Shown in pieces: positions 1 through 57,998 of a DNA stretch of 57,998 bases. A program made the translations under genes and the position numbers. A model generated the notes under the pieces. It ran no database searches and had not been told where the DNA came from. It saw only the letters and a list, made by a program, of their open reading frames with translations. Source of the DNA: Actinomycetota bacterium (GTDB lineage Bacteria > Actinomycetota > Actinomycetes > Actinomycetales > Microbacteriaceae); contig JARXAN010000035.1 in the NCBI GenBank assembly GCA_029865895.1, positions 1-57,998 of the forward strand, in the 5' to 3' direction. Positions within the stretch are counted from its first letter, which is position 1. Every line of letters begins with the position of its first letter.

Positions 1-707
<707 letters not shown>

Positions 708-1610
708 TTAGTCCTCGTCAACCGTCTGCAGAGCGTCTGCTCCACCAACGATTTCCGAAATCTGCTGGGTGATTTCTGCCTGACGTGCTGCGTTTGCCAA
801 GCGGGTGTAGTTCAGGATCAACTTGTCTGCGTTGTCGGTTGCGCTCTTCATGGCCTTCTGACGGGCGGCATGTTCGGCGGCAGCAGACTGCAGCATTACG
901 TTGTAGATGCGGTTCTCGATGTAAACCGGAAGCAAAGCGTCTAGCACCTTGTCTGCCTCAGGCTCAAATTCATACAGTGGGAACACTTCGGCGTCAGCAA
1001 CCGCCTGCTGCTCAACAACCTCAAGAGGTAGCAAGCGAGTGGTGGTTGGCTCCTGGATCATCATCGAGACAAACTCGTTGCCCACTAGGTAGATCTCGTC
1101 CACACCGCCGTCTTCGTTAGGAGCTAGGAACAGCTCCAAAACAGCGTTTGCGATTTCGGTTGCGGTCTCAAACTGAGGTAGGTCAGTCCCACCGGTCCAC
1201 TCACGAATGTATGGACGGCGACGGAAGTTGAAGTTCGCAAGAGCCTTACGACCAACCAGGTAGTAAACAACTTCCTGCCCCTGTTCGCGAAGCCTTACGG
1301 TCAGCGCTTCGGCTTCCTTTAGGGCTCCCGAGGAGAAGGCACCGGCTAGACCGCGGTCAGAGGTGAAAATCAACACCGCAGCGCGGGTTGGCTTGTCATT
1401 GACGCGGGTTAGCGGGTGATCGATGTTGGCGTGAGACGCTACCGCTGATACTGCACGGGTAACCGCACGGGTATAAGGGGTAGAGGCAGCGACCCGCTGC
1501 TGGGCTTTCTGAATTCTCGATGCCGAGATCAGCTCCATTGCACGGGTAATCTTCTTGGTCGTCTTGGCAGACTTAATCTTCTGCCTGTAGACCCGAAGTT
1601 GCGCACCCAT
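708..1610 (-). CDS. atpG: ATP synthase F1 subunit gamma
   Basis: [33 protein letters not shown]; operon position. Confidence 0.98.
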
Positions 1611-1632
1611 AACCTAAACCCTTACCTATTCC

Positions 1633-3270
<1,638 letters not shown>

Positions 3271-3291
3271 TGGTTCCTCTGCTTCTTTTGG

Positions 3292-4083
3292 TTAGTTCAG
3301 TTGCAATCTTGCGTGGTTAAGTTTGGTTAGAAGGGTGGCGTCAATGACCTCACCGTTCACGGCGACGTGAACGCCGCCAATTACATCTTCCGAAACCTCA
3401 ACATTGAGCTGAAGTTTGCGGCCGAAACTTGCGGTTAGGGCGTTGCCCAATCGCTGTAGCTGGTCATCGCTGAGCGGCTTAGCAACGGTAATCAGTGCAA
3501 CTGACTCCCCCGCTACCTGGGCTAGCCAGCTGCCGTAGTTCTCTAATACCGCTGCATAGCGCTTTACGCTGTGGCTTAGAACCGCCTGCAGAGCTAGAAG
3601 CTCGGCAGCTGCCGAAAGCTTCCCAGAAATAAGCGACTTGATAAGTGCTTGCTTCTGCTCGCCCGATGCACGGTTTGAGCTAAGCGCTAGCTCCAACTCG
3701 TTGTCCTGGGCGATTAGCTGCTCCAGCGAGAACAGCTCGGCCTGTAGGGCGTGAGCGTCAGCGCTAACCCCGGCAACCACTCGCACTGCCAGCTGCTCTG
3801 CCACCTTCGCGATGTCGCGAGTGGCAGACCAGCGTAGCTTTGCAAGCGTGATGGTTAGGTTGAGGGAAGCATCCGAAATCTTGCCGCCAAATACCGACCT
3901 AACAACCTTTTCCTTGCCTGCTACTGCGGCGGAAGGATCCGTCAGTAATGAGCGCAACTGCGCGCTCTCCTGCAAGGCATTTGCAACCGCAAACAATTCT
4001 GCTGCGGTCTCAAGGGTTAGGCCGGATAGCGAACCGAGCGCTTGCTCGGCCGCTAGTTTGGCTGCTCTGGTACTGGATGCCAC
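3292..4083 (-). CDS. atpH: ATP synthase F1 subunit delta
   Basis: Operon position between atpF and atpA; C-terminal EDVIGGVHVAVNGEVIDATLLTKLNHARLQL typical of delta/OSCP. Confidence 0.93.
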   Translation of the reverse strand: MASSTRAAKLAAEQALGSLSGLTLETAAELFAVANALQESAQLRSLLTDPSAAVAGKEKVVRSVFGGKISDASLNLTITLAKLRWSATRDIAKVAEQLAVRVVAGVSADAHALQAELFSLEQLIAQDNELELALSSNRASGEQKQALIKSLISGKLSAAAELLALQAVLSHSVKRYAAVLENYGSWLAQVAGESVALITVAKPLSDDQLQRLGNALTASFGRKLQLNVEVSEDVIGGVHVAVNGEVIDATLLTKLNHARLQLN

Positions 4084-4089
4084 TTGTTG

Positions 4090-4638
4090 TTACGCCCTCT
4101 TACCCTCAAGCTCAGAGATGAAGTCGTCGACAACCTTGTTGGCGACGGCATCTTCTTGAAGCTTCTGACCGACGATTCGAGAAGCAAGTTCAATCGCAAG
4201 CTCACCGATCTCGGCACGAAGGACGCGCTGGGCGACCTCACGCTCTGCCTCGAGTGAGTTCTTGACTGTCTGCTGTAGGCGTTCTGCCTCGGCTGCCGCC
4301 TGGGCCTTCATCTCAGCCAGGATGGCAGCTCCTTCGGAGCGTGCTTCCTCGCGGATTGATGATGACTCACTGCGCAGCTTGGCCTGCTCGGCCTCGATGA
4401 ATGCGGTGCGCTCTTCGGCAGATCGCTGGGCAGCTTCGGCCTCAGCCAAGCGGCCCTCGATTGCCTTAGCACGCTCATCGAGCATCTTCTTAAATCCAGG
4501 GAGAACCTTGAACCAGAAGAACGTCAGCAGAACAACAAAGACAACCGATGACCAGACGATGTCATAGACAGCCGGAATCAGCGGGTTAGGCAGTGCTTCG
4601 CCCTCCGCCGCTGCGGCCGCAAGAATCCTTGAAATCAT
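4090..4638 (-). CDS. atpF: ATP synthase F0 subunit b
   Basis: N-terminal TM helix followed by a long charged coiled coil; operon position. Confidence 0.95.
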   Translation of the reverse strand: MISRILAAAAAEGEALPNPLIPAVYDIVWSSVVFVVLLTFFWFKVLPGFKKMLDERAKAIEGRLAEAEAAQRSAEERTAFIEAEQAKLRSESSSIREEARSEGAAILAEMKAQAAAEAERLQQTVKNSLEAEREVAQRVLRAEIGELAIELASRIVGQKLQEDAVANKVVDDFISELEGKRA

Positions 4639-4652
4639 CGTTTACCTTTTGC

Positions 4653-4907
<255 letters not shown>

Positions 4908-5735
4908 TTAGTGTTCGTCTGCCAATGCCAACTGAATGTAGACAGTGGTCAGAAGTGTAAATACGTATGCCTGCAGGACCGAGACCAAGATCTCAAATAC
5001 CGTGAAGGCAAATCCAAATAGAAGAGTTCCGGCTCCGAAGAGCTTGAAGAATCCATCTGCTTGGAAGAAGAAAAAGTGAGTTGCCGAGAAGCAAAGCACC
5101 AAGAGCAAGTGACCGGCGATCATGTTCATCAAAAGACGAAGAGCCAAAGTCACCGGACGAAGAATGAAGGTGGAGAGGAACTCAATTGGAGTTACCAGTG
5201 CGTAGAACGGCTTTGGCACACCGGCCGGGAAAAGCGCGTTGGAGAAGAACTTCACGCCGTGCTTGCGCATACCCGCATAGATAAACGTGACGTAGGCAAC
5301 GGCAGCCAAAACCATCGGCAGACCAACAACCGAGCTGGCCGCGATGTTTGCGAACGGAATGATTCCGGTGATGTTCATACCCAGAACCATGAAGAAGATG
5401 GTGGTCAGTAGCGGCAGGAAGCGCTCGCCATCCTTCTCGCCCAACTGGTCGTGAGCAATGCTCTTGCGAACAAAGTTCAGAGCCATCTCACCAAGTAGCT
5501 GGAAGCGACCAGGAACCACGTTTCCGGTGCGGACTGCCTTCTTGAACGAACGGGTCCAGAAGTAGAACAAAACCAACAAAACTGCGAGCACGATCAAACG
5601 AATCATCATGATTCGGTTGATGGCAAATGGAGTGCCCTCAAAGGCGACAATCTCCGGGTAGAACTCCATGATCGAAGGCGGGTGGAAACCACCCTCTTCA
5701 GCCGCAAACAGAGTCAGTGCACTAAACAGCTTCAT
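4908..5735 (-). CDS. atpB: ATP synthase F0 subunit a
   Basis: Polytopic; PIEFLSTFILRPVTLALRLLMNMIAGHLLL subunit a signature. Confidence 0.97.
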   Translation of the reverse strand: MKLFSALTLFAAEEGGFHPPSIMEFYPEIVAFEGTPFAINRIMMIRLIVLAVLLVLFYFWTRSFKKAVRTGNVVPGRFQLLGEMALNFVRKSIAHDQLGEKDGERFLPLLTTIFFMVLGMNITGIIPFANIAASSVVGLPMVLAAVAYVTFIYAGMRKHGVKFFSNALFPAGVPKPFYALVTPIEFLSTFILRPVTLALRLLMNMIAGHLLLVLCFSATHFFFFQADGFFKLFGAGTLLFGFAFTVFEILVSVLQAYVFTLLTTVYIQLALADEH

Positions 5736-5836
5736 ACTCCTGGCTCGGGCGGCGTGGTAAACCCCGCGGGTGGTCTTAGGAATTCCTCAAAAGTTTATAG
5801 GACTAATTCCTGTTCTAAACCACGAAATCGAAAAAA

Positions 5837-6247
5837 CTAATCCCGCGAATCAATAGTTGGGATTCGAGAGCGCAGAACCACCCAAGAATCGATTCCCAGC
5901 GACCCCAAAACGCTTATAACGATGGCAAAAAACAGCGTTGGTCCGTGAATGAATTCCATACGCTGCAGAACCGCCAGCAGAATCCCAAAAAGCACCACTT
6001 TTAGAAGCCATCCGCCCAGCACAAGACCGTAGAACCCACCAAGCGGCAGCCTTGCCCCAAACAGCACGCTGAGGATGGTCATCGAGGTAAACACCAACGC
6101 GATCGCCGAACCCAACATAGCGGTCAATACGCCGTCGACACCCACCAATAGGTAGCCAACCAGTGAGCAGACGGCGGCCACCGTTACAACTAGCAGAGCG
6201 CTGAGCTTTAGGGCCTTTGCAAAGACCTGGGTAGTACTAGTTGCCAC
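5837..6247 (-). CDS. AtpI-like small membrane protein upstream of the ATP synthase operon
   Basis: 136 aa, four predicted TM segments; position immediately before atpB. Confidence 0.6.
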   Translation of the reverse strand: MATSTTQVFAKALKLSALLVVTVAAVCSLVGYLLVGVDGVLTAMLGSAIALVFTSMTILSVLFGARLPLGGFYGLVLGGWLLKVVLFGILLAVLQRMEFIHGPTLFFAIVISVLGSLGIDSWVVLRSRIPTIDSRD

Positions 6248-7355
6248 GGAGTGCCTTTCTGAATTTGTATCTTCTTTTGAATACCGGCCAGTAGGTGTGG
6301 ACCAAGGCCAAAATCAACCAGAACCCAAATATGACCATGACCTGCGGCCAGTCCAACCAAAAGAACAGCAAAAGTGAGATCGAAACCAGTGCCGTCCAGT
6401 GATAGAAGACCATCACCGCGCCCTGGTGCGAGTGACCAACGTCCTGGAGCTGGTGGTGCAGGTGCTCCCGGTCTGCGGCAAACGGCGACTGACCTCGACG
6501 AAGCCTGCGCACCACGGCAAGCAATAGATCCAGCAGTGGAATGATCAAAATCAATACCGGCAGCGCAAGCGGAATCAATGCTGGCAGCAGGTCGTTTCTG
6601 GTCACTGTCGCCGGGTCAATCGAACCTGTGACAGTGATGGCTCCAACCGCCATCAATAGACCTAGGAGCATGGCTCCGGAGTCGCCCATGAAGATTTTTG
6701 CCGGACGCCAGTTGTGAGGAAGGAAACCGGCAACCATTCCAAGTACCAACGCCGCCAATAGGCCAGCGATTGAGAAGTAGTTTGTGGGAGAAGTTTGCTG
6801 AGCCAGCAAATAGGTGTAAACAAAGAACGCCAGCGTGCCAATGCCCACCACTCCGGCCGCCAACCCATCCAGGCCATCGATGAAGTTCACTGCGTTCATG
6901 ATCAGCACGATCACAAAGACTGTCACCGCAAACGAAACTGCAAAACTACCAACCGTTAGGCCACCAATCGGCAGCGAGACAATCTGGATGCCCGATGCAG
7001 CCAAAATCCAAGCCGCGCCCATCTGGCCACCCATCTTGGCGGTCCAGTCAAGCTCAACCAGATCGTCTAAAAGACCAACCACAATGATCACCGCAGATGC
7101 CGCGAGCACCGCCCAAATTGGACCTGGGTTTAGGAAAATCGAGTCGAACCAACCGAAGCTTCCAGCGGCCAAGATGCCGGCACCGAGGCCAATAAACATG
7201 GCCACACCGCCGATGCGAGGTGTTGGTGACTTGTGGACATCACGCTCGCGAATGGCTGGGTGAATGTTGAATCTCCGGGCCGTCCACCTAACTCCCCAGG
7301 TCGCCAAATAGGTGACTAGAGCGGTTAGCAGCGCGACTAGGAAATAGGCCCTCAT
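6237..7355 (-). CDS. Undecaprenyl-phosphate GlcNAc-1-phosphate transferase-like (MraY/WecA/TagO family)
   Basis: Polytopic; NAVNFIDGLDGLAAG, KIFMGDSGAMLLG and HLHHQL motifs. Confidence 0.9.
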   Translation of the reverse strand: MRAYFLVALLTALVTYLATWGVRWTARRFNIHPAIRERDVHKSPTPRIGGVAMFIGLGAGILAAGSFGWFDSIFLNPGPIWAVLAASAVIIVVGLLDDLVELDWTAKMGGQMGAAWILAASGIQIVSLPIGGLTVGSFAVSFAVTVFVIVLIMNAVNFIDGLDGLAAGVVGIGTLAFFVYTYLLAQQTSPTNYFSIAGLLAALVLGMVAGFLPHNWRPAKIFMGDSGAMLLGLLMAVGAITVTGSIDPATVTRNDLLPALIPLALPVLILIIPLLDLLLAVVRRLRRGQSPFAADREHLHHQLQDVGHSHQGAVMVFYHWTALVSISLLLFFWLDWPQVMVIFGFWLILALVHTYWPVFKRRYKFRKALRGN

Positions 7356-8015
7356 TTAGTCGACCTTGAGCTCGACATCCCCGATAACGCTGCGAATGCG
7401 GTCCAAAGACAATGCACCCAATCGCAGCACTCGAATTGGTTCACCCGCTCTTACCTGAGAAAGGTCCAAGATCGTGGAGGCCTCGCCCTTTGGGCTAGCT
7501 CCGCCATCCAAATAGGTTGAGACCTTATCGCCAAAGTAATCCACGGCTTGCTGAACGTTTACCGCCGCCGGCTGACCGGTTAGGTTTGCACTCGAAACCG
7601 CCATTGGACCGGAATCTTCCAAAAGTGCCAGCGTGATCTTGTGGTCCGGCACTCTGAGGGCAACTGTGCCGCGGGTCTCCCCCAAGTCCCACTCCAGGGT
7701 GCTCTGAGCTTGCAAAACCATGGTTAGCGCTCCAGGCCAAAAGGCAGCTGCCAGCTGGTTTGCAACCAGTGGCAAATCATGAGCGAGGGCAGACATGGTC
7801 TCTACCTTGGGAATCAGCACTGGAGGTGGCGAGGTGCGCTCACGACCCTTTAGATTCAGTAGCGCTTCCACAGCCTTGGCGTTGAAGGCATCGACCGCTA
7901 CACCGTAAACAGTGTCGGTTGGCAGAACGACGACTTCGCCGCGTCCAAGGCCAACCTTGGCTTGGCGAAATCCAGTGAGCAAATCGGTATCAACCGAGCA
8001 GTCATAAACCCGCAT
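7356..8015 (-). CDS. L-threonylcarbamoyladenylate synthase (Sua5/YciO/YrdC)
   Basis: GEVVVLPTDTVYGVAVDAF... MAVSSANLTGQPA. Confidence 0.92.
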   Translation of the reverse strand: MRVYDCSVDTDLLTGFRQAKVGLGRGEVVVLPTDTVYGVAVDAFNAKAVEALLNLKGRERTSPPPVLIPKVETMSALAHDLPLVANQLAAAFWPGALTMVLQAQSTLEWDLGETRGTVALRVPDHKITLALLEDSGPMAVSSANLTGQPAAVNVQQAVDYFGDKVSTYLDGGASPKGEASTILDLSQVRAGEPIRVLRLGALSLDRIRSVIGDVELKVD

Positions 8016-8024
8016 TTTGCCTCG

Positions 8025-8873
8025 CTATCTAATCGCCGTAATGGTTCGGTATCGCAAAGTTGCATCCTGAAATGCAGAAACGCTAAACCAGCCGTCATTC
8101 AATAGTAATTCACGGATGGCATCTGACTGCCCGTCTGCGTGCTCCAGAACCAAAAGGCCTCCTGGCCGCAGTAGCGCTGCCCCGATGCCGGAGATATCCC
8201 GAATCACGTCGAGGCCATCTTCTCCCCCGTAAAGGGCGAGGTCCGGGTCGTAATCCCTAACCTCGGGGTCAATTGGGATTGCCGAGTCAGGAATGTAGGG
8301 CGGGTTTGAAATAACAACGTCCAGCTGCCCAATCAGATCACCAACCACCTCCTGCATCGCACCGAGCCTTAGCTCCACCGAAACATTGTTTTTGGCGATG
8401 TTGCTGGCTGCATACTTATGAGCGTCCTCAGATAGCTCAACGGCATAGACCTTGGTTTGCGGCACCTCGAAGGCCATTGCGATGGCAATTGCTCCGGAAC
8501 CCGTGCCTAGATCGATGGCCTTGCCCGGCACTGGTAACTGTCTGAGGTAGTCAATCGCATACTGCACGACCTGCTCGGTCTCCGGCCTTGGGACAAACAC
8601 CCCGGGACCGACCTTTAGTTCAAGCGAACGAAAGGCTGCGGTTCCCGTGATGTGCTGCAGCGGTTCGCGCTTTTCTCGCCTGGCCAAGGCATCGCCAAAA
8701 GCCAACTTTTGCTCGATAGTTAGCTCTTGATCAAAAGTTATTCGGGTTAAAAGATCCGAGCGGTCGGTTTCCAGAATGTGGCAGAGCAACCAGGTTGCAT
8801 CAGCTTGCGGGGATGGCACGCCCGCTTGAGAAAGCTTCTGGCTCGCCAGGGCAAGCGCTTCAGAGAGCTTCAC
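8025..8873 (-). CDS. prmC: Peptide chain release factor N5-glutamine methyltransferase
   Basis: AIDLGTGSGAIAIA and NPPYIP motifs; next to prfA. Confidence 0.95.
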   Translation of the reverse strand: MKLSEALALASQKLSQAGVPSPQADATWLLCHILETDRSDLLTRITFDQELTIEQKLAFGDALARREKREPLQHITGTAAFRSLELKVGPGVFVPRPETEQVVQYAIDYLRQLPVPGKAIDLGTGSGAIAIAMAFEVPQTKVYAVELSEDAHKYAASNIAKNNVSVELRLGAMQEVVGDLIGQLDVVISNPPYIPDSAIPIDPEVRDYDPDLALYGGEDGLDVIRDISGIGAALLRPGGLLVLEHADGQSDAIRELLLNDGWFSVSAFQDATLRYRTITAIR

Positions 8874-9949
8874 TACTCACCCTGAAGGGCTGCGAGTCTG
8901 GCTTCTTCGTCCATCTTGATTGCGGACTGAACAATTGGCTCCAGGGCGCCGTCCATAACCTGGTCCAAGTTGTATGACTTGTAACCGGTGCGGTGATCGG
9001 CGATGCGGTTCTCTGGGAAGTTGTAGGTGCGAATTCGCTCCGAGCGGTCCACCGATTTCACCTGGGAGCGGCGAGCGGCAGATTGCTCGGCCTCGATGGC
9101 CTCCTGCTGAGCAGCCAAGATTCTGGCGCGCAATACACGCATCGCTGCTTCGCGGTTCTGCAGCTGGGACTTTTCGTTCTGCATCGAGACCACGATGCCG
9201 GTTGGTAAGTGGGTGATTCGAACTGCGGAGTCTGTGGTGTTTACCGACTGACCTCCCGGGCCGGAAGAGCGAAACACGTCAATGCGGATCTCGTTCTGGC
9301 TGATCTCAACTTCTTCGGGCTCATCAACCTCAGGGAAAACCAATACTCCGGCAGCTGAGGTGTGAATGCGACCCTGAGTTTCAGTGACCGGCACGCGCTG
9401 CACGCGGTGCACGCCACCTTCATACTTCATGTGGGCCCAAACCCCATCGGCAGGATCGGTGGCATTGGACTTGATGGCAACTTGAACATCCTTGATGCCA
9501 CCAAGGTCAGACTCGGTCCGGTCAAGAATTTCGGTCTTCCAACCCTTGGAGTTGGCGTACTGGATATACATTCGAAGCAAATCGCCTGCGAACAGTGCCG
9601 ATTCGGCACCACCCTCGCCAGCCTTGACTTCCATGATGACATCGCGGCCATCGTCCGGGTCTCTAGGAATTAGTAGCCTGCGAAGCTTCTCGCCGGCATC
9701 CTTGAGCTGCTGCTCTAAGCCTGGAAGCTCCTCGGCGAATGCTTCGTCTTCCTTTGCCAATTCCTTGGCTGCTGCCAAATCCTCGGTGACTTTGAGCAGA
9801 TTGCTCTCAGCGTTCATGATTGCCGAAAGCTCCGCGTAGCGACGGTTCAGCTTCTTGGCCAACGCTGGGTTGGTGTGGATGGCTGAGTCGCTGAGTTGCT
9901 CCTGCAAACTCGCGTGCTCAGCCCTTAGGCCTGCAAGCGAATCAAGCAA
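8873..9949 (-). CDS. prfA: Peptide chain release factor 1
   Basis: GGQ motif in [36 protein letters not shown]. Confidence 0.97.
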
Positions 9950-9951
9950 AG

Positions 9952-11520
9952 TTACTCCGAGTCACTTTCCTGTGGGACCGGCATCGACTTCTCAAGCTTT
10001 AGCAAGAACTCCACGTTAGATGCGGTGTCCTTCAGGCGAGAGAGCACAAGCTCCAAGGCCTGCTGCTGCTCAAGACCTGCAAGCGCACGACGGAGCTTCC
10101 AGATGATCTTGGTCTCCTGTGGGCTCATCAGCATCTCTTCGCGACGAGTTCCTGATGCGTTGATGTCAACCGCAGGGAAGATGCGCTTGTCTGCCAACTG
10201 GCGGGACAGGCGAAGCTCCATGTTTCCGGTTCCCTTGAACTCCTCGAAGATAACCTCGTCCATCTTTGAACCGGTCTCAACCAAGGCGGTTGCCAGGATG
10301 GTTAGCGATCCACCGTTTTCGATGTTTCGAGCGGCACCGAAGAAGCGCTTTGGCGGGTAAAGGGCTGAGGAATCAACACCACCGGAGAGGATACGTCCAG
10401 ATGCTGGTGCGCTTAGGTTGTAAGCGCGGCCCAGGCGGGTGATCGAGTCGAGTAGCACAACAACGTCGTGACCCAGCTCAACCAAACGCTTTGCACGCTC
10501 GATTGCTAACTCTGCCACGGTGGTGTGGTCATCGGCAGGGCGGTCGAAGGTGGAGGCAATAACCTCACCCTTGACGGTGCGCTGCATGTCGGTAACTTCT
10601 TCTGGACGCTCGTCAACCAGAACAACCATTAGGTGAACCTCTGGGTTGTTGGTCGCGATTGCGTTTGCGATTGCCTGCAGCACCAAGGTCTTACCGGCCT
10701 TTGGTGGAGAAACGATCAGACCACGCTGACCCTTACCAATTGGGGCTACCAAGTCGATGATTCTGGTTGAAAGCTTCTTGCTGTCCGTCTCTAGGCGCAG
10801 ACGAGTGTCTGGGTAGAGCGGGGTTAGCTTGCCAAAGTCAACGCGGTTTGCCGCCTCTTCCAAGGTCTGGCCGTTGACCGAGTCAACTCGAACCAAAGCG
10901 TTGAACTTCTGGCGCTGATTGTTCACGTCCTCGCGAGGCTGGCGGATTGCACCAACAACTGCGTCACCCTTGCGAAGGGAGTACTTCTTAACCTGACCAA
11001 GGGAGACATAAACATCGTTTGGACCAGGAAGGTAACCGGAGGTGCGCAAGAACGCGTAGTTCTCCAAGACGTCCAAGATTCCAGCAACTGGAACTAGTAC
11101 GTCATCCTCAGTGATCTCTGGCTCTGACTCGTCCTGCGATCCAGGGCCGCGACGACGGTCGCGGTCGCGGTAGCGGCCACGACGGTTGCGGTTTCCGCCA
11201 CGACGATCGTCATCACGGTCACGGTTGTTGTCGCGGTCTGAGCTTCTGGTCTCGCGATCTTCGCGAGCCTCGCCGCGCTCGGAGGAACCCTCAGAAGAAG
11301 AGTTGCTTTCGCCACCTTCTGCCTTGGACTCACCGCGGGCTGGGCGGGAACGACGACGGTTTTCAGTCTTTGGCTCGGCATCGCTAGGAGCCTTTGCCTC
11401 TGACTCGGCAGCCTTAGGTGCCTTAGCAGCCTTTGGAGCCTCGGTGCCATCGATGGAAACTGTTGCGCTGGTTGCGCGGCGGGTTCTTTTTACAGGCTTG
11501 TCCTGCTGGATTTCATCCAT
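9952..11520 (-). CDS. rho: Transcription termination factor Rho
   Basis: OB-fold region [25 protein letters not shown], Walker [12 protein letters not shown]-terminal SGTRREEML; charged RD-rich N-terminus. Confidence 0.97.
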
Positions 11521-11595
11521 GTGGTTATTACTCGTTTCTTGGCGGCAAATGTGCCGGATTTGTGAAGAATTTCTTGAGAATGCAGTGGCGGGCTT

Positions 11596-12510
11596 TTAGA
11601 CGCCTGATCCAGACTGCACCTCAACACTAGCACCTTTGAAATCAACCGCAAGTGAAAGTGGCTTCCAAGTTGGAAACTCACGCTCCACGAACGCCACGGC
11701 CGCAACTCGCTTGGCTGGGTCATCTTCTAGAACCAGCACCGAAGGACCGGCTCCGGAGACCACGGCTGGGTGACCCTGAGCGCGAAGCTGTTCGATAAGT
11801 CTGCTGGTCTCTGGCATGGCGCTGGCACGGTAGTTCTGGTGCAGGCGATCCTCGGTGGCAGCAAACATTAGTTCCGGGCTCTGGGTTAGCGCCGCCACCA
11901 AAAGTGCAGAACGCGAGACATTGAAAACAGCATCGGTGTGTGGCACCGACTCTGGCTGCAGGCTTCTAGCCAGCTTGGTGGACATCTGGTTTGGCGGTAC
12001 CAAAACCAAAGGTGAGACACCGCGGTGCACGGTTAGCTTCTTGTGGTGCGGACCAGTCTCGTCCTTCCAGGCGATGGTCAACCCACCAAAGAGTGCTGGC
12101 GCAACATTGTCCGGGTGGCCTTCAAGTTCGGTTGCAAAGTCCAAAAGCTGCTGTTCGGTGAGCATGATTTCTGGCTGCAGTAACCCAGCCGCCAACATAA
12201 CGCCGCCGGAAACCGCGGCTCCGGAGGACCCCATGCCGCGACCGTGTGGAATGTTGTTGTGACAGGTGATGCGAAGTGGTGGGACAGTCTTTTTGAACTT
12301 GGCAAAGACAAAAGCGATGGTGGAGTAGATCAGGTTGCTCGAATCAAGAGCAATGTCCTTCTCCCCCTCGCCGATGACGGAAATCTCTAAGCCGCTGGCG
12401 ATGACCTCTGCGGAGTAGTTGTCGTAAAAACTAAGCGCCATGCCTAAGGTGTCAAACCCAGGGCCGAGGTTCGCGCTGGTCGCGGGGATCTTTACCGAAA
12501 CCTTGGTCAT
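11596..12510 (-). CDS. thrB: Homoserine kinase (GHMP family)
   Basis: PATSANLGPGFDTLGMAL; PHGRGMGSSGAAV. Confidence 0.96.
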   Translation of the reverse strand: MTKVSVKIPATSANLGPGFDTLGMALSFYDNYSAEVIASGLEISVIGEGEKDIALDSSNLIYSTIAFVFAKFKKTVPPLRITCHNNIPHGRGMGSSGAAVSGGVMLAAGLLQPEIMLTEQQLLDFATELEGHPDNVAPALFGGLTIAWKDETGPHHKKLTVHRGVSPLVLVPPNQMSTKLARSLQPESVPHTDAVFNVSRSALLVAALTQSPELMFAATEDRLHQNYRASAMPETSRLIEQLRAQGHPAVVSGAGPSVLVLEDDPAKRVAAVAFVEREFPTWKPLSLAVDFKGASVEVQSGSGV

Positions 12511-13589
12511 TTGTTTTTCTCCAAGCCCAATAGACCTGCGACCGAGTCTGCGGTTGCGGTTACCTTCTTTGGCTTAATCTGGCGACCACGCTCATCCTTC
12601 AGTGCCCAGTCCGGGTCTTTCAAGCCGTGACCGGTAACGGTCACGACGATGGAATCGACCTTTGGAAGTTCGCCCTTTAGCTTGGCCTGCAATAGCCCAG
12701 CTGCACCAGTTGCGCTGGATGGTTCCACGAATACTCCGGCCTCCTGAGACAGGAAGCGGTGCATCCACAAAATGTCCTTGTCGCTGACCGCACCAAAGGC
12801 ACCGTTGGTGTCCGCTTTGGCGGCTTGTGCCAGATCCCAGGAAGCTGGGTTACCAATGCGGATGGCGGTTGCGATGGTGTCCGGCTTAGTAACCGGCCTA
12901 CCGACAATAAATGGTGCCGAGCCAGCAGCCTGGATGCCATAGAGCATCGGTAGCTTTTGAATGCGTCCGGCGTCACGGTCCTCGCGGTATCCTAGGTGGT
13001 AAGCCGAGATGTTTCCGGCGTTACCAAGTGGCATGGCGTGCAAATCCGGCGCGAAACCAAGAGCATCAAAGACCTCAAAGGCAGCGGTCTTCTGACCCTG
13101 CAGGCGATCTGGGTTTACCGAGTTCACCAAGAACACCGGGTAGCTCTCGCTTAGTTCGCGTGCGAGTCTCAGACAGTCATCAAAGTTGCCACGAACCTGC
13201 AGAATCTGCGCCTTGTGGGCAACAGCCTGGGACAGCTTGCCCCAGGAAATCTTGCCGGCTGGAACCAAAACCACCGACTGCATGCCGCCGGCAACCGCAT
13301 AGGCAGCAGCCGCAGCCGATGTGTTGCCGGTTGATGCCGCGATTACGGCCTTCGCGCCTTTTCCTTTGGCCTTGGAAACCGCGGTGGTCATGCCGCGGTC
13401 CTTGAAGGATCCGGTTGGGTTCATGCCCTCAAACTTCAGGTGAACACTGCCAACATCCAAGAGTTTTGCGAGCGCCGGTGCCTCGATCAATGGGGTTCCG
13501 CCCTCACCCAAGGTCACAATTGGGTCATCCTGGGTAAATGGAAGTCGGTCGAAGTATTCGCGGATTACGCCGCGCCACTGGTGAGCCAT
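12507..13589 (-). CDS. thrC: Threonine synthase
   Basis: KFEGMNPTGSFKDRGMT PLP-lysine motif; operon with thrB and hom. Confidence 0.96.
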   Translation of the reverse strand: MAHQWRGVIREYFDRLPFTQDDPIVTLGEGGTPLIEAPALAKLLDVGSVHLKFEGMNPTGSFKDRGMTTAVSKAKGKGAKAVIAASTGNTSAAAAAYAVAGGMQSVVLVPAGKISWGKLSQAVAHKAQILQVRGNFDDCLRLARELSESYPVFLVNSVNPDRLQGQKTAAFEVFDALGFAPDLHAMPLGNAGNISAYHLGYREDRDAGRIQKLPMLYGIQAAGSAPFIVGRPVTKPDTIATAIRIGNPASWDLAQAAKADTNGAFGAVSDKDILWMHRFLSQEAGVFVEPSSATGAAGLLQAKLKGELPKVDSIVVTVTGHGLKDPDWALKDERGRQIKPKKVTATADSVAGLLGLEKNK

Positions 13590-14899
13590 TAGATTCCCTC
13601 CACTCGGATAACCGAGTTCACTTTCTGAACTGCAGCGTTGCCTCGCAGATCCTCGACAACCGACTCAAGTTCGCCCTCACCTGCGGCGTGGGTCATGATG
13701 GTCAAAAGCGCGCCGGTGTTCTGACCCGCGGCATTCTGATCTACGGTTTCAACGCTAACGCCATGCTGAGCAAATACCGTGGCAACCGAAGCCAAAACTC
13801 CAGGAAGGTCATTCACCTGCAGGGTGATCTGGAACCTGGTGGTAACCGACTGCACCGGCAGGATGTCTAGGTTGGCGTGAACCGAATCTGCGATGCCCGG
13901 GCCTCCTGCAAGGTGACGCTTAGCGGCACCCACTAGGTCTCCCAAGACCGCCGATGCGGTCTCCGGTCCGCCAGCGCCAGCGCCGTAGAACATAAGCCTT
14001 CCGGCGCTCTCGGCCTCAATGAACACCGCGTTGTATGCACCGCGAACCGCAGCCAGTGGGTGATCATCCGGGATCAAGGTCGGGTGAACTCTTGCGACGA
14101 TGCCCTCAGGGTGGCCATCGGCTGCTGGCACTCGCTCGCAAATTGCCAATAGCTTCACGGCGTAACCAGCCTCACGGGCAGTCTCGATCTGCAGCGCAGT
14201 CACCTCTGAGATTCCCTCGCGATACACGCTCTCAACCGGCATCTCGGTGTGGAACGCGAGCGAGGCCAAGATGGCGGCCTTACTAGCGGCGTCATAACCT
14301 TCAACATCTGCGGTTGGGTCTGCCTCGGCGTAGCCAAGCTGCTGAGCCTCGGCCAGGGCATCCGCAAAGCTTGCTCCGGTGGAATCCATTCGATCCAGGA
14401 TGAAGTTTGTGGTGCCGTTGACAATACCCATCACCTTGTTTACCTTGTCACCGGCAAGCGACTCGCGCAGTGGGCGAATGATTGGAATTGCACCACCGAC
14501 CGCGGCCTCAAAGTAAAGCTGTGCACCAAGTTGTTCAGCGAGGTCAAACAGCTCGGTTCCGTGGGCTGCGATAAGTGCCTTGTTGGCCGTGATCACATCG
14601 GCGCCGGAGTTCAGGGCCAGGCTGATGTAGCTCTTGGCAGGCTCGATGCCGCCGATGAGTTCAATCACAATGTCCGCGGCCTTGATTAGAGATTCGGCGT
14701 CGAGAGTGAGTAGTTCCTTAGGCAGGTTGCCATTTCTTGCGGAGTCGAGGTTGCGAACTGCAATGCCAACCAACTCAAGGTCAGCACCGACTCGCTGGGC
14801 TAGTTCGTGACGATTCTCAATTAGCAACCTTGCCACCTGGGAGCCGACCGAGCCAGCGCCTAGCAGGGCGATTCGAATTGGGCGATAAGCGATTTCCAT
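13589..14899 (-). CDS. hom: Homoserine dehydrogenase with ACT domain
   Basis: LGAGSVGSQVARLL; VMGIVNGTTNFILDRM; C-terminal ACT-like region. Confidence 0.96.
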   Translation of the reverse strand: MEIAYRPIRIALLGAGSVGSQVARLLIENRHELAQRVGADLELVGIAVRNLDSARNGNLPKELLTLDAESLIKAADIVIELIGGIEPAKSYISLALNSGADVITANKALIAAHGTELFDLAEQLGAQLYFEAAVGGAIPIIRPLRESLAGDKVNKVMGIVNGTTNFILDRMDSTGASFADALAEAQQLGYAEADPTADVEGYDAASKAAILASLAFHTEMPVESVYREGISEVTALQIETAREAGYAVKLLAICERVPAADGHPEGIVARVHPTLIPDDHPLAAVRGAYNAVFIEAESAGRLMFYGAGAGGPETASAVLGDLVGAAKRHLAGGPGIADSVHANLDILPVQSVTTRFQITLQVNDLPGVLASVATVFAQHGVSVETVDQNAAGQNTGALLTIMTHAAGEGELESVVEDLRGNAAVQKVNSVIRVEGI

Positions 14900-14901
14900 G
14901 G

Positions 14902-16305
14902 CTATGCCTTTCCATTACCAATGCCGGCATCGCGGCTTAGTAGGTCATTCTCTGTTTCAGCCCTAATCAACAGCGAGCTCTTACCGGATTTGACGGCAAC
15001 CATCGCTGGTCGGGTTAGGAAGTTGTAGTTAGAAGAAAGCGAGAAGCAGTATGCGCCGGTTGCCGCAACTGCCAAAACATCGTTCACCGAGATATCTGAC
15101 GGTAGGTAGTCGTGACGAACCACGATGTCCCCGGACTCGCAGTGCTTGCCAACAACGCGAGCCAAAGCTGGCGTTGCCGAGGTCACCCTAGATGCGATCA
15201 TTGCCGAATATTCTGCTTGGTAGAGTGCCGGGCGAGCGTTATCGCTCATACCGCCATCGACACTCACATACTTACGAGTGGCACCCATCCCCTGCTCGGA
15301 GACAGTGACGTCTTTAATGGTGCCCACCGAGTAGAGCGTGATGCCGGCAGGTCCCGAAATAATTCGACCAGGCTCAAAGGCAAGCTTTGGAATCGCGATG
15401 CCCAAAGCGGCGCACTTGGCGGCAACCGCCTGCATGATTCTGCCCGCCATATCCTCAATGCCCAGTGGCTTATCGGCTTCGGTATATGCGATTCCAAATC
15501 CGCCACCGAGATTGAGCTCTGGAACATCACCGGACTTTAGAAGCTGGGCGTGGACATCCAGGAGGCGCTCGGCTGCAGCAACAAAACCATCCACCACAAA
15601 AATCTGTGATCCGATGTGAGAGTGCAGTCCCAAAAAGCGCAGGTGACTGTGAGAGCGAATCTTGGCTACCAGCTCTGGCACATCGGTTAGCGCAACGCCA
15701 AACTTCTGGTCTTCTCTTGCGGTAGCCAGGTGCTCGTGGGTGTGGGCATGCACGCCAGAATTTACGCGAAGTCGAACCGCTTGGTTTTTACCCTGGGCCA
15801 GCGCGACTGCCGCAATTCTTTCGATCTCAAGTTCTGAGTCAATAACAATGGCACCGATATCAGATGCGATGGCCTTGCTGATTTCCACCAAAGACTTGTT
15901 GTTTCCGTGTAAGCCAAGTCGCTCACCCTTTGCACCGGCAGCAAGCGCAACCGCCAATTCGCCACCGGTGGAAACATCCACCGACAGTCCTGCGTCAATC
16001 ACCCAGCGCACCACATCTGAGGTCAATAGCGACTTGGATGCGTAGTAGAGCTTTGCTGTGGTTCCAATCTTGTTGGCGGCATCGCTAAAGGCACGCTTTA
16101 TAGACAGCAGCCTGGTCTCAAAATCTTCTTGGTCGACCACATACAGGGGTGAGCCATACTGGCGCATTAGCGCAGAGACTGAGACGTCACCGATGGTGAG
16201 TTCGCCATAGCTGTTTCGCTTTGCGGTTCTCGGCCAGATACGTGCATCGATGGCATTGAGATCTGCCGGCACATTTAGCCACTCGGGAGCTAGCGGATTC
16301 TTCAC
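14902..16305 (-). CDS. lysA: Diaminopimelate decarboxylase
   Basis: KLYYASKS; LNLGGGFGIAYTE; FEPGRIISGPAG. Confidence 0.96.
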   Translation of the reverse strand: MKNPLAPEWLNVPADLNAIDARIWPRTAKRNSYGELTIGDVSVSALMRQYGSPLYVVDQEDFETRLLSIKRAFSDAANKIGTTAKLYYASKSLLTSDVVRWVIDAGLSVDVSTGGELAVALAAGAKGERLGLHGNNKSLVEISKAIASDIGAIVIDSELEIERIAAVALAQGKNQAVRLRVNSGVHAHTHEHLATAREDQKFGVALTDVPELVAKIRSHSHLRFLGLHSHIGSQIFVVDGFVAAAERLLDVHAQLLKSGDVPELNLGGGFGIAYTEADKPLGIEDMAGRIMQAVAAKCAALGIAIPKLAFEPGRIISGPAGITLYSVGTIKDVTVSEQGMGATRKYVSVDGGMSDNARPALYQAEYSAMIASRVTSATPALARVVGKHCESGDIVVRHDYLPSDISVNDVLAVAATGAYCFSLSSNYNFLTRPAMVAVKSGKSSLLIRAETENDLLSRDAGIGNGKA

Positions 16306-16307
16306 TG

Positions 16308-17963
16308 CTACATCCTCTCCGGTGCTGAGACGCCGAGTAGCGACAATCCATTAGCTAGAACAACACTGGCCGCATTGTTCAGCCACAGCCTGGTGCGGTG
16401 CACAGTCTCGACCTCGCCGCCACCCAGTGGGGTTACGCGACAGTTGTCATACCAGCGGTGATAGCTACCCGCCACAACTTCGATGTATCTTGCGATGCGG
16501 TGCGGCTCTCTGAACTGGGCTGCCTGCTGAATCACCCTTGGGAACTCACTGAGGTTTGCCAACAGCTCTGCTTCCGACTCGTGGCTCAGTAGCGCAGGCT
16601 CGAACTCAGAATCGTCAACATTCAAAGATGCGGCATTCTTGGCAACCTGCTTGGTGCGAGCGTGTGCGTACTGCACGTAGAAAACCGGATTGTCATTGGT
16701 CTTCTTTGTCAGTTGCTCTAGATCCACATCCAGCGAGGAGTTGATGGACGAGCGGGCTAAGGCGTAGCGTGCGGCATCAACACCGACCACATCAACCAGA
16801 TCCTCCATGGTCACTACGGTGCCAGCGCGCTTGGACATGCGGACTGGCTCACCACCACGAACGAGGTTCACCATTTGGCCGATAAGAATTTCCATATTCT
16901 CGCCTGGCTTGTCGCCAAAAGCCGAACACAGTGCCATCATGCGCGGTACGTAACCGTGGTGGTCGGCACCGAGCATATAGATGCAGCGATCGAATCCCCT
17001 GGAGCGCTTGTCCTGGTAGTAGGCAATGTCGCCAGCGATGTAGGCGGCATCGCCATCGCTTTTAATGATCACTCGATCGCGATCATCGCCAAATTCGGTG
17101 GAGCGAAGCCAAATCGCACCATCTTCTTCGAAGATGTGACCCATTTCACGCAGGCGCTCAATTGAACGCTCGACGGCCTTGGACTCATAGAGCGAATTCT
17201 CATGGAAGTAGACATCGAAGTCGACGCCAAATTCGTGCAGTGACTCTCTGATCTGCTGGAACATCAGCTCAACGCCGGCAGCGCGGAATTTCTCTTGGGC
17301 ATCTAAATCCGGCAAAGCCAAAATGTCTTCCGCGGTCTCAGCCAAAACACGAGCGGCGATCTCATGGATATATGCACCCGCGTAGCCATCCTCTGGGGCG
17401 GGTTCATTTTTGGCAGCCGCAAGCAGCGATCTTGCGAAGCGATCGATTTGAGCTCCGTGATCATTGAAGTAGTACTCGCGAGTCACCTCAGCACCGACAA
17501 ATTCAAACAGTCTCGCTAGCGAGTCTCCAACCGCCGCCCAACGGGTTCCACCGAGGTGAATTGGTCCGGTTGGATTAGCTGAAACAAATTCAAGATTGAG
17601 CTTTACACCCTGATACTCAACTCCGCGACCGTAATCAGAGCCAGCGGCGACAATCTCACGAGCTAGTTCACCAGCTGCCGAATTTGAGACAAAGAGATTT
17701 ATAAATCCAGGACCCGCAATCTCGACCTTCTCGATACCTGCGCTCTTTTGGAGTTCTGAAGCCAAAAGTTCTGCGAAGTCTCGAGGCTTCAAACCTGCCT
17801 TGGCGCTAAGTTGCATCGCGACGTTCGTTGCCCAGTCTCCGTGCTCACGGTTCTTTGGACGCTCGACCACAACCTCACTGGGAACTTCCATTTCCAAGGA
17901 GCCAGCAGCAACCAGCGCGCGCAATGCGGCAACAATGGCTTCCGATAGCTGGTTGGGAGTCAC
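16308..17963 (-). CDS. argS: Arginyl-tRNA synthetase (start re-assigned to GTG at 17963)
   Basis: [33 protein letters not shown]-like motif VRMSKRAG. The track ORF extends to 18194 but its first 77 codons are non-homologous in character and run into the tRNA-Arg gene; [21 protein letters not shown] is the plausible N-terminus. Confidence 0.93.
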
Positions 17964-18167
17964 TTGGGACCTGATTCCTTCGGGTATGGCAACCGACGAG
18001 ATTGATTTCAGCGGTGAACCTAAATCATACCCGTGCAAGGCCTTGGAATCGAAGAGAGCTTTCGCCAAAGCACCGAAATACCTCGAACTCAAAACCGAGA
18101 AATCAAGTCCGGTCAAAAGTCGGTGAGGAGCTAAAAACTTTGCCGATGCTAGGCTAAACGAGTCCCC

Positions 18168-18240
18168 GCCCCTATAGCTCAGGGGATAGAGCACCGCCCT
18201 CCGGAGGCGGGAGCGCAGGTTCGAATCCTGCTAGGGGCGC
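18168..18240 (+). tRNA. tRNA-Arg (anticodon CCG)
   Basis: Acceptor GCCCCTA/TAGGGGC, anticodon arm CCGCC-CTCCGGA-GGCGG with CCG, T arm GCAGGTTCGAATCCTGC. Confidence 0.96.
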
Positions 18241-18246
18241 TTTCGA

Positions 18247-19173
18247 CTAACCCTTAACCGATCCGGCTAGCAAGCCTCTTACGAAGTAGCGCTGCAGCGC
18301 AAAGAACACGATCAGCGGAACGATAATCGAAACGAAGGCACCAGCGGTCAACAGCTCCCAGCCAGAACCACGAGTTCCCACCATTTCAGCCAAACGAACC
18401 GTCATCGGTGCAACTTCCTTAGCGCCACCACCGAAGGTGAGACCGACCAGAAGGTCGTTCCAAACCCATAGGAACTGGAAGATAGCGAAGGAAGCAATCG
18501 CAGGAATCGAGAGCGGTAGCACGATCTTCGAGAACAGCGTGAACCAACCGGCTCCATCAACACGAGCCGCCTCAATCAATTCGCGAGGAATCTGACGTAG
18601 GAAGTTGTGCAGCAGGAAGATTGCCATCGGCAGACCGAAGATGGTGTGTGCGATCCAAATCGGTATGTAGGTTCCGGTGATGTCAAAGTCAGGGATGATC
18701 GTGACTTCACCGATAACCAGACCCTTAGCAAAAAGCTGCAACAGCGGCACCAGGGCTAGCTGGAGCGGAATCACCTGAAGGGCAAAGATCGAGAAGAAGA
18801 TGAAGTCTCTTCCCTTGAATTCAAACCAGGCCAACGAGTAAGCCGCAAATACCGCGAGTGTGATTGGGAAAATCACAGCTGGCAAGGTAACTGCTAGCGA
18901 GTTGAAGAAGAACTGGTAAAGCGGAGGATTAGTTGTAGTTCCCTCGAACAGCACCTGACGGTAGTTCTCGAAGGAGACGTTTGGCTGCACGAAGAACATC
19001 CACCAACCTGAGGTGTTGATGTCCTGCTCCGGGCGGATAGACGAAACGAGCAGACCAAAGGTAGGGATGGTCCACAAAATCGCAATAACCCAGGCTGCAA
19101 AGGCTGCCCATGGCGATGAGAAGACGTTCTTAGCCTTGTTCTTCACCCTGGTCTTGTTGATTAGAGAGGTCAT
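18247..19173 (-). CDS. Carbohydrate ABC transporter permease (MalG/AglG-like)
   Basis: Polytopic; EAARVDGAGWFTLFSKIVLPLSIPAI EAA-loop. Confidence 0.9.
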   Translation of the reverse strand: MTSLINKTRVKNKAKNVFSSPWAAFAAWVIAILWTIPTFGLLVSSIRPEQDINTSGWWMFFVQPNVSFENYRQVLFEGTTTNPPLYQFFFNSLAVTLPAVIFPITLAVFAAYSLAWFEFKGRDFIFFSIFALQVIPLQLALVPLLQLFAKGLVIGEVTIIPDFDITGTYIPIWIAHTIFGLPMAIFLLHNFLRQIPRELIEAARVDGAGWFTLFSKIVLPLSIPAIASFAIFQFLWVWNDLLVGLTFGGGAKEVAPMTVRLAEMVGTRGSGWELLTAGAFVSIIVPLIVFFALQRYFVRGLLAGSVKG

Positions 19174-20183
19174 TATCTTTCCGTCCTCTCGAGGCGAAGT
19201 TGGCGAATGTTGTAGATGATGATCGGAACGATGGCCACGAACAAAATCATCGCCAGAGCAGAACCCTGACCATAGTTCATCTGCCTAAAGGCCTGGGAGT
19301 ACATCTCATTGGCGATGACGTTGGTCTGGAAGTTTCCGCCGGTCATAGTTCTAACAATGTCGAAGACCTTCAGGGTTCCGATTGTGATGGTGGTTAGCAC
19401 CACAACGATGGTGGCACGGATCATCGGAACCGAAACCAGGTAGAAGCGCTTCCATGGAGTAGCTCCGTCAAGCATGGCGGCTTCGACCACCTCATCTGGG
19501 ACATTCTTCAATGCGGCAGATAGCACCACCATTGCAAAACCAGTTTGAATCCAGATCATGACCACGATTAGCAAGAAGGTGTTAAGCGGTGCTTCCAAAA
19601 GCCAGTTTGGTGGAGTCAATCCAAGACCCTTGAAGATTGCGGATAGCAAACCGATATCCGGCTTGTCTTCACGAGGTTGGTAGTTGTAAACAAACTTCCA
19701 GATCACACCGGCACCCACGAATGAGATAGCCATCGGCATGAAGATCAGAGACTTGATAGCGGCTGGACGCTTCATGCGGTCAGTCATGTAGGCGATTGCC
19801 AGACCGATTACGGTGGAAAGAACAGGGGCAGTAACGACCCAGATCGCGGTGTTTGCAAGCACCACAGTGATCTCGGGGATTGTGAAGGCCCAGATGTAGT
19901 TCTCGAAGCCCACGAACTGCTCGGCCTCTTTGTCCATGAAGGACAGAATTAGGGTGCGAATTGCCGGGTAAATCAAACCGACAACCAAAAGCAAAATTGA
20001 TGGCACTAGGAAGACCAGGTACTTCAACCATTCTTGGGTCTTTACCGAGGTGCGTGAGGCAAGAAGGAAGATTAGGAAAATGACGGCACCAAAGCTCAAA
20101 AGAGCAAGTGCCAGCAGAGTGAAATTCTCCGCAATGATGTCCGCGGGGGTTTTCCTCGCCGCGTGCAGAGCAAGTGTGAACAT
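19173..20183 (-). CDS. Carbohydrate ABC transporter permease (MalF/AglF-like)
   Basis: Polytopic; EAAMLDGATPWKRFYLVSVPMIRATI EAA-loop. Confidence 0.9.
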   Translation of the reverse strand: MFTLALHAARKTPADIIAENFTLLALALLSFGAVIFLIFLLASRTSVKTQEWLKYLVFLVPSILLLVVGLIYPAIRTLILSFMDKEAEQFVGFENYIWAFTIPEITVVLANTAIWVVTAPVLSTVIGLAIAYMTDRMKRPAAIKSLIFMPMAISFVGAGVIWKFVYNYQPREDKPDIGLLSAIFKGLGLTPPNWLLEAPLNTFLLIVVMIWIQTGFAMVVLSAALKNVPDEVVEAAMLDGATPWKRFYLVSVPMIRATIVVVLTTITIGTLKVFDIVRTMTGGNFQTNVIANEMYSQAFRQMNYGQGSALAMILFVAIVPIIIYNIRQLRLERTER

Positions 20184-20212
20184 GACCGAATCCTAACAAC
20201 CTTTATGAGAGA

Positions 20213-20244
20213 GCTGTGGGGCCTGCATACGCAGACCCCACAGC
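20213..20244 (-). other. Strong RNA stem-loop between the substrate-binding protein and permease genes (candidate attenuator or 3'-end stabiliser)
   Basis: GCTGTGGGGCCTGC-ATAC-GCAGACCCCACAGC: 14-position stem with one mismatch and a 4-nt loop. Confidence 0.8.
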
Positions 20245-20275
20245 CTCGTTTAGCTATTTGTAACTGTGTGGCTTA

Positions 20276-21634
20276 TTAGTAAGGCCAGCTTGCGTAGATA
20301 GCGTCTAGAACAGCCTTGTCAGACTTGTTCTCAGCTACCCATGCAGTCATTTCCTTCCAGAATGAACCAGCTCCAACCTCGGCTGGCATCACGTCGGAGC
20401 CATCGAAGCGGAAGGTTGATGCGTTCTGAAGGATCTCAACTGCAACCTTGTTTACTGGGTCTGCAACGTTAGCGGTGTCTAGACCGAGGTTTGCAGAGAA
20501 CCAGCCACCAAGAGCAGCCTTCTTGTTGTTCCACTCAGGAGTGGTTAGGTAGTGGTGAACAGCGTGCACCTCTGGACGGTCAGCGAAGATACCAATGAAC
20601 TCGCCACCACCAAGTGCAGGCTTGTTGTCAGCCGAAACACCTGGGAAGTAGAAGGTGGTGATTCCACCCTCAGTGGTGGTGTCCGATGGGTCCACGATGG
20701 TTGCGCCGTAGTCAGCAGCAAGGATGCCACCGATGAACGATGCCTGACGGTGCATTGCACAGCTACCGTCAACTAGGCCAGCGCCACCCTCCTGGAAGGT
20801 GGTGGTAGCGATAGAAGCAACGTCGCCCACGTAAGCAGGGTTCTTTAGGATCTTGCCAGCCTCAGCTAGAACCTCAGCAACCTTAGGGTCGTTGAATGGA
20901 AGCTCGCCAGATACCCACTGGTCGTAGGTTGCAGCGTCCTGGAAGCGAAGCATTAGGTCTTCCATCCAGTCAGTTCCAACCCAACCGGTGGCGTCACCGG
21001 AACCGAAACCAACACACCAAGGCTGTACAGAGCCCTCAGCTGCGACGGTGTCAGATAGAGCTAGTAGCTCGTCCCAAGTGGTAGGAATGGTCCAACCCTT
21101 GTCTGCGAAGGTCTTTGGTGAGTACCAAACGAAGGACTTCACGTTTGCGCCCAGTGGGGTGCCGTAGAAGGTTCCGTCGACGGTGCCGTAGGTCTTCCAG
21201 TCAGCGGTGTAGTTCTCGTCAACCGAAGCAGAAGTTGCGTCGTTTGCAGGTACTAGACCGTTGCCAGCGAACTTAGCCAATAGGCCAGGCTGTGGGAAGA
21301 TCGCCATGTCAGGTGCAGTTCCACCCTCAACGCGAACAGAGATCTGAGCCTCAAACTCCTGAGTTCCGTTCCAGTTGATGGTGATGCCGGTGCACTCCTC
21401 GAACTCAGCGAATGACTCAATGAAGAGTGATGCCTCTGGGTCGATGATGGTGGTGTAAATCTCAACCTCGGTGCCTTCGTTGCCCAGGTAGGCCTCGTAG
21501 GCAGCACAAGCGTCAGATTCAGTCGCAGTGGTCTCCTCAGCAACTGGCTCGGTGCTTGCGCAACCAGCCATTACCAAGGTAGCCGCTACTGCAGTTGCTC
21601 CAAGAGCAACCACGCGACGACGTAGTGTTGACAT
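20276..21634 (-). CDS. Carbohydrate ABC transporter substrate-binding lipoprotein (AglE-like)
   Basis: Lipobox VMAGC; extracellular solute-binding family 1 character; upstream of two permeases. Confidence 0.9.
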   Translation of the reverse strand: MSTLRRRVVALGATAVAATLVMAGCASTEPVAEETTATESDACAAYEAYLGNEGTEVEIYTTIIDPEASLFIESFAEFEECTGITINWNGTQEFEAQISVRVEGGTAPDMAIFPQPGLLAKFAGNGLVPANDATSASVDENYTADWKTYGTVDGTFYGTPLGANVKSFVWYSPKTFADKGWTIPTTWDELLALSDTVAAEGSVQPWCVGFGSGDATGWVGTDWMEDLMLRFQDAATYDQWVSGELPFNDPKVAEVLAEAGKILKNPAYVGDVASIATTTFQEGGAGLVDGSCAMHRQASFIGGILAADYGATIVDPSDTTTEGGITTFYFPGVSADNKPALGGGEFIGIFADRPEVHAVHHYLTTPEWNNKKAALGGWFSANLGLDTANVADPVNKVAVEILQNASTFRFDGSDVMPAEVGAGSFWKEMTAWVAENKSDKAVLDAIYASWPY

Positions 21635-21650
21635 ATTTTTCCTTTCGAAA

Positions 21651-21668
21651 TCGGCCTACATTGGCCGA
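21651..21668. promoter_or_regulatory. Inverted repeat TCGGCC-N6-GGCCGA in the leader of the substrate-binding protein gene
   Basis: Perfect 6-bp arms just upstream of the ribosome-binding site. Confidence 0.5.
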
Positions 21669-21678
21669 ACCTCACACA

Positions 21679-21695
21679 TTAGGAGGGTGTCCTAA
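21679..21695. promoter_or_regulatory. Inverted repeat TTAGGA-N5-TCCTAA
   Basis: Perfect 6-bp arms in the same leader. Confidence 0.5.
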
Positions 21696-21755
21696 GGATA
21701 AAACAAGGGGCGGACAAGATTCGACTGCAAGCGATTACATTCCGATAACACTTAT

Positions 21756-21770
21756 GTATCAGACCGATAC
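21756..21770. promoter_or_regulatory. Inverted repeat GTATC-N5-GATAC (operator candidate)
   Basis: Perfect 5-bp arms in the probable promoter region of the sugar transporter operon. Confidence 0.45.
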
Positions 21771-21818
21771 CGATTGTCTTTACAATTTTTACAATTGGAA
21801 ATGTATGGTTCTGAAAAC

Positions 21819-22394
21819 TCAGCGTCGGGCTAGGTATTCAGCCATTTGTTGAAGCGCCATCGAGCGATGAGACATCGAGTTTTTGACTTCCGGCTCGAGC
21901 TCCGCGGCGGTTACCTCTAATCCCTCAGGCACAAAAACCGGGTCGTAACCAAATCCACCATCCCCTGCCACATCAAAAGAAATGGTTCCAGGCCAGATTC
22001 CGGTAAATGAAACTTCTTCGTCTGGGCCCACCAAGGCAATGGTGCAGATAAAGGCTGCGGCCCGGTGTTCGGCGGGAATGTCTTCAAGTTGCTTTAGAAG
22101 CAGATTCCTATTGGTGGCATCGTCTCTGGTGCCAGACCAAATTGCCGAGAAGATGCCGGGGGCTCCCCCCATAACCTCGCAGGCGATTCCGGAATCATCT
22201 GCGAAGGAAAGCTGGCCGGTGGCTTCAAAGGCGGCCCGCGCTTTGATCATGGCGTTTTCTAAAAACGTGGTGCCGCTTTCAATTGGCTCAGGTCCCGAGT
22301 AGGTGAGCACCTGAACCTTAGGGTTTGCCAGCTTGAGAATTGCTTCGGCTTCTTGGGCCTTGTGCTTGTTCCCGGTGGCAAAAACAATCTCCAC
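21819..22394 (-). CDS. rdgB: XTP/dITP diphosphatase (RdgB/HAM1)
   Basis: VFATGNKHKAQEAEAIL; SFADDSGIACEVMGGAPGIFSA; GFGYDPVFVPEG. Confidence 0.95.
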   Translation of the reverse strand: MEIVFATGNKHKAQEAEAILKLANPKVQVLTYSGPEPIESGTTFLENAMIKARAAFEATGQLSFADDSGIACEVMGGAPGIFSAIWSGTRDDATNRNLLLKQLEDIPAEHRAAAFICTIALVGPDEEVSFTGIWPGTISFDVAGDGGFGYDPVFVPEGLEVTAAELEPEVKNSMSHRSMALQQMAEYLARR

Positions 22395-23134
22395 TAGCGG
22401 ACTTCCAGGGTGTCACCTAGTGCCAAACGCTGCGCTTCGGCAAGCTGTTTATTGGCATTTAGCGCCATCTCGAGTAGACGATTGAGTTCATCACGATCAA
22501 ATGGCTCTGCCTCGGCCGTGCCCTGGACCTCAACAAACAGACCCCGCCCGGTGACCACGACGTTCATATCGGTGTCAGCTCTAACATCCTCGACATATTC
22601 GAGGTCGGTAACCGCAACTCCATCGATGATGCCGACCGAGACTGCGGAAACTGTGTCGATCAAAGGCTTCGCACTTTTCGCGATCAGCCCCTGCTTCTTG
22701 GCCCATGAAACCGCATCTGCCAGTGCCACAAAAGCGCCGGTGATAGCAGCGGTTCTGGTACCGCCGTCCGCCTGCAGAACATCGCAGTCCAAAACAATGG
22801 TGTTCTCCCCCAGCGCTTTGACGTCAATGACGGCGCGGAGTGAGCGACCAATGAGTCTGGAGATCTCGTGGGTGCGGCCGCCGATTTTTCCCTTAACGGC
22901 TTCGCGGTCGGAACGGTCGTGGGTTGCCCTTGGCAACATGGCGTACTCGGCAGTTACCCAGCCCTCACCGGAGTCCTTTTTGAAGCGTGGGACACCGGGG
23001 GTGAATGATGCGTTGCACAAGACCTTGGTGTTGCCAAAGGAAACCAAGACCGAACCTTCGGCGTGGATGGTGAAGTTTCGCTCGATCTTGACTTCGCGAA
23101 GTTCGTGCTCTGCTCTACCGTTTGGCCTAGTCAT
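22394..23134 (-). CDS. rph: Ribonuclease PH
   Basis: [38 protein letters not shown]. Confidence 0.96.
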
Positions 23135-23948
23135 TTGCTGCCTTTCGTTCCAGGTGGGTTACATCGTTTACCTCTGGGCCCAAAAAGCGTTTGGCCAGGC
23201 TCTCGAATTCTTTGGCGTCGCCAGTTGCGTAGAACTTGTAGCTGGGCTTGGCTGCGCTGGAGGCAAGCATGTCGTGCTCAGTTAGCACTCTAAAGACATC
23301 CTTTGCGGTTTCATCCGCGGACGAAACTAGGTTTACGTTGTCACCCATCACATAGGAAATAGCTGCATTCAAGAGTGGATAGTGGGTGCATCCCAAAACC
23401 AAGGTGTCAACATGGGCGCTCTTGATCGGAGCCAGGTACTCCTCGGCGGCCTTTAGAAGTTCTGGTCCCGAGGTCACACCACGCTCGACGAAATCAACAA
23501 ACGATGGGCAGGCGGCGGCAGTTATTTCAAAGTCAACCGCTGCGGCAAAGGCATCTTCATAGGCCTTGGAGTTAATGGTTGCGCTGGTTCCAATGACTCC
23601 GACTTTGCGACTTCTGGAGGTTCCAACTGCCTTACGCACCGCGGGCTGGATAACCTCAACCACCGGAACTCCCAGTCCCTCGGTGTAGCGCTCACGGGCA
23701 TCCCGAAGTACTGCGGCAGAGGCAGAGTTGCAGGCAATAACCAACAGCTTTACCCCGGATGCCACAAGTTCGTCCATTACCTCAAGGGCAAGACGGCGAA
23801 CCTCTGAGATGGGTTTAGGTCCGTATGGGGAGTTGAGGGTGTCACCCACATAATGAATGGATTCGTTGGGGAGCTGGTCGATGATTGCTCGAGCCACTGT
23901 CAAGCCACCGACGCCTGAGTCGAATACGCCAATTGGTCTGGAATCCAC
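23127..23948 (-). CDS. murI: Glutamate racemase
   Basis: [38 protein letters not shown]. Confidence 0.96.
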
Positions 23949-23954
23949 TCGCTA

Positions 23955-23960
23955 AGTCTA
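23955..23960 (-). promoter_or_regulatory. -10 TAGACT, 6 nt before the murI GTG (leaderless candidate)
   Basis: TAnnnT at the spacing expected for a start at +1. Confidence 0.5.
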
Positions 23961-23976
23961 AAGCGGATTGGGTAGG

Positions 23977-23982
23977 TAGGCT
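23977..23982 (+). promoter_or_regulatory. -10 TAGGCT, 6 nt before the pncB GTG (leaderless candidate)
   Basis: TAGGCTTAAGGC-GTG; no ribosome-binding site seen. Confidence 0.5.
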
Positions 23983-23988
23983 TAAGGC

Positions 23989-25263
23989 GTGTCTACCGCA
24001 TTGAATACCGATCGCTACGAGCTGACCATGCTCCAGGCTGCCTTGCGCTCTGGCAAGGCAAATCGGCAGTGTGTGTTTGAGGTCTTCACTCGTCAGCTTC
24101 CAGCCGGAAGACGCTATGGCGTTGTGGCCGGCACCGGCAGGGTGCTTGAGGCCATCCGAGACTTTAGGTTCGACGAGAAAGAGCTGTCCTATTTGGCGGC
24201 GAACTCAGTAGTGGATGAAAAGACGCTGTCTTGGCTTGCCGATTACAAGTTCCAGGGCAACGTCTCTGGTTATCGCGAAGGTGAGCTTTACTTCGGCCAC
24301 TCCCCTGTTCTCACCGTTGAGGGCAGCTTTGCCGAGGCAGTGATCCTGGAAACGGTAATCCTCTCGATTTTGAATTATGACTCTGCGGTTGCAGCGGCAG
24401 CAGCTCGCATGAAGTCGGTGGCTGGCAGCCGCAGACTTATTGAGATGGGCTCGCGCCGAGCCCACGAGTCAGCTGCTGTCTCCGCGGCCCGCGCCGCATA
24501 CATTGCCGGCTTTGATGCCACCAGCAACCTTGCCGCTGGAGACCAATACGGCATTGATACCGCCGGGACCAGCGCTCACGCCTTCACCCTGCTGCACGAC
24601 AGCGAGGAGCAGGCGTTTCAAGCGCAGCTTGACTCAATGGGCAACGAAACCACCCTGCTGGTTGACACCTATGACGTAAAGAATGCGGTCGAAACCGCGG
24701 TGCGGCTGACCGGCGGAAAGATTCGTGCCGTGAGACTCGATTCGGGAGACCTAGCCACCTCTGCGGTTGAGGTGCGAAAGCAACTCGATGACCTTGGCGC
24801 CAAGCAAACCAAAATCACAGTCACCAGCGACCTAGACGAGTACACCATCGCAGCGCTGGCGATTGCACCGATTGACAGCTACGGAGTTGGCACCAGCCTG
24901 GTCACCGGTTCCGGTTTCCCAACCGCAGGCTTTGTATACAAGCTGGTTGCTCACAGCGACAACGGTGACTGGGTGGATGTTGCAAAGACCTCGAAGCTCA
25001 AGACCAATCGGGGCGGCAGAAAGTTTGCTAGCCGTGTGCTGGAATCTGGCACCGCTAAAAGTGAGCTGGTATCTTCGCATCTCCAAGGCGGGCGGGCACT
25101 TCAGGTTTCCATGATCGTAAATGGGCAAATAGCGACCGAGTATCTGGGCGTCCAAGGCGTAGAAAAAGCTCGCGAACACCACAAACTTGCAATTTCCGAG
25201 TTACCGACCGGTGCACTGAGGCTCTCGAGGGGAGAGCCGGCTATCCCAGTCGAATTTATTTAG
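23989..25263 (+). CDS. pncB: Nicotinate phosphoribosyltransferase
   Basis: LNTDRYELTMLQAALRSG; IRAVRLDSGDLA; VTSDLDEYTI. Confidence 0.95.
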   Translation: MSTALNTDRYELTMLQAALRSGKANRQCVFEVFTRQLPAGRRYGVVAGTGRVLEAIRDFRFDEKELSYLAANSVVDEKTLSWLADYKFQGNVSGYREGELYFGHSPVLTVEGSFAEAVILETVILSILNYDSAVAAAAARMKSVAGSRRLIEMGSRRAHESAAVSAARAAYIAGFDATSNLAAGDQYGIDTAGTSAHAFTLLHDSEEQAFQAQLDSMGNETTLLVDTYDVKNAVETAVRLTGGKIRAVRLDSGDLATSAVEVRKQLDDLGAKQTKITVTSDLDEYTIAALAIAPIDSYGVGTSLVTGSGFPTAGFVYKLVAHSDNGDWVDVAKTSKLKTNRGGRKFASRVLESGTAKSELVSSHLQGGRALQVSMIVNGQIATEYLGVQGVEKAREHHKLAISELPTGALRLSRGEPAIPVEFI

Positions 25264-25501
25264 ACTCGTCGTCTCCGGGCTTTAGCCCCTCGTAGATCTC
25301 CTGGCAGGTTGGGCAAACCGGAAACTTTTGGGGGTCTCTCGATGGAATCCAAACCTTGCCGCACAGAGCCACTACCGCACTGCCCATAACTGCCGACTCG
25401 ACAATTTTGTTCTTCTGAACGTAGTGCGAAAAACGCTCGTGATCACCTTGGTCGAGGAGGACTTTCTCCTCTAACTGAGTGCCGAAATCTTGATCTGCCA
25501 T
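25256..25501 (-). CDS. DUF3039 domain protein (CxxC)
   Basis: DHERFSHYVQKNKIVESAVMGSAVVALCGKVWIPSRDPQKFPVCPTC. Confidence 0.88.
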   Translation of the reverse strand: MADQDFGTQLEEKVLLDQGDHERFSHYVQKNKIVESAVMGSAVVALCGKVWIPSRDPQKFPVCPTCQEIYEGLKPGDDESK

Positions 25502-25506
25502 GCGGA

Positions 25507-26706
25507 TTATCTTAGGTCTGCAGCATCGCCAAGGGTTACCTGGAAGGTCTTGCGCTGACCGTCCCGAAGCACTTCAACCTCAACCTGCCCACCTGCCGGT
25601 TCGGCCCTCACCATTGCGGTTAGGTCGGAAGCCGAAGTAACGGCTTGCCCGGCGAATTTCACAACTACGTCGCCCGGCCTAATGCCAGCCTTCTCAGCGG
25701 CACCGCCGGCTGTGAGCTTCTCGACATAAGCACCGGTGGAGAATGTTGAGTCCTCAACAGTGTTATCACGAACCATGGCTCCGAGCAGACCGTGAGTCGC
25801 CGAGCCGGTGTTGATGATCTCCTGAGAGATGCGGAAAGCGGTGTTCGAAGGAATCGCAAAACCGACTCCGATGCTTCCGCTCTCGCCATTGCCAGCGGTT
25901 GCAATAGCAACGTTGATGCCAATTAGTTCACCCTGGCTATTCACAAGTGCACCACCTGAGTTACCTGGGTTGATGGCAGCATCGGTTTGGATCACCTGAA
26001 GTGAGATAGGTGCATTTCCTGTGCCGTTCCAGAACTGCAGTCCAGGATTCTCGCTCACCTCGGCACTTGCGACCTGAATGGTGCGATTCAGTGCAGAAAT
26101 GATTCCTTCGGTGACGGTGGAGGCTAGGCCCAACGGTGCTCCAATGGCGACCACATTCTCACCGACATTTAGCTTGTCAGAGTCGGAAAAAGTTATTGGC
26201 TTGAGCCCTGTCACCTGGACCTTGACGACCGCAAGGTCGTAAACCGAGTCATAGCCGATTAGCTTGGCGGGAAACACCGAACCATCCCAAAGCTGAACCG
26301 TGATGCTTGGGTTTTCGGTGAGACCACCGAGGGTAACAACGTGAGCGTTAGTCAGCACATAGCCATCCTCGGTCAGTGCAACACCGGATCCGGAACCTGA
26401 TCCATCCTTGGACTGAACTGCCAGTGTGACAACAGACGGTGCTGCATTAGCCGCAGCCCCAGTCACCCAGTTGACCTGCTCCGTGTTGTTCACGACAACC
26501 GGTGCCGGCTGAGAGATCGAAAGATAAGAAAGAGTGAATGCCGTGGAGCCAACCACTCCACCAATCAGAGCTGCGGTTAGGGCAAGTAGTGCAACACCAA
26601 GGGCGCGAATAGGGCGACGCTTGCGCTTTGCAGGAGCTGTCACCGGAGCCAAGTAGGTGTTGCCGAAGCTGAACTGGCTGTCACCAGAGCGATTCCACTC
26701 AGACAT
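25507..26706 (-). CDS. HtrA/DegP-like membrane-anchored trypsin-like serine protease with one PDZ domain
   Basis: Triad in TNAHVV, YDLAVVKV, NPGNSGGAL; C-terminal PDZ AGIRPGDVVVKFAGQAV. Confidence 0.94.
   Translation of the reverse strand: MSEWNRSGDSQFSFGNTYLAPVTAPAKRKRRPIRALGVALLALTAALIGGVVGSTAFTLSYLSISQPAPVVVNNTEQVNWVTGAAANAAPSVVTLAVQSKDGSGSGSGVALTEDGYVLTNAHVVTLGGLTENPSITVQLWDGSVFPAKLIGYDSVYDLAVVKVQVTGLKPITFSDSDKLNVGENVVAIGAPLGLASTVTEGIISALNRTIQVASAEVSENPGLQFWNGTGNAPISLQVIQTDAAINPGNSGGALVNSQGELIGINVAIATAGNGESGSIGVGFAIPSNTAFRISQEIINTGSATHGLLGAMVRDNTVEDSTFSTGAYVEKLTAGGAAEKAGIRPGDVVVKFAGQAVTSASDLTAMVRAEPAGGQVEVEVLRDGQRKTFQVTLGDAADLR
25509..25514 (-). promoter_or_regulatory. -10 TAAGAT, 7 nt before the DUF3039 ATG, overlapping the htrA stop codon
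   Basis: TAAGAT-AATCCGC-ATG on the minus strand. Confidence 0.5.
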
Positions 26707-26797
26707 GTGAATCCTTTCAAGTTGCCCAAATTCTCTAGGGCAAGACTGAGGATTCTATGAACTCAACCTGAGTAAATTCTGAACTCCCCGCCCACAA

Positions 26798-27547
26798 TCA
26801 TCCCACCAACAGCGTTCGCCGCTCTCTTTCAATCACCACTATGGCCAATTTGTTTGAACTGAGTTCCCACTGGGCGGCACCAAAGACCCAGTTTGCGGAA
26901 GAGTGCCGATAATCGACCTCGTATCGAACGAATGCCCGGGCAATGTAACTGCCTGGTGCATCGAAGCTGTGGTTTTTGTGAAAGCCATAGAGCTCAGACC
27001 CAGTAGAGATTTCCCACCGAGCAGCTACCGGTCTAAAGCGAATGTCAGCGGATCGACCCAATAAAGTGCCGGACACAACAGCTGTCTCAGCCTGAACGCG
27101 AAGCTCGATGGGATCTAGAATCTCCACTTCTGCCCCAGGCCCCCATAAGGCGATTGGCCTTTGGGCTAGGGCAGTGAATTTGTCCCTGAGTTCTATCTCC
27201 GCTTGGCTGCTCCAGGATCCTGCGGAGCTATTTGGCTCAGGTACCTCATCTCCTATGCAGGGTCGGGAACCCACTGGGACCCATGCCGTGATGATCGTCA
27301 TGGTTGGAACGTCAATGGTCCCGTTGGCAAAGTATTTGCATTCGCGCATTGCGGCACCGCCGGAAGCACCTGACCCACTGCCACCACCAGATGACTCTTC
27401 GGCACAGACACTGAATTGGCCAGGCGTGGAGTTTTCACAGTCACAAGAAGCTGCGGCAGAACAGTTTGCCGGCTGGCTTTTGGCTTCCCAAGCGTTCGCG
27501 AGGTTTGACAATCCAAAGACCAGCAGTGTGATCAGGAGAAAATGCAT
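26798..27547 (-). CDS. Secreted protein with Ser/Gly linker and C-terminal PKD-like region
   Basis: Signal peptide HFLLITLLVFGLSNLANA; SGGGSGSGASGG linker; HSFDAPGSYIARAFVRYEVDYR. Confidence 0.6.
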   Translation of the reverse strand: MHFLLITLLVFGLSNLANAWEAKSQPANCSAAASCDCENSTPGQFSVCAEESSGGGSGSGASGGAAMRECKYFANGTIDVPTMTIITAWVPVGSRPCIGDEVPEPNSSAGSWSSQAEIELRDKFTALAQRPIALWGPGAEVEILDPIELRVQAETAVVSGTLLGRSADIRFRPVAARWEISTGSELYGFHKNHSFDAPGSYIARAFVRYEVDYRHSSANWVFGAAQWELSSNKLAIVVIERERRTLLVG

Positions 27548-27553
27548 GGCAGC

Positions 27554-27559
27554 ACGCTA
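27554..27559 (-). promoter_or_regulatory. -10 TAGCGT, 6 nt before the ATG of the secreted protein gene
   Basis: TAGCGT-GCTGCC-ATG on the minus strand. Confidence 0.5.
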
Positions 27560-27603
27560 GAAGGAATCTCGAAATCTGGCAGGCGAGTTTCCACAGCAAA
27601 AAG

Positions 27604-27633
27604 AAATCCCCTCAATTTGCATTGAGGGGATTT
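27604..27633 (-). terminator. Intrinsic terminator after initiator tRNA-Met
   Basis: AAATCCCCTCAAT-GCAA-ATTGAGGGGATTT followed by CTTTTTG on the minus strand; perfect 13-bp stem. Confidence 0.9.
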
Positions 27634-27639
27634 TCTTAG

Positions 27640-27713
27640 TTGCGGGGGCAGGATTTGAACCTACGACCTCCGGGTTATGAGCCCGGCGAGCTACCGAACT
27701 GCTCCACCCCGCG
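27640..27713 (-). tRNA. Initiator tRNA-fMet (anticodon CAT)
   Basis: CGCGGGGTGGAGCAGTTCGGTAGCTCGCCGGGCTCATAACCCGGAGGTCGTAGGTTCAAATCCTGCCCCCGCA; C1:A72 mismatch and three G:C pairs in the anticodon stem mark the initiator. Confidence 0.96.
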
Positions 27714-27742
27714 GCGAAGTTCCAACATTAGCAGGAAATCTG

Positions 27743-30613
27743 CTAGTCCGCCAATAGCCCTAGTGCATCCTCCACGGCTTTCGCCAATCTCTCGTCTGCT
27801 TCGCCGTAGGCATTCCAGTCGCCAGCAGCGAGGGCAGCTTGCTTGTCCTTGATGGCCTTAGCAGCAGCTGAAAGCGCTGCTGAAAGCGCTGGGCTGCCAG
27901 CGTCTACAGTTCCAGAACTGGAGGATTCGGTGCCCGAAGAGCCTGGATCAGTTGGAACTGGAACTCCGGCGTCACCGCCGAACAGTGCATCAAGTGCCTC
28001 TTCGAGGGTGTCTTCGAACGCAATTTGATCACCGAAGGCAACCAAGATTTTCTGAAGCAGTGGGTAGCTGGTCTCACCGGTTGACTCGATGTATACCGGC
28101 TGGACATAGAGCAGACCGCCACCAACCGGCAGGGTCAATAGGTTTCCATTCAGCACTCGAGTCGATCCCTGGCGGAGCAGGTTCAATAGCGAGGACACGT
28201 TACTGTCCGCGTTGAAGTTGTTTTGCACCTGTCCAGGTCCCGGAACGATGGTTTCCCTCGGCAGGTTCAAAAGGGTCAACTTGCCATAGTCGCCATTCAC
28301 CTTGCCGGCTTGATTGCCAGCGTCCGCATTAGCGATTAGATAACCGGTCAAAACGTTTCTAGCGGTCTCACCGGTGGACTGAGGAATAAAGGTTGAGTAG
28401 AGCGAGAACTTGCTCTGAGTCTCACCCGGTGCCTGCAGCGTTAGGTAGTAGGGAGGCTGAAGTTCACCGATTCCAGTGCCTTCGACTGGGTCATTCGGGG
28501 TCATCCAAGCATCCTGCTGCGAGTAGAAAGCACCCGCTTCGGTCACGTGGTAGCGACCAAGAATCGAACGCTGTGCCTTGAACAGGTCTGATGGGTAACG
28601 AACGTGAGCCATTAGCTCAGCACTCATTTCCGAACGAGGCTGCACGGTGTCCGGGTAAATGCCCATCCACGCCTTAAGAATTGGGTCTTCTTCATCCCAC
28701 GCGTATAGGTCAACCGAACCGTCATAGGCATCGACAGTTGCCTTCACCGAGTTGCGGATGTAGTTGATGGTTGATGGTCCCGAGCCAAAGTTGTCCGATG
28801 CCGAATCGAGCTTGGCTAGGTTGAAGTTCTCCGCATTCGCAAATGGGTAATTCGCGGTTGTGGTGTAGCCGTCGATGATCCACTTGATGCGACCATCCAC
28901 CACCGCAGGGTAAACCTCTGAATCGAGAGTTAGGTATGGAGCAACCTGGGCCACGCGAGTTGCAGGGTCACGGTTGTAGAGAATTTGTGAGTTCTGGTTG
29001 ATTGCATCCGAAAGCAAGATTTGCTCGCTCTGGAACTTCAGCGCGTAAGCAAGTCTGGTAACGAAGTCACCGATCTTGGGGCCACCATCACCCTGGAAGG
29101 TGGTATAGGTCTCGTTCTCTCCGTCAACACCCGCTGGGTAGTCAAACTCCAGCGGCTGAGCACCCTCGGCTGCACCGACGATCGAGTAAAGCGGCGAGTT
29201 AGCACCAAAGTAAACGCGTGGCTCAAACTCACCAAGTGCTCCAACCGGTGGAATACCAGACTGCAGGAACAGTGGCTTTCCATCGGTGTCACGCTTGTTT
29301 CCATACGCCGCAACCAGGCCAAAACCGTGGGTATAGACGATGGTGGAGTTGTACCAAGACTGAGACTCACCGAGGCCAGATTGGTTCAGTTCGCGAACCG
29401 CCACCACGGTGTCCTGCACCTGACCGTCAATCTCGTAACGGTCGATGTGCAGGCGGTTTGGGAAGCTGTAGTACTGGCGATACTGCTCAAGCTGCCTAAA
29501 AGCATCGGAGACCAGTGCCGGGTCCAAAATTCGAATCGAAGCGGTGGTCTTGGCATCATTGCGAAGCGCACCTGGCTCAGCCACAACCTTGGCGTCATAA
29601 TCCACTACCTCAACGGCGTCTAGGCCATAGGCCTCGCGCGTGGCATCAATGTTGTGCTGCAGGTAAGGGCTTTCCAAAGTTCTTTCGTTTGGAACCACCT
29701 GGAAGGTTTGCACAATCCATGGGTAAAGACCACCGAGCACCAAGCTGGAAAGCACCATCATCGTGGTTCCGATGATTGACACTCGCCACTTTCCAATCAC
29801 AGCAGTGACCAAGAACAAGACTGCAACCGCGACCGAAATCATGGCAAGGATCTGAAGACCAGGGATGATTGCATTCGCAGCGGTGTAGTTCACACCGGTA
29901 AAGAGAGCGCCGTTTGAAGTGGCGGTTGCGAACTGGTCCAGCCAGAGGCTTGCTCCCTGCACCACCAGGTACAGTGCCACCAGAGCGGTTAGCTGGATTC
30001 TGGCCGGTTTCGAGACGCGAACATCACGACCCGTGATTCGAATTCCACCGTAAATCAGGTGCACGGCACCATTGATCAGAGCCGCGAGCAAAATTGCACC
30101 GGAGATGTAGCCAACCGCGAAGGTCAAAAACGGCAGCTGGAAAACGTAGAACCCGACGTCAAGACCAAAGTGCGCATCGGTCTGTCCAAATTCTGAGCCA
30201 TTAAACCAAAGCGCAATAACTTGCCACTGGCGCGAAACAATCAGACCACCGAAGACACCGAGTCCAACTGGCAAGCCCCAGCGAACTAGCTTTCCAACAC
30301 CCTCAAGCATCTGCTGGTAAGCCTGGAAGGGAGATGCCTCCGGGAGCTTCAAATACACCGGACGATTGCGCCAGGCAAGACCAAGGCCGAGCGCAACCAA
30401 GACGGTCATGATCGACCAGCCGATGAAGAAGGTGACCACCTGGGCAACAATCTCGGTTACAAAGACTGACTCAAAGCCCAATTGACGGAACCAAAGTAGG
30501 TCAGTAAAGACCCCGGCTGCAGAGAGCAGGGCAACCGCTATGGCAGCGACAATTCCGACGGCAATCGAAAATGGCGAAGTCTTGCGCTGTGGCCTGAGGT
30601 TTGGTTGGGTCAC
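27743..30613 (-). CDS. UPF0182 (COG1615) family large membrane protein
   Basis: Seven N-terminal TM segments; ...VVDYDAKVVAEPGALRNDAKTTASIRILDPALVSDAFRQLEQYRQYYSFP. Confidence 0.92.
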   Translation of the reverse strand: MTQPNLRPQRKTSPFSIAVGIVAAIAVALLSAAGVFTDLLWFRQLGFESVFVTEIVAQVVTFFIGWSIMTVLVALGLGLAWRNRPVYLKLPEASPFQAYQQMLEGVGKLVRWGLPVGLGVFGGLIVSRQWQVIALWFNGSEFGQTDAHFGLDVGFYVFQLPFLTFAVGYISGAILLAALINGAVHLIYGGIRITGRDVRVSKPARIQLTALVALYLVVQGASLWLDQFATATSNGALFTGVNYTAANAIIPGLQILAMISVAVAVLFLVTAVIGKWRVSIIGTTMMVLSSLVLGGLYPWIVQTFQVVPNERTLESPYLQHNIDATREAYGLDAVEVVDYDAKVVAEPGALRNDAKTTASIRILDPALVSDAFRQLEQYRQYYSFPNRLHIDRYEIDGQVQDTVVAVRELNQSGLGESQSWYNSTIVYTHGFGLVAAYGNKRDTDGKPLFLQSGIPPVGALGEFEPRVYFGANSPLYSIVGAAEGAQPLEFDYPAGVDGENETYTTFQGDGGPKIGDFVTRLAYALKFQSEQILLSDAINQNSQILYNRDPATRVAQVAPYLTLDSEVYPAVVDGRIKWIIDGYTTTANYPFANAENFNLAKLDSASDNFGSGPSTINYIRNSVKATVDAYDGSVDLYAWDEEDPILKAWMGIYPDTVQPRSEMSAELMAHVRYPSDLFKAQRSILGRYHVTEAGAFYSQQDAWMTPNDPVEGTGIGELQPPYYLTLQAPGETQSKFSLYSTFIPQSTGETARNVLTGYLIANADAGNQAGKVNGDYGKLTLLNLPRETIVPGPGQVQNNFNADSNVSSLLNLLRQGSTRVLNGNLLTLPVGGGLLYVQPVYIESTGETSYPLLQKILVAFGDQIAFEDTLEEALDALFGGDAGVPVPTDPGSSGTESSSSGTVDAGSPALSAALSAAAKAIKDKQAALAAGDWNAYGEADERLAKAVEDALGLLAD

Positions 30614-30616
30614 TTT

Positions 30617-31684
30617 TTACTCCTGATCGGTGCAACTGATTGCTGGTGCTGGTTTTCCTGAATTGAAATCTTTAATTGCCACAAGTGCGGATTCGAGATC
30701 CTCAACAATGACTACCGACAAACCATCTGGAATCTGCCCAACTACTTCTGCACAGTTTCCAGCTGGAGCTAGGAACAAAGTAGCCCCCGCTTTTTTCGCC
30801 GCTATGAGCTTAAGCTCTATCCCGCCGATTGGACCGACTTTGCCGTCCGCAGTTATGGTGCCGGTGCCGGCGATGTGACTATCTCCACCCAGTGAGCCTT
30901 CGGTGAGAACGTCGTAAATGCCGAGCGCGAAGATTAGGCCGCCGGATGGTCCACCAACATCGCCTAACTGCAATTCGATGTCCACTGGGAAGTCATAGAC
31001 GTATCCGACCATTGCACCGATCACCCAAGCGTCATCTTTTTTCTGCGGAGTAAGTTCAAATTCTTTGGGCTGGCCATCTCGCACGACTTTAATCACAACG
31101 GTTTTGCCCTCGGAGAGTTGAATCTGCTCGCGCAACTCCTCGTAGGTTGCAACCGCGACCGGCCCAACCGCAACTAGGTAGTCCCCGGCAATCAGCTTCT
31201 TCGAGGCTGGCGTATCCGCGATAACAGAAGCGACATAAAGCTGCCTATCAAGCGGATAACCCAGCTGCGTTAGGGCTGCCGCAATTGCATCCTGCTGAGA
31301 AACCTCCATCATCGCGGTGGATTCTGCTCTTACCTGAGCTGTGGAGAGTTGCGGCGGATACACCTCATCTAGCGGCAGAACTACCTGATCGGGATCTAAC
31401 CAAGCCCCCAGGATCTGCAGCCACCCTGGGGTGGAATCGCGATTTCCCAGCAGTGAAACGGTCGTGATATCGAAGCGGGTCTCGCTCTTGTAGGTATCAA
31501 CATCGGTAGCCGAGATGACCGGCTTATCGTCCAACTCCCCCATGACGTTGAAAACCTGTCCAGGTCTTTCAATCACATAGCCGCTTGGCAAAGCCATCAG
31601 CCCGCCCAAGCTCAGCACCAAAAGCGCTGTGATGGCCCAGCTGCCGACCTTTGGTCGCGGATTTGAGTTCTTGAAGAAAGTCAT
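30617..31684 (-). CDS. Lon-like PDZ-domain membrane serine protease (YlbL-like); start re-assigned to 31684
   Basis: N-terminal TM; GGPSGGLIFALGIYD (Ser) and GGIELKLIAAKKAGA (Lys) Lon-type dyad. Confidence 0.9.
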   Translation of the reverse strand: MTFFKNSNPRPKVGSWAITALLVLSLGGLMALPSGYVIERPGQVFNVMGELDDKPVISATDVDTYKSETRFDITTVSLLGNRDSTPGWLQILGAWLDPDQVVLPLDEVYPPQLSTAQVRAESTAMMEVSQQDAIAAALTQLGYPLDRQLYVASVIADTPASKKLIAGDYLVAVGPVAVATYEELREQIQLSEGKTVVIKVVRDGQPKEFELTPQKKDDAWVIGAMVGYVYDFPVDIELQLGDVGGPSGGLIFALGIYDVLTEGSLGGDSHIAGTGTITADGKVGPIGGIELKLIAAKKAGATLFLAPAGNCAEVVGQIPDGLSVVIVEDLESALVAIKDFNSGKPAPAISCTDQE

Positions 31685-31691
31685 TAGCTCA

Positions 31692-31697
31692 ATGCTA
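31692..31697 (-). promoter_or_regulatory. -10 TAGCAT, 7 nt before the ATG of the YlbL-like gene; TTGGAC upstream at 31713-31718
   Basis: TTGGAC-N15-TAGCAT-TGAGCTA-ATG on the minus strand. Confidence 0.55.
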
Positions 31698-31822
31698 CGA
31701 ACCTTTGGCTGAGTCCAAGCCAGTGTCCTCACGCCGTGGGCGAACAGCCCAGCAATCATCAGCCATTTCCCAGCTTCTTTGAGGTTTTGGCGGTAGCGTT
31801 TTTACAAAGGACAGGAACCTCA

Positions 31823-33097
31823 GTGGACGAGAATCGCGATAGAGAAGAGCTGGAAAAGCTCCTGAAGCGCATGTTCGAATCTGGCGGGTTGAACCCGGAA
31901 GAGCTTTCCAAAGTTGCTGGTGCTGGATTGAACCCGAAATTACTCGGTCAGCTATTCGGCCAGGTTCAAGCCATGATGAGCGACTCCGAAGGTCCGGTGA
32001 ATTGGGAGCTTGCTACTAAAACTGCCGTTGACATCGCAAAAGAATCCCAGTCCCAAGCCAGCGATGCCTTGACCACCGAAATTCAAAACAGCTTCGAAAT
32101 TGCAAAGCTTTGGCTTAGTGAGCAAACCGAGTTCACCAACTCCCAATCAATAAAGCAGCTTTCAAGAACCCTTTGGGTGCAAGACGCCATTCCGCTGTTC
32201 AAAGACCTGGCAGAGCCAGTGGCGGCGAGTATGTCCAAGGCGCTCAGTGAGAATCTCAACCAGGCGATGCCTGAAGAGCTGGTTGGCATGATTGGCCCGG
32301 CAACTAAGTTTCTGGAGAATGCCGGTGCAGCAATGTTCGCTGCCCAATTGGGTCAGTCGGTCGGCAAGCTTTCCGAGAATGTACTGAGCTCAACGGAAAT
32401 CGGTATTCCACTAAGCAGCCGGCCTGGGCTGGTTAGCCAGAACGTGGAGTTGCTACTCAAGGATTTAGAAACTCCTAAGAGTGAGGTTTTGATCTACCTC
32501 GCCATTCGCGAGTTGGCCGTCTCTTACCTATATGCATCGAACCGCTGGCTAGGAGACCAAATCGCCACTCAGGTCTCGAGCTTCGCAGCGGGACTAAAGA
32601 TTGACCCAGAGTCAATCCAGAACCTCGCCCAGCAAATTGACCCGAGCGACCCAACAACCTTCAATCTGGTAATCGAATCCGGCGGCCTAATCACCCCGAG
32701 AACTCCAGAGCAAGAGTTGTCGCTGGCTCGGATTGAAACCACCTTGGCACTAATCGAAGGCTGGGCGGACGCAGTCGCCCTCGCCTCGGCAAGTCGACTA
32801 CCGGGTGTGCACCAGGTCTTCGAGCTGATTCGTCGACGTCAAGCGGTAGGGGCAGCCCAAAAAACATTTGCCACCCTGCTTGGTCTTGAACTCAGACCGA
32901 GGTTGCAGCGCGAAGCGATGGCGATGTGGCAGAAAATCTCAGATCAGGTCGGCCAAGCCGCCCGAGACGAGATTTGGAAGCACCCAGATCTGCTTCCGAC
33001 TGCGGAGGAAATTCAAGACCCAACTGCACTCCTCAAGAGGCTTTCCGGTGGCGATGACGACTTCGATACTGAGCTGAGCAAGCTACTAGACAACTAG
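31823..33097 (+). CDS. DUF2342 (zincin-like, 'zinc-dependent metalloprotease') family protein with degenerate motif
   Basis: GTG start after AAAGGA; ...LALIEGWADAVA..., TFATLLGLELRPR...ALWKHPDLLPT-like C-terminus; motif region reads YLAIRELAVSYLYASNRWL. Confidence 0.82.
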   Translation: MDENRDREELEKLLKRMFESGGLNPEELSKVAGAGLNPKLLGQLFGQVQAMMSDSEGPVNWELATKTAVDIAKESQSQASDALTTEIQNSFEIAKLWLSEQTEFTNSQSIKQLSRTLWVQDAIPLFKDLAEPVAASMSKALSENLNQAMPEELVGMIGPATKFLENAGAAMFAAQLGQSVGKLSENVLSSTEIGIPLSSRPGLVSQNVELLLKDLETPKSEVLIYLAIRELAVSYLYASNRWLGDQIATQVSSFAAGLKIDPESIQNLAQQIDPSDPTTFNLVIESGGLITPRTPEQELSLARIETTLALIEGWADAVALASASRLPGVHQVFELIRRRQAVGAAQKTFATLLGLELRPRLQREAMAMWQKISDQVGQAARDEIWKHPDLLPTAEEIQDPTALLKRLSGGDDDFDTELSKLLDN

Positions 33098-33147
33098 CCT
33101 GTGGATAGTCACTGACGTGATTTTTCTCGTTGCGGAATTCTTTATGG

Positions 33148-34149
33148 ATGGTTAGACAAATCAACCCCAGCCTCGCGCGAATTTGGCATGCCGAGAACAT
33201 TCGCCAGTATGGCTACTCACAGCCTTCACTGGTGCCAATCGAAACGGAGGCGCAGCACCGGTTGGTAGATATCTTGGAACAGGGTGTCACCAATGTGCAG
33301 TTCCAGAACCTAGGAAATCTCGCCAAGATCGAAAGCGGCGAACTAAACCTCATTCTGAACAGACTCTCACCCTTGATCAGGCAAACCAGCAGTTTTCTTC
33401 CAGAGCTGGATCAGCGCGATGTCGAGATCCGATTCGCAGAAATCATGAGATTGTTTCTCTCCGATTTTCAAGACCCAGCTGAGGTTATGAAGCAGCGTGG
33501 GATGGCAAAGGTCTTTGTTTCAAGCCTTGGACGAACCGGACTATTGGCAGCCAAAGCGCTTTACACCGCCGGGGTTGGAACGGTCATCACTTTCGATGGC
33601 AGCCGGGTCAAACACCAAGACACCAGTGAGTTGGGTTACTCGCCCGTTGCCCTGGGCCTCACCCGGCACGAGGCGGCCAAGCACCTACTGGGCAAAGAAC
33701 GCAGCCAACTACAACTTCACACTCGGCTAACCACTGGTTTGGATCGGATTTCGGCTGGATTGATTATTTCCAATGATGTCGTCCCGCCTGGTGACTACCA
33801 GGTTTGGATGACCAGAGACGTGCCACACATCGCGATCTGCTTCACCGAGGCCGGTGTCAGCATCTCGCAAATGGTTGTGCCGGGTTCGACACCCTGCATT
33901 GCCTGTTCGGAAATACAAAGAATGCAAGATGACCCGAATTGGCTGGCAACCGTCACTCAACTATCGCAATTAGAGCGAGACTTGGCCGACTCGGTCAGCA
34001 TGTTGGCGGCGGTGAGCGTTGCGGTCCGGAGAATTCTGCAGCAAATCGATAGCCAGCCAGCAGAGGTTAGCGCCCCGTTGGATTTTGACTCCGCCACCGG
34101 CGCGATTCGAACTGCAGATCTTCCGTTGGCAAACTGCGGTTGTCGCTAG
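33148..34149 (+). CDS. E1/ThiF-MoeB-like Rossmann-fold protein with C-terminal Cys motifs (start uncertain; track ORF from 33130)
   Basis: KVFVSSLGRTGLLAAKALYTAGVGTVITFDGSRV; CIAC and terminal CGC; between the DUF2342 gene and uvrD2. Confidence 0.65.
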   Translation: MVRQINPSLARIWHAENIRQYGYSQPSLVPIETEAQHRLVDILEQGVTNVQFQNLGNLAKIESGELNLILNRLSPLIRQTSSFLPELDQRDVEIRFAEIMRLFLSDFQDPAEVMKQRGMAKVFVSSLGRTGLLAAKALYTAGVGTVITFDGSRVKHQDTSELGYSPVALGLTRHEAAKHLLGKERSQLQLHTRLTTGLDRISAGLIISNDVVPPGDYQVWMTRDVPHIAICFTEAGVSISQMVVPGSTPCIACSEIQRMQDDPNWLATVTQLSQLERDLADSVSMLAAVSVAVRRILQQIDSQPAEVSAPLDFDSATGAIRTADLPLANCGCR

Positions 34150-35774
34150 GAGACAAACGATAGGAACTCGGACGCCGGCTTATCGGAGTGGCTCGAGAGA
34201 ATGAGCCTGTCTTTAGCTCGGGTGACGGCAACGTAGAACAACCTGCGCTCCTCCGAAATCTCGGCATCACTCTTCGCGTATGAGATTGGGAAATAGCCCT
34301 GGTTGAGCCCGCACAGGAAGACCAGCTGCCACTCCAGACCTTTGGTCGCGTGAATAGTGGCAAGGGAAACCGCTGCCATGACGGGCTCATGTCCAGAACG
34401 CTCGCGCTCCTGAAGCTCCCTCAGGTAATCATCGAGTGACACCTCCGAGGTGAACTCTTCCAGAACCTCAATGAACCAGTTCAAGCCCAACCACTTATCA
34501 CTGCCGTCCGAGCGCGAACTCCAACCAAGCGCAGAGATAATCTTGCTGACTTCAATAAACAGCGGGTTAGAGAGCTCTGTTGCCGCTAGGGCCCTCAAGG
34601 CCGTCATGGCCTGCATGATCTCCGGCCTTCTGAAGAAACGCCCGGTGCCTCGAACCTGGCACTTGATGCCAAGTTTTGTCAGCTCGCTTTCCACCTGCTC
34701 AAGTTGAGAATTGATTCTTGCCAAGACGGCAATCTCCCCAAGGGGCTGTCCGCCCTGCACCGCTTCAGACACTCTCTCGGCGATCCACTTAGCCTCAGCA
34801 GTAGCGCTTGAGAATCTCTCAAGTGAGGGCTTGGAGCTGAATTGTCGAACCGCTTCGAGTTCGCCATGTTCCGCCACCCGATTAGCCAGAGCCACAATCT
34901 CAGGACTACTGCGATAGTTGCGATTCAATTCGACAAACTGAGCACTTGGGAATCGGGTCGAGAAGCCGGTCAGGAAACTTGGGTTAGCGCCGGCAAATGT
35001 GTAGATGGTTTGCCTTGGGTCGCCAACCACACACAGCTCTTCCCTATCGCCCAGCCAGGTCTCCAAAAGTGACTGCTGAAGCGGTGAAATATCTTGATAT
35101 TCATCAACGGTGAAGTGGCGATACTGCTGCTGAAGGTGGGCGAGCATTCTGGGCTCATTGCGCAGTAACCCCGTCGTCAGTAGCAGCACATCTTCCCAGT
35201 CCGCTAGACGGCGCTGCTGCTTTAGGGCTTCGAATCGAGATGCCACATCCAAGAACTTCTCCTTGGACATGCCCGCGATTGCGGGCCGATCGATCGCGGC
35301 ATATTCGTCCGGGCTAACAAGTCCGTACTTCAACCACTCGATTTCAGCGGCGATGGCCCGATTATCCTCATCCGATACTCGGAGTTTCAATTCCTCAAGA
35401 GCGTCTTTGATGACCGGAAGTTTGTTGGTGATTAGCTTCGGGGCAAGGGTTTCGGTGAGCTGCGGCCAGAAGAATTGCAGTTGACTCAGTGCTGCGGAGT
35501 GAAAGGTTCTGACCTGAACCTGCGGTACTCCAAGGTTTTGCATTCTGGAGCGCAGTTCGCTCGCGGCACGATTTGTGTAGGTGAGGGCCAACACTCGGTT
35601 GGCTGCGTAAACACCGGTTTCGATACCGTGGGCAATTCGATGTGAAATGGTCCTGGTTTTTCCGCTGCCGGCACCGGCAATTATGCAGACCGGACCAAGC
35701 AGGGCCTGAGCTGCAACCCGTTGCTCATCGTCTAACTCGGCGAGGAGGTCGACTGGAGATTGGTCCGGGTTCAA
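34146..35774 (-). CDS. UvrD/PcrA-type superfamily 1 DNA helicase (UvrD2-like, no HRDC)
   Basis: GAGSGKTRTISHRIAHGIETG; DEYQDISPLQQ; GDPRQTIYTFAGA; HATKGLEWQLVFL; VAVTRAKDRL. Confidence 0.92.
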   Translation of the reverse strand: MNPDQSPVDLLAELDDEQRVAAQALLGPVCIIAGAGSGKTRTISHRIAHGIETGVYAANRVLALTYTNRAASELRSRMQNLGVPQVQVRTFHSAALSQLQFFWPQLTETLAPKLITNKLPVIKDALEELKLRVSDEDNRAIAAEIEWLKYGLVSPDEYAAIDRPAIAGMSKEKFLDVASRFEALKQQRRLADWEDVLLLTTGLLRNEPRMLAHLQQQYRHFTVDEYQDISPLQQSLLETWLGDREELCVVGDPRQTIYTFAGANPSFLTGFSTRFPSAQFVELNRNYRSSPEIVALANRVAEHGELEAVRQFSSKPSLERFSSATAEAKWIAERVSEAVQGGQPLGEIAVLARINSQLEQVESELTKLGIKCQVRGTGRFFRRPEIMQAMTALRALAATELSNPLFIEVSKIISALGWSSRSDGSDKWLGLNWFIEVLEEFTSEVSLDDYLRELQERERSGHEPVMAAVSLATIHATKGLEWQLVFLCGLNQGYFPISYAKSDAEISEERRLFYVAVTRAKDRLILSSHSDKPASEFLSFVS

Positions 35775-35828
35775 TTGGGAATCCTCTTGGTTCGCGTGGC
35801 ATTGACCGCTTGCTGGGCTTTGACCGTC

Positions 35829-35834
35829 TAACCT
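35829..35834 (+). promoter_or_regulatory. -10 TAACCT, 7 nt before GTG 35842
   Basis: TAACCT-GTGAGAT-GTG. Confidence 0.5.
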
Positions 35835-35841
35835 GTGAGAT

Positions 35842-36981
35842 GTGGGACGACCTGCTTTGATTTTAGCTGCACTGGCAGCCGATGCTTCGCCTGGAAAAAA
35901 CTTCCGGCACTACCTGAAAGTTGACTCCAATCCAGACTTGGAGACGCTGCGACTCTGGGGTGCGGATGGGCAAGCCTATGAATTCAAGATTCCAGCCAAC
36001 TCAGCTGGAATCAGCGAGCTAGCAACCGAGCAAATGGTCGTGCAGTCGATGCGTCGCCTAGCCTCTCGAGTGCCATTTGAAATTCCTGAGTCGCTGGGAC
36101 AAACCCGGGACAGCGACGGCACTACCGGTGTGTTGTTCACATTGCTTGAGGGATCCAGCCCAGACCTATCGCGCCTAGGACCAGGACTGTTTTCTAAGTC
36201 CTTCGGCGAAGCTCTGGCTGCTTTGCACTCACTGCAGATTGATGCCATAGCCGATTCCGGTCTGCCACAGTATGACTCAGCCGCAATCCTGCACCAGAAG
36301 GTTTCAGAACTAGACAGGATGGCTGCTACCGGACGAGTTCCGGCACAGCTTTTGAGCCGCTGGGAGCAGGCGCTTGAAGACATCGGGCTATTCCGCTTCC
36401 ACTCCACCATCACTCACGGAGGACTCAGTTCCGACGCGGTATTGATCAATGGTCAGCAGGTTGTTGGTCTCACCAACTGGAATGCCATGTCAATTGGCGA
36501 CCCAGCCGAAGACTTCCGCTGGCTATCCGGCGGTGCTCTGCCATCCACCTTCGAGGACGCGATGCTGCACTACCGTGCTGCTCGACCATCGGCTGATGAA
36601 AACTTTGCTCAACGTGCCATGCTCTACTCGGAACTTGAGCTCGGCACCTGGCTACTTCACTGCCTAGCAGTTGGCGATCCGGTTCAGATCCAGCAGGCCG
36701 AAGAACTTCTGGCGGAACTCAAGGACAACCTTGAGGCTGGAAACCTCAAGGACCTGACCGCAACCAGCTTTGTCGGATTAGCCGCTGCCGCGACAATCAT
36801 TCCTGCTGCAACTCCGACTCAAGAGATTGCTGCTGTCGCCGAGGAGTCTGAGCCAGCGGCTGACGATGCCGAAGAGGTAACTGCTGCATCAATCTTTGAT
36901 GAGGTTGCAGGCATTGAAGGCACCGAATCGGTCGACTCTGATCCAGAAACCAAAGAAACTAGCCTCGACGAGTTGTTTTAG
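35842..36981 (+). CDS. Phosphotransferase (APH)-fold protein, probable pseudokinase
   Basis: APH-like THGGLSSDAVLINGQQVVGLTNWNAMSIGDPAEDF, where active members have HGD and DW. Confidence 0.7.
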   Translation: MGRPALILAALAADASPGKNFRHYLKVDSNPDLETLRLWGADGQAYEFKIPANSAGISELATEQMVVQSMRRLASRVPFEIPESLGQTRDSDGTTGVLFTLLEGSSPDLSRLGPGLFSKSFGEALAALHSLQIDAIADSGLPQYDSAAILHQKVSELDRMAATGRVPAQLLSRWEQALEDIGLFRFHSTITHGGLSSDAVLINGQQVVGLTNWNAMSIGDPAEDFRWLSGGALPSTFEDAMLHYRAARPSADENFAQRAMLYSELELGTWLLHCLAVGDPVQIQQAEELLAELKDNLEAGNLKDLTATSFVGLAAAATIIPAATPTQEIAAVAEESEPAADDAEEVTAASIFDEVAGIEGTESVDSDPETKETSLDELF

Positions 36982-39900
36982 CCCGCTCAATAGCCTGGGC
37001 TAGTTCGCTCTCAGAAGGTAGCTCGGTCGGCACAATCTCTTTGCCATCTGCGGCGTAAAAGAATGAAGCTTTGACTCGCTCGACTCCGATCCCCTGCCAC
37101 TTGGCGAAAGCCAGTCGATACAGGGCTAACTGAATTGCCTTAGCGTCTAGGTCTTCCTTGCTCTTTGGTGCTGAGCCAGATTTCCAGTCCACCACTTGGT
37201 ATTCACCATCGGTGAGGAAGACGGCATCGATCTTGCACACCACAATGAATCCCGCCAATTCAAACTCGATTGACTGCTCGATGAATTCTGGCTCTAGGGA
37301 GGCAAACCTCGAGCTTTCAAAATTCGCCTTCAGATCCTCATCCTCCAAAGCCCAATCCTGCTCCGAAAGCTCCAGGTCCTGCTTCCAGTGCTCCTCTAAA
37401 AGCCGGTGGAAGTCAGTGCCACGTTGAGCCGTAGCGCTAAACAACTGCGGCACTGGTCTAGCCAGATACTCTGCAAATCCCGCAGGGTCAGTGATCAACT
37501 GCATCAACTTAGAAGCGCTTAGTCTCCAAGGTAGTTCGGGAACCGTCAGCCAACTACCCCGCTCGCGCTCTTCGAGCAGCAACGCTAGTTCCGTGAAATC
37601 CCTAAAGTTGGCCGGAGCCGCCTCAGCGACTGCAATTGCAGCCTGTTCGATTTTGCTTCGATTTGCACCGAGCGGATCAAAGGGCCAAACAGCCTGCTCG
37701 CTTCGACCATCCAATGGGTTGGATTCCAAAACTTCTGGAATCTCATTGACTAGCTCAATGAGACCGGCGTCCAAGAGTTCAATTAGGAATTCTGAAATCT
37801 CCCTGGGCTTCTTGTTGCCAAGCTTGTAGTGCGAGGCGGTGATGTGAAGGGCGGATTTTGCCCTGGTGACAGCAACGTAAGCCAGCCGGCGTTCCTCAGA
37901 AAGTTGCCGTGCGCGATTGCGCTCTTGGAAGTCAAGGTATAGCCCGTTCGCTTCCTTCTGGGTCTGTGCTTTGGAATACGCAAATACTGGAAGCACATTG
38001 GAATCTCCGCGCAGGGCAAATGGCAGTTTGCCGGCGGCCAGCCAGCCTTTTGCGCCCTTGCCCTCGACTGGGAACGCTCCCTTGTTTAGCTGAGCGAGCG
38101 CAACCAAGTCCCACTCCAGACCTTTGGCGGCGTGAACCGACATGATCTGGACCGTGCCCTTTTTCGCTCCGGTCTTCGGCAATTCGAAGTTTTCGCGATC
38201 GGTTGCATAGTCCAGCCAGGAAAGTAGGCCGGTGAGCGAGGGGCGGAGTGAGGATTGCTCATACTCAGCGATTCGCGCGATAAAAGCTTCCAAGTTCGCG
38301 AGCGGGTTGAGCTGGACGGAATGAGCGAACAGTTCGATGTCTAATTCAAGCTCGCGAACCACCACCCAGGAAAACTGTGCCAATCCGATGTTCGAAGTCG
38401 ACCTCATCTTGCGCAGCAACTTGGCCGCAGAGACCAATCGTGGCCCACCGATTGCCGAGAAGTTGCCGCGTTCTAGTGCGCCGGGGCGACACAATTCGTC
38501 CAGCGCCTCGACAATCGTGACCGGCATGGCCGAGGTTACCTCTGAGCGAATCCTGGAAAGCCGCTTGGCCATCTCGCTGAGTTCCGCAAGGTCCTTAGGT
38601 CCAATTCTCCAGCGCGGCCCAGAGAGCAACCTCATAAGAGCGGCTCCGGATTCGGGTCGCTGAATGACCTTCAGAGCAGAGATTAGATCTAGAACTTCAG
38701 GGAGCTGAAGTAGCCCAGATAGTCCAGTAACTTCAACCGGTATACCGCGAGCGGAGATGACCTTGGCATAAAGCGGCATGCTGGCTTTCGTTCGAAGTAG
38801 TAAGGCTGCCGACTTATCCGAGTCGAGGTGCTTTTCAAACCAATCCGCCACCGCCTCGGCCTCGGTCAGTTCGTCTTGAAAAACCTCGGCGGTAACCGAA
38901 TTCACCTTGTCCACTGCACCCGGGGTTAGTTTGACCGGAGCGAGATCTGGCTGAGCGGCATTTAGGGCCAGCGTGAGTTGATTGGCTGCGTCAACCACAG
39001 CCTGACCCGAGCGCCATGATTTGGAAAGTTGATAAGTTGCCGGCGAGATCGAACCAAAATCGCGGTGATAACCAGAGAGGTTATTGCTGCTGGCACCGCG
39101 CCAGCCATAGATTGCCTGGTTTGGGTCACCCACCGCCAACACCGCTTGGCCCCTAAAGAGCCGAGACAGCAGTTGAGTTTGGATACTTGAGGTGTCTTGG
39201 TACTCATCCAGTAGAACAAAGCGATAGCCGTGATCAAAATTTTGCGGCAGCGCAGAGAGCGCAAGGGCTACCTGGTCGGAGAAGTCCACCAAGTTTCTTC
39301 GCTTTTTCAGCGCTAGATACTCGGCAACCAGGCTGGCAATAACGATGTTCAAATTGGCCGCATCAATCACGTCTACCGTGTACTGAAACTGCCCGGATTC
39401 ACCCTTGTCGGACTTTGGTAACGAGCCAATGTGCTCGATGAATCGACCAAGCTCGCTAATCATTTGGTCGCTTGTGCTTTGGTTATCCGTCACCTCGGCG
39501 GCTAGCGAGAGGATGAGGTCAATCAGGTAGTCCTTATTGCGATCCCAGTCCTCTAGGCTCTGGTGCAAATCACCCTTGATGTGTCGCACTAGTTCGTCCG
39601 CGAGGGCTACCGAGCTTGCTTCCGTGAGCAGTGTCGCATCGGATTCATAACCCACTGCCAGCGAAAGTTTCCTAAAGATGTCATTACCGAACGAGTTGTA
39701 CGTTGTGATGTTTGGCGGAGTGAAATCCATGGCCAAATTGGCCGGCCACATCTCGCTTTCGCGCAGCTTGTAGAGCGCCTGATTCACTCTGGCGGATAGT
39801 TCGCTGGCAGCCTTTCGGGTAAAGGTAAGGCCGAGGATTTCCCCGGGCTGAGCCAGTGAGTTAGCAATTAGGTAAAGCACGCGAACCGTCATAAGTTCGG

Positions 39901-40036
39901 TTTTTCCGCTGCCAGCTCCGGCGATTACCAGGGTCGGTGAGTCAATCGAAGCGCCCTCCACAACGGCTCGTTGTTCCTCGGTCAGTGAGTGCGGAGACAG
40001 CAGCTTATAAACCTGATCGGCGGAGTACTTAACCAT
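36959..40036 (-). CDS. adnB: AdnB-like helicase-nuclease (UvrD helicase plus PD-(D/E)XK)
   Basis: VIAGAGSGKTELMTVRVL; LDEYQDTSSIQTQLL; GDPNQAIYGWRGA; nuclease YQVVDWKSG...IQLALYRLAF. Confidence 0.85.
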   Translation of the reverse strand: MVKYSADQVYKLLSPHSLTEEQRAVVEGASIDSPTLVIAGAGSGKTELMTVRVLYLIANSLAQPGEILGLTFTRKAASELSARVNQALYKLRESEMWPANLAMDFTPPNITTYNSFGNDIFRKLSLAVGYESDATLLTEASSVALADELVRHIKGDLHQSLEDWDRNKDYLIDLILSLAAEVTDNQSTSDQMISELGRFIEHIGSLPKSDKGESGQFQYTVDVIDAANLNIVIASLVAEYLALKKRRNLVDFSDQVALALSALPQNFDHGYRFVLLDEYQDTSSIQTQLLSRLFRGQAVLAVGDPNQAIYGWRGASSNNLSGYHRDFGSISPATYQLSKSWRSGQAVVDAANQLTLALNAAQPDLAPVKLTPGAVDKVNSVTAEVFQDELTEAEAVADWFEKHLDSDKSAALLLRTKASMPLYAKVISARGIPVEVTGLSGLLQLPEVLDLISALKVIQRPESGAALMRLLSGPRWRIGPKDLAELSEMAKRLSRIRSEVTSAMPVTIVEALDELCRPGALERGNFSAIGGPRLVSAAKLLRKMRSTSNIGLAQFSWVVVRELELDIELFAHSVQLNPLANLEAFIARIAEYEQSSLRPSLTGLLSWLDYATDRENFELPKTGAKKGTVQIMSVHAAKGLEWDLVALAQLNKGAFPVEGKGAKGWLAAGKLPFALRGDSNVLPVFAYSKAQTQKEANGLYLDFQERNRARQLSEERRLAYVAVTRAKSALHITASHYKLGNKKPREISEFLIELLDAGLIELVNEIPEVLESNPLDGRSEQAVWPFDPLGANRSKIEQAAIAVAEAAPANFRDFTELALLLEERERGSWLTVPELPWRLSASKLMQLITDPAGFAEYLARPVPQLFSATAQRGTDFHRLLEEHWKQDLELSEQDWALEDEDLKANFESSRFASLEPEFIEQSIEFELAGFIVVCKIDAVFLTDGEYQVVDWKSGSAPKSKEDLDAKAIQLALYRLAFAKWQGIGVERVKASFFYAADGKEIVPTELPSESELAQAIERAKTTRRG

Positions 40037-42908
40037 TGGTCACCACCTTGGATATCAGCAGCTGGCAGTTCGCATCCTCGCTGCAGTGGTCAGCGACCTC
40101 AGCGATAAAGCTGTTACCGCCGGCACCGGCTTCGACCCGCTTCAAAAGTTCCAGAACCTCTTGTTCAAATTCTCCCGAAATTGCAGGTTGATCCAACACC
40201 TTCAGTTTCTGATCGCCAACAGCGACGATTCTTCCTCCGGCCAAAGGCTCGGAGTACTGAGATCTAATTGCTAACTGATAGACGGCTAGCTGCCTGTGAT
40301 TTTCCACGTCCTTGGCGCTCGGTGTCTTTCCAGTCTTTAGATCCACAACCCTCAGGCCGCCGTCTGGGTCTTTCTCAACGCGGTCGATTTTTCCAGCTAT
40401 CACCAGGCGTCCAATAGACACTTCGAACTTCTGTTCTGCGCTAACCAGCTCGCCAGCATCCCTCAGGTACTGCCCCAGGGCAGCAACCATGTTCAGGGCC
40501 CTGCGCTTCTGGCCACTCTCCTGCCAACTGGCTTCAAACTCAAGGGTGTGCCAGTTCGATTGCACAAACTGCTCGAGCTCCGCTTCGTTCGAGGAAACCT
40601 CCAGGGCCGCGTGCAATAGGGTTCCCAACGATGCCTCAAAGCCCGCACCGTCTCCCCCGAAGTTTTGAATAAACCAGTGCACCGGACACTTTTCAAATGC
40701 CGAGAGCCTAGAGGGCGAGAAGCGAATAGATTCGGTTTCTTCAACCAATGGCTCCGTGGTTGAGATCGGTAACAACCCTTGCCAGTTATCAGGGTGTGCA
40801 CCGGGCACATTGAGGAGCGACAGTGCAGCCAGCAGAGGAGCAACCGAGGAGTCCCCGGCAGCAAGCTGTCGGCGATAGCTACCAGCCATGCGCCGCAAAT
40901 CGAAGCTGATCGGCTGGTCGATTCGCTCAGGGGTGAGTCCTAGCATTTCGAAAAACTGCGAGGGTTGCTCTTCCTGCGAAAGCATTGCGGTAATGATCAC
41001 CTCGTTGCGAGCAGCGCCGATTGCCTTGTAAAAAAGTCTTATTTCATCATCGAGCTCGGAGCGAACCGGTTCGCCTGGGTTGGAAACTCTGCCGGTTAGG
41101 AATCCGGATAGCGAACTTGCTCCCAGCAGTGAACTTCTGGGCCTTAGGTTTGGCCAAATGCCATCCTGCAGACGAGGAATGAGCACCACCTGAAAACTTC
41201 GATCCACCAGGCCTGCCGATGTTGTCAGTTGAACCGCTGGTCGCAACCCACTCGGAGCTAGCGAGTCCTCCGGAACCGATTGCTCAAGCTGGAAGAGCAC
41301 AAAGTCAGCTGCGGTGCCAAGTTGGTTGGCGTCGAAGCGTTGGGCCGCAGCAAAAAGCTCTAGGACGGAATCAAGCGAACGATTCGCCGCCAATGCGATC
41401 TCAGAAGAACCGCGGGCGAGCACCTGCAGCGACTTTTGGTCAACTGCGGCCCAGACCGCGGAGAGCATTTCATGAGCGGTGGAATTTTGAAGGTCTCTGA
41501 GATCTCGCAGCAGCTTGGTAAGCGATGCGAGCTTGCGAAGTTCTGGGCTGGTGGCCTCGATTTCAATCTCTAGTCCCGAGACCAATAGCTCTGCGCTTGA
41601 GACTTCCTGTAGCTCAGGTAATTGCGCCAGCTGACGCTTGAGTCGACGGATGGCAATGCTGTCTAGACCAAAAACATCAGAATCGAGAACCTGAACAACT
41701 GCTTCTTGATCCTGAACTTGAATCGACAGTTTTGCTGTCTCAAGAATGGCCCTGGCCATTGGCTGATCCCTCAGCGCCGCAGAAGAGCCCAGTAGCGCTA
41801 CTGGCACATCCCTCGCGGCTAAAGCGGCTGCAAGCTGATCCAACTGAGTCCTGGTGCGAGCCGCCACAGCAAAGTCGCCCCAGGCATATCCATCGCGCAT
41901 GCGACGCTGTCTGATCTCGCTCGCGATCCAGTCTGCTTCGCTGACTTGATTATCAAATAGCCCCGTAAGAATTGGCTTGGTCTCGATTCCAGGTTTTGGT
42001 CTTTGCGGACCAGCCAGCTGGGGAGGAAGCTTGGAGGCTAGTTTTGAAAGCGGTTGGCCAAATCCCGAGTTAGAAGCGAGGTAGTGCTTGGTCGCGGTTT
42101 TGAACTCCCCCACAAAGCCCTCCAGCACTCCAGATCTAAAGCCCAATACCGAGCTATCCGGATCCCCAAAGAGCACCAGGTTTGTGGTTGTTGCCAACTG
42201 AGAGACCATGGCCAAGCCCGCTTTAGAGAGATCCTGGGCATCGTCAACCACAACCCAGCTGTAACCAGCCGAAGCCTGAGGACCAACCTGCAACAACAGC
42301 TGAGATGGATCGATAAGGTTCTGAGCCGCCACAACCTCTAGGTATCGCGGCAAGATTTCCGCCGCCACCGCAAGCCCCTGGTGTCTGAACTCCAATGCTT
42401 TCTCGCTAAGCCACTGCGGAGTGAGTCGGTGGTCGATGCACACCGATAGTAGGTCTCTGAGTTCTTGAACAAAGCCCTGCAGGCCAATGGTTTGCAAATC
42501 GAAACCCCAGGGGCTGTTTGGGCTCTGAGCCAAAACATCACGCAGAATCCTTTGCTGCAGCGCTCCAGAGAGTAGACGAATCGCTGGATTGCTAGCACTG
42601 ACGTGTGAAAAGGCAAAGCCGGTTACCGATTGAACACGTGCCGTTTGCGTGGGCTTGCGACTGTCTAAAGCCACCAGATCCCTGAGTTTGGTGGCTGCCA
42701 ACCTACTGGGTGTGAGAATCAAAATCTCCTCTGGGGCGTGAGTACTCTCAAGTCGCCGCACCAACTGACGAAGTGCCGTTGTCTTTCCAGAACCTGGGGC
42801 ACCGAGCACCACATGCTGCCCTGGTGCGAGATCTGGAAGCAACTCAGCGCTAAATTCACCAACCGCGGAGTCCGCGGGTTGGGCAAATAACGAAGAGTTT
42901 TCCATCAC
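40029..42908 (-). CDS. adnA: AdnA-like helicase-nuclease subunit
   Basis: LGAPGSGKTTALRQLVRRL; DDAQD; nuclease LRVVDLKTGKTPSAKDVENHRQLAVYQLA; upstream of and overlapping adnB. Confidence 0.82.
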   Translation of the reverse strand: MMENSSLFAQPADSAVGEFSAELLPDLAPGQHVVLGAPGSGKTTALRQLVRRLESTHAPEEILILTPSRLAATKLRDLVALDSRKPTQTARVQSVTGFAFSHVSASNPAIRLLSGALQQRILRDVLAQSPNSPWGFDLQTIGLQGFVQELRDLLSVCIDHRLTPQWLSEKALEFRHQGLAVAAEILPRYLEVVAAQNLIDPSQLLLQVGPQASAGYSWVVVDDAQDLSKAGLAMVSQLATTTNLVLFGDPDSSVLGFRSGVLEGFVGEFKTATKHYLASNSGFGQPLSKLASKLPPQLAGPQRPKPGIETKPILTGLFDNQVSEADWIASEIRQRRMRDGYAWGDFAVAARTRTQLDQLAAALAARDVPVALLGSSAALRDQPMARAILETAKLSIQVQDQEAVVQVLDSDVFGLDSIAIRRLKRQLAQLPELQEVSSAELLVSGLEIEIEATSPELRKLASLTKLLRDLRDLQNSTAHEMLSAVWAAVDQKSLQVLARGSSEIALAANRSLDSVLELFAAAQRFDANQLGTAADFVLFQLEQSVPEDSLAPSGLRPAVQLTTSAGLVDRSFQVVLIPRLQDGIWPNLRPRSSLLGASSLSGFLTGRVSNPGEPVRSELDDEIRLFYKAIGAARNEVIITAMLSQEEQPSQFFEMLGLTPERIDQPISFDLRRMAGSYRRQLAAGDSSVAPLLAALSLLNVPGAHPDNWQGLLPISTTEPLVEETESIRFSPSRLSAFEKCPVHWFIQNFGGDGAGFEASLGTLLHAALEVSSNEAELEQFVQSNWHTLEFEASWQESGQKRRALNMVAALGQYLRDAGELVSAEQKFEVSIGRLVIAGKIDRVEKDPDGGLRVVDLKTGKTPSAKDVENHRQLAVYQLAIRSQYSEPLAGGRIVAVGDQKLKVLDQPAISGEFEQEVLELLKRVEAGAGGNSFIAEVADHCSEDANCQLLISKVVTNG

Positions 42909-42914
42909 CGAGCA

Positions 42915-42920
42915 AATCTA
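42915..42920 (-). promoter_or_regulatory. -10 TAGATT, 6 nt before GTG of adnA
   Basis: TAGATT-TGCTCG-GTG on the minus strand. Confidence 0.45.
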
Positions 42921-42974
42921 TTTGCAGCCTGTGACTTTTTCATGTCGTAACCTAGTAATCCATAAAGGAGTGCA

Positions 42975-43199
42975 ATGGAAATCAGAATCGGTATTCGCGA
43001 GAATCAGCGCGACCTAGCTTTCGAAACAAACCTAAGTTCCGCCCAGGTATCGGCGCTGGTCAGCAATGCCTTTGCCGCGAAGCAGGACTTGGTCAGCTTC
43101 GAGGACGACAAGGGTAAAACCATCTTGGTCTCGGTTGCGAGCATTGCATTTGTTGAAATTGGTGCGGAGCAAAACCGCAGAGTTGGATTTATCGCCTAA
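42975..43199 (+). CDS. DUF3107 family protein
   Basis: MEIRIGIRENQRDLAFETNLS...ILVSVASIAFVEIGAEQNRRVGFI; ribosome-binding site AAAGGAG. Confidence 0.88.
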   Translation: MEIRIGIRENQRDLAFETNLSSAQVSALVSNAFAAKQDLVSFEDDKGKTILVSVASIAFVEIGAEQNRRVGFIA

Positions 43200-43498
43200 T
43201 GGAAATCTTGGTTCTTTTGGCTTATGCCGCAATTTTGGCCCTGGTAGCACCTTTTGTGCTTCCTCGTTCGGAGCACTACGGCAGCTTTGTGCCGGCAGGT
43301 ATTTCGCTGGTTTCGGGTTCAGTTATCTGGCTTATCCTGACCTGGCTTGGTTTTCACTACGACGAAGCCTGGATCTGGTTCATCGTGATGTTGGCAATGC
43401 CGGCCGCTGTAATCTTTGGAACCCGCTACCTCAATAACTCAAGAGCAGCGGCAGAAGAAAAGAAGCTGGCCCAGATTCGCTCAGGCGCTAAGGCCTAG
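43199..43498 (+). CDS. Small membrane protein of unknown function
   Basis: 99 aa, three TM segments; start overlaps the DUF3107 stop. Confidence 0.7.
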   Translation: MEILVLLAYAAILALVAPFVLPRSEHYGSFVPAGISLVSGSVIWLILTWLGFHYDEAWIWFIVMLAMPAAVIFGTRYLNNSRAAAEEKKLAQIRSGAKA

Positions 43499-44239
43499 TT
43501 GATCCATTCGCACGGTGTGTGCGGCAATCAACTCAGAGGTATACGGCTCTAATACCTTGAACTGCGCGCGAGTGCGCTCAGTGTCATCCTGGTAGCTACC
43601 GGTGGGTAAAACCTTGTCAAAGTCGATCAAGTTTCTGATCTCCAACAGGCAGTCCGCCACGACCATGCGACCGTAGAGGGCCATGCGGTGTCCGAGTTTA
43701 GGATCGGCATCGATTGCTGATGAAAGCGTTGCCCGGGACAGTTTCTCCAACTCCTGTGCGAACAGCAGTTCTTCAACCTTCAATCTTCTAGCCGGAGTCA
43801 GACCCTTGGCCATCCTGCGGAAAGAATCCTCAAGCATTCCAAACACGATGTAGTTGCGCATCGTGTCCTCAAAGAAGTCAGCTCCCCTGGAGCGCTCCAA
43901 CAGTAGGTTCATCGAGGTGCCGTACTTGCTTTCCAGCTGACTTGCCTCAACACCCAACTTGCTCAATAGCGGCACCAGCTCAGAGTGCTTGGAGTAGTAC
44001 TTATTTGAAAGCAGGTGAAGTTTTTTCGACAGCGTTTGGTCCGATGCAGTCTCGGACTGGTGGTCCAGCTGCTCGGCGATGGTGACCATCAGGTGGGCAA
44101 GCCGCCCTAGGTAGATATCCGGCGAAGGAGTAAGCTTGGCAGGGTTGAGTTGAATTTGGCTTCTACCCGAGCTCGCATCACGCGAGGGGAGCGAAAGCTT
44201 CTGGGACACCTTGCGGAGTCTGCGCAACCAATCCAACAC
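43481..44239 (-). CDS. Ferritin-like-fold protein (MiaE-like relative), function unknown
   Basis: All-alpha; YLGRLAHLMVTIAEQ..., RSRGADFFEDTMRNYIVFGMLEDSFRRMA; next to a DEAD-box helicase. Confidence 0.55.
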   Translation of the reverse strand: MLDWLRRLRKVSQKLSLPSRDASSGRSQIQLNPAKLTPSPDIYLGRLAHLMVTIAEQLDHQSETASDQTLSKKLHLLSNKYYSKHSELVPLLSKLGVEASQLESKYGTSMNLLLERSRGADFFEDTMRNYIVFGMLEDSFRRMAKGLTPARRLKVEELLFAQELEKLSRATLSSAIDADPKLGHRMALYGRMVVADCLLEIRNLIDFDKVLPTGSYQDDTERTRAQFKVLEPYTSELIAAHTVRMDQLGLSA

Positions 44240-44245
44240 CCGAAA

Positions 44246-44251
44246 AGCTTA
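44246..44251 (-). promoter_or_regulatory. -10 TAAGCT, 6 nt before GTG 44239
   Basis: TAAGCT-TTTCGG-GTG on the minus strand. Confidence 0.5.
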
Positions 44252-44304
44252 TAACTTGCGACCGCATCCCACTAACGGGACCGGCAAATCAATGGAGAGA
44301 ATTC

Positions 44305-45621
44305 TTGAACTTTCGTTCCCTTGGCATAGATGAAGACATTTGTGCCGCTTTAGATTCCAAATCAATCAGCAGTCCATTCCCAATTCAGGAACAAGCTATT
44401 CCAGTTGCGTTATCTGGAACCGACGTAATCGGACAGGCAAAGACCGGTACCGGTAAGACCCTAGGCTTTGGCCTGCCACTGCTGCAATCCCTGGGTAAAG
44501 ACCCAGAGCACGGCGTGCAGGCACTGGTGGTAGTTCCGACTCGTGAACTTGCGGTTCAGGTTGCAGAAGACCTAGAACTTGCAGCCTCCAACCGTTCAAC
44601 CCAGATTGCGGCCATCTACGGTGGCAAGGCCTACGAGGGTCAAATCGCTCAGATTAAAGCCGGTGCACAGGTTGTAGTGGGAACCCCGGGTCGCCTAATC
44701 GATCTTGCCAAGCAGAAGCTACTGGATTTAGGAAAGATCAAGTTCATGGTGCTCGATGAGGCCGATGAGATGCTTGACCTTGGTTTCTTGCCCGATGTTG
44801 AAAAGCTTTTTAGCTACACCCCTGCCGGTCGTCAGACCATGCTGTTCTCGGCAACCATGCCGGCAGCAATTTTGAACCTAGCCCGCAGATACCAAAACCG
44901 CCCAATCCACATTCGCGTGCAGGATCCGGACGAGGGTAAGACCAAGGCGGACATCAAGCAGTTTGTTTACCGTGCTCACTCCTTGGATAAGGATGAGGTT
45001 GTCGGTCGCATCCTGCAGGCCGAGGGTCGCGGCAAGACCGTAATCTTCGTCCGCACCAAGCGCACCAGCGCAAAGTTGGCGGAAGAGCTTGTCGACCGCG
45101 GCTTCAGCGCCACCCCGCTGCACGGAGACATGAGCCAGGAGGCTCGTGAGCGTTCGATGGCAAACTTCCGCGCTGGCAAGAAGGACATTTTGGTCGCAAC
45201 CGAGGTTGCCGCTCGAGGCATTGACGTCGACGATGTAACCCACGTGATCAACTACTCGGTTCCAGAAGATGAGAAGGCATACCTACACCGCATCGGTAGA
45301 ACCGGTCGCGCTGGCAAGCTAGGTGTCGCGGTTACCTTTGTGGACTGGGACGACATGGCTCGCTGGGTCCACATCAATCGCGAGTTGGAGCTTGACAGGC
45401 CTGAGCCTCAGGAAACCTACTCGAACTCTCCTCACCTATTTGAAGAGCTCGGCATTGCTCCGGGGACCAAGGGTCGCATTGCTCGCTCTACCAAAGAGCC
45501 GGTGAAGCAAGCCAAGCCAAAGCAGGAGCAGGCCGCAAGGTCAGAACCTCAGAAGCCGGCTCAAAAGCGCGATCGAAACCGCAGGCGCAACTACGTCAGC
45601 GGCTCAAAGCCTGAGGCCTGA
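44305..45621 (+). CDS. DEAD-box RNA helicase (TTG start)
   Basis: AKTGTGKT; PTRELAVQV; VLDEADEMLDLGF; SAT; HRIGRTGRAG. Confidence 0.95.
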   Translation: MNFRSLGIDEDICAALDSKSISSPFPIQEQAIPVALSGTDVIGQAKTGTGKTLGFGLPLLQSLGKDPEHGVQALVVVPTRELAVQVAEDLELAASNRSTQIAAIYGGKAYEGQIAQIKAGAQVVVGTPGRLIDLAKQKLLDLGKIKFMVLDEADEMLDLGFLPDVEKLFSYTPAGRQTMLFSATMPAAILNLARRYQNRPIHIRVQDPDEGKTKADIKQFVYRAHSLDKDEVVGRILQAEGRGKTVIFVRTKRTSAKLAEELVDRGFSATPLHGDMSQEARERSMANFRAGKKDILVATEVAARGIDVDDVTHVINYSVPEDEKAYLHRIGRTGRAGKLGVAVTFVDWDDMARWVHINRELELDRPEPQETYSNSPHLFEELGIAPGTKGRIARSTKEPVKQAKPKQEQAARSEPQKPAQKRDRNRRRNYVSGSKPEA

Positions 45622-46460
45622 TCGATAATTCGATCCAGCATCTCAGGTGAGGTGACATTCTCACCGAGCAGGTTGTCCTTGCCGCCGACGCCGTGGTAAT
45701 CCGACGATCCGGTCACAATCAGGTTGTGCTTTAGCGCAAGATCTCGAAGCCATACCTTTGCCACGTTTGGAACGGCGCGGTGGTCAACCTCCAGGCCGTT
45801 TAGCCCAGCCTCAATCAGGGTCTCGAAATGTGCCCTGGGCAAATCCTCGCGCTTTGCCCCCGGCGGAAAATCAATTAGCGGGTGAGCCATCACGCTGACT
45901 CCCCCAGCCTGCCGAATCAGAGTGATGGCCTCGATGGTGTCTAGTGATTTCTCCGATACGTAATAAGGAGAACTGCGATGCAGAATAGAGGTGAAGGCAT
46001 CTGAGCGGGTTGGCACAATGCCTGCCTCAACCAAAGCATCAGCGATGGCTGGGCGACCGATGGTCGATCCCTGCGGAAGTTGACTGAGCACCAGCTCAAA
46101 GTCAATCGGGTAATCCTTTGAAAGCCGGGCCACCATTTCGCGAGCTCTAACCATTCTGGATTCTTTGGTGCGGTTGAGTGCTGTGATTAGCGCCTGGTTG
46201 TTTGGGTCAGGTAGGTAAGCCAGCATGTGCACACTCACACCGTGCCCGGAGGGCGTCACCGCTCGGGTGGAGACTTCGATTCCAGGAATCAACCCCAAAC
46301 CGTGAGATTGAGCCGAGGTTATCGCCTCGTCCCAGCCGGAAACGGTGTCGTGGTCGGTAATTGCAAGAATCTTGACTCCGGCTTTGGCAGCATTCTGCAC
46401 CAGTTCGGTTGGGGTATCTTTACCGTCCGAATGATTTGTGTGTGCATGAAGGTCGATCAC
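45591..46460 (-). CDS. PHP-domain phosphoesterase (start re-assigned to GTG 46460)
   Basis: VIDLHAHTNHSDGKDTPTELV; ITDHDTVSGW; MAHPLIDFP; GSSDYHG. Confidence 0.93.
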   Translation of the reverse strand: MIDLHAHTNHSDGKDTPTELVQNAAKAGVKILAITDHDTVSGWDEAITSAQSHGLGLIPGIEVSTRAVTPSGHGVSVHMLAYLPDPNNQALITALNRTKESRMVRAREMVARLSKDYPIDFELVLSQLPQGSTIGRPAIADALVEAGIVPTRSDAFTSILHRSSPYYVSEKSLDTIEAITLIRQAGGVSVMAHPLIDFPPGAKREDLPRAHFETLIEAGLNGLEVDHRAVPNVAKVWLRDLALKHNLIVTGSSDYHGVGGKDNLLGENVTSPEMLDRIIDQASGFEPLT

Positions 46461-46466
46461 AGGTAG

Positions 46467-46472
46467 AGAATA
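46467..46472 (-). promoter_or_regulatory. -10 TATTCT, 6 nt before GTG of the PHP gene
   Basis: TATTCT-CTACCT-GTG on the minus strand; lies in the 17-bp gap to pepP. Confidence 0.5.
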
Positions 46473-46477
46473 GTGGC

Positions 46478-47875
46478 ATGGGAAAAAAGTCAAAGCCGAC
46501 CAACAGATCACGCACACCACAATCCAAAACCTTTTTGAAGTACATCGCCTCGAATTGGGATGAATCACAAGGGCAAGAAACTTCGCGCTGGGAGGTCGCC
46601 AACTTCACCGAAAAGCGCAGAGCCGAGATTGCCAAGCAGTTCAAGGGCAAGGTTTTGCTGATTGAGGCTGGTGAGCCAAAGGTTCGCTCGAATGACGATG
46701 AGTACCGCTATCGCCCATTCTCTGGTTTTGCACACCTGACCGGTTGGGGTTCTGCGACAGTCCCGGGATCGGTATTGGTGATTGACGCTCGCAAAACCAA
46801 GGTCAAATCAACTCTTTACCTAATGCCAACCGCGGATAAGAACTCGGACGAGTTCTTCGCAAATCCAATGATTGGTGAGTTTTGGGTCGGAGCAAGACCA
46901 AGCCTGAGCCAGGTCGCTCACCAGCTGGGGATTGAGACCGAGGATCTTGCGAAGTTGCCAAAGCACCGGGAGAAATTTGGCAAGGTGGTAACTCCAAAGA
47001 ATGCCAAATTCGCAGAAGCCCTCTCCACCTTGAGATTTGTCAAAGACGACTACGAAATTGCTCAAATGCGCGAGGCAGTAAATGTCACAGTTCGAGGATT
47101 TGGTGATGTGGCTCGTTCGTTGCCGAAGGCTACGACCCACGCCCGCGGTGAGCGCGTGGTCGAGACCGCATTCTTCTCTCGGGCACGCCTCGAGGGTTAC
47201 GACCTTGGCTACGGAACCATCGCAGCTTCTGGTGCGCACGCCTGCACCCTGCACTGGACCAATAACGACGGTGAGGTGAAGGCGGGTGATTTGATTCTGG
47301 TCGATGCCGGTGTGGAACTAGATTCGCTGTACACAGCTGACGTGACACGCACGATTCCGGTGAACGGCAAGTTCACAGAACAGCAAAAGAAGATCTACGA
47401 CGCCGTGCTAGCCGCAGCCGATGCCGCTTTTGCAATCGCTAAGCCAGGCATCAAGTTCCGAGACCTTCACAACGCTGCAATCGAAGTAATTGCCCAGAAG
47501 GTTTCGGAGTTTGGCCTGCTACCGGTCTCTCTGGAAGAGACGCTAAAGCCAGATAATCAACACCACCGCCGCTACATGGTGCACGGCACCAGCCACCACC
47601 TAGGTATGGATGTGCACGACTGCGCCCAGGCCCGACGTGAGATGTATCAAGATGGCATCTTGCAGCCGGGCATGGTTTTCACAATCGAGCCAGGGCTCTA
47701 CTTCCACGCCAATGACCTAACTGTTCCGGCAGAGTTCCGCGGCATTGGCGTGAGAATCGAAGACGATGTTTTGGTTACCGAAACCGGTGTTGAGAATCTG
47801 TCAGCGGGATTGCCAAGAACCACCGCGGAGATCGAGGCTTGGTATGCGCAGGAACTACTCGGAGCTGCCGGCTAG
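46478..47875 (+). CDS. pepP: Xaa-Pro aminopeptidase (M24B), start ATG 46478
   Basis: LVDAGVELDSLYTADVTRTIPVNGKF; VHGTSHHLGMDVHD; FTIEPGLYF; GVRIEDDVLVT. Confidence 0.94.
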   Translation: MGKKSKPTNRSRTPQSKTFLKYIASNWDESQGQETSRWEVANFTEKRRAEIAKQFKGKVLLIEAGEPKVRSNDDEYRYRPFSGFAHLTGWGSATVPGSVLVIDARKTKVKSTLYLMPTADKNSDEFFANPMIGEFWVGARPSLSQVAHQLGIETEDLAKLPKHREKFGKVVTPKNAKFAEALSTLRFVKDDYEIAQMREAVNVTVRGFGDVARSLPKATTHARGERVVETAFFSRARLEGYDLGYGTIAASGAHACTLHWTNNDGEVKAGDLILVDAGVELDSLYTADVTRTIPVNGKFTEQQKKIYDAVLAAADAAFAIAKPGIKFRDLHNAAIEVIAQKVSEFGLLPVSLEETLKPDNQHHRRYMVHGTSHHLGMDVHDCAQARREMYQDGILQPGMVFTIEPGLYFHANDLTVPAEFRGIGVRIEDDVLVTETGVENLSAGLPRTTAEIEAWYAQELLGAAG

Positions 47876-48370
47876 TCCCAGAATCTTCAGTGCTGCCAGG
47901 GCATCTTCGTCAGGAACGATGACTTCGTAGCGAGTTGCGATTGGCATCTGTGAGGACAGGAATCCTCGCTTGTTCTTGGTGACAGAGAAGCGAATGACCT
48001 GAAACAGCATTCCCAAACCAGCTCCAACAACCAATACCGAGAAGAACTGCTGCGGCAGGTAGTTCACGCCACCCTCCGGGCTCACTTCGATACCGGTGCC
48101 AAGCAGAAGTGCAAAAATCAAACCAATCCAAAAACCGGTCAACGCGCCAGATAGTGCAACTCGACCGTAGCCCAGACGCGAGCGAACTCGCTCCACCAAA
48201 ACCGGATCGTGACCAATAATGCTGATCTTGTTCGGGGCAAAGTCTCCAGCAATCAAACGCTCCACCAGCTTGGTGGCGTCTTGGTAGTTGGGGAACTCGC
48301 CAAGCGAGTGACCCTTAGGCACCGAGGGTGAAGTGCGGCGGTTCTTTGGGGCTGGTTGGGCATCTGTCAT
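47855..48370 (-). CDS. General-stress-protein 17M-like membrane protein
   Basis: GEFPNYQDATKLVERLIAGDFAPNKISIIGHD; two TM segments. Confidence 0.75.
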   Translation of the reverse strand: MTDAQPAPKNRRTSPSVPKGHSLGEFPNYQDATKLVERLIAGDFAPNKISIIGHDPVLVERVRSRLGYGRVALSGALTGFWIGLIFALLLGTGIEVSPEGGVNYLPQQFFSVLVVGAGLGMLFQVIRFSVTKNKRGFLSSQMPIATRYEVIVPDEDALAALKILGLAGSSE

Positions 48371-48404
48371 AGATGCATTTTGCCAGATGTTTGCTTTAGG
48401 GGAA

Positions 48405-48410
48405 TAAGGT
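48405..48410 (+). promoter_or_regulatory. -10 TAAGGT, 7 nt before GTG 48418
   Basis: TAAGGT-TATCTCT-GTG. Confidence 0.5.
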
Positions 48411-48417
48411 TATCTCT

Positions 48418-49650
48418 GTGAGCACAACCAGAGTATTCGTGGCCAGATTGGCGGGCTGTGGCGTTTTTGACCCACTCGGAGATCGAGTTGGAAAAGTCAT
48501 TGACGTTCTAATGGCGTACCGAAAGACTCTGCCACCGCGTGCAACTGGTTTCGTGATTGAGATTTCTGGCCGAAGAAGAGTCTTTTTGCCAGTCACCAGG
48601 GTGACGGCGATTGCCCCAGGGCAGCTAATGACAAATGGTTTTATTGACCTTCGCCGCTTCTCGCAGCGCGGCCAAGAGGTTCGGGCGATTGCCGAGATTT
48701 TAGGTCGCAAGGTCACGCTATTGGATGGCGGTGGAGATGCCACCATCGAAGACTTTGCAATTGAGAAGAACAAGCGTGGCGACTGGGAGCTCAGTGAACT
48801 CTTCGTGCGCAAGCCAAAGAACACTGCCCTGCCATTTGCGAAGGGGCCCACTGACTTTTTGATGTGGCACGAGGTTCAGGAAAACCAGCAAAACCCTGCC
48901 GAACAGGATGCCCAGCAGCTGCTATCAACCGTTGCAGATTTGCGCCCGGCTGACCTTGCAACCGCGGTTTTGGAATTGCCTGAGGATCGAATGATCGCCT
49001 TGGCAGAAGAGCTGGACGATGAGCGCTTGGCAGATCTACTCGAGGAGCTACCAGAAGAAGAACAGCTTGAGATTATCAACGAACTCGAGGATGAAAGAGC
49101 TGCCGAAGTTTTGGACCTAATGGGTCCCGATGATGCCGCGGACCTTATGCAGAACATGTCGAAAGAGCGAACCGAGACCCTGTTGGACCTTATGGACCAA
49201 GAGGAAGCCGATGACATTCGCGAACTTTTGAAGTATGAACCGTATACCGCTGGTGGAATGATGACGCCGGAGCCAATCATCTGCGCAGCTGACACCACGG
49301 TTGCCGAGGCGATGGCGCTAATTCGCCGCAAAGAGGTTGAGCCGGTGCTCGCGGCACAGGTGTTTGTGACCCTGCCGCCTTACGAAACGCCAACCGGTAA
49401 ATACCTCGGCGTAGTTCACTTCCAAAAACTTCTGCGCTACCCGCCACACGAGCGCCTGGCGTCACTATTGGATTCTGAGCAGGAACCAATCAGGCCCGAG
49501 ACTTCGATCTCCCAGATTCACCGAGATCTTGCAACCTATGACCTGGTAGCGCTGCCGGTAGTTGATGAAAACCATCACATGCTTGGCGTTGTGACCGTTG
49601 ACGACGTGCTCGACCACCTATTGCCGGACGACTGGAGAAGTGAGGACTGA
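48418..49650 (+). CDS. MgtE N-domain plus CBS pair protein with PRC-barrel-like N-terminus, no TM domain
   Basis: DDERLADLLEELPEEEQLEIINELEDERAAEVLDLMGPDDAADLM; TAGGMMTPEPI; VVDENHHMLGVVTVDDVLD; no TM helices. Confidence 0.88.
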   Translation: MSTTRVFVARLAGCGVFDPLGDRVGKVIDVLMAYRKTLPPRATGFVIEISGRRRVFLPVTRVTAIAPGQLMTNGFIDLRRFSQRGQEVRAIAEILGRKVTLLDGGGDATIEDFAIEKNKRGDWELSELFVRKPKNTALPFAKGPTDFLMWHEVQENQQNPAEQDAQQLLSTVADLRPADLATAVLELPEDRMIALAEELDDERLADLLEELPEEEQLEIINELEDERAAEVLDLMGPDDAADLMQNMSKERTETLLDLMDQEEADDIRELLKYEPYTAGGMMTPEPIICAADTTVAEAMALIRRKEVEPVLAAQVFVTLPPYETPTGKYLGVVHFQKLLRYPPHERLASLLDSEQEPIRPETSISQIHRDLATYDLVALPVVDENHHMLGVVTVDDVLDHLLPDDWRSED

Positions 49651-50156
49651 TGATGGCTAGAAACCAATCACCGCTTGAAACTCCAAAGACCAAGCAGCTG
49701 TTTCGGGCACCAAGCCTGAACCAAGAAGCGGTAGGCAGAATTTCGGAGCGCTTTGCGCGCGCCATGGGAACCGGTGCCTTCCTAATCACCATGACGATCA
49801 TTGTTTTGCTTTGGGTGTCCTGGAATACGCTGGCGCCCGAGAGCGCTCAGTATGACCCGAGGGCATTGAACTTTACGCTTTTGACCTTGATTCTCTCGCT
49901 GCAGGCTTCCTATGCGGCACCGCTAATTCTTTTGGCGCAGAATCGCCAAGATGACCGTGACCGAGTGAAGTTTGAGCAGGATCGCCAGCGAGCTGAGCGA
50001 AACCTTGCCGACACTGAGTACCTCGCACGCGAGGTGGCGGCTCTCAAGTTGGCCCTCGAAGAGGTAGCTACCAAAGACTTCGTCAAAGACGAGCTTCGCG
50101 AGGTTGTGCGCGAACTCCTCGAGGAACTCCAGACCAAGCCCAAAAAGACCAAATGA
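49650..50156 (+). CDS. DUF1003 membrane protein
   Basis: Two TM segments, SAQYDPRALNFTLLTLILSLQASYAAPLILLAQNRQDDRDR. Confidence 0.92.
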   Translation: MMARNQSPLETPKTKQLFRAPSLNQEAVGRISERFARAMGTGAFLITMTIIVLLWVSWNTLAPESAQYDPRALNFTLLTLILSLQASYAAPLILLAQNRQDDRDRVKFEQDRQRAERNLADTEYLAREVAALKLALEEVATKDFVKDELREVVRELLEELQTKPKKTK

Positions 50157-51253
50157 GCAGAGCTGTAACCGCTTTGAAGCGGGTCATTGATCCCGAACTC
50201 AGAGCACCGATTACCGAACTTGGCATGGTTGAGGTCGTATCCGAATCCGACAATTCTGCCGATGTGATTGTGAAACTAACAATCGCCGGTTGCCCAGCAG
50301 CAAAGAAGATTGAGCGCGAAGTTCGCGAGGTGCTGAGCGCGACTTTTGAGCAGTTTGATTTGACGATGTCGGTGATGACCCAGACCGAGAGAGATGAGCT
50401 CAAGGCCAAACTGCGTGGCAATGCCCCAGTGAAGTTCAACCCCTTTGCCCAGGACGATAACTTCACCAAGGTGATCTTTGTCGGCAGCGGTAAAGGTGGT
50501 GTCGGTAAGAGCACGCTCACCGCAAATATCGCGGTTGCGCTATCGGAGCTTGGTCACAAGGTCGGATTGATCGATGCCGACATTTTTGGCTACTCAATCC
50601 CTGGACAGCTCGGCATCAGCGAGAATCCAACGCAGCTGGATGACCTGATGCTCCCGCCGATTGCCTTTGGCGTGAAGGTGATGTCGATTGGTTTTTTTGT
50701 GACCGACAATCAACCGGTTGGTTGGCGCGGACCCATGTTGCACAGAGCCATAGAGCAATTCCTCACCAATGTCTACTGGGGCGACTTGGATTACCTGTTG
50801 GTCGACCTACCACCGGGAACCGGCGATGTTGCAATCAGCCTGGGACAGCTCCTGAACAAGGCGCGGTCGGTAGTAATCACCACCCCGCAGTCTGCCGCCG
50901 CAACCGTGGCGGAGCGAAGCGGTGCGATCGGATTGCAAACCGGTCAAGAGATTCTCGGTGTGATCGAGAACTTGAGCTATCTACCAAGTGATGCCGGAAA
51001 CCAATACATCTTCGGGCAGGGTGGCGGTCAAGCGGTGGCCGATCGACTCAGCACACTAAGCGGTCAACCGGTGGAACTGCTAGCCCAGTTACCAATCAGC
51101 TCTGCCCTGCGTGAGGCTTCGGATAGCGGCGTGCCACTGGTGATTTCCGCCCCGGAAAATGAGATTTCGAAGCAGATTTTTGACATTGCAGGAGCCTTGG
51201 CAGCAAAACCGATTGGGCTGCGTGGGAAATCTTTGGGTCTAAAACCCCGTTAG
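50153..51253 (+). CDS. Mrp/NBP35-family P-loop ATPase with N-terminal DUF59
   Basis: SGKGGVGKSTLTANIA; LLVDLPPGTGDV; TTPQSAAATVAERSG. Confidence 0.94.
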   Translation: MSRAVTALKRVIDPELRAPITELGMVEVVSESDNSADVIVKLTIAGCPAAKKIEREVREVLSATFEQFDLTMSVMTQTERDELKAKLRGNAPVKFNPFAQDDNFTKVIFVGSGKGGVGKSTLTANIAVALSELGHKVGLIDADIFGYSIPGQLGISENPTQLDDLMLPPIAFGVKVMSIGFFVTDNQPVGWRGPMLHRAIEQFLTNVYWGDLDYLLVDLPPGTGDVAISLGQLLNKARSVVITTPQSAAATVAERSGAIGLQTGQEILGVIENLSYLPSDAGNQYIFGQGGGQAVADRLSTLSGQPVELLAQLPISSALREASDSGVPLVISAPENEISKQIFDIAGALAAKPIGLRGKSLGLKPR

Positions 51254-51261
51254 ATATAGGT

Positions 51262-52725
51262 ATGAATCTAATTTCGGTCGTTAGCCCGCTCACCGGGGAG
51301 AAGCTCCACGACATCCAGGCTTTCAGCGCAAGCGATGTTGCCGATGCTTTCAAATCAGCACGTAAGGCCCAGCCAGCTTGGGCTGAATCAGCGCAGCACC
51401 GCTCGCTGGTTGCCAAGAAACTCGCAGCCCTTTTGGCTAAAGAGCAATCCACCGTAATGGATATGCTCCAGGCGGAGACCGGTAAGTCTCGCTCGCATGC
51501 CTTTGAAGAGGTGGCTGGCGCGCTCGGTGCAATCTCCTACTATGCCAAGGTCGGCCCGAAGCTAATGAAGCGCAAGCGCATCAAAGCGGCCGTTCCGCTG
51601 ATGCTCAGCGCTTACGTTGAGACCGTGCCGGTTGGTGTGGTTGGCGTGATCACCCCGTGGAACTACCCGCTGGCACTCACCATGATGGACGTAATTCCTG
51701 CCCTGATGGCAGGTAACTCGGTGGTGCACAAGGCCGACAACCAGACCGCAATGACGGTTCACCTAGCGAGGGATTTGGCCATCGAGGCCGGAGTTCCTGA
51801 GGACGTTTGGCAGATCGTGCATGGCGATCCAGCTGAGGTCGGCAACGCCGTCACCGACAACGCTGACTACGTGGCCTTCACCGGTTCGACTCCGACCGGC
51901 CGCATGGTGGCAGAGCGCGCTGCCAAGCGCCTTATTGGCTACAGCCTTGAACTGGGTGGCAAGAACCCGATGATTGTTTTGCCGGGTGCAAATTTGGAGC
52001 AGGCAGCCGAGATTGCGCTTGGTTCAGCATTTGGAAATGCCGGTCAGCTCTGCGTGTCTATCGAGCGACTCTACGTTCCAAACCACGCGCTTTCTGACTT
52101 CGAGGCGATTCTGAAGCGCCGCATCGAAACCATGACGGTTGGTTCGTCTGGAGAGTTTGCTCACGACATTGGATCACTTACCTCTAAGGCTCAGGTTGAG
52201 CGAGTATCTGGCTTTGTGGACCGCGCTGTTTCAGAGGGAGCGAAGGTTCTCACCGGAGGCAAGCGCCTGGAGAATCTAGGTCCAAACTACTACGCCCCTA
52301 CCGTCTTGACCGCAGTGCCAAAGACTGCCGAGATTATGACCAAAGAGGTATTCGGCCCGGTTATCGCGTTGGTTGGCTACGACTCACTTGATGAGGCGGT
52401 TGAGCTTTCAAACGCCACCGAATTTGGTCTGAACGCTTCGGTGGTGGGAGACCGCTCTAAAGCTCTTGAGGTGGCTTCTAGGCTGATGGCCGGTTCCGTC
52501 AACATCAACGAGGGTTACCGAGCCTCCATGGCTTCTATGGCTGCTCCAATGGGTGGAATGAAGCAATCTGGAAATGGACGACGTTCTGGTCCTGCAGGGC
52601 TTTTGCGTTTTACCGAAACCAGAACCATCGGAGTTGCCAACAAGTTGCCAATTGGCTTGCCGACCAGGGCAAAGGAATACAAGGTCATGGCTCCGCTAAT
52701 GACGAAGCTCACGAAGTGGATCTAG
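51262..52725 (+). CDS. Succinate-semialdehyde dehydrogenase-like aldehyde dehydrogenase
   Basis: ALDH: TPWNYPLALTMMDVIPALMAGN; FTGSTPTGRMV; LELGGKNPMIV; GNAGQLCVSIERLYV. Confidence 0.93.
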   Translation: MNLISVVSPLTGEKLHDIQAFSASDVADAFKSARKAQPAWAESAQHRSLVAKKLAALLAKEQSTVMDMLQAETGKSRSHAFEEVAGALGAISYYAKVGPKLMKRKRIKAAVPLMLSAYVETVPVGVVGVITPWNYPLALTMMDVIPALMAGNSVVHKADNQTAMTVHLARDLAIEAGVPEDVWQIVHGDPAEVGNAVTDNADYVAFTGSTPTGRMVAERAAKRLIGYSLELGGKNPMIVLPGANLEQAAEIALGSAFGNAGQLCVSIERLYVPNHALSDFEAILKRRIETMTVGSSGEFAHDIGSLTSKAQVERVSGFVDRAVSEGAKVLTGGKRLENLGPNYYAPTVLTAVPKTAEIMTKEVFGPVIALVGYDSLDEAVELSNATEFGLNASVVGDRSKALEVASRLMAGSVNINEGYRASMASMAAPMGGMKQSGNGRRSGPAGLLRFTETRTIGVANKLPIGLPTRAKEYKVMAPLMTKLTKWI

Positions 52726-53072
52726 GTAGCCTCAGGATCAAAAGGCGCAGATTCGCCAAGTGCTAACGGTTCTTGGACCTTAGGTCGGTTTAGCTTCTCA
52801 GCGGCATTTGGCTGGCGCAACGGCTCACGAAGTGCATCACGAACAATTCTTCTTGGGTCGTACTGACGAGGGTCAAGCTTCTTCCAGTCCAGATCCTCAA
52901 AGCCATCGCCAAGCTCGGATTTCATCTGAGTTTGCGCGTTGTCGACCATGCGGCGCATCTTCTTGATCCACTCGGCCAGTTGCTTGGAATACTGAGGCAA
53001 ACGCTCCGGTCCGATAATCAAGACAGCAAGCAGCGCGAGCAGCAAGAGTTTCTCAGCGCTAAGACCAAACAT
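52722..53072 (-). CDS. tatB: Sec-independent translocase TatB-like
   Basis: MFGLSAEKLLLLALLAVLIIGPERLPQYSKQLAEWIKKMRRM. Confidence 0.9.
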   Translation of the reverse strand: MFGLSAEKLLLLALLAVLIIGPERLPQYSKQLAEWIKKMRRMVDNAQTQMKSELGDGFEDLDWKKLDPRQYDPRRIVRDALREPLRQPNAAEKLNRPKVQEPLALGESAPFDPEAT

Positions 53073-53078
53073 TCTTTG

Positions 53079-53084
53079 AGTTTA
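53079..53084 (-). promoter_or_regulatory. -10 TAAACT, 6 nt before ATG of tatB
   Basis: TAAACT-CAAAGA-ATG on the minus strand. Confidence 0.5.
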
Positions 53085-53122
53085 CCGCTTCCGAATCAGT
53101 GGTTTGCACGTATTCCATACCT

Positions 53123-53767
53123 ATGCTTAGTCACATCATGATTGACAAAATCTCCAGCTGGAAATTCGCCGAGGACTACTCGGTCGAACCGAGCGAAATA
53201 CGAGAAGCTCGCCACCACGCCGAGCAACTCGGGGTTGAGTCAGTAACTCCTGCCACCGGCGCGCAGTTGGCGGTATTGGCCGCCATTTCTAAGGCCAAGA
53301 ACATTGTTGAGGCTGGCACCGGTGCTGGAATTTCAGGGCTTTGGCTACTGAGCGCCGCCAAGGATTCCATCCTCACCACCATCGACAATGAACCTGAGTA
53401 TCAGAACGTTGCGAAGAAGAACTTTGCTGCCGCAGGCATCCCCGCGAACCGAATCCGAGTAATCACCGGCAAGGCCAAGGCGGTTATGGGAAACATGGCT
53501 GAGGGCGGTTACGACCTGGTCTTTTTGGACATTGACCCGCTTGAGCTTGAAGAACTACTGCCAACCGCGGTGGCATTGATTCGCCCGGGCGGTGCCTTGG
53601 TTGTGGCTCACGCGCTCTGGCGTGATCGCGTGCCAAACCCAGCTTTGCGAGACGACGAAACCGCTGCAATCCGCGCGGCAACTCGGGCATTTACCGATGT
53701 CGATGGATTTATATCAAGCATCTCGCTGGTTGGCGATGGACTGCTTTTGGTCGCTAAAGGCGAATAA
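53123..53767 (+). CDS. Class I SAM-dependent O-methyltransferase (start 53099, 53123 or 53138)
   Basis: IVEAGTGAGISGLWLL; DLVFLDIDPLELEELLPTAVALIRPGGALVV. Confidence 0.9.
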   Translation: MLSHIMIDKISSWKFAEDYSVEPSEIREARHHAEQLGVESVTPATGAQLAVLAAISKAKNIVEAGTGAGISGLWLLSAAKDSILTTIDNEPEYQNVAKKNFAAAGIPANRIRVITGKAKAVMGNMAEGGYDLVFLDIDPLELEELLPTAVALIRPGGALVVAHALWRDRVPNPALRDDETAAIRAATRAFTDVDGFISSISLVGDGLLLVAKGE

Positions 53768-53941
53768 CTACTTCTTGATTACGCCGGCAAGAACTTTGTG
53801 AAGTTCGGTTGCTTCGGATTCGTTTACAGAAACGACTAGGCGTCCGCCGCCCTCGAGTGGAACTCGAAGAACGATTAGGCCGCGTGGTTCGCGCTCTGCC
53901 TCCATTGGACCGTCTCCGGTGCGAGGCTTCATTGCTGCCAT
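53768..53941 (-). CDS. DUF3117 protein (57 aa; below the ORF-track cutoff)
   Basis: Manual translation MAAMKPRTGDGPMEAEREPRGLIVLRVPLEGGGRLVVSVNESEATELHKVLAGVIKK; ribosome-binding site AGGAG. Confidence 0.95.
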   Translation of the reverse strand: MAAMKPRTGDGPMEAEREPRGLIVLRVPLEGGGRLVVSVNESEATELHKVLAGVIKK

Positions 53942-54008
53942 GAGAATAACTCCTAGGTATTGCGCAGGATGCCTCTAATTATCCCAGAAATACGCCGATA
54001 TAGCCAAA

Positions 54009-55079
54009 TTAGTTTGCGCTGAGCCAGCGGCGCAACCCAGCCTCGCAGTCAAAAAGGTGACCTACTGGAACGTTTTCATTGTCAGCATGTGCCAGTGACG
54101 GGTCACCCGGTCCATAGTTCACCGCAGGAATCCCCAGCGAGCTAAAGCGTGCAACGTCAGTCCAGCCATACTTGGGCTTTACCTCTGAACCAAGCGATGC
54201 CATAAATGCCTGCGCCTGCGGGGTGTTCAGGCCGGGCCTCGCACCAACCGCCAGGTCGGTGACCCGAACCTCGTAGCCTGCGAAGAACTCGCGAAGCATC
54301 GCTTCGGCTTCCTCTCCGGTGCGCGAAGGAGCAAATCGGTAGTTCACGGTCAAAGTTGCCTGATCTGGAATGACATTGGCTGCGATGCCGGCACTTGCCA
54401 AGACGGCATTGAGGCTCTCGCGATAATCCAAGCCATCCACGTTAACGGTCTCCGGCTGATAGCTGGCTAGTTTTTCAAGCGAGGGAGCAAGCTTGTGAAT
54501 GGCGTTCTCGCCCATCCATGGGCGAGCTGAATGTGCCTTTACGCCACTTGCTGAAACCTCAACTCGAATAGTGCCATTGCAGCCACCCTCGATCAGGGCG
54601 CTGGTTGGCTCACACAGCACCGCGAAATCTCCCTGAATCAACTCTGGGCGATTGCGAACTAGTCGGCCAAGACCGTTTAGGTCGCTGGCTACCTCTTCGT
54701 TGTCGTAGAAGACCCAGGTGATGTCGACGTTCGGGTGCACCAGCTCAACGGCCAACTTGAGCATCACTGCGACGCCGGCCTTCATGTCTACCGTTCCGCG
54801 ACCAACAATTACCTGCTCGCGCTCGAAGTGATGCAGCTGGGTTGGAAGGTTGTTGGCAATTGGAACGGTGTCGATGTGACCCGCGATGACAACTCTGGAA
54901 CCAAGGCCCAAATTGGTGCTGGCAACCACCGCGTTACCGTCCCTGACGACGCTCAGGTGCTTGCTCTGGCTCAGTAGCTTCTCAACCTCATCAGCGAGCG
55001 CCGCCTCATTGCCAGAGACGGATTCGATGTCGCAAATAGCCATGGTTAGCTCAACCAGGTTGGAGGTATCAAGTGCCAT
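54009..55079 (-). CDS. dapE: Succinyl-diaminopimelate desuccinylase
   Basis: M20: [54 protein letters not shown]. Confidence 0.95.
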
Positions 55080-55086
55080 GGCAAAA

Positions 55087-55092
55087 AGGCTA
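55087..55092 (-). promoter_or_regulatory. -10 TAGCCT, 7 nt before ATG of dapE
   Basis: TAGCCT-TTTTGCC-ATG on the minus strand. Confidence 0.55.
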
Positions 55093-55096
55093 CCTG

Positions 55097-55102
55097 TATT
55101 CT
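55097..55102 (+). promoter_or_regulatory. -10 TATTCT, 7 nt before ATG of dapD
   Basis: TATTCT-GGTGAGG-ATG. Confidence 0.45.
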
Positions 55103-55109
55103 GGTGAGG

Positions 55110-56060
55110 ATGAGTGAGACATACCTAACAGATAAGGCCTGGGGCCACGGTCTAGCCACGATTTCGCACGATGGCACCGTTTTGGATGCCTGGTTCCCAG
55201 AACCTGCGGTTGGCGAAGCACCAAAATCGGATCTGCAGTGGTTTTCCCCCAGGGAACTCGACGAACTGGTTGGCGTTGATGAACTGCGTAATGTCAGAAC
55301 CGAAGTCATTCGAGTTGAGATTGAGCTTTCAAACCCGGTCACCTCAACCCAGGATGCCTACCTGAGGCTTCAGCTGCTCTCTCATCTACTGGTGCAGCCA
55401 AACAGCATCAACCTCGAAGGTCTAATCCCAAATCTTCCGATCGTGGCATTCACCAATCGTGGAGTCATGGCCCTGGATGACTATGAGGCTAAGACCATAA
55501 CCCTTCGCAATCACGGTGTCGTTGCCCACTCGATCGATAAGTTTCCACGTCTTGTCGACTACGTAGTTCCTAAGAAGGTTCGCATCGCAGATGCCAACCG
55601 AGTCCGTCTCGGAGCTCACCTGGCACCTGGCACCACAGTCATGCACGAGGGTTTTGTGAACTTCAACGCTGGAACCTTGGGCACATCCATGGTCGAGGGT
55701 CGAATCTCACAGGGTGTTGTGGTTGGCGATGGTTCCGACATCGGTGGTGGCGCATCAATCATGGGCACGCTCTCCGGTGGAGGCAAGCACAAGGTTTCGA
55801 TTGGCAAGAACGCACTACTTGGAGCTAACTCAGGAGTCGGCATCTCAATCGGCGACAACTCGGTGGTCGAGGCAGGTCTTTACATCACCGCAGGCACCAA
55901 GCTCACCTTGATTGTTGATGGCAGAACTCAAATTGTGAAGGCTGCAGAACTTAGCGGTCTACCTGGCATGCTCTTTAGACGCAACTCACAAACGGGAGCG
56001 GTGGAAGCTATTGCCCGTGAGGGCTTGGGTGTCTCGCTAAACAGCGAACTACACGCCTAG
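55110..56060 (+). CDS. dapD: 2,3,4,5-tetrahydropyridine-2,6-dicarboxylate N-succinyltransferase
   Basis: Left-handed beta-helix repeats: [55 protein letters not shown]. Confidence 0.95.
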
Positions 56061-57052
56061 GAACTAACCGAATCCCAGCCCCTAGGTTCCAGCACGCTTC
56101 CGCCTAGCGAAACTGGCACTGCACCGCGCTTCACCACGCTGCCAATCACCTTGAAGCCTCTAGGAATCTCACTCCCCTGCGGGAAAGTGGCCAACAGCGA
56201 GTGGTCCTCTCCCCCGTAAAGCACCCAATCCATTGGGTCGCGAGCGAGATCATCCCGCGCGCTCAAAGACTGGGCAGCAAGTTCGAGCACTGCGGCGTAG
56301 CCCTCTAGCTTGCTGCGGTCGAGCTCTATCGAGACGTCTGAGGCATTTGCCAAGCGGTTGCAGTCCAACGCGAGTGAATCAGAGACATCCAGCATCGAGT
56401 TGGCATGACCTGCCGCCTGAATGCCCAGCTGAATCGGCGGGGTTGGTCGCAATTGCACCGCAACCCACTCGTCATAGGCCTTGGCAAGTGACTTATCTTG
56501 GTGCAGCAACAGATCCAAACCACATGCAGCACGCCCCAGAGTGCCCGCTAAGGCAACGTTGTCCCCAACCTGAGCCCCAGAGCGAAGCACCGGATTGGCA
56601 CCCGCGAGGTGACCGTGTGCGGATACCGCAATCACAATCTGCTCACCTGCGGCTAGGTCTCCCCCGACAATCTCACACTCTGGTGCAAGTTCATCGCAGC
56701 CGGCCTGCAGGCCCCGAGCAAAATCTTCCAACCACATCTGGGTCGTGTTCTTTGGGATAACCATTGCAACCACCAGAGCAATTGGCTTAGCCCCCATCGC
56801 TGCGACGTCCGCAACATTGCTGGCGACAGCCTTGAAGCCAAGGTCATACCCGGTTGAGAATTCAGTCCTGAAATCGTGAGATTCCACCATGGTGTCGGTG
56901 GTGACTACAAAGCGTCCGTCTGTTACTGCAACTACCGCAGCATCATCGCCCGACCCAACCAGAGTGGTCTCCACCTTGCGAAAGTTCTTCACGGCTAGCT
57001 TGAGGGCAGCTATTTCACCAAGTTCAAAGACGGTCGGGCCTGAATAATTCAC
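56057..57052 (-). CDS. thiL: Thiamine-monophosphate kinase
   Basis: [53 protein letters not shown]-like DVSDSLALD. Confidence 0.95.
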
Positions 57053-57058
57053 AAACCA

Positions 57059-57064
57059 ACGCTA
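57059..57064 (-). promoter_or_regulatory. -10 TAGCGT, 6 nt before GTG of thiL
   Basis: TAGCGT-TGGTTT-GTG on the minus strand. Confidence 0.55.
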
Positions 57065-57068
57065 GCCT
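57063..57068 (+). promoter_or_regulatory. -10 TAGCCT, 7 nt before ATG of the DUF3515 gene
   Basis: TAGCCT-GTATTTG-ATG; overlaps the thiL -10 at CTAG. Confidence 0.55.
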
Positions 57069-57075
57069 GTATTTG

Positions 57076-57519
57076 ATGCGAAAACTTCTTCTTCTGTTGC
57101 TAATTCCGCTGCTGACGGGCTGTGCTGCAACCGTAAATCTCGAGGCAGCGCCATTGGCCAATGATCCGGCCTGCGCTGAGGTCTCGGTTCGCTATCCATC
57201 CGGCATCGGAGATTTGGCCCAGCGCTATACCAACGCCCAGGCCACCTCGGCCTGGGGAGAGCCGGCGGCAATTATTGCTCGGTGCGGCCTAGAGCCTGTC
57301 GAAGTTTCTGAATTGAGTTGCGTGACTGCCGGCGGGGTGGACTGGCTGGTGGATGACTCGCAAGCACCTAGCTATCGCTTTATTAGCTTTGCTAGAAATC
57401 CCGCAGTTGAGGTGATCGTGGATTCCGAAATGGCAAGTGGAGTTGGTGCGCTAGAAGCGCTTGCGGGAGCAGTTTCAAAGATTCCGGCTAGCAAGGTCTG
57501 CACCGAAGTTACAAATTAG
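57076..57519 (+). CDS. DUF3515 lipoprotein
   Basis: Lipobox LLTGC; AEVSVRYPSGIGDLAQRYTNAQATSAWGEPAAIIARCGL. Confidence 0.9.
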   Translation: MRKLLLLLLIPLLTGCAATVNLEAAPLANDPACAEVSVRYPSGIGDLAQRYTNAQATSAWGEPAAIIARCGLEPVEVSELSCVTAGGVDWLVDDSQAPSYRFISFARNPAVEVIVDSEMASGVGALEALAGAVSKIPASKVCTEVTN

Positions 57520-57998
57520 CGAGGCTGAGTGCCCTGGCTCAGGCCGGTTTGAATCAAGGTGTCTACCAACTCCGGATAGCTAACTCCAGTTGCCTGCCAA
57601 AGCGATGGATACATCGAGATCGGCGTAAAGCCAGGCATGGTGTTTACCTCGGTGATGACAAAGCCAGAACTGGTTAGGAAGAAGTCGGTTCTGGCAAGTC
57701 CGGAGCAACCAAGCGCCCTAAAGGCCTTTTTGGCAAGCTCGTGCATTTCACCAAGTTCACTCTCGGTTAGCACTGTCGGGACCAACAGGTCCGCACCACC
57801 ATCTAAATACTTAGCTTCGTAGTCATAGAACTCTCTGCCGGTAACCACGATCTCTCCGGCCAAGGAAACCTTTAGCTCACCGGTTGGCAGTTCCAAAACC
57901 GCACACTCCACCTCGCGACCGACAACCGCGGTCTCGACCAAAACTGTGTTGTCGTGGGCGAATGCTTCCACGATCGCCGACTCCAGTTCGTCAAAACT
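57516..57998 (-). CDS. ddl: D-alanine--D-alanine ligase (partial; N-terminal part off window)
   Basis: SFDELESAIVEAFAHDNTVLVETAVVGREVECAVL...ARTDFFLTSSGFVITEVNTMPGFTPISMYPSLWQATGVSYPEL. Confidence 0.95.
   Translation of the reverse strand, partial: SFDELESAIVEAFAHDNTVLVETAVVGREVECAVLELPTGELKVSLAGEIVVTGREFYDYEAKYLDGGADLLVPTVLTESELGEMHELAKKAFRALGCSGLARTDFFLTSSGFVITEVNTMPGFTPISMYPSLWQATGVSYPELVDTLIQTGLSQGTQPR

Follow-up and report, generated by a model that had tools for sequence, protein, structure and literature searches.

A putative minimal bidirectional promoter with interleaved -10 elements between thiL and a DUF3515 gene in Microbacteriaceae

We found that the 23-bp gap between thiL and a divergently oriented DUF3515 gene is very likely to be a minimal bidirectional promoter for sigma-A, the housekeeping sigma factor, serving two mRNAs that are both predicted to be leaderless. 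The gap lies near one end of a 57,998-nucleotide stretch of DNA from a member of the Microbacteriaceae (contig JARXAN010000035.1), here called the window. The original prediction, made from the letters of this stretch, had proposed that the -10 boxes of the two genes overlap at a single CTAG and that both transcripts start at the start codon. Its coordinates, letters, hexamers and shared TA were all correct when read directly against the sequence. The proposed reading, in which overlapping -10 boxes form a minimal bidirectional promoter with predicted leaderless starts, also held up at the level of sequence comparison: the shared TA and both TANNNT hexamers are conserved family-wide at the same gene pair.

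The two genes are readily recognized. thiL, encoding thiamine-monophosphate kinase, is an open reading frame at 56057..57052 on the minus strand, and the DUF3515 gene is an open reading frame at 57076..57519 on the plus strand that encodes a protein with a lipobox-like N-terminus (LLTGC). Pfam matches to AIRS (ThiL-type; E=2e-25) and DUF3515 (E=4e-16) confirmed both gene names. The GTG start codon of thiL (57050-57052, minus strand; cac on the plus strand) and the ATG start codon of DUF3515 (57076-57078, plus strand) are separated by positions 57053-57075, with the sequence AAACCAACGCTAGCCTGTATTTG. The in-frame codons 5' of the thiL GTG are TTT, TGG and CGT, followed by a TAG stop inside the -10 box. 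Thus, an earlier start for thiL is impossible. For DUF3515, the only alternative upstream start is an in-frame TTG at 57073. By reading, there is no Shine-Dalgarno sequence in the gap. Nothing around the locus matched a known RNA family, so nothing points to a riboswitch or leader RNA. The literature that we searched contained nothing on DUF3515 and nothing on start-site mapping in Microbacteriaceae.

The -10 hexamer of thiL is TAGCGT (57064-57059, minus strand; N6 from GTG) and that of DUF3515 is TAGCCT (57063-57068, plus strand; N7 from ATG). T57063 and A57064, in the middle of the CTAG at 57062-57065, belong to both hexamers on opposite strands. Two observations count against reading this as a shared promoter: the hexamers match TATAAT at just three of six positions each, and a -35 element is absent. 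A scan for sigma-70 consensus promoters (a TTGACA-like -35 and a TATAAT-like -10 separated by 16-18 bp) returned nothing, and there were no conserved -35 columns in either direction in the aligned family loci, neighboring coding regions included. The earlier suggestion that the -35 region of each gene lies within the other gene is therefore right by position only, as a conserved -35 is visible in neither direction.

Both hexamers are placed as expected for leaderless genes. In Actinobacteria, leaderless promoters are described, in the relevant passages of several reports, as having TANNNT 6-7 nt before ATG or GTG, no conserved -35, and often [G/C][A/G]N in front of the hexamer (PMC3160421, PMC3898074, PMC3890552). 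We looked for this arrangement with gene starts from a simple codon-based gene caller, in the window and in 20-kb samples of two genomes of the same genus (adding up to about 400 kb and 380 kb). In the window, 10 of 52 callable genes had TANNNT at N6 or N7 5' of the start, compared to 0-1 at other offsets, and nine of these 10 leaderless-like genes had no Shine-Dalgarno-like sequence. In the congeners, 37/368 and 43/350 sampled genes had TANNNT at N6/N7, and other offsets averaged about 1%. Most genes with this arrangement have no Shine-Dalgarno-like sequence. Judged from sequence, this sharp peak is the actinobacterial leaderless-gene signature. thiL (N6) and DUF3515 (N7) both fall within it, and therefore each half of the element is, by position, an ordinary leaderless promoter. 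From the peak we predict that transcription of DUF3515 begins at, or at most 1-2 nt from, the A of its ATG (57076, plus strand) and that of thiL at, or at most 1-2 nt from, the G of its GTG (57052, minus strand).

The shared geometry is conserved across the family. We collected thiL loci by a protein search of the Microbacteriaceae, including Aquiluna and Rhodoluna, and added 60 further genomes by coordinates, mostly one per genus. A locus passed if it had in-frame starts on both sides and both TANNNT hexamers sharing one TA. This was so at 74 of the 96 thiL loci, in about 50 genera (counted from genus labels); these loci are related by descent and so are not independent events. Identity of ThiL among the passing loci drops to roughly 43-46%, the spacers on both sides of the core have diverged, and flanks and spacers carry little information. 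The spacings most often found (thiL side/DUF3515 side) were N6/N7 (32 loci), N7/N7 (25) and N7/N8 (7). The core was ACGGTAGCCT at 37 loci, ACGCTAGCCT (the core of the window) at 16 and AAGGTAGCCT at seven, with variants at the rest. Among the 22 loci that failed, three (L010, L025 and L032) have the same core but are truncated or differ slightly in spacing, several have apparently lost the neighbor, and about a dozen have both genes but separate boxes. All combinations of the four anchor letters were also scored against these in-frame start pairs. The best was ATAT, with 74 loci, and the runner-up, CAGG, scored 50, apparently from the same alignments shifted by one base. Within the genus of the window, a pattern search found the thiL element in 17 of 19 genomes; completeness is 55% and 76% for the remaining two. 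Besides the thiL locus, the full pattern has at most one other match per genome in the genus. One part of the original prediction, conservation of the CTAG core in relatives, was borne out for the shared TA and the two hexamers but not for CTAG itself. GTAG is more frequent across the family loci and stands in its place in most genera, which rules out CTAG as the conserved unit.

The conserved unit is instead a 10-bp palindromic pattern, A-N-G-N-TA-N-C-N-T (ANGNTANCNT), at 57059..57068 in the window. Two positions outside those used for selection are also fixed: in the loci aligned on the TA, the G two bases 5' of the T is present in 74/74, as is its mirror-image C. Ordinary leaderless boxes of the genus have C as the fourth hexamer base in 17% and G(-14) in 41% of cases, so an overlap of two plain TANNNT hexamers would not fix this G and C. 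A need in each promoter for the G of an extended -10 would account for their fixation, since the C at position 4 of one hexamer pairs with the G(-14) of the opposite promoter. We therefore read the fused element as a pair of interleaved extended -10 elements. In the window, the predicted extended -10 of DUF3515 is CGC-TAGCCT (57060..57068, plus strand; N7 before ATG), in the SRN/CGN-TANNNT form found in Mycobacterium tuberculosis, and that of thiL is GGC-TAGCGT (57059..57067, minus strand; N6 before GTG). In M. tuberculosis, according to the part of PMC3898074 that deals with these promoters, [G/C][A/G]N stands in front of 49% of TANNNT boxes, with CGN frequent, and no -35 consensus was seen.

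Relatives in which the two promoters are separate have the same components. The thiL and DUF3515 genes usually remain divergent neighbors in the order's other families. Wherever both boxes are visible there, the gap is longer and each start is served by a separate GNTANNNT at N6/7. Split pairs are found in other Micrococcales and in some genera of the Microbacteriaceae (for example, at L110, L125, L184 and L201), and at most starts of the longer-gap relatives the GNTANNNT at N6/7 stands apart from the box of the partner. The split promoters are like the fused locus in gene pair, in N6/7 distances and in their GNTANNNT boxes, and differ from it in having separate -10 boxes and a longer intergenic region. 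By count, 16 of 18 thiL and 17 of 19 putative DUF3515 split promoters elsewhere in the order carry G(-14). At one split locus (L206) the ACGGTA motif occurs twice 5' of thiL (TCCACGGTATC and TCCACGGTAACCT), as if a fused element had doubled and each gene had kept one copy.

A short Lrp/AsnC-like gene, recognized from its translated start only, adjoins thiL on that side at many loci in the wider class. The simplest history would be that this gene was lost, that two leaderless promoters next stood back to back, and that these then fused on one TA in the Microbacteriaceae. About a dozen genera of the family would have kept their boxes apart or separated them again. Because these genera keep the pair with separate boxes, fusion is not required. 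At four loci of one other family of the class (L250, L251, L252 and L262), thiL and an Lrp-like gene flank AGGGTACGGT, in which one TA is common to two TANNNT hexamers. These loci hint that fusion arose more than once, with a different neighbor.

We propose that the interleaved extended -10 elements, one GNTANNNT per strand, would allow RNA polymerase to bind the shared TA in either orientation. The region of this TA would be melted by a single sigma-A holoenzyme at any one time, and transcription would begin at or beside the respective start codon, giving a leaderless mRNA of either thiL or DUF3515. We infer each part of this scheme, that is, transcription in both directions, the exact starts, leaderless translation and occupancy by a single polymerase. 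Exclusive occupancy of the shared TA is likely on steric grounds. The idea that the two genes exclude each other at each firing event follows from the same steric argument, but it need not have a regulatory effect: in Escherichia coli, the five bidirectional promoters tested fire too weakly for competition to make a difference unless one direction is activated (PMC12825309).

Our results suggest that the thiL/DUF3515 element is a very compact and deeply conserved example of a kind of promoter known from other bacteria. In the 23-bp class of bidirectional promoters, as presented in the relevant parts of the report by Warman, Grainger and colleagues (NAR 2026, PMC12825309), the divergent starts are separated by about 23 bp and flank a stretch common to both -10 hexamers, one polymerase acts at a time, and small deviations from the 23-bp separation are expected. 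The predicted separation at thiL/DUF3515 is 24 bp, if both transcripts start at their start codons, and this agrees with the 23-bp class. Unlike the members described there, the two transcripts are predicted to be leaderless, a -35 is not visible, and the starts are predicted. In addition, both -10s belong to the extended GN type and interleave, and the element is conserved across a family. The element also differs from known actinobacterial leaderless promoters in that its two promoters share a TA rather than standing alone. Divergent promoters often lie close together in M. tuberculosis, and the passages of PMC3898074 that concern them do not describe a shared box.

It is possible that only one of the two promoters is real, most likely the DUF3515 TAGCCT, with thiL expressed from elsewhere and its hexamer a by-product of symmetry. 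The DUF3515 box is nearer to the genus consensus TAGNCT than is the thiL box (TASCGT), and -10 elements are inherently semi-symmetric, as noted in the relevant part of PMC12825309. However, in most loci the A and G positions on the thiL side hold their place at N6/7 from the start of thiL, thiL at split loci retains its own GNTANNNT without a partner box, and the in-frame stop within the -10 box forces thiL to start at its GTG in the window. We consider a single promoter unlikely. Chance overlap of two weak TANNNT matches in a short gap would account for hexamers that each agree with TATAAT at only half of their positions, TANNNT being a weak motif. In contrast, the arrangement is kept in most family loci and in nearly all genomes of the genus, and we consider chance excluded for practical purposes because the shared TA and both boxes were kept across the family while the spacers diverged.

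The palindrome could also be the operator of a dimeric regulator acting on both genes rather than a pair of overlapping -10 boxes, and the near-palindromic core is indeed more conserved than plain TANNNT boxes demand. This extra conservation is explained by the G(-14) of each extended -10. Several other observations argue against an operator. The distance from the core to both starts is the genome-wide leaderless -10 distance. The two halves come apart at split loci, and each remains at N6/7 from its gene. An operator would not behave in this way. Full-pattern matches in the genus are confined to thiL and at most one other site per genome. We regard an operator as quite improbable, and a bidirectional promoter made of two interleaved extended -10 elements best fits these results.

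A further notion is that interleaving was itself selected, with exclusive engagement coupling or balancing expression of thiL, for a cofactor kinase, and of the DUF3515 gene, for a cell-envelope lipoprotein, beyond any benefit of genome compaction, and that this keeps the fusion in most genera. We consider this doubtful.

Most work on bidirectional promoters has relied on start sites mapped in one species. The thiL/DUF3515 locus provides a natural series of fused and separate -10 elements, with split cases within the family too, and these natural variants allow the cost and benefit of promoter sharing to be compared. The pattern ANGNTANCNT is a suggested sequence rule for extended -10 bidirectional promoters and can be searched for elsewhere. 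What our analysis adds to the original prediction is the interleaved extended -10 pattern, the series of split and fused loci, and the correction regarding CTAG.

Other compact divergent pairs were seen in the window and in a congener (G095); the gene names that follow come from sequence only. In the window, dapE-like (minus strand) and dapD-like (plus strand) genes at 55077-55112 have starts separated by 30 bp. Their boxes, TAGCCT (minus strand, 55092-55087) and TATTCT (plus strand, 55097-55102), are back to back without overlap, each N7 from ATG, and the arrangement recurs in G095 (L158:7255-7285). A third divergent pair in the window (23946-23991), 40 bp apart, has predicted leaderless boxes TAGACT (minus strand) and TAGGCT (plus strand), each N6 from GTG. 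One match to the full pattern, of the G435 type, has no left-hand open reading frame. In G095, the shared-TA pattern lies between a protein mannosyltransferase-like (pmt) gene and an rsmI-like gene (L282:1501-1529; frames of 481 and 271 aa), plausibly a second use of the full element. Also in G095, the start codons of a menB-like/menC-like divergent pair (L140:14882-14904) are 17 bp apart around TAGACTA. Both sides are N6, and the predicted starts are 18 bp apart, the separation of the commonest class of bidirectional promoters.
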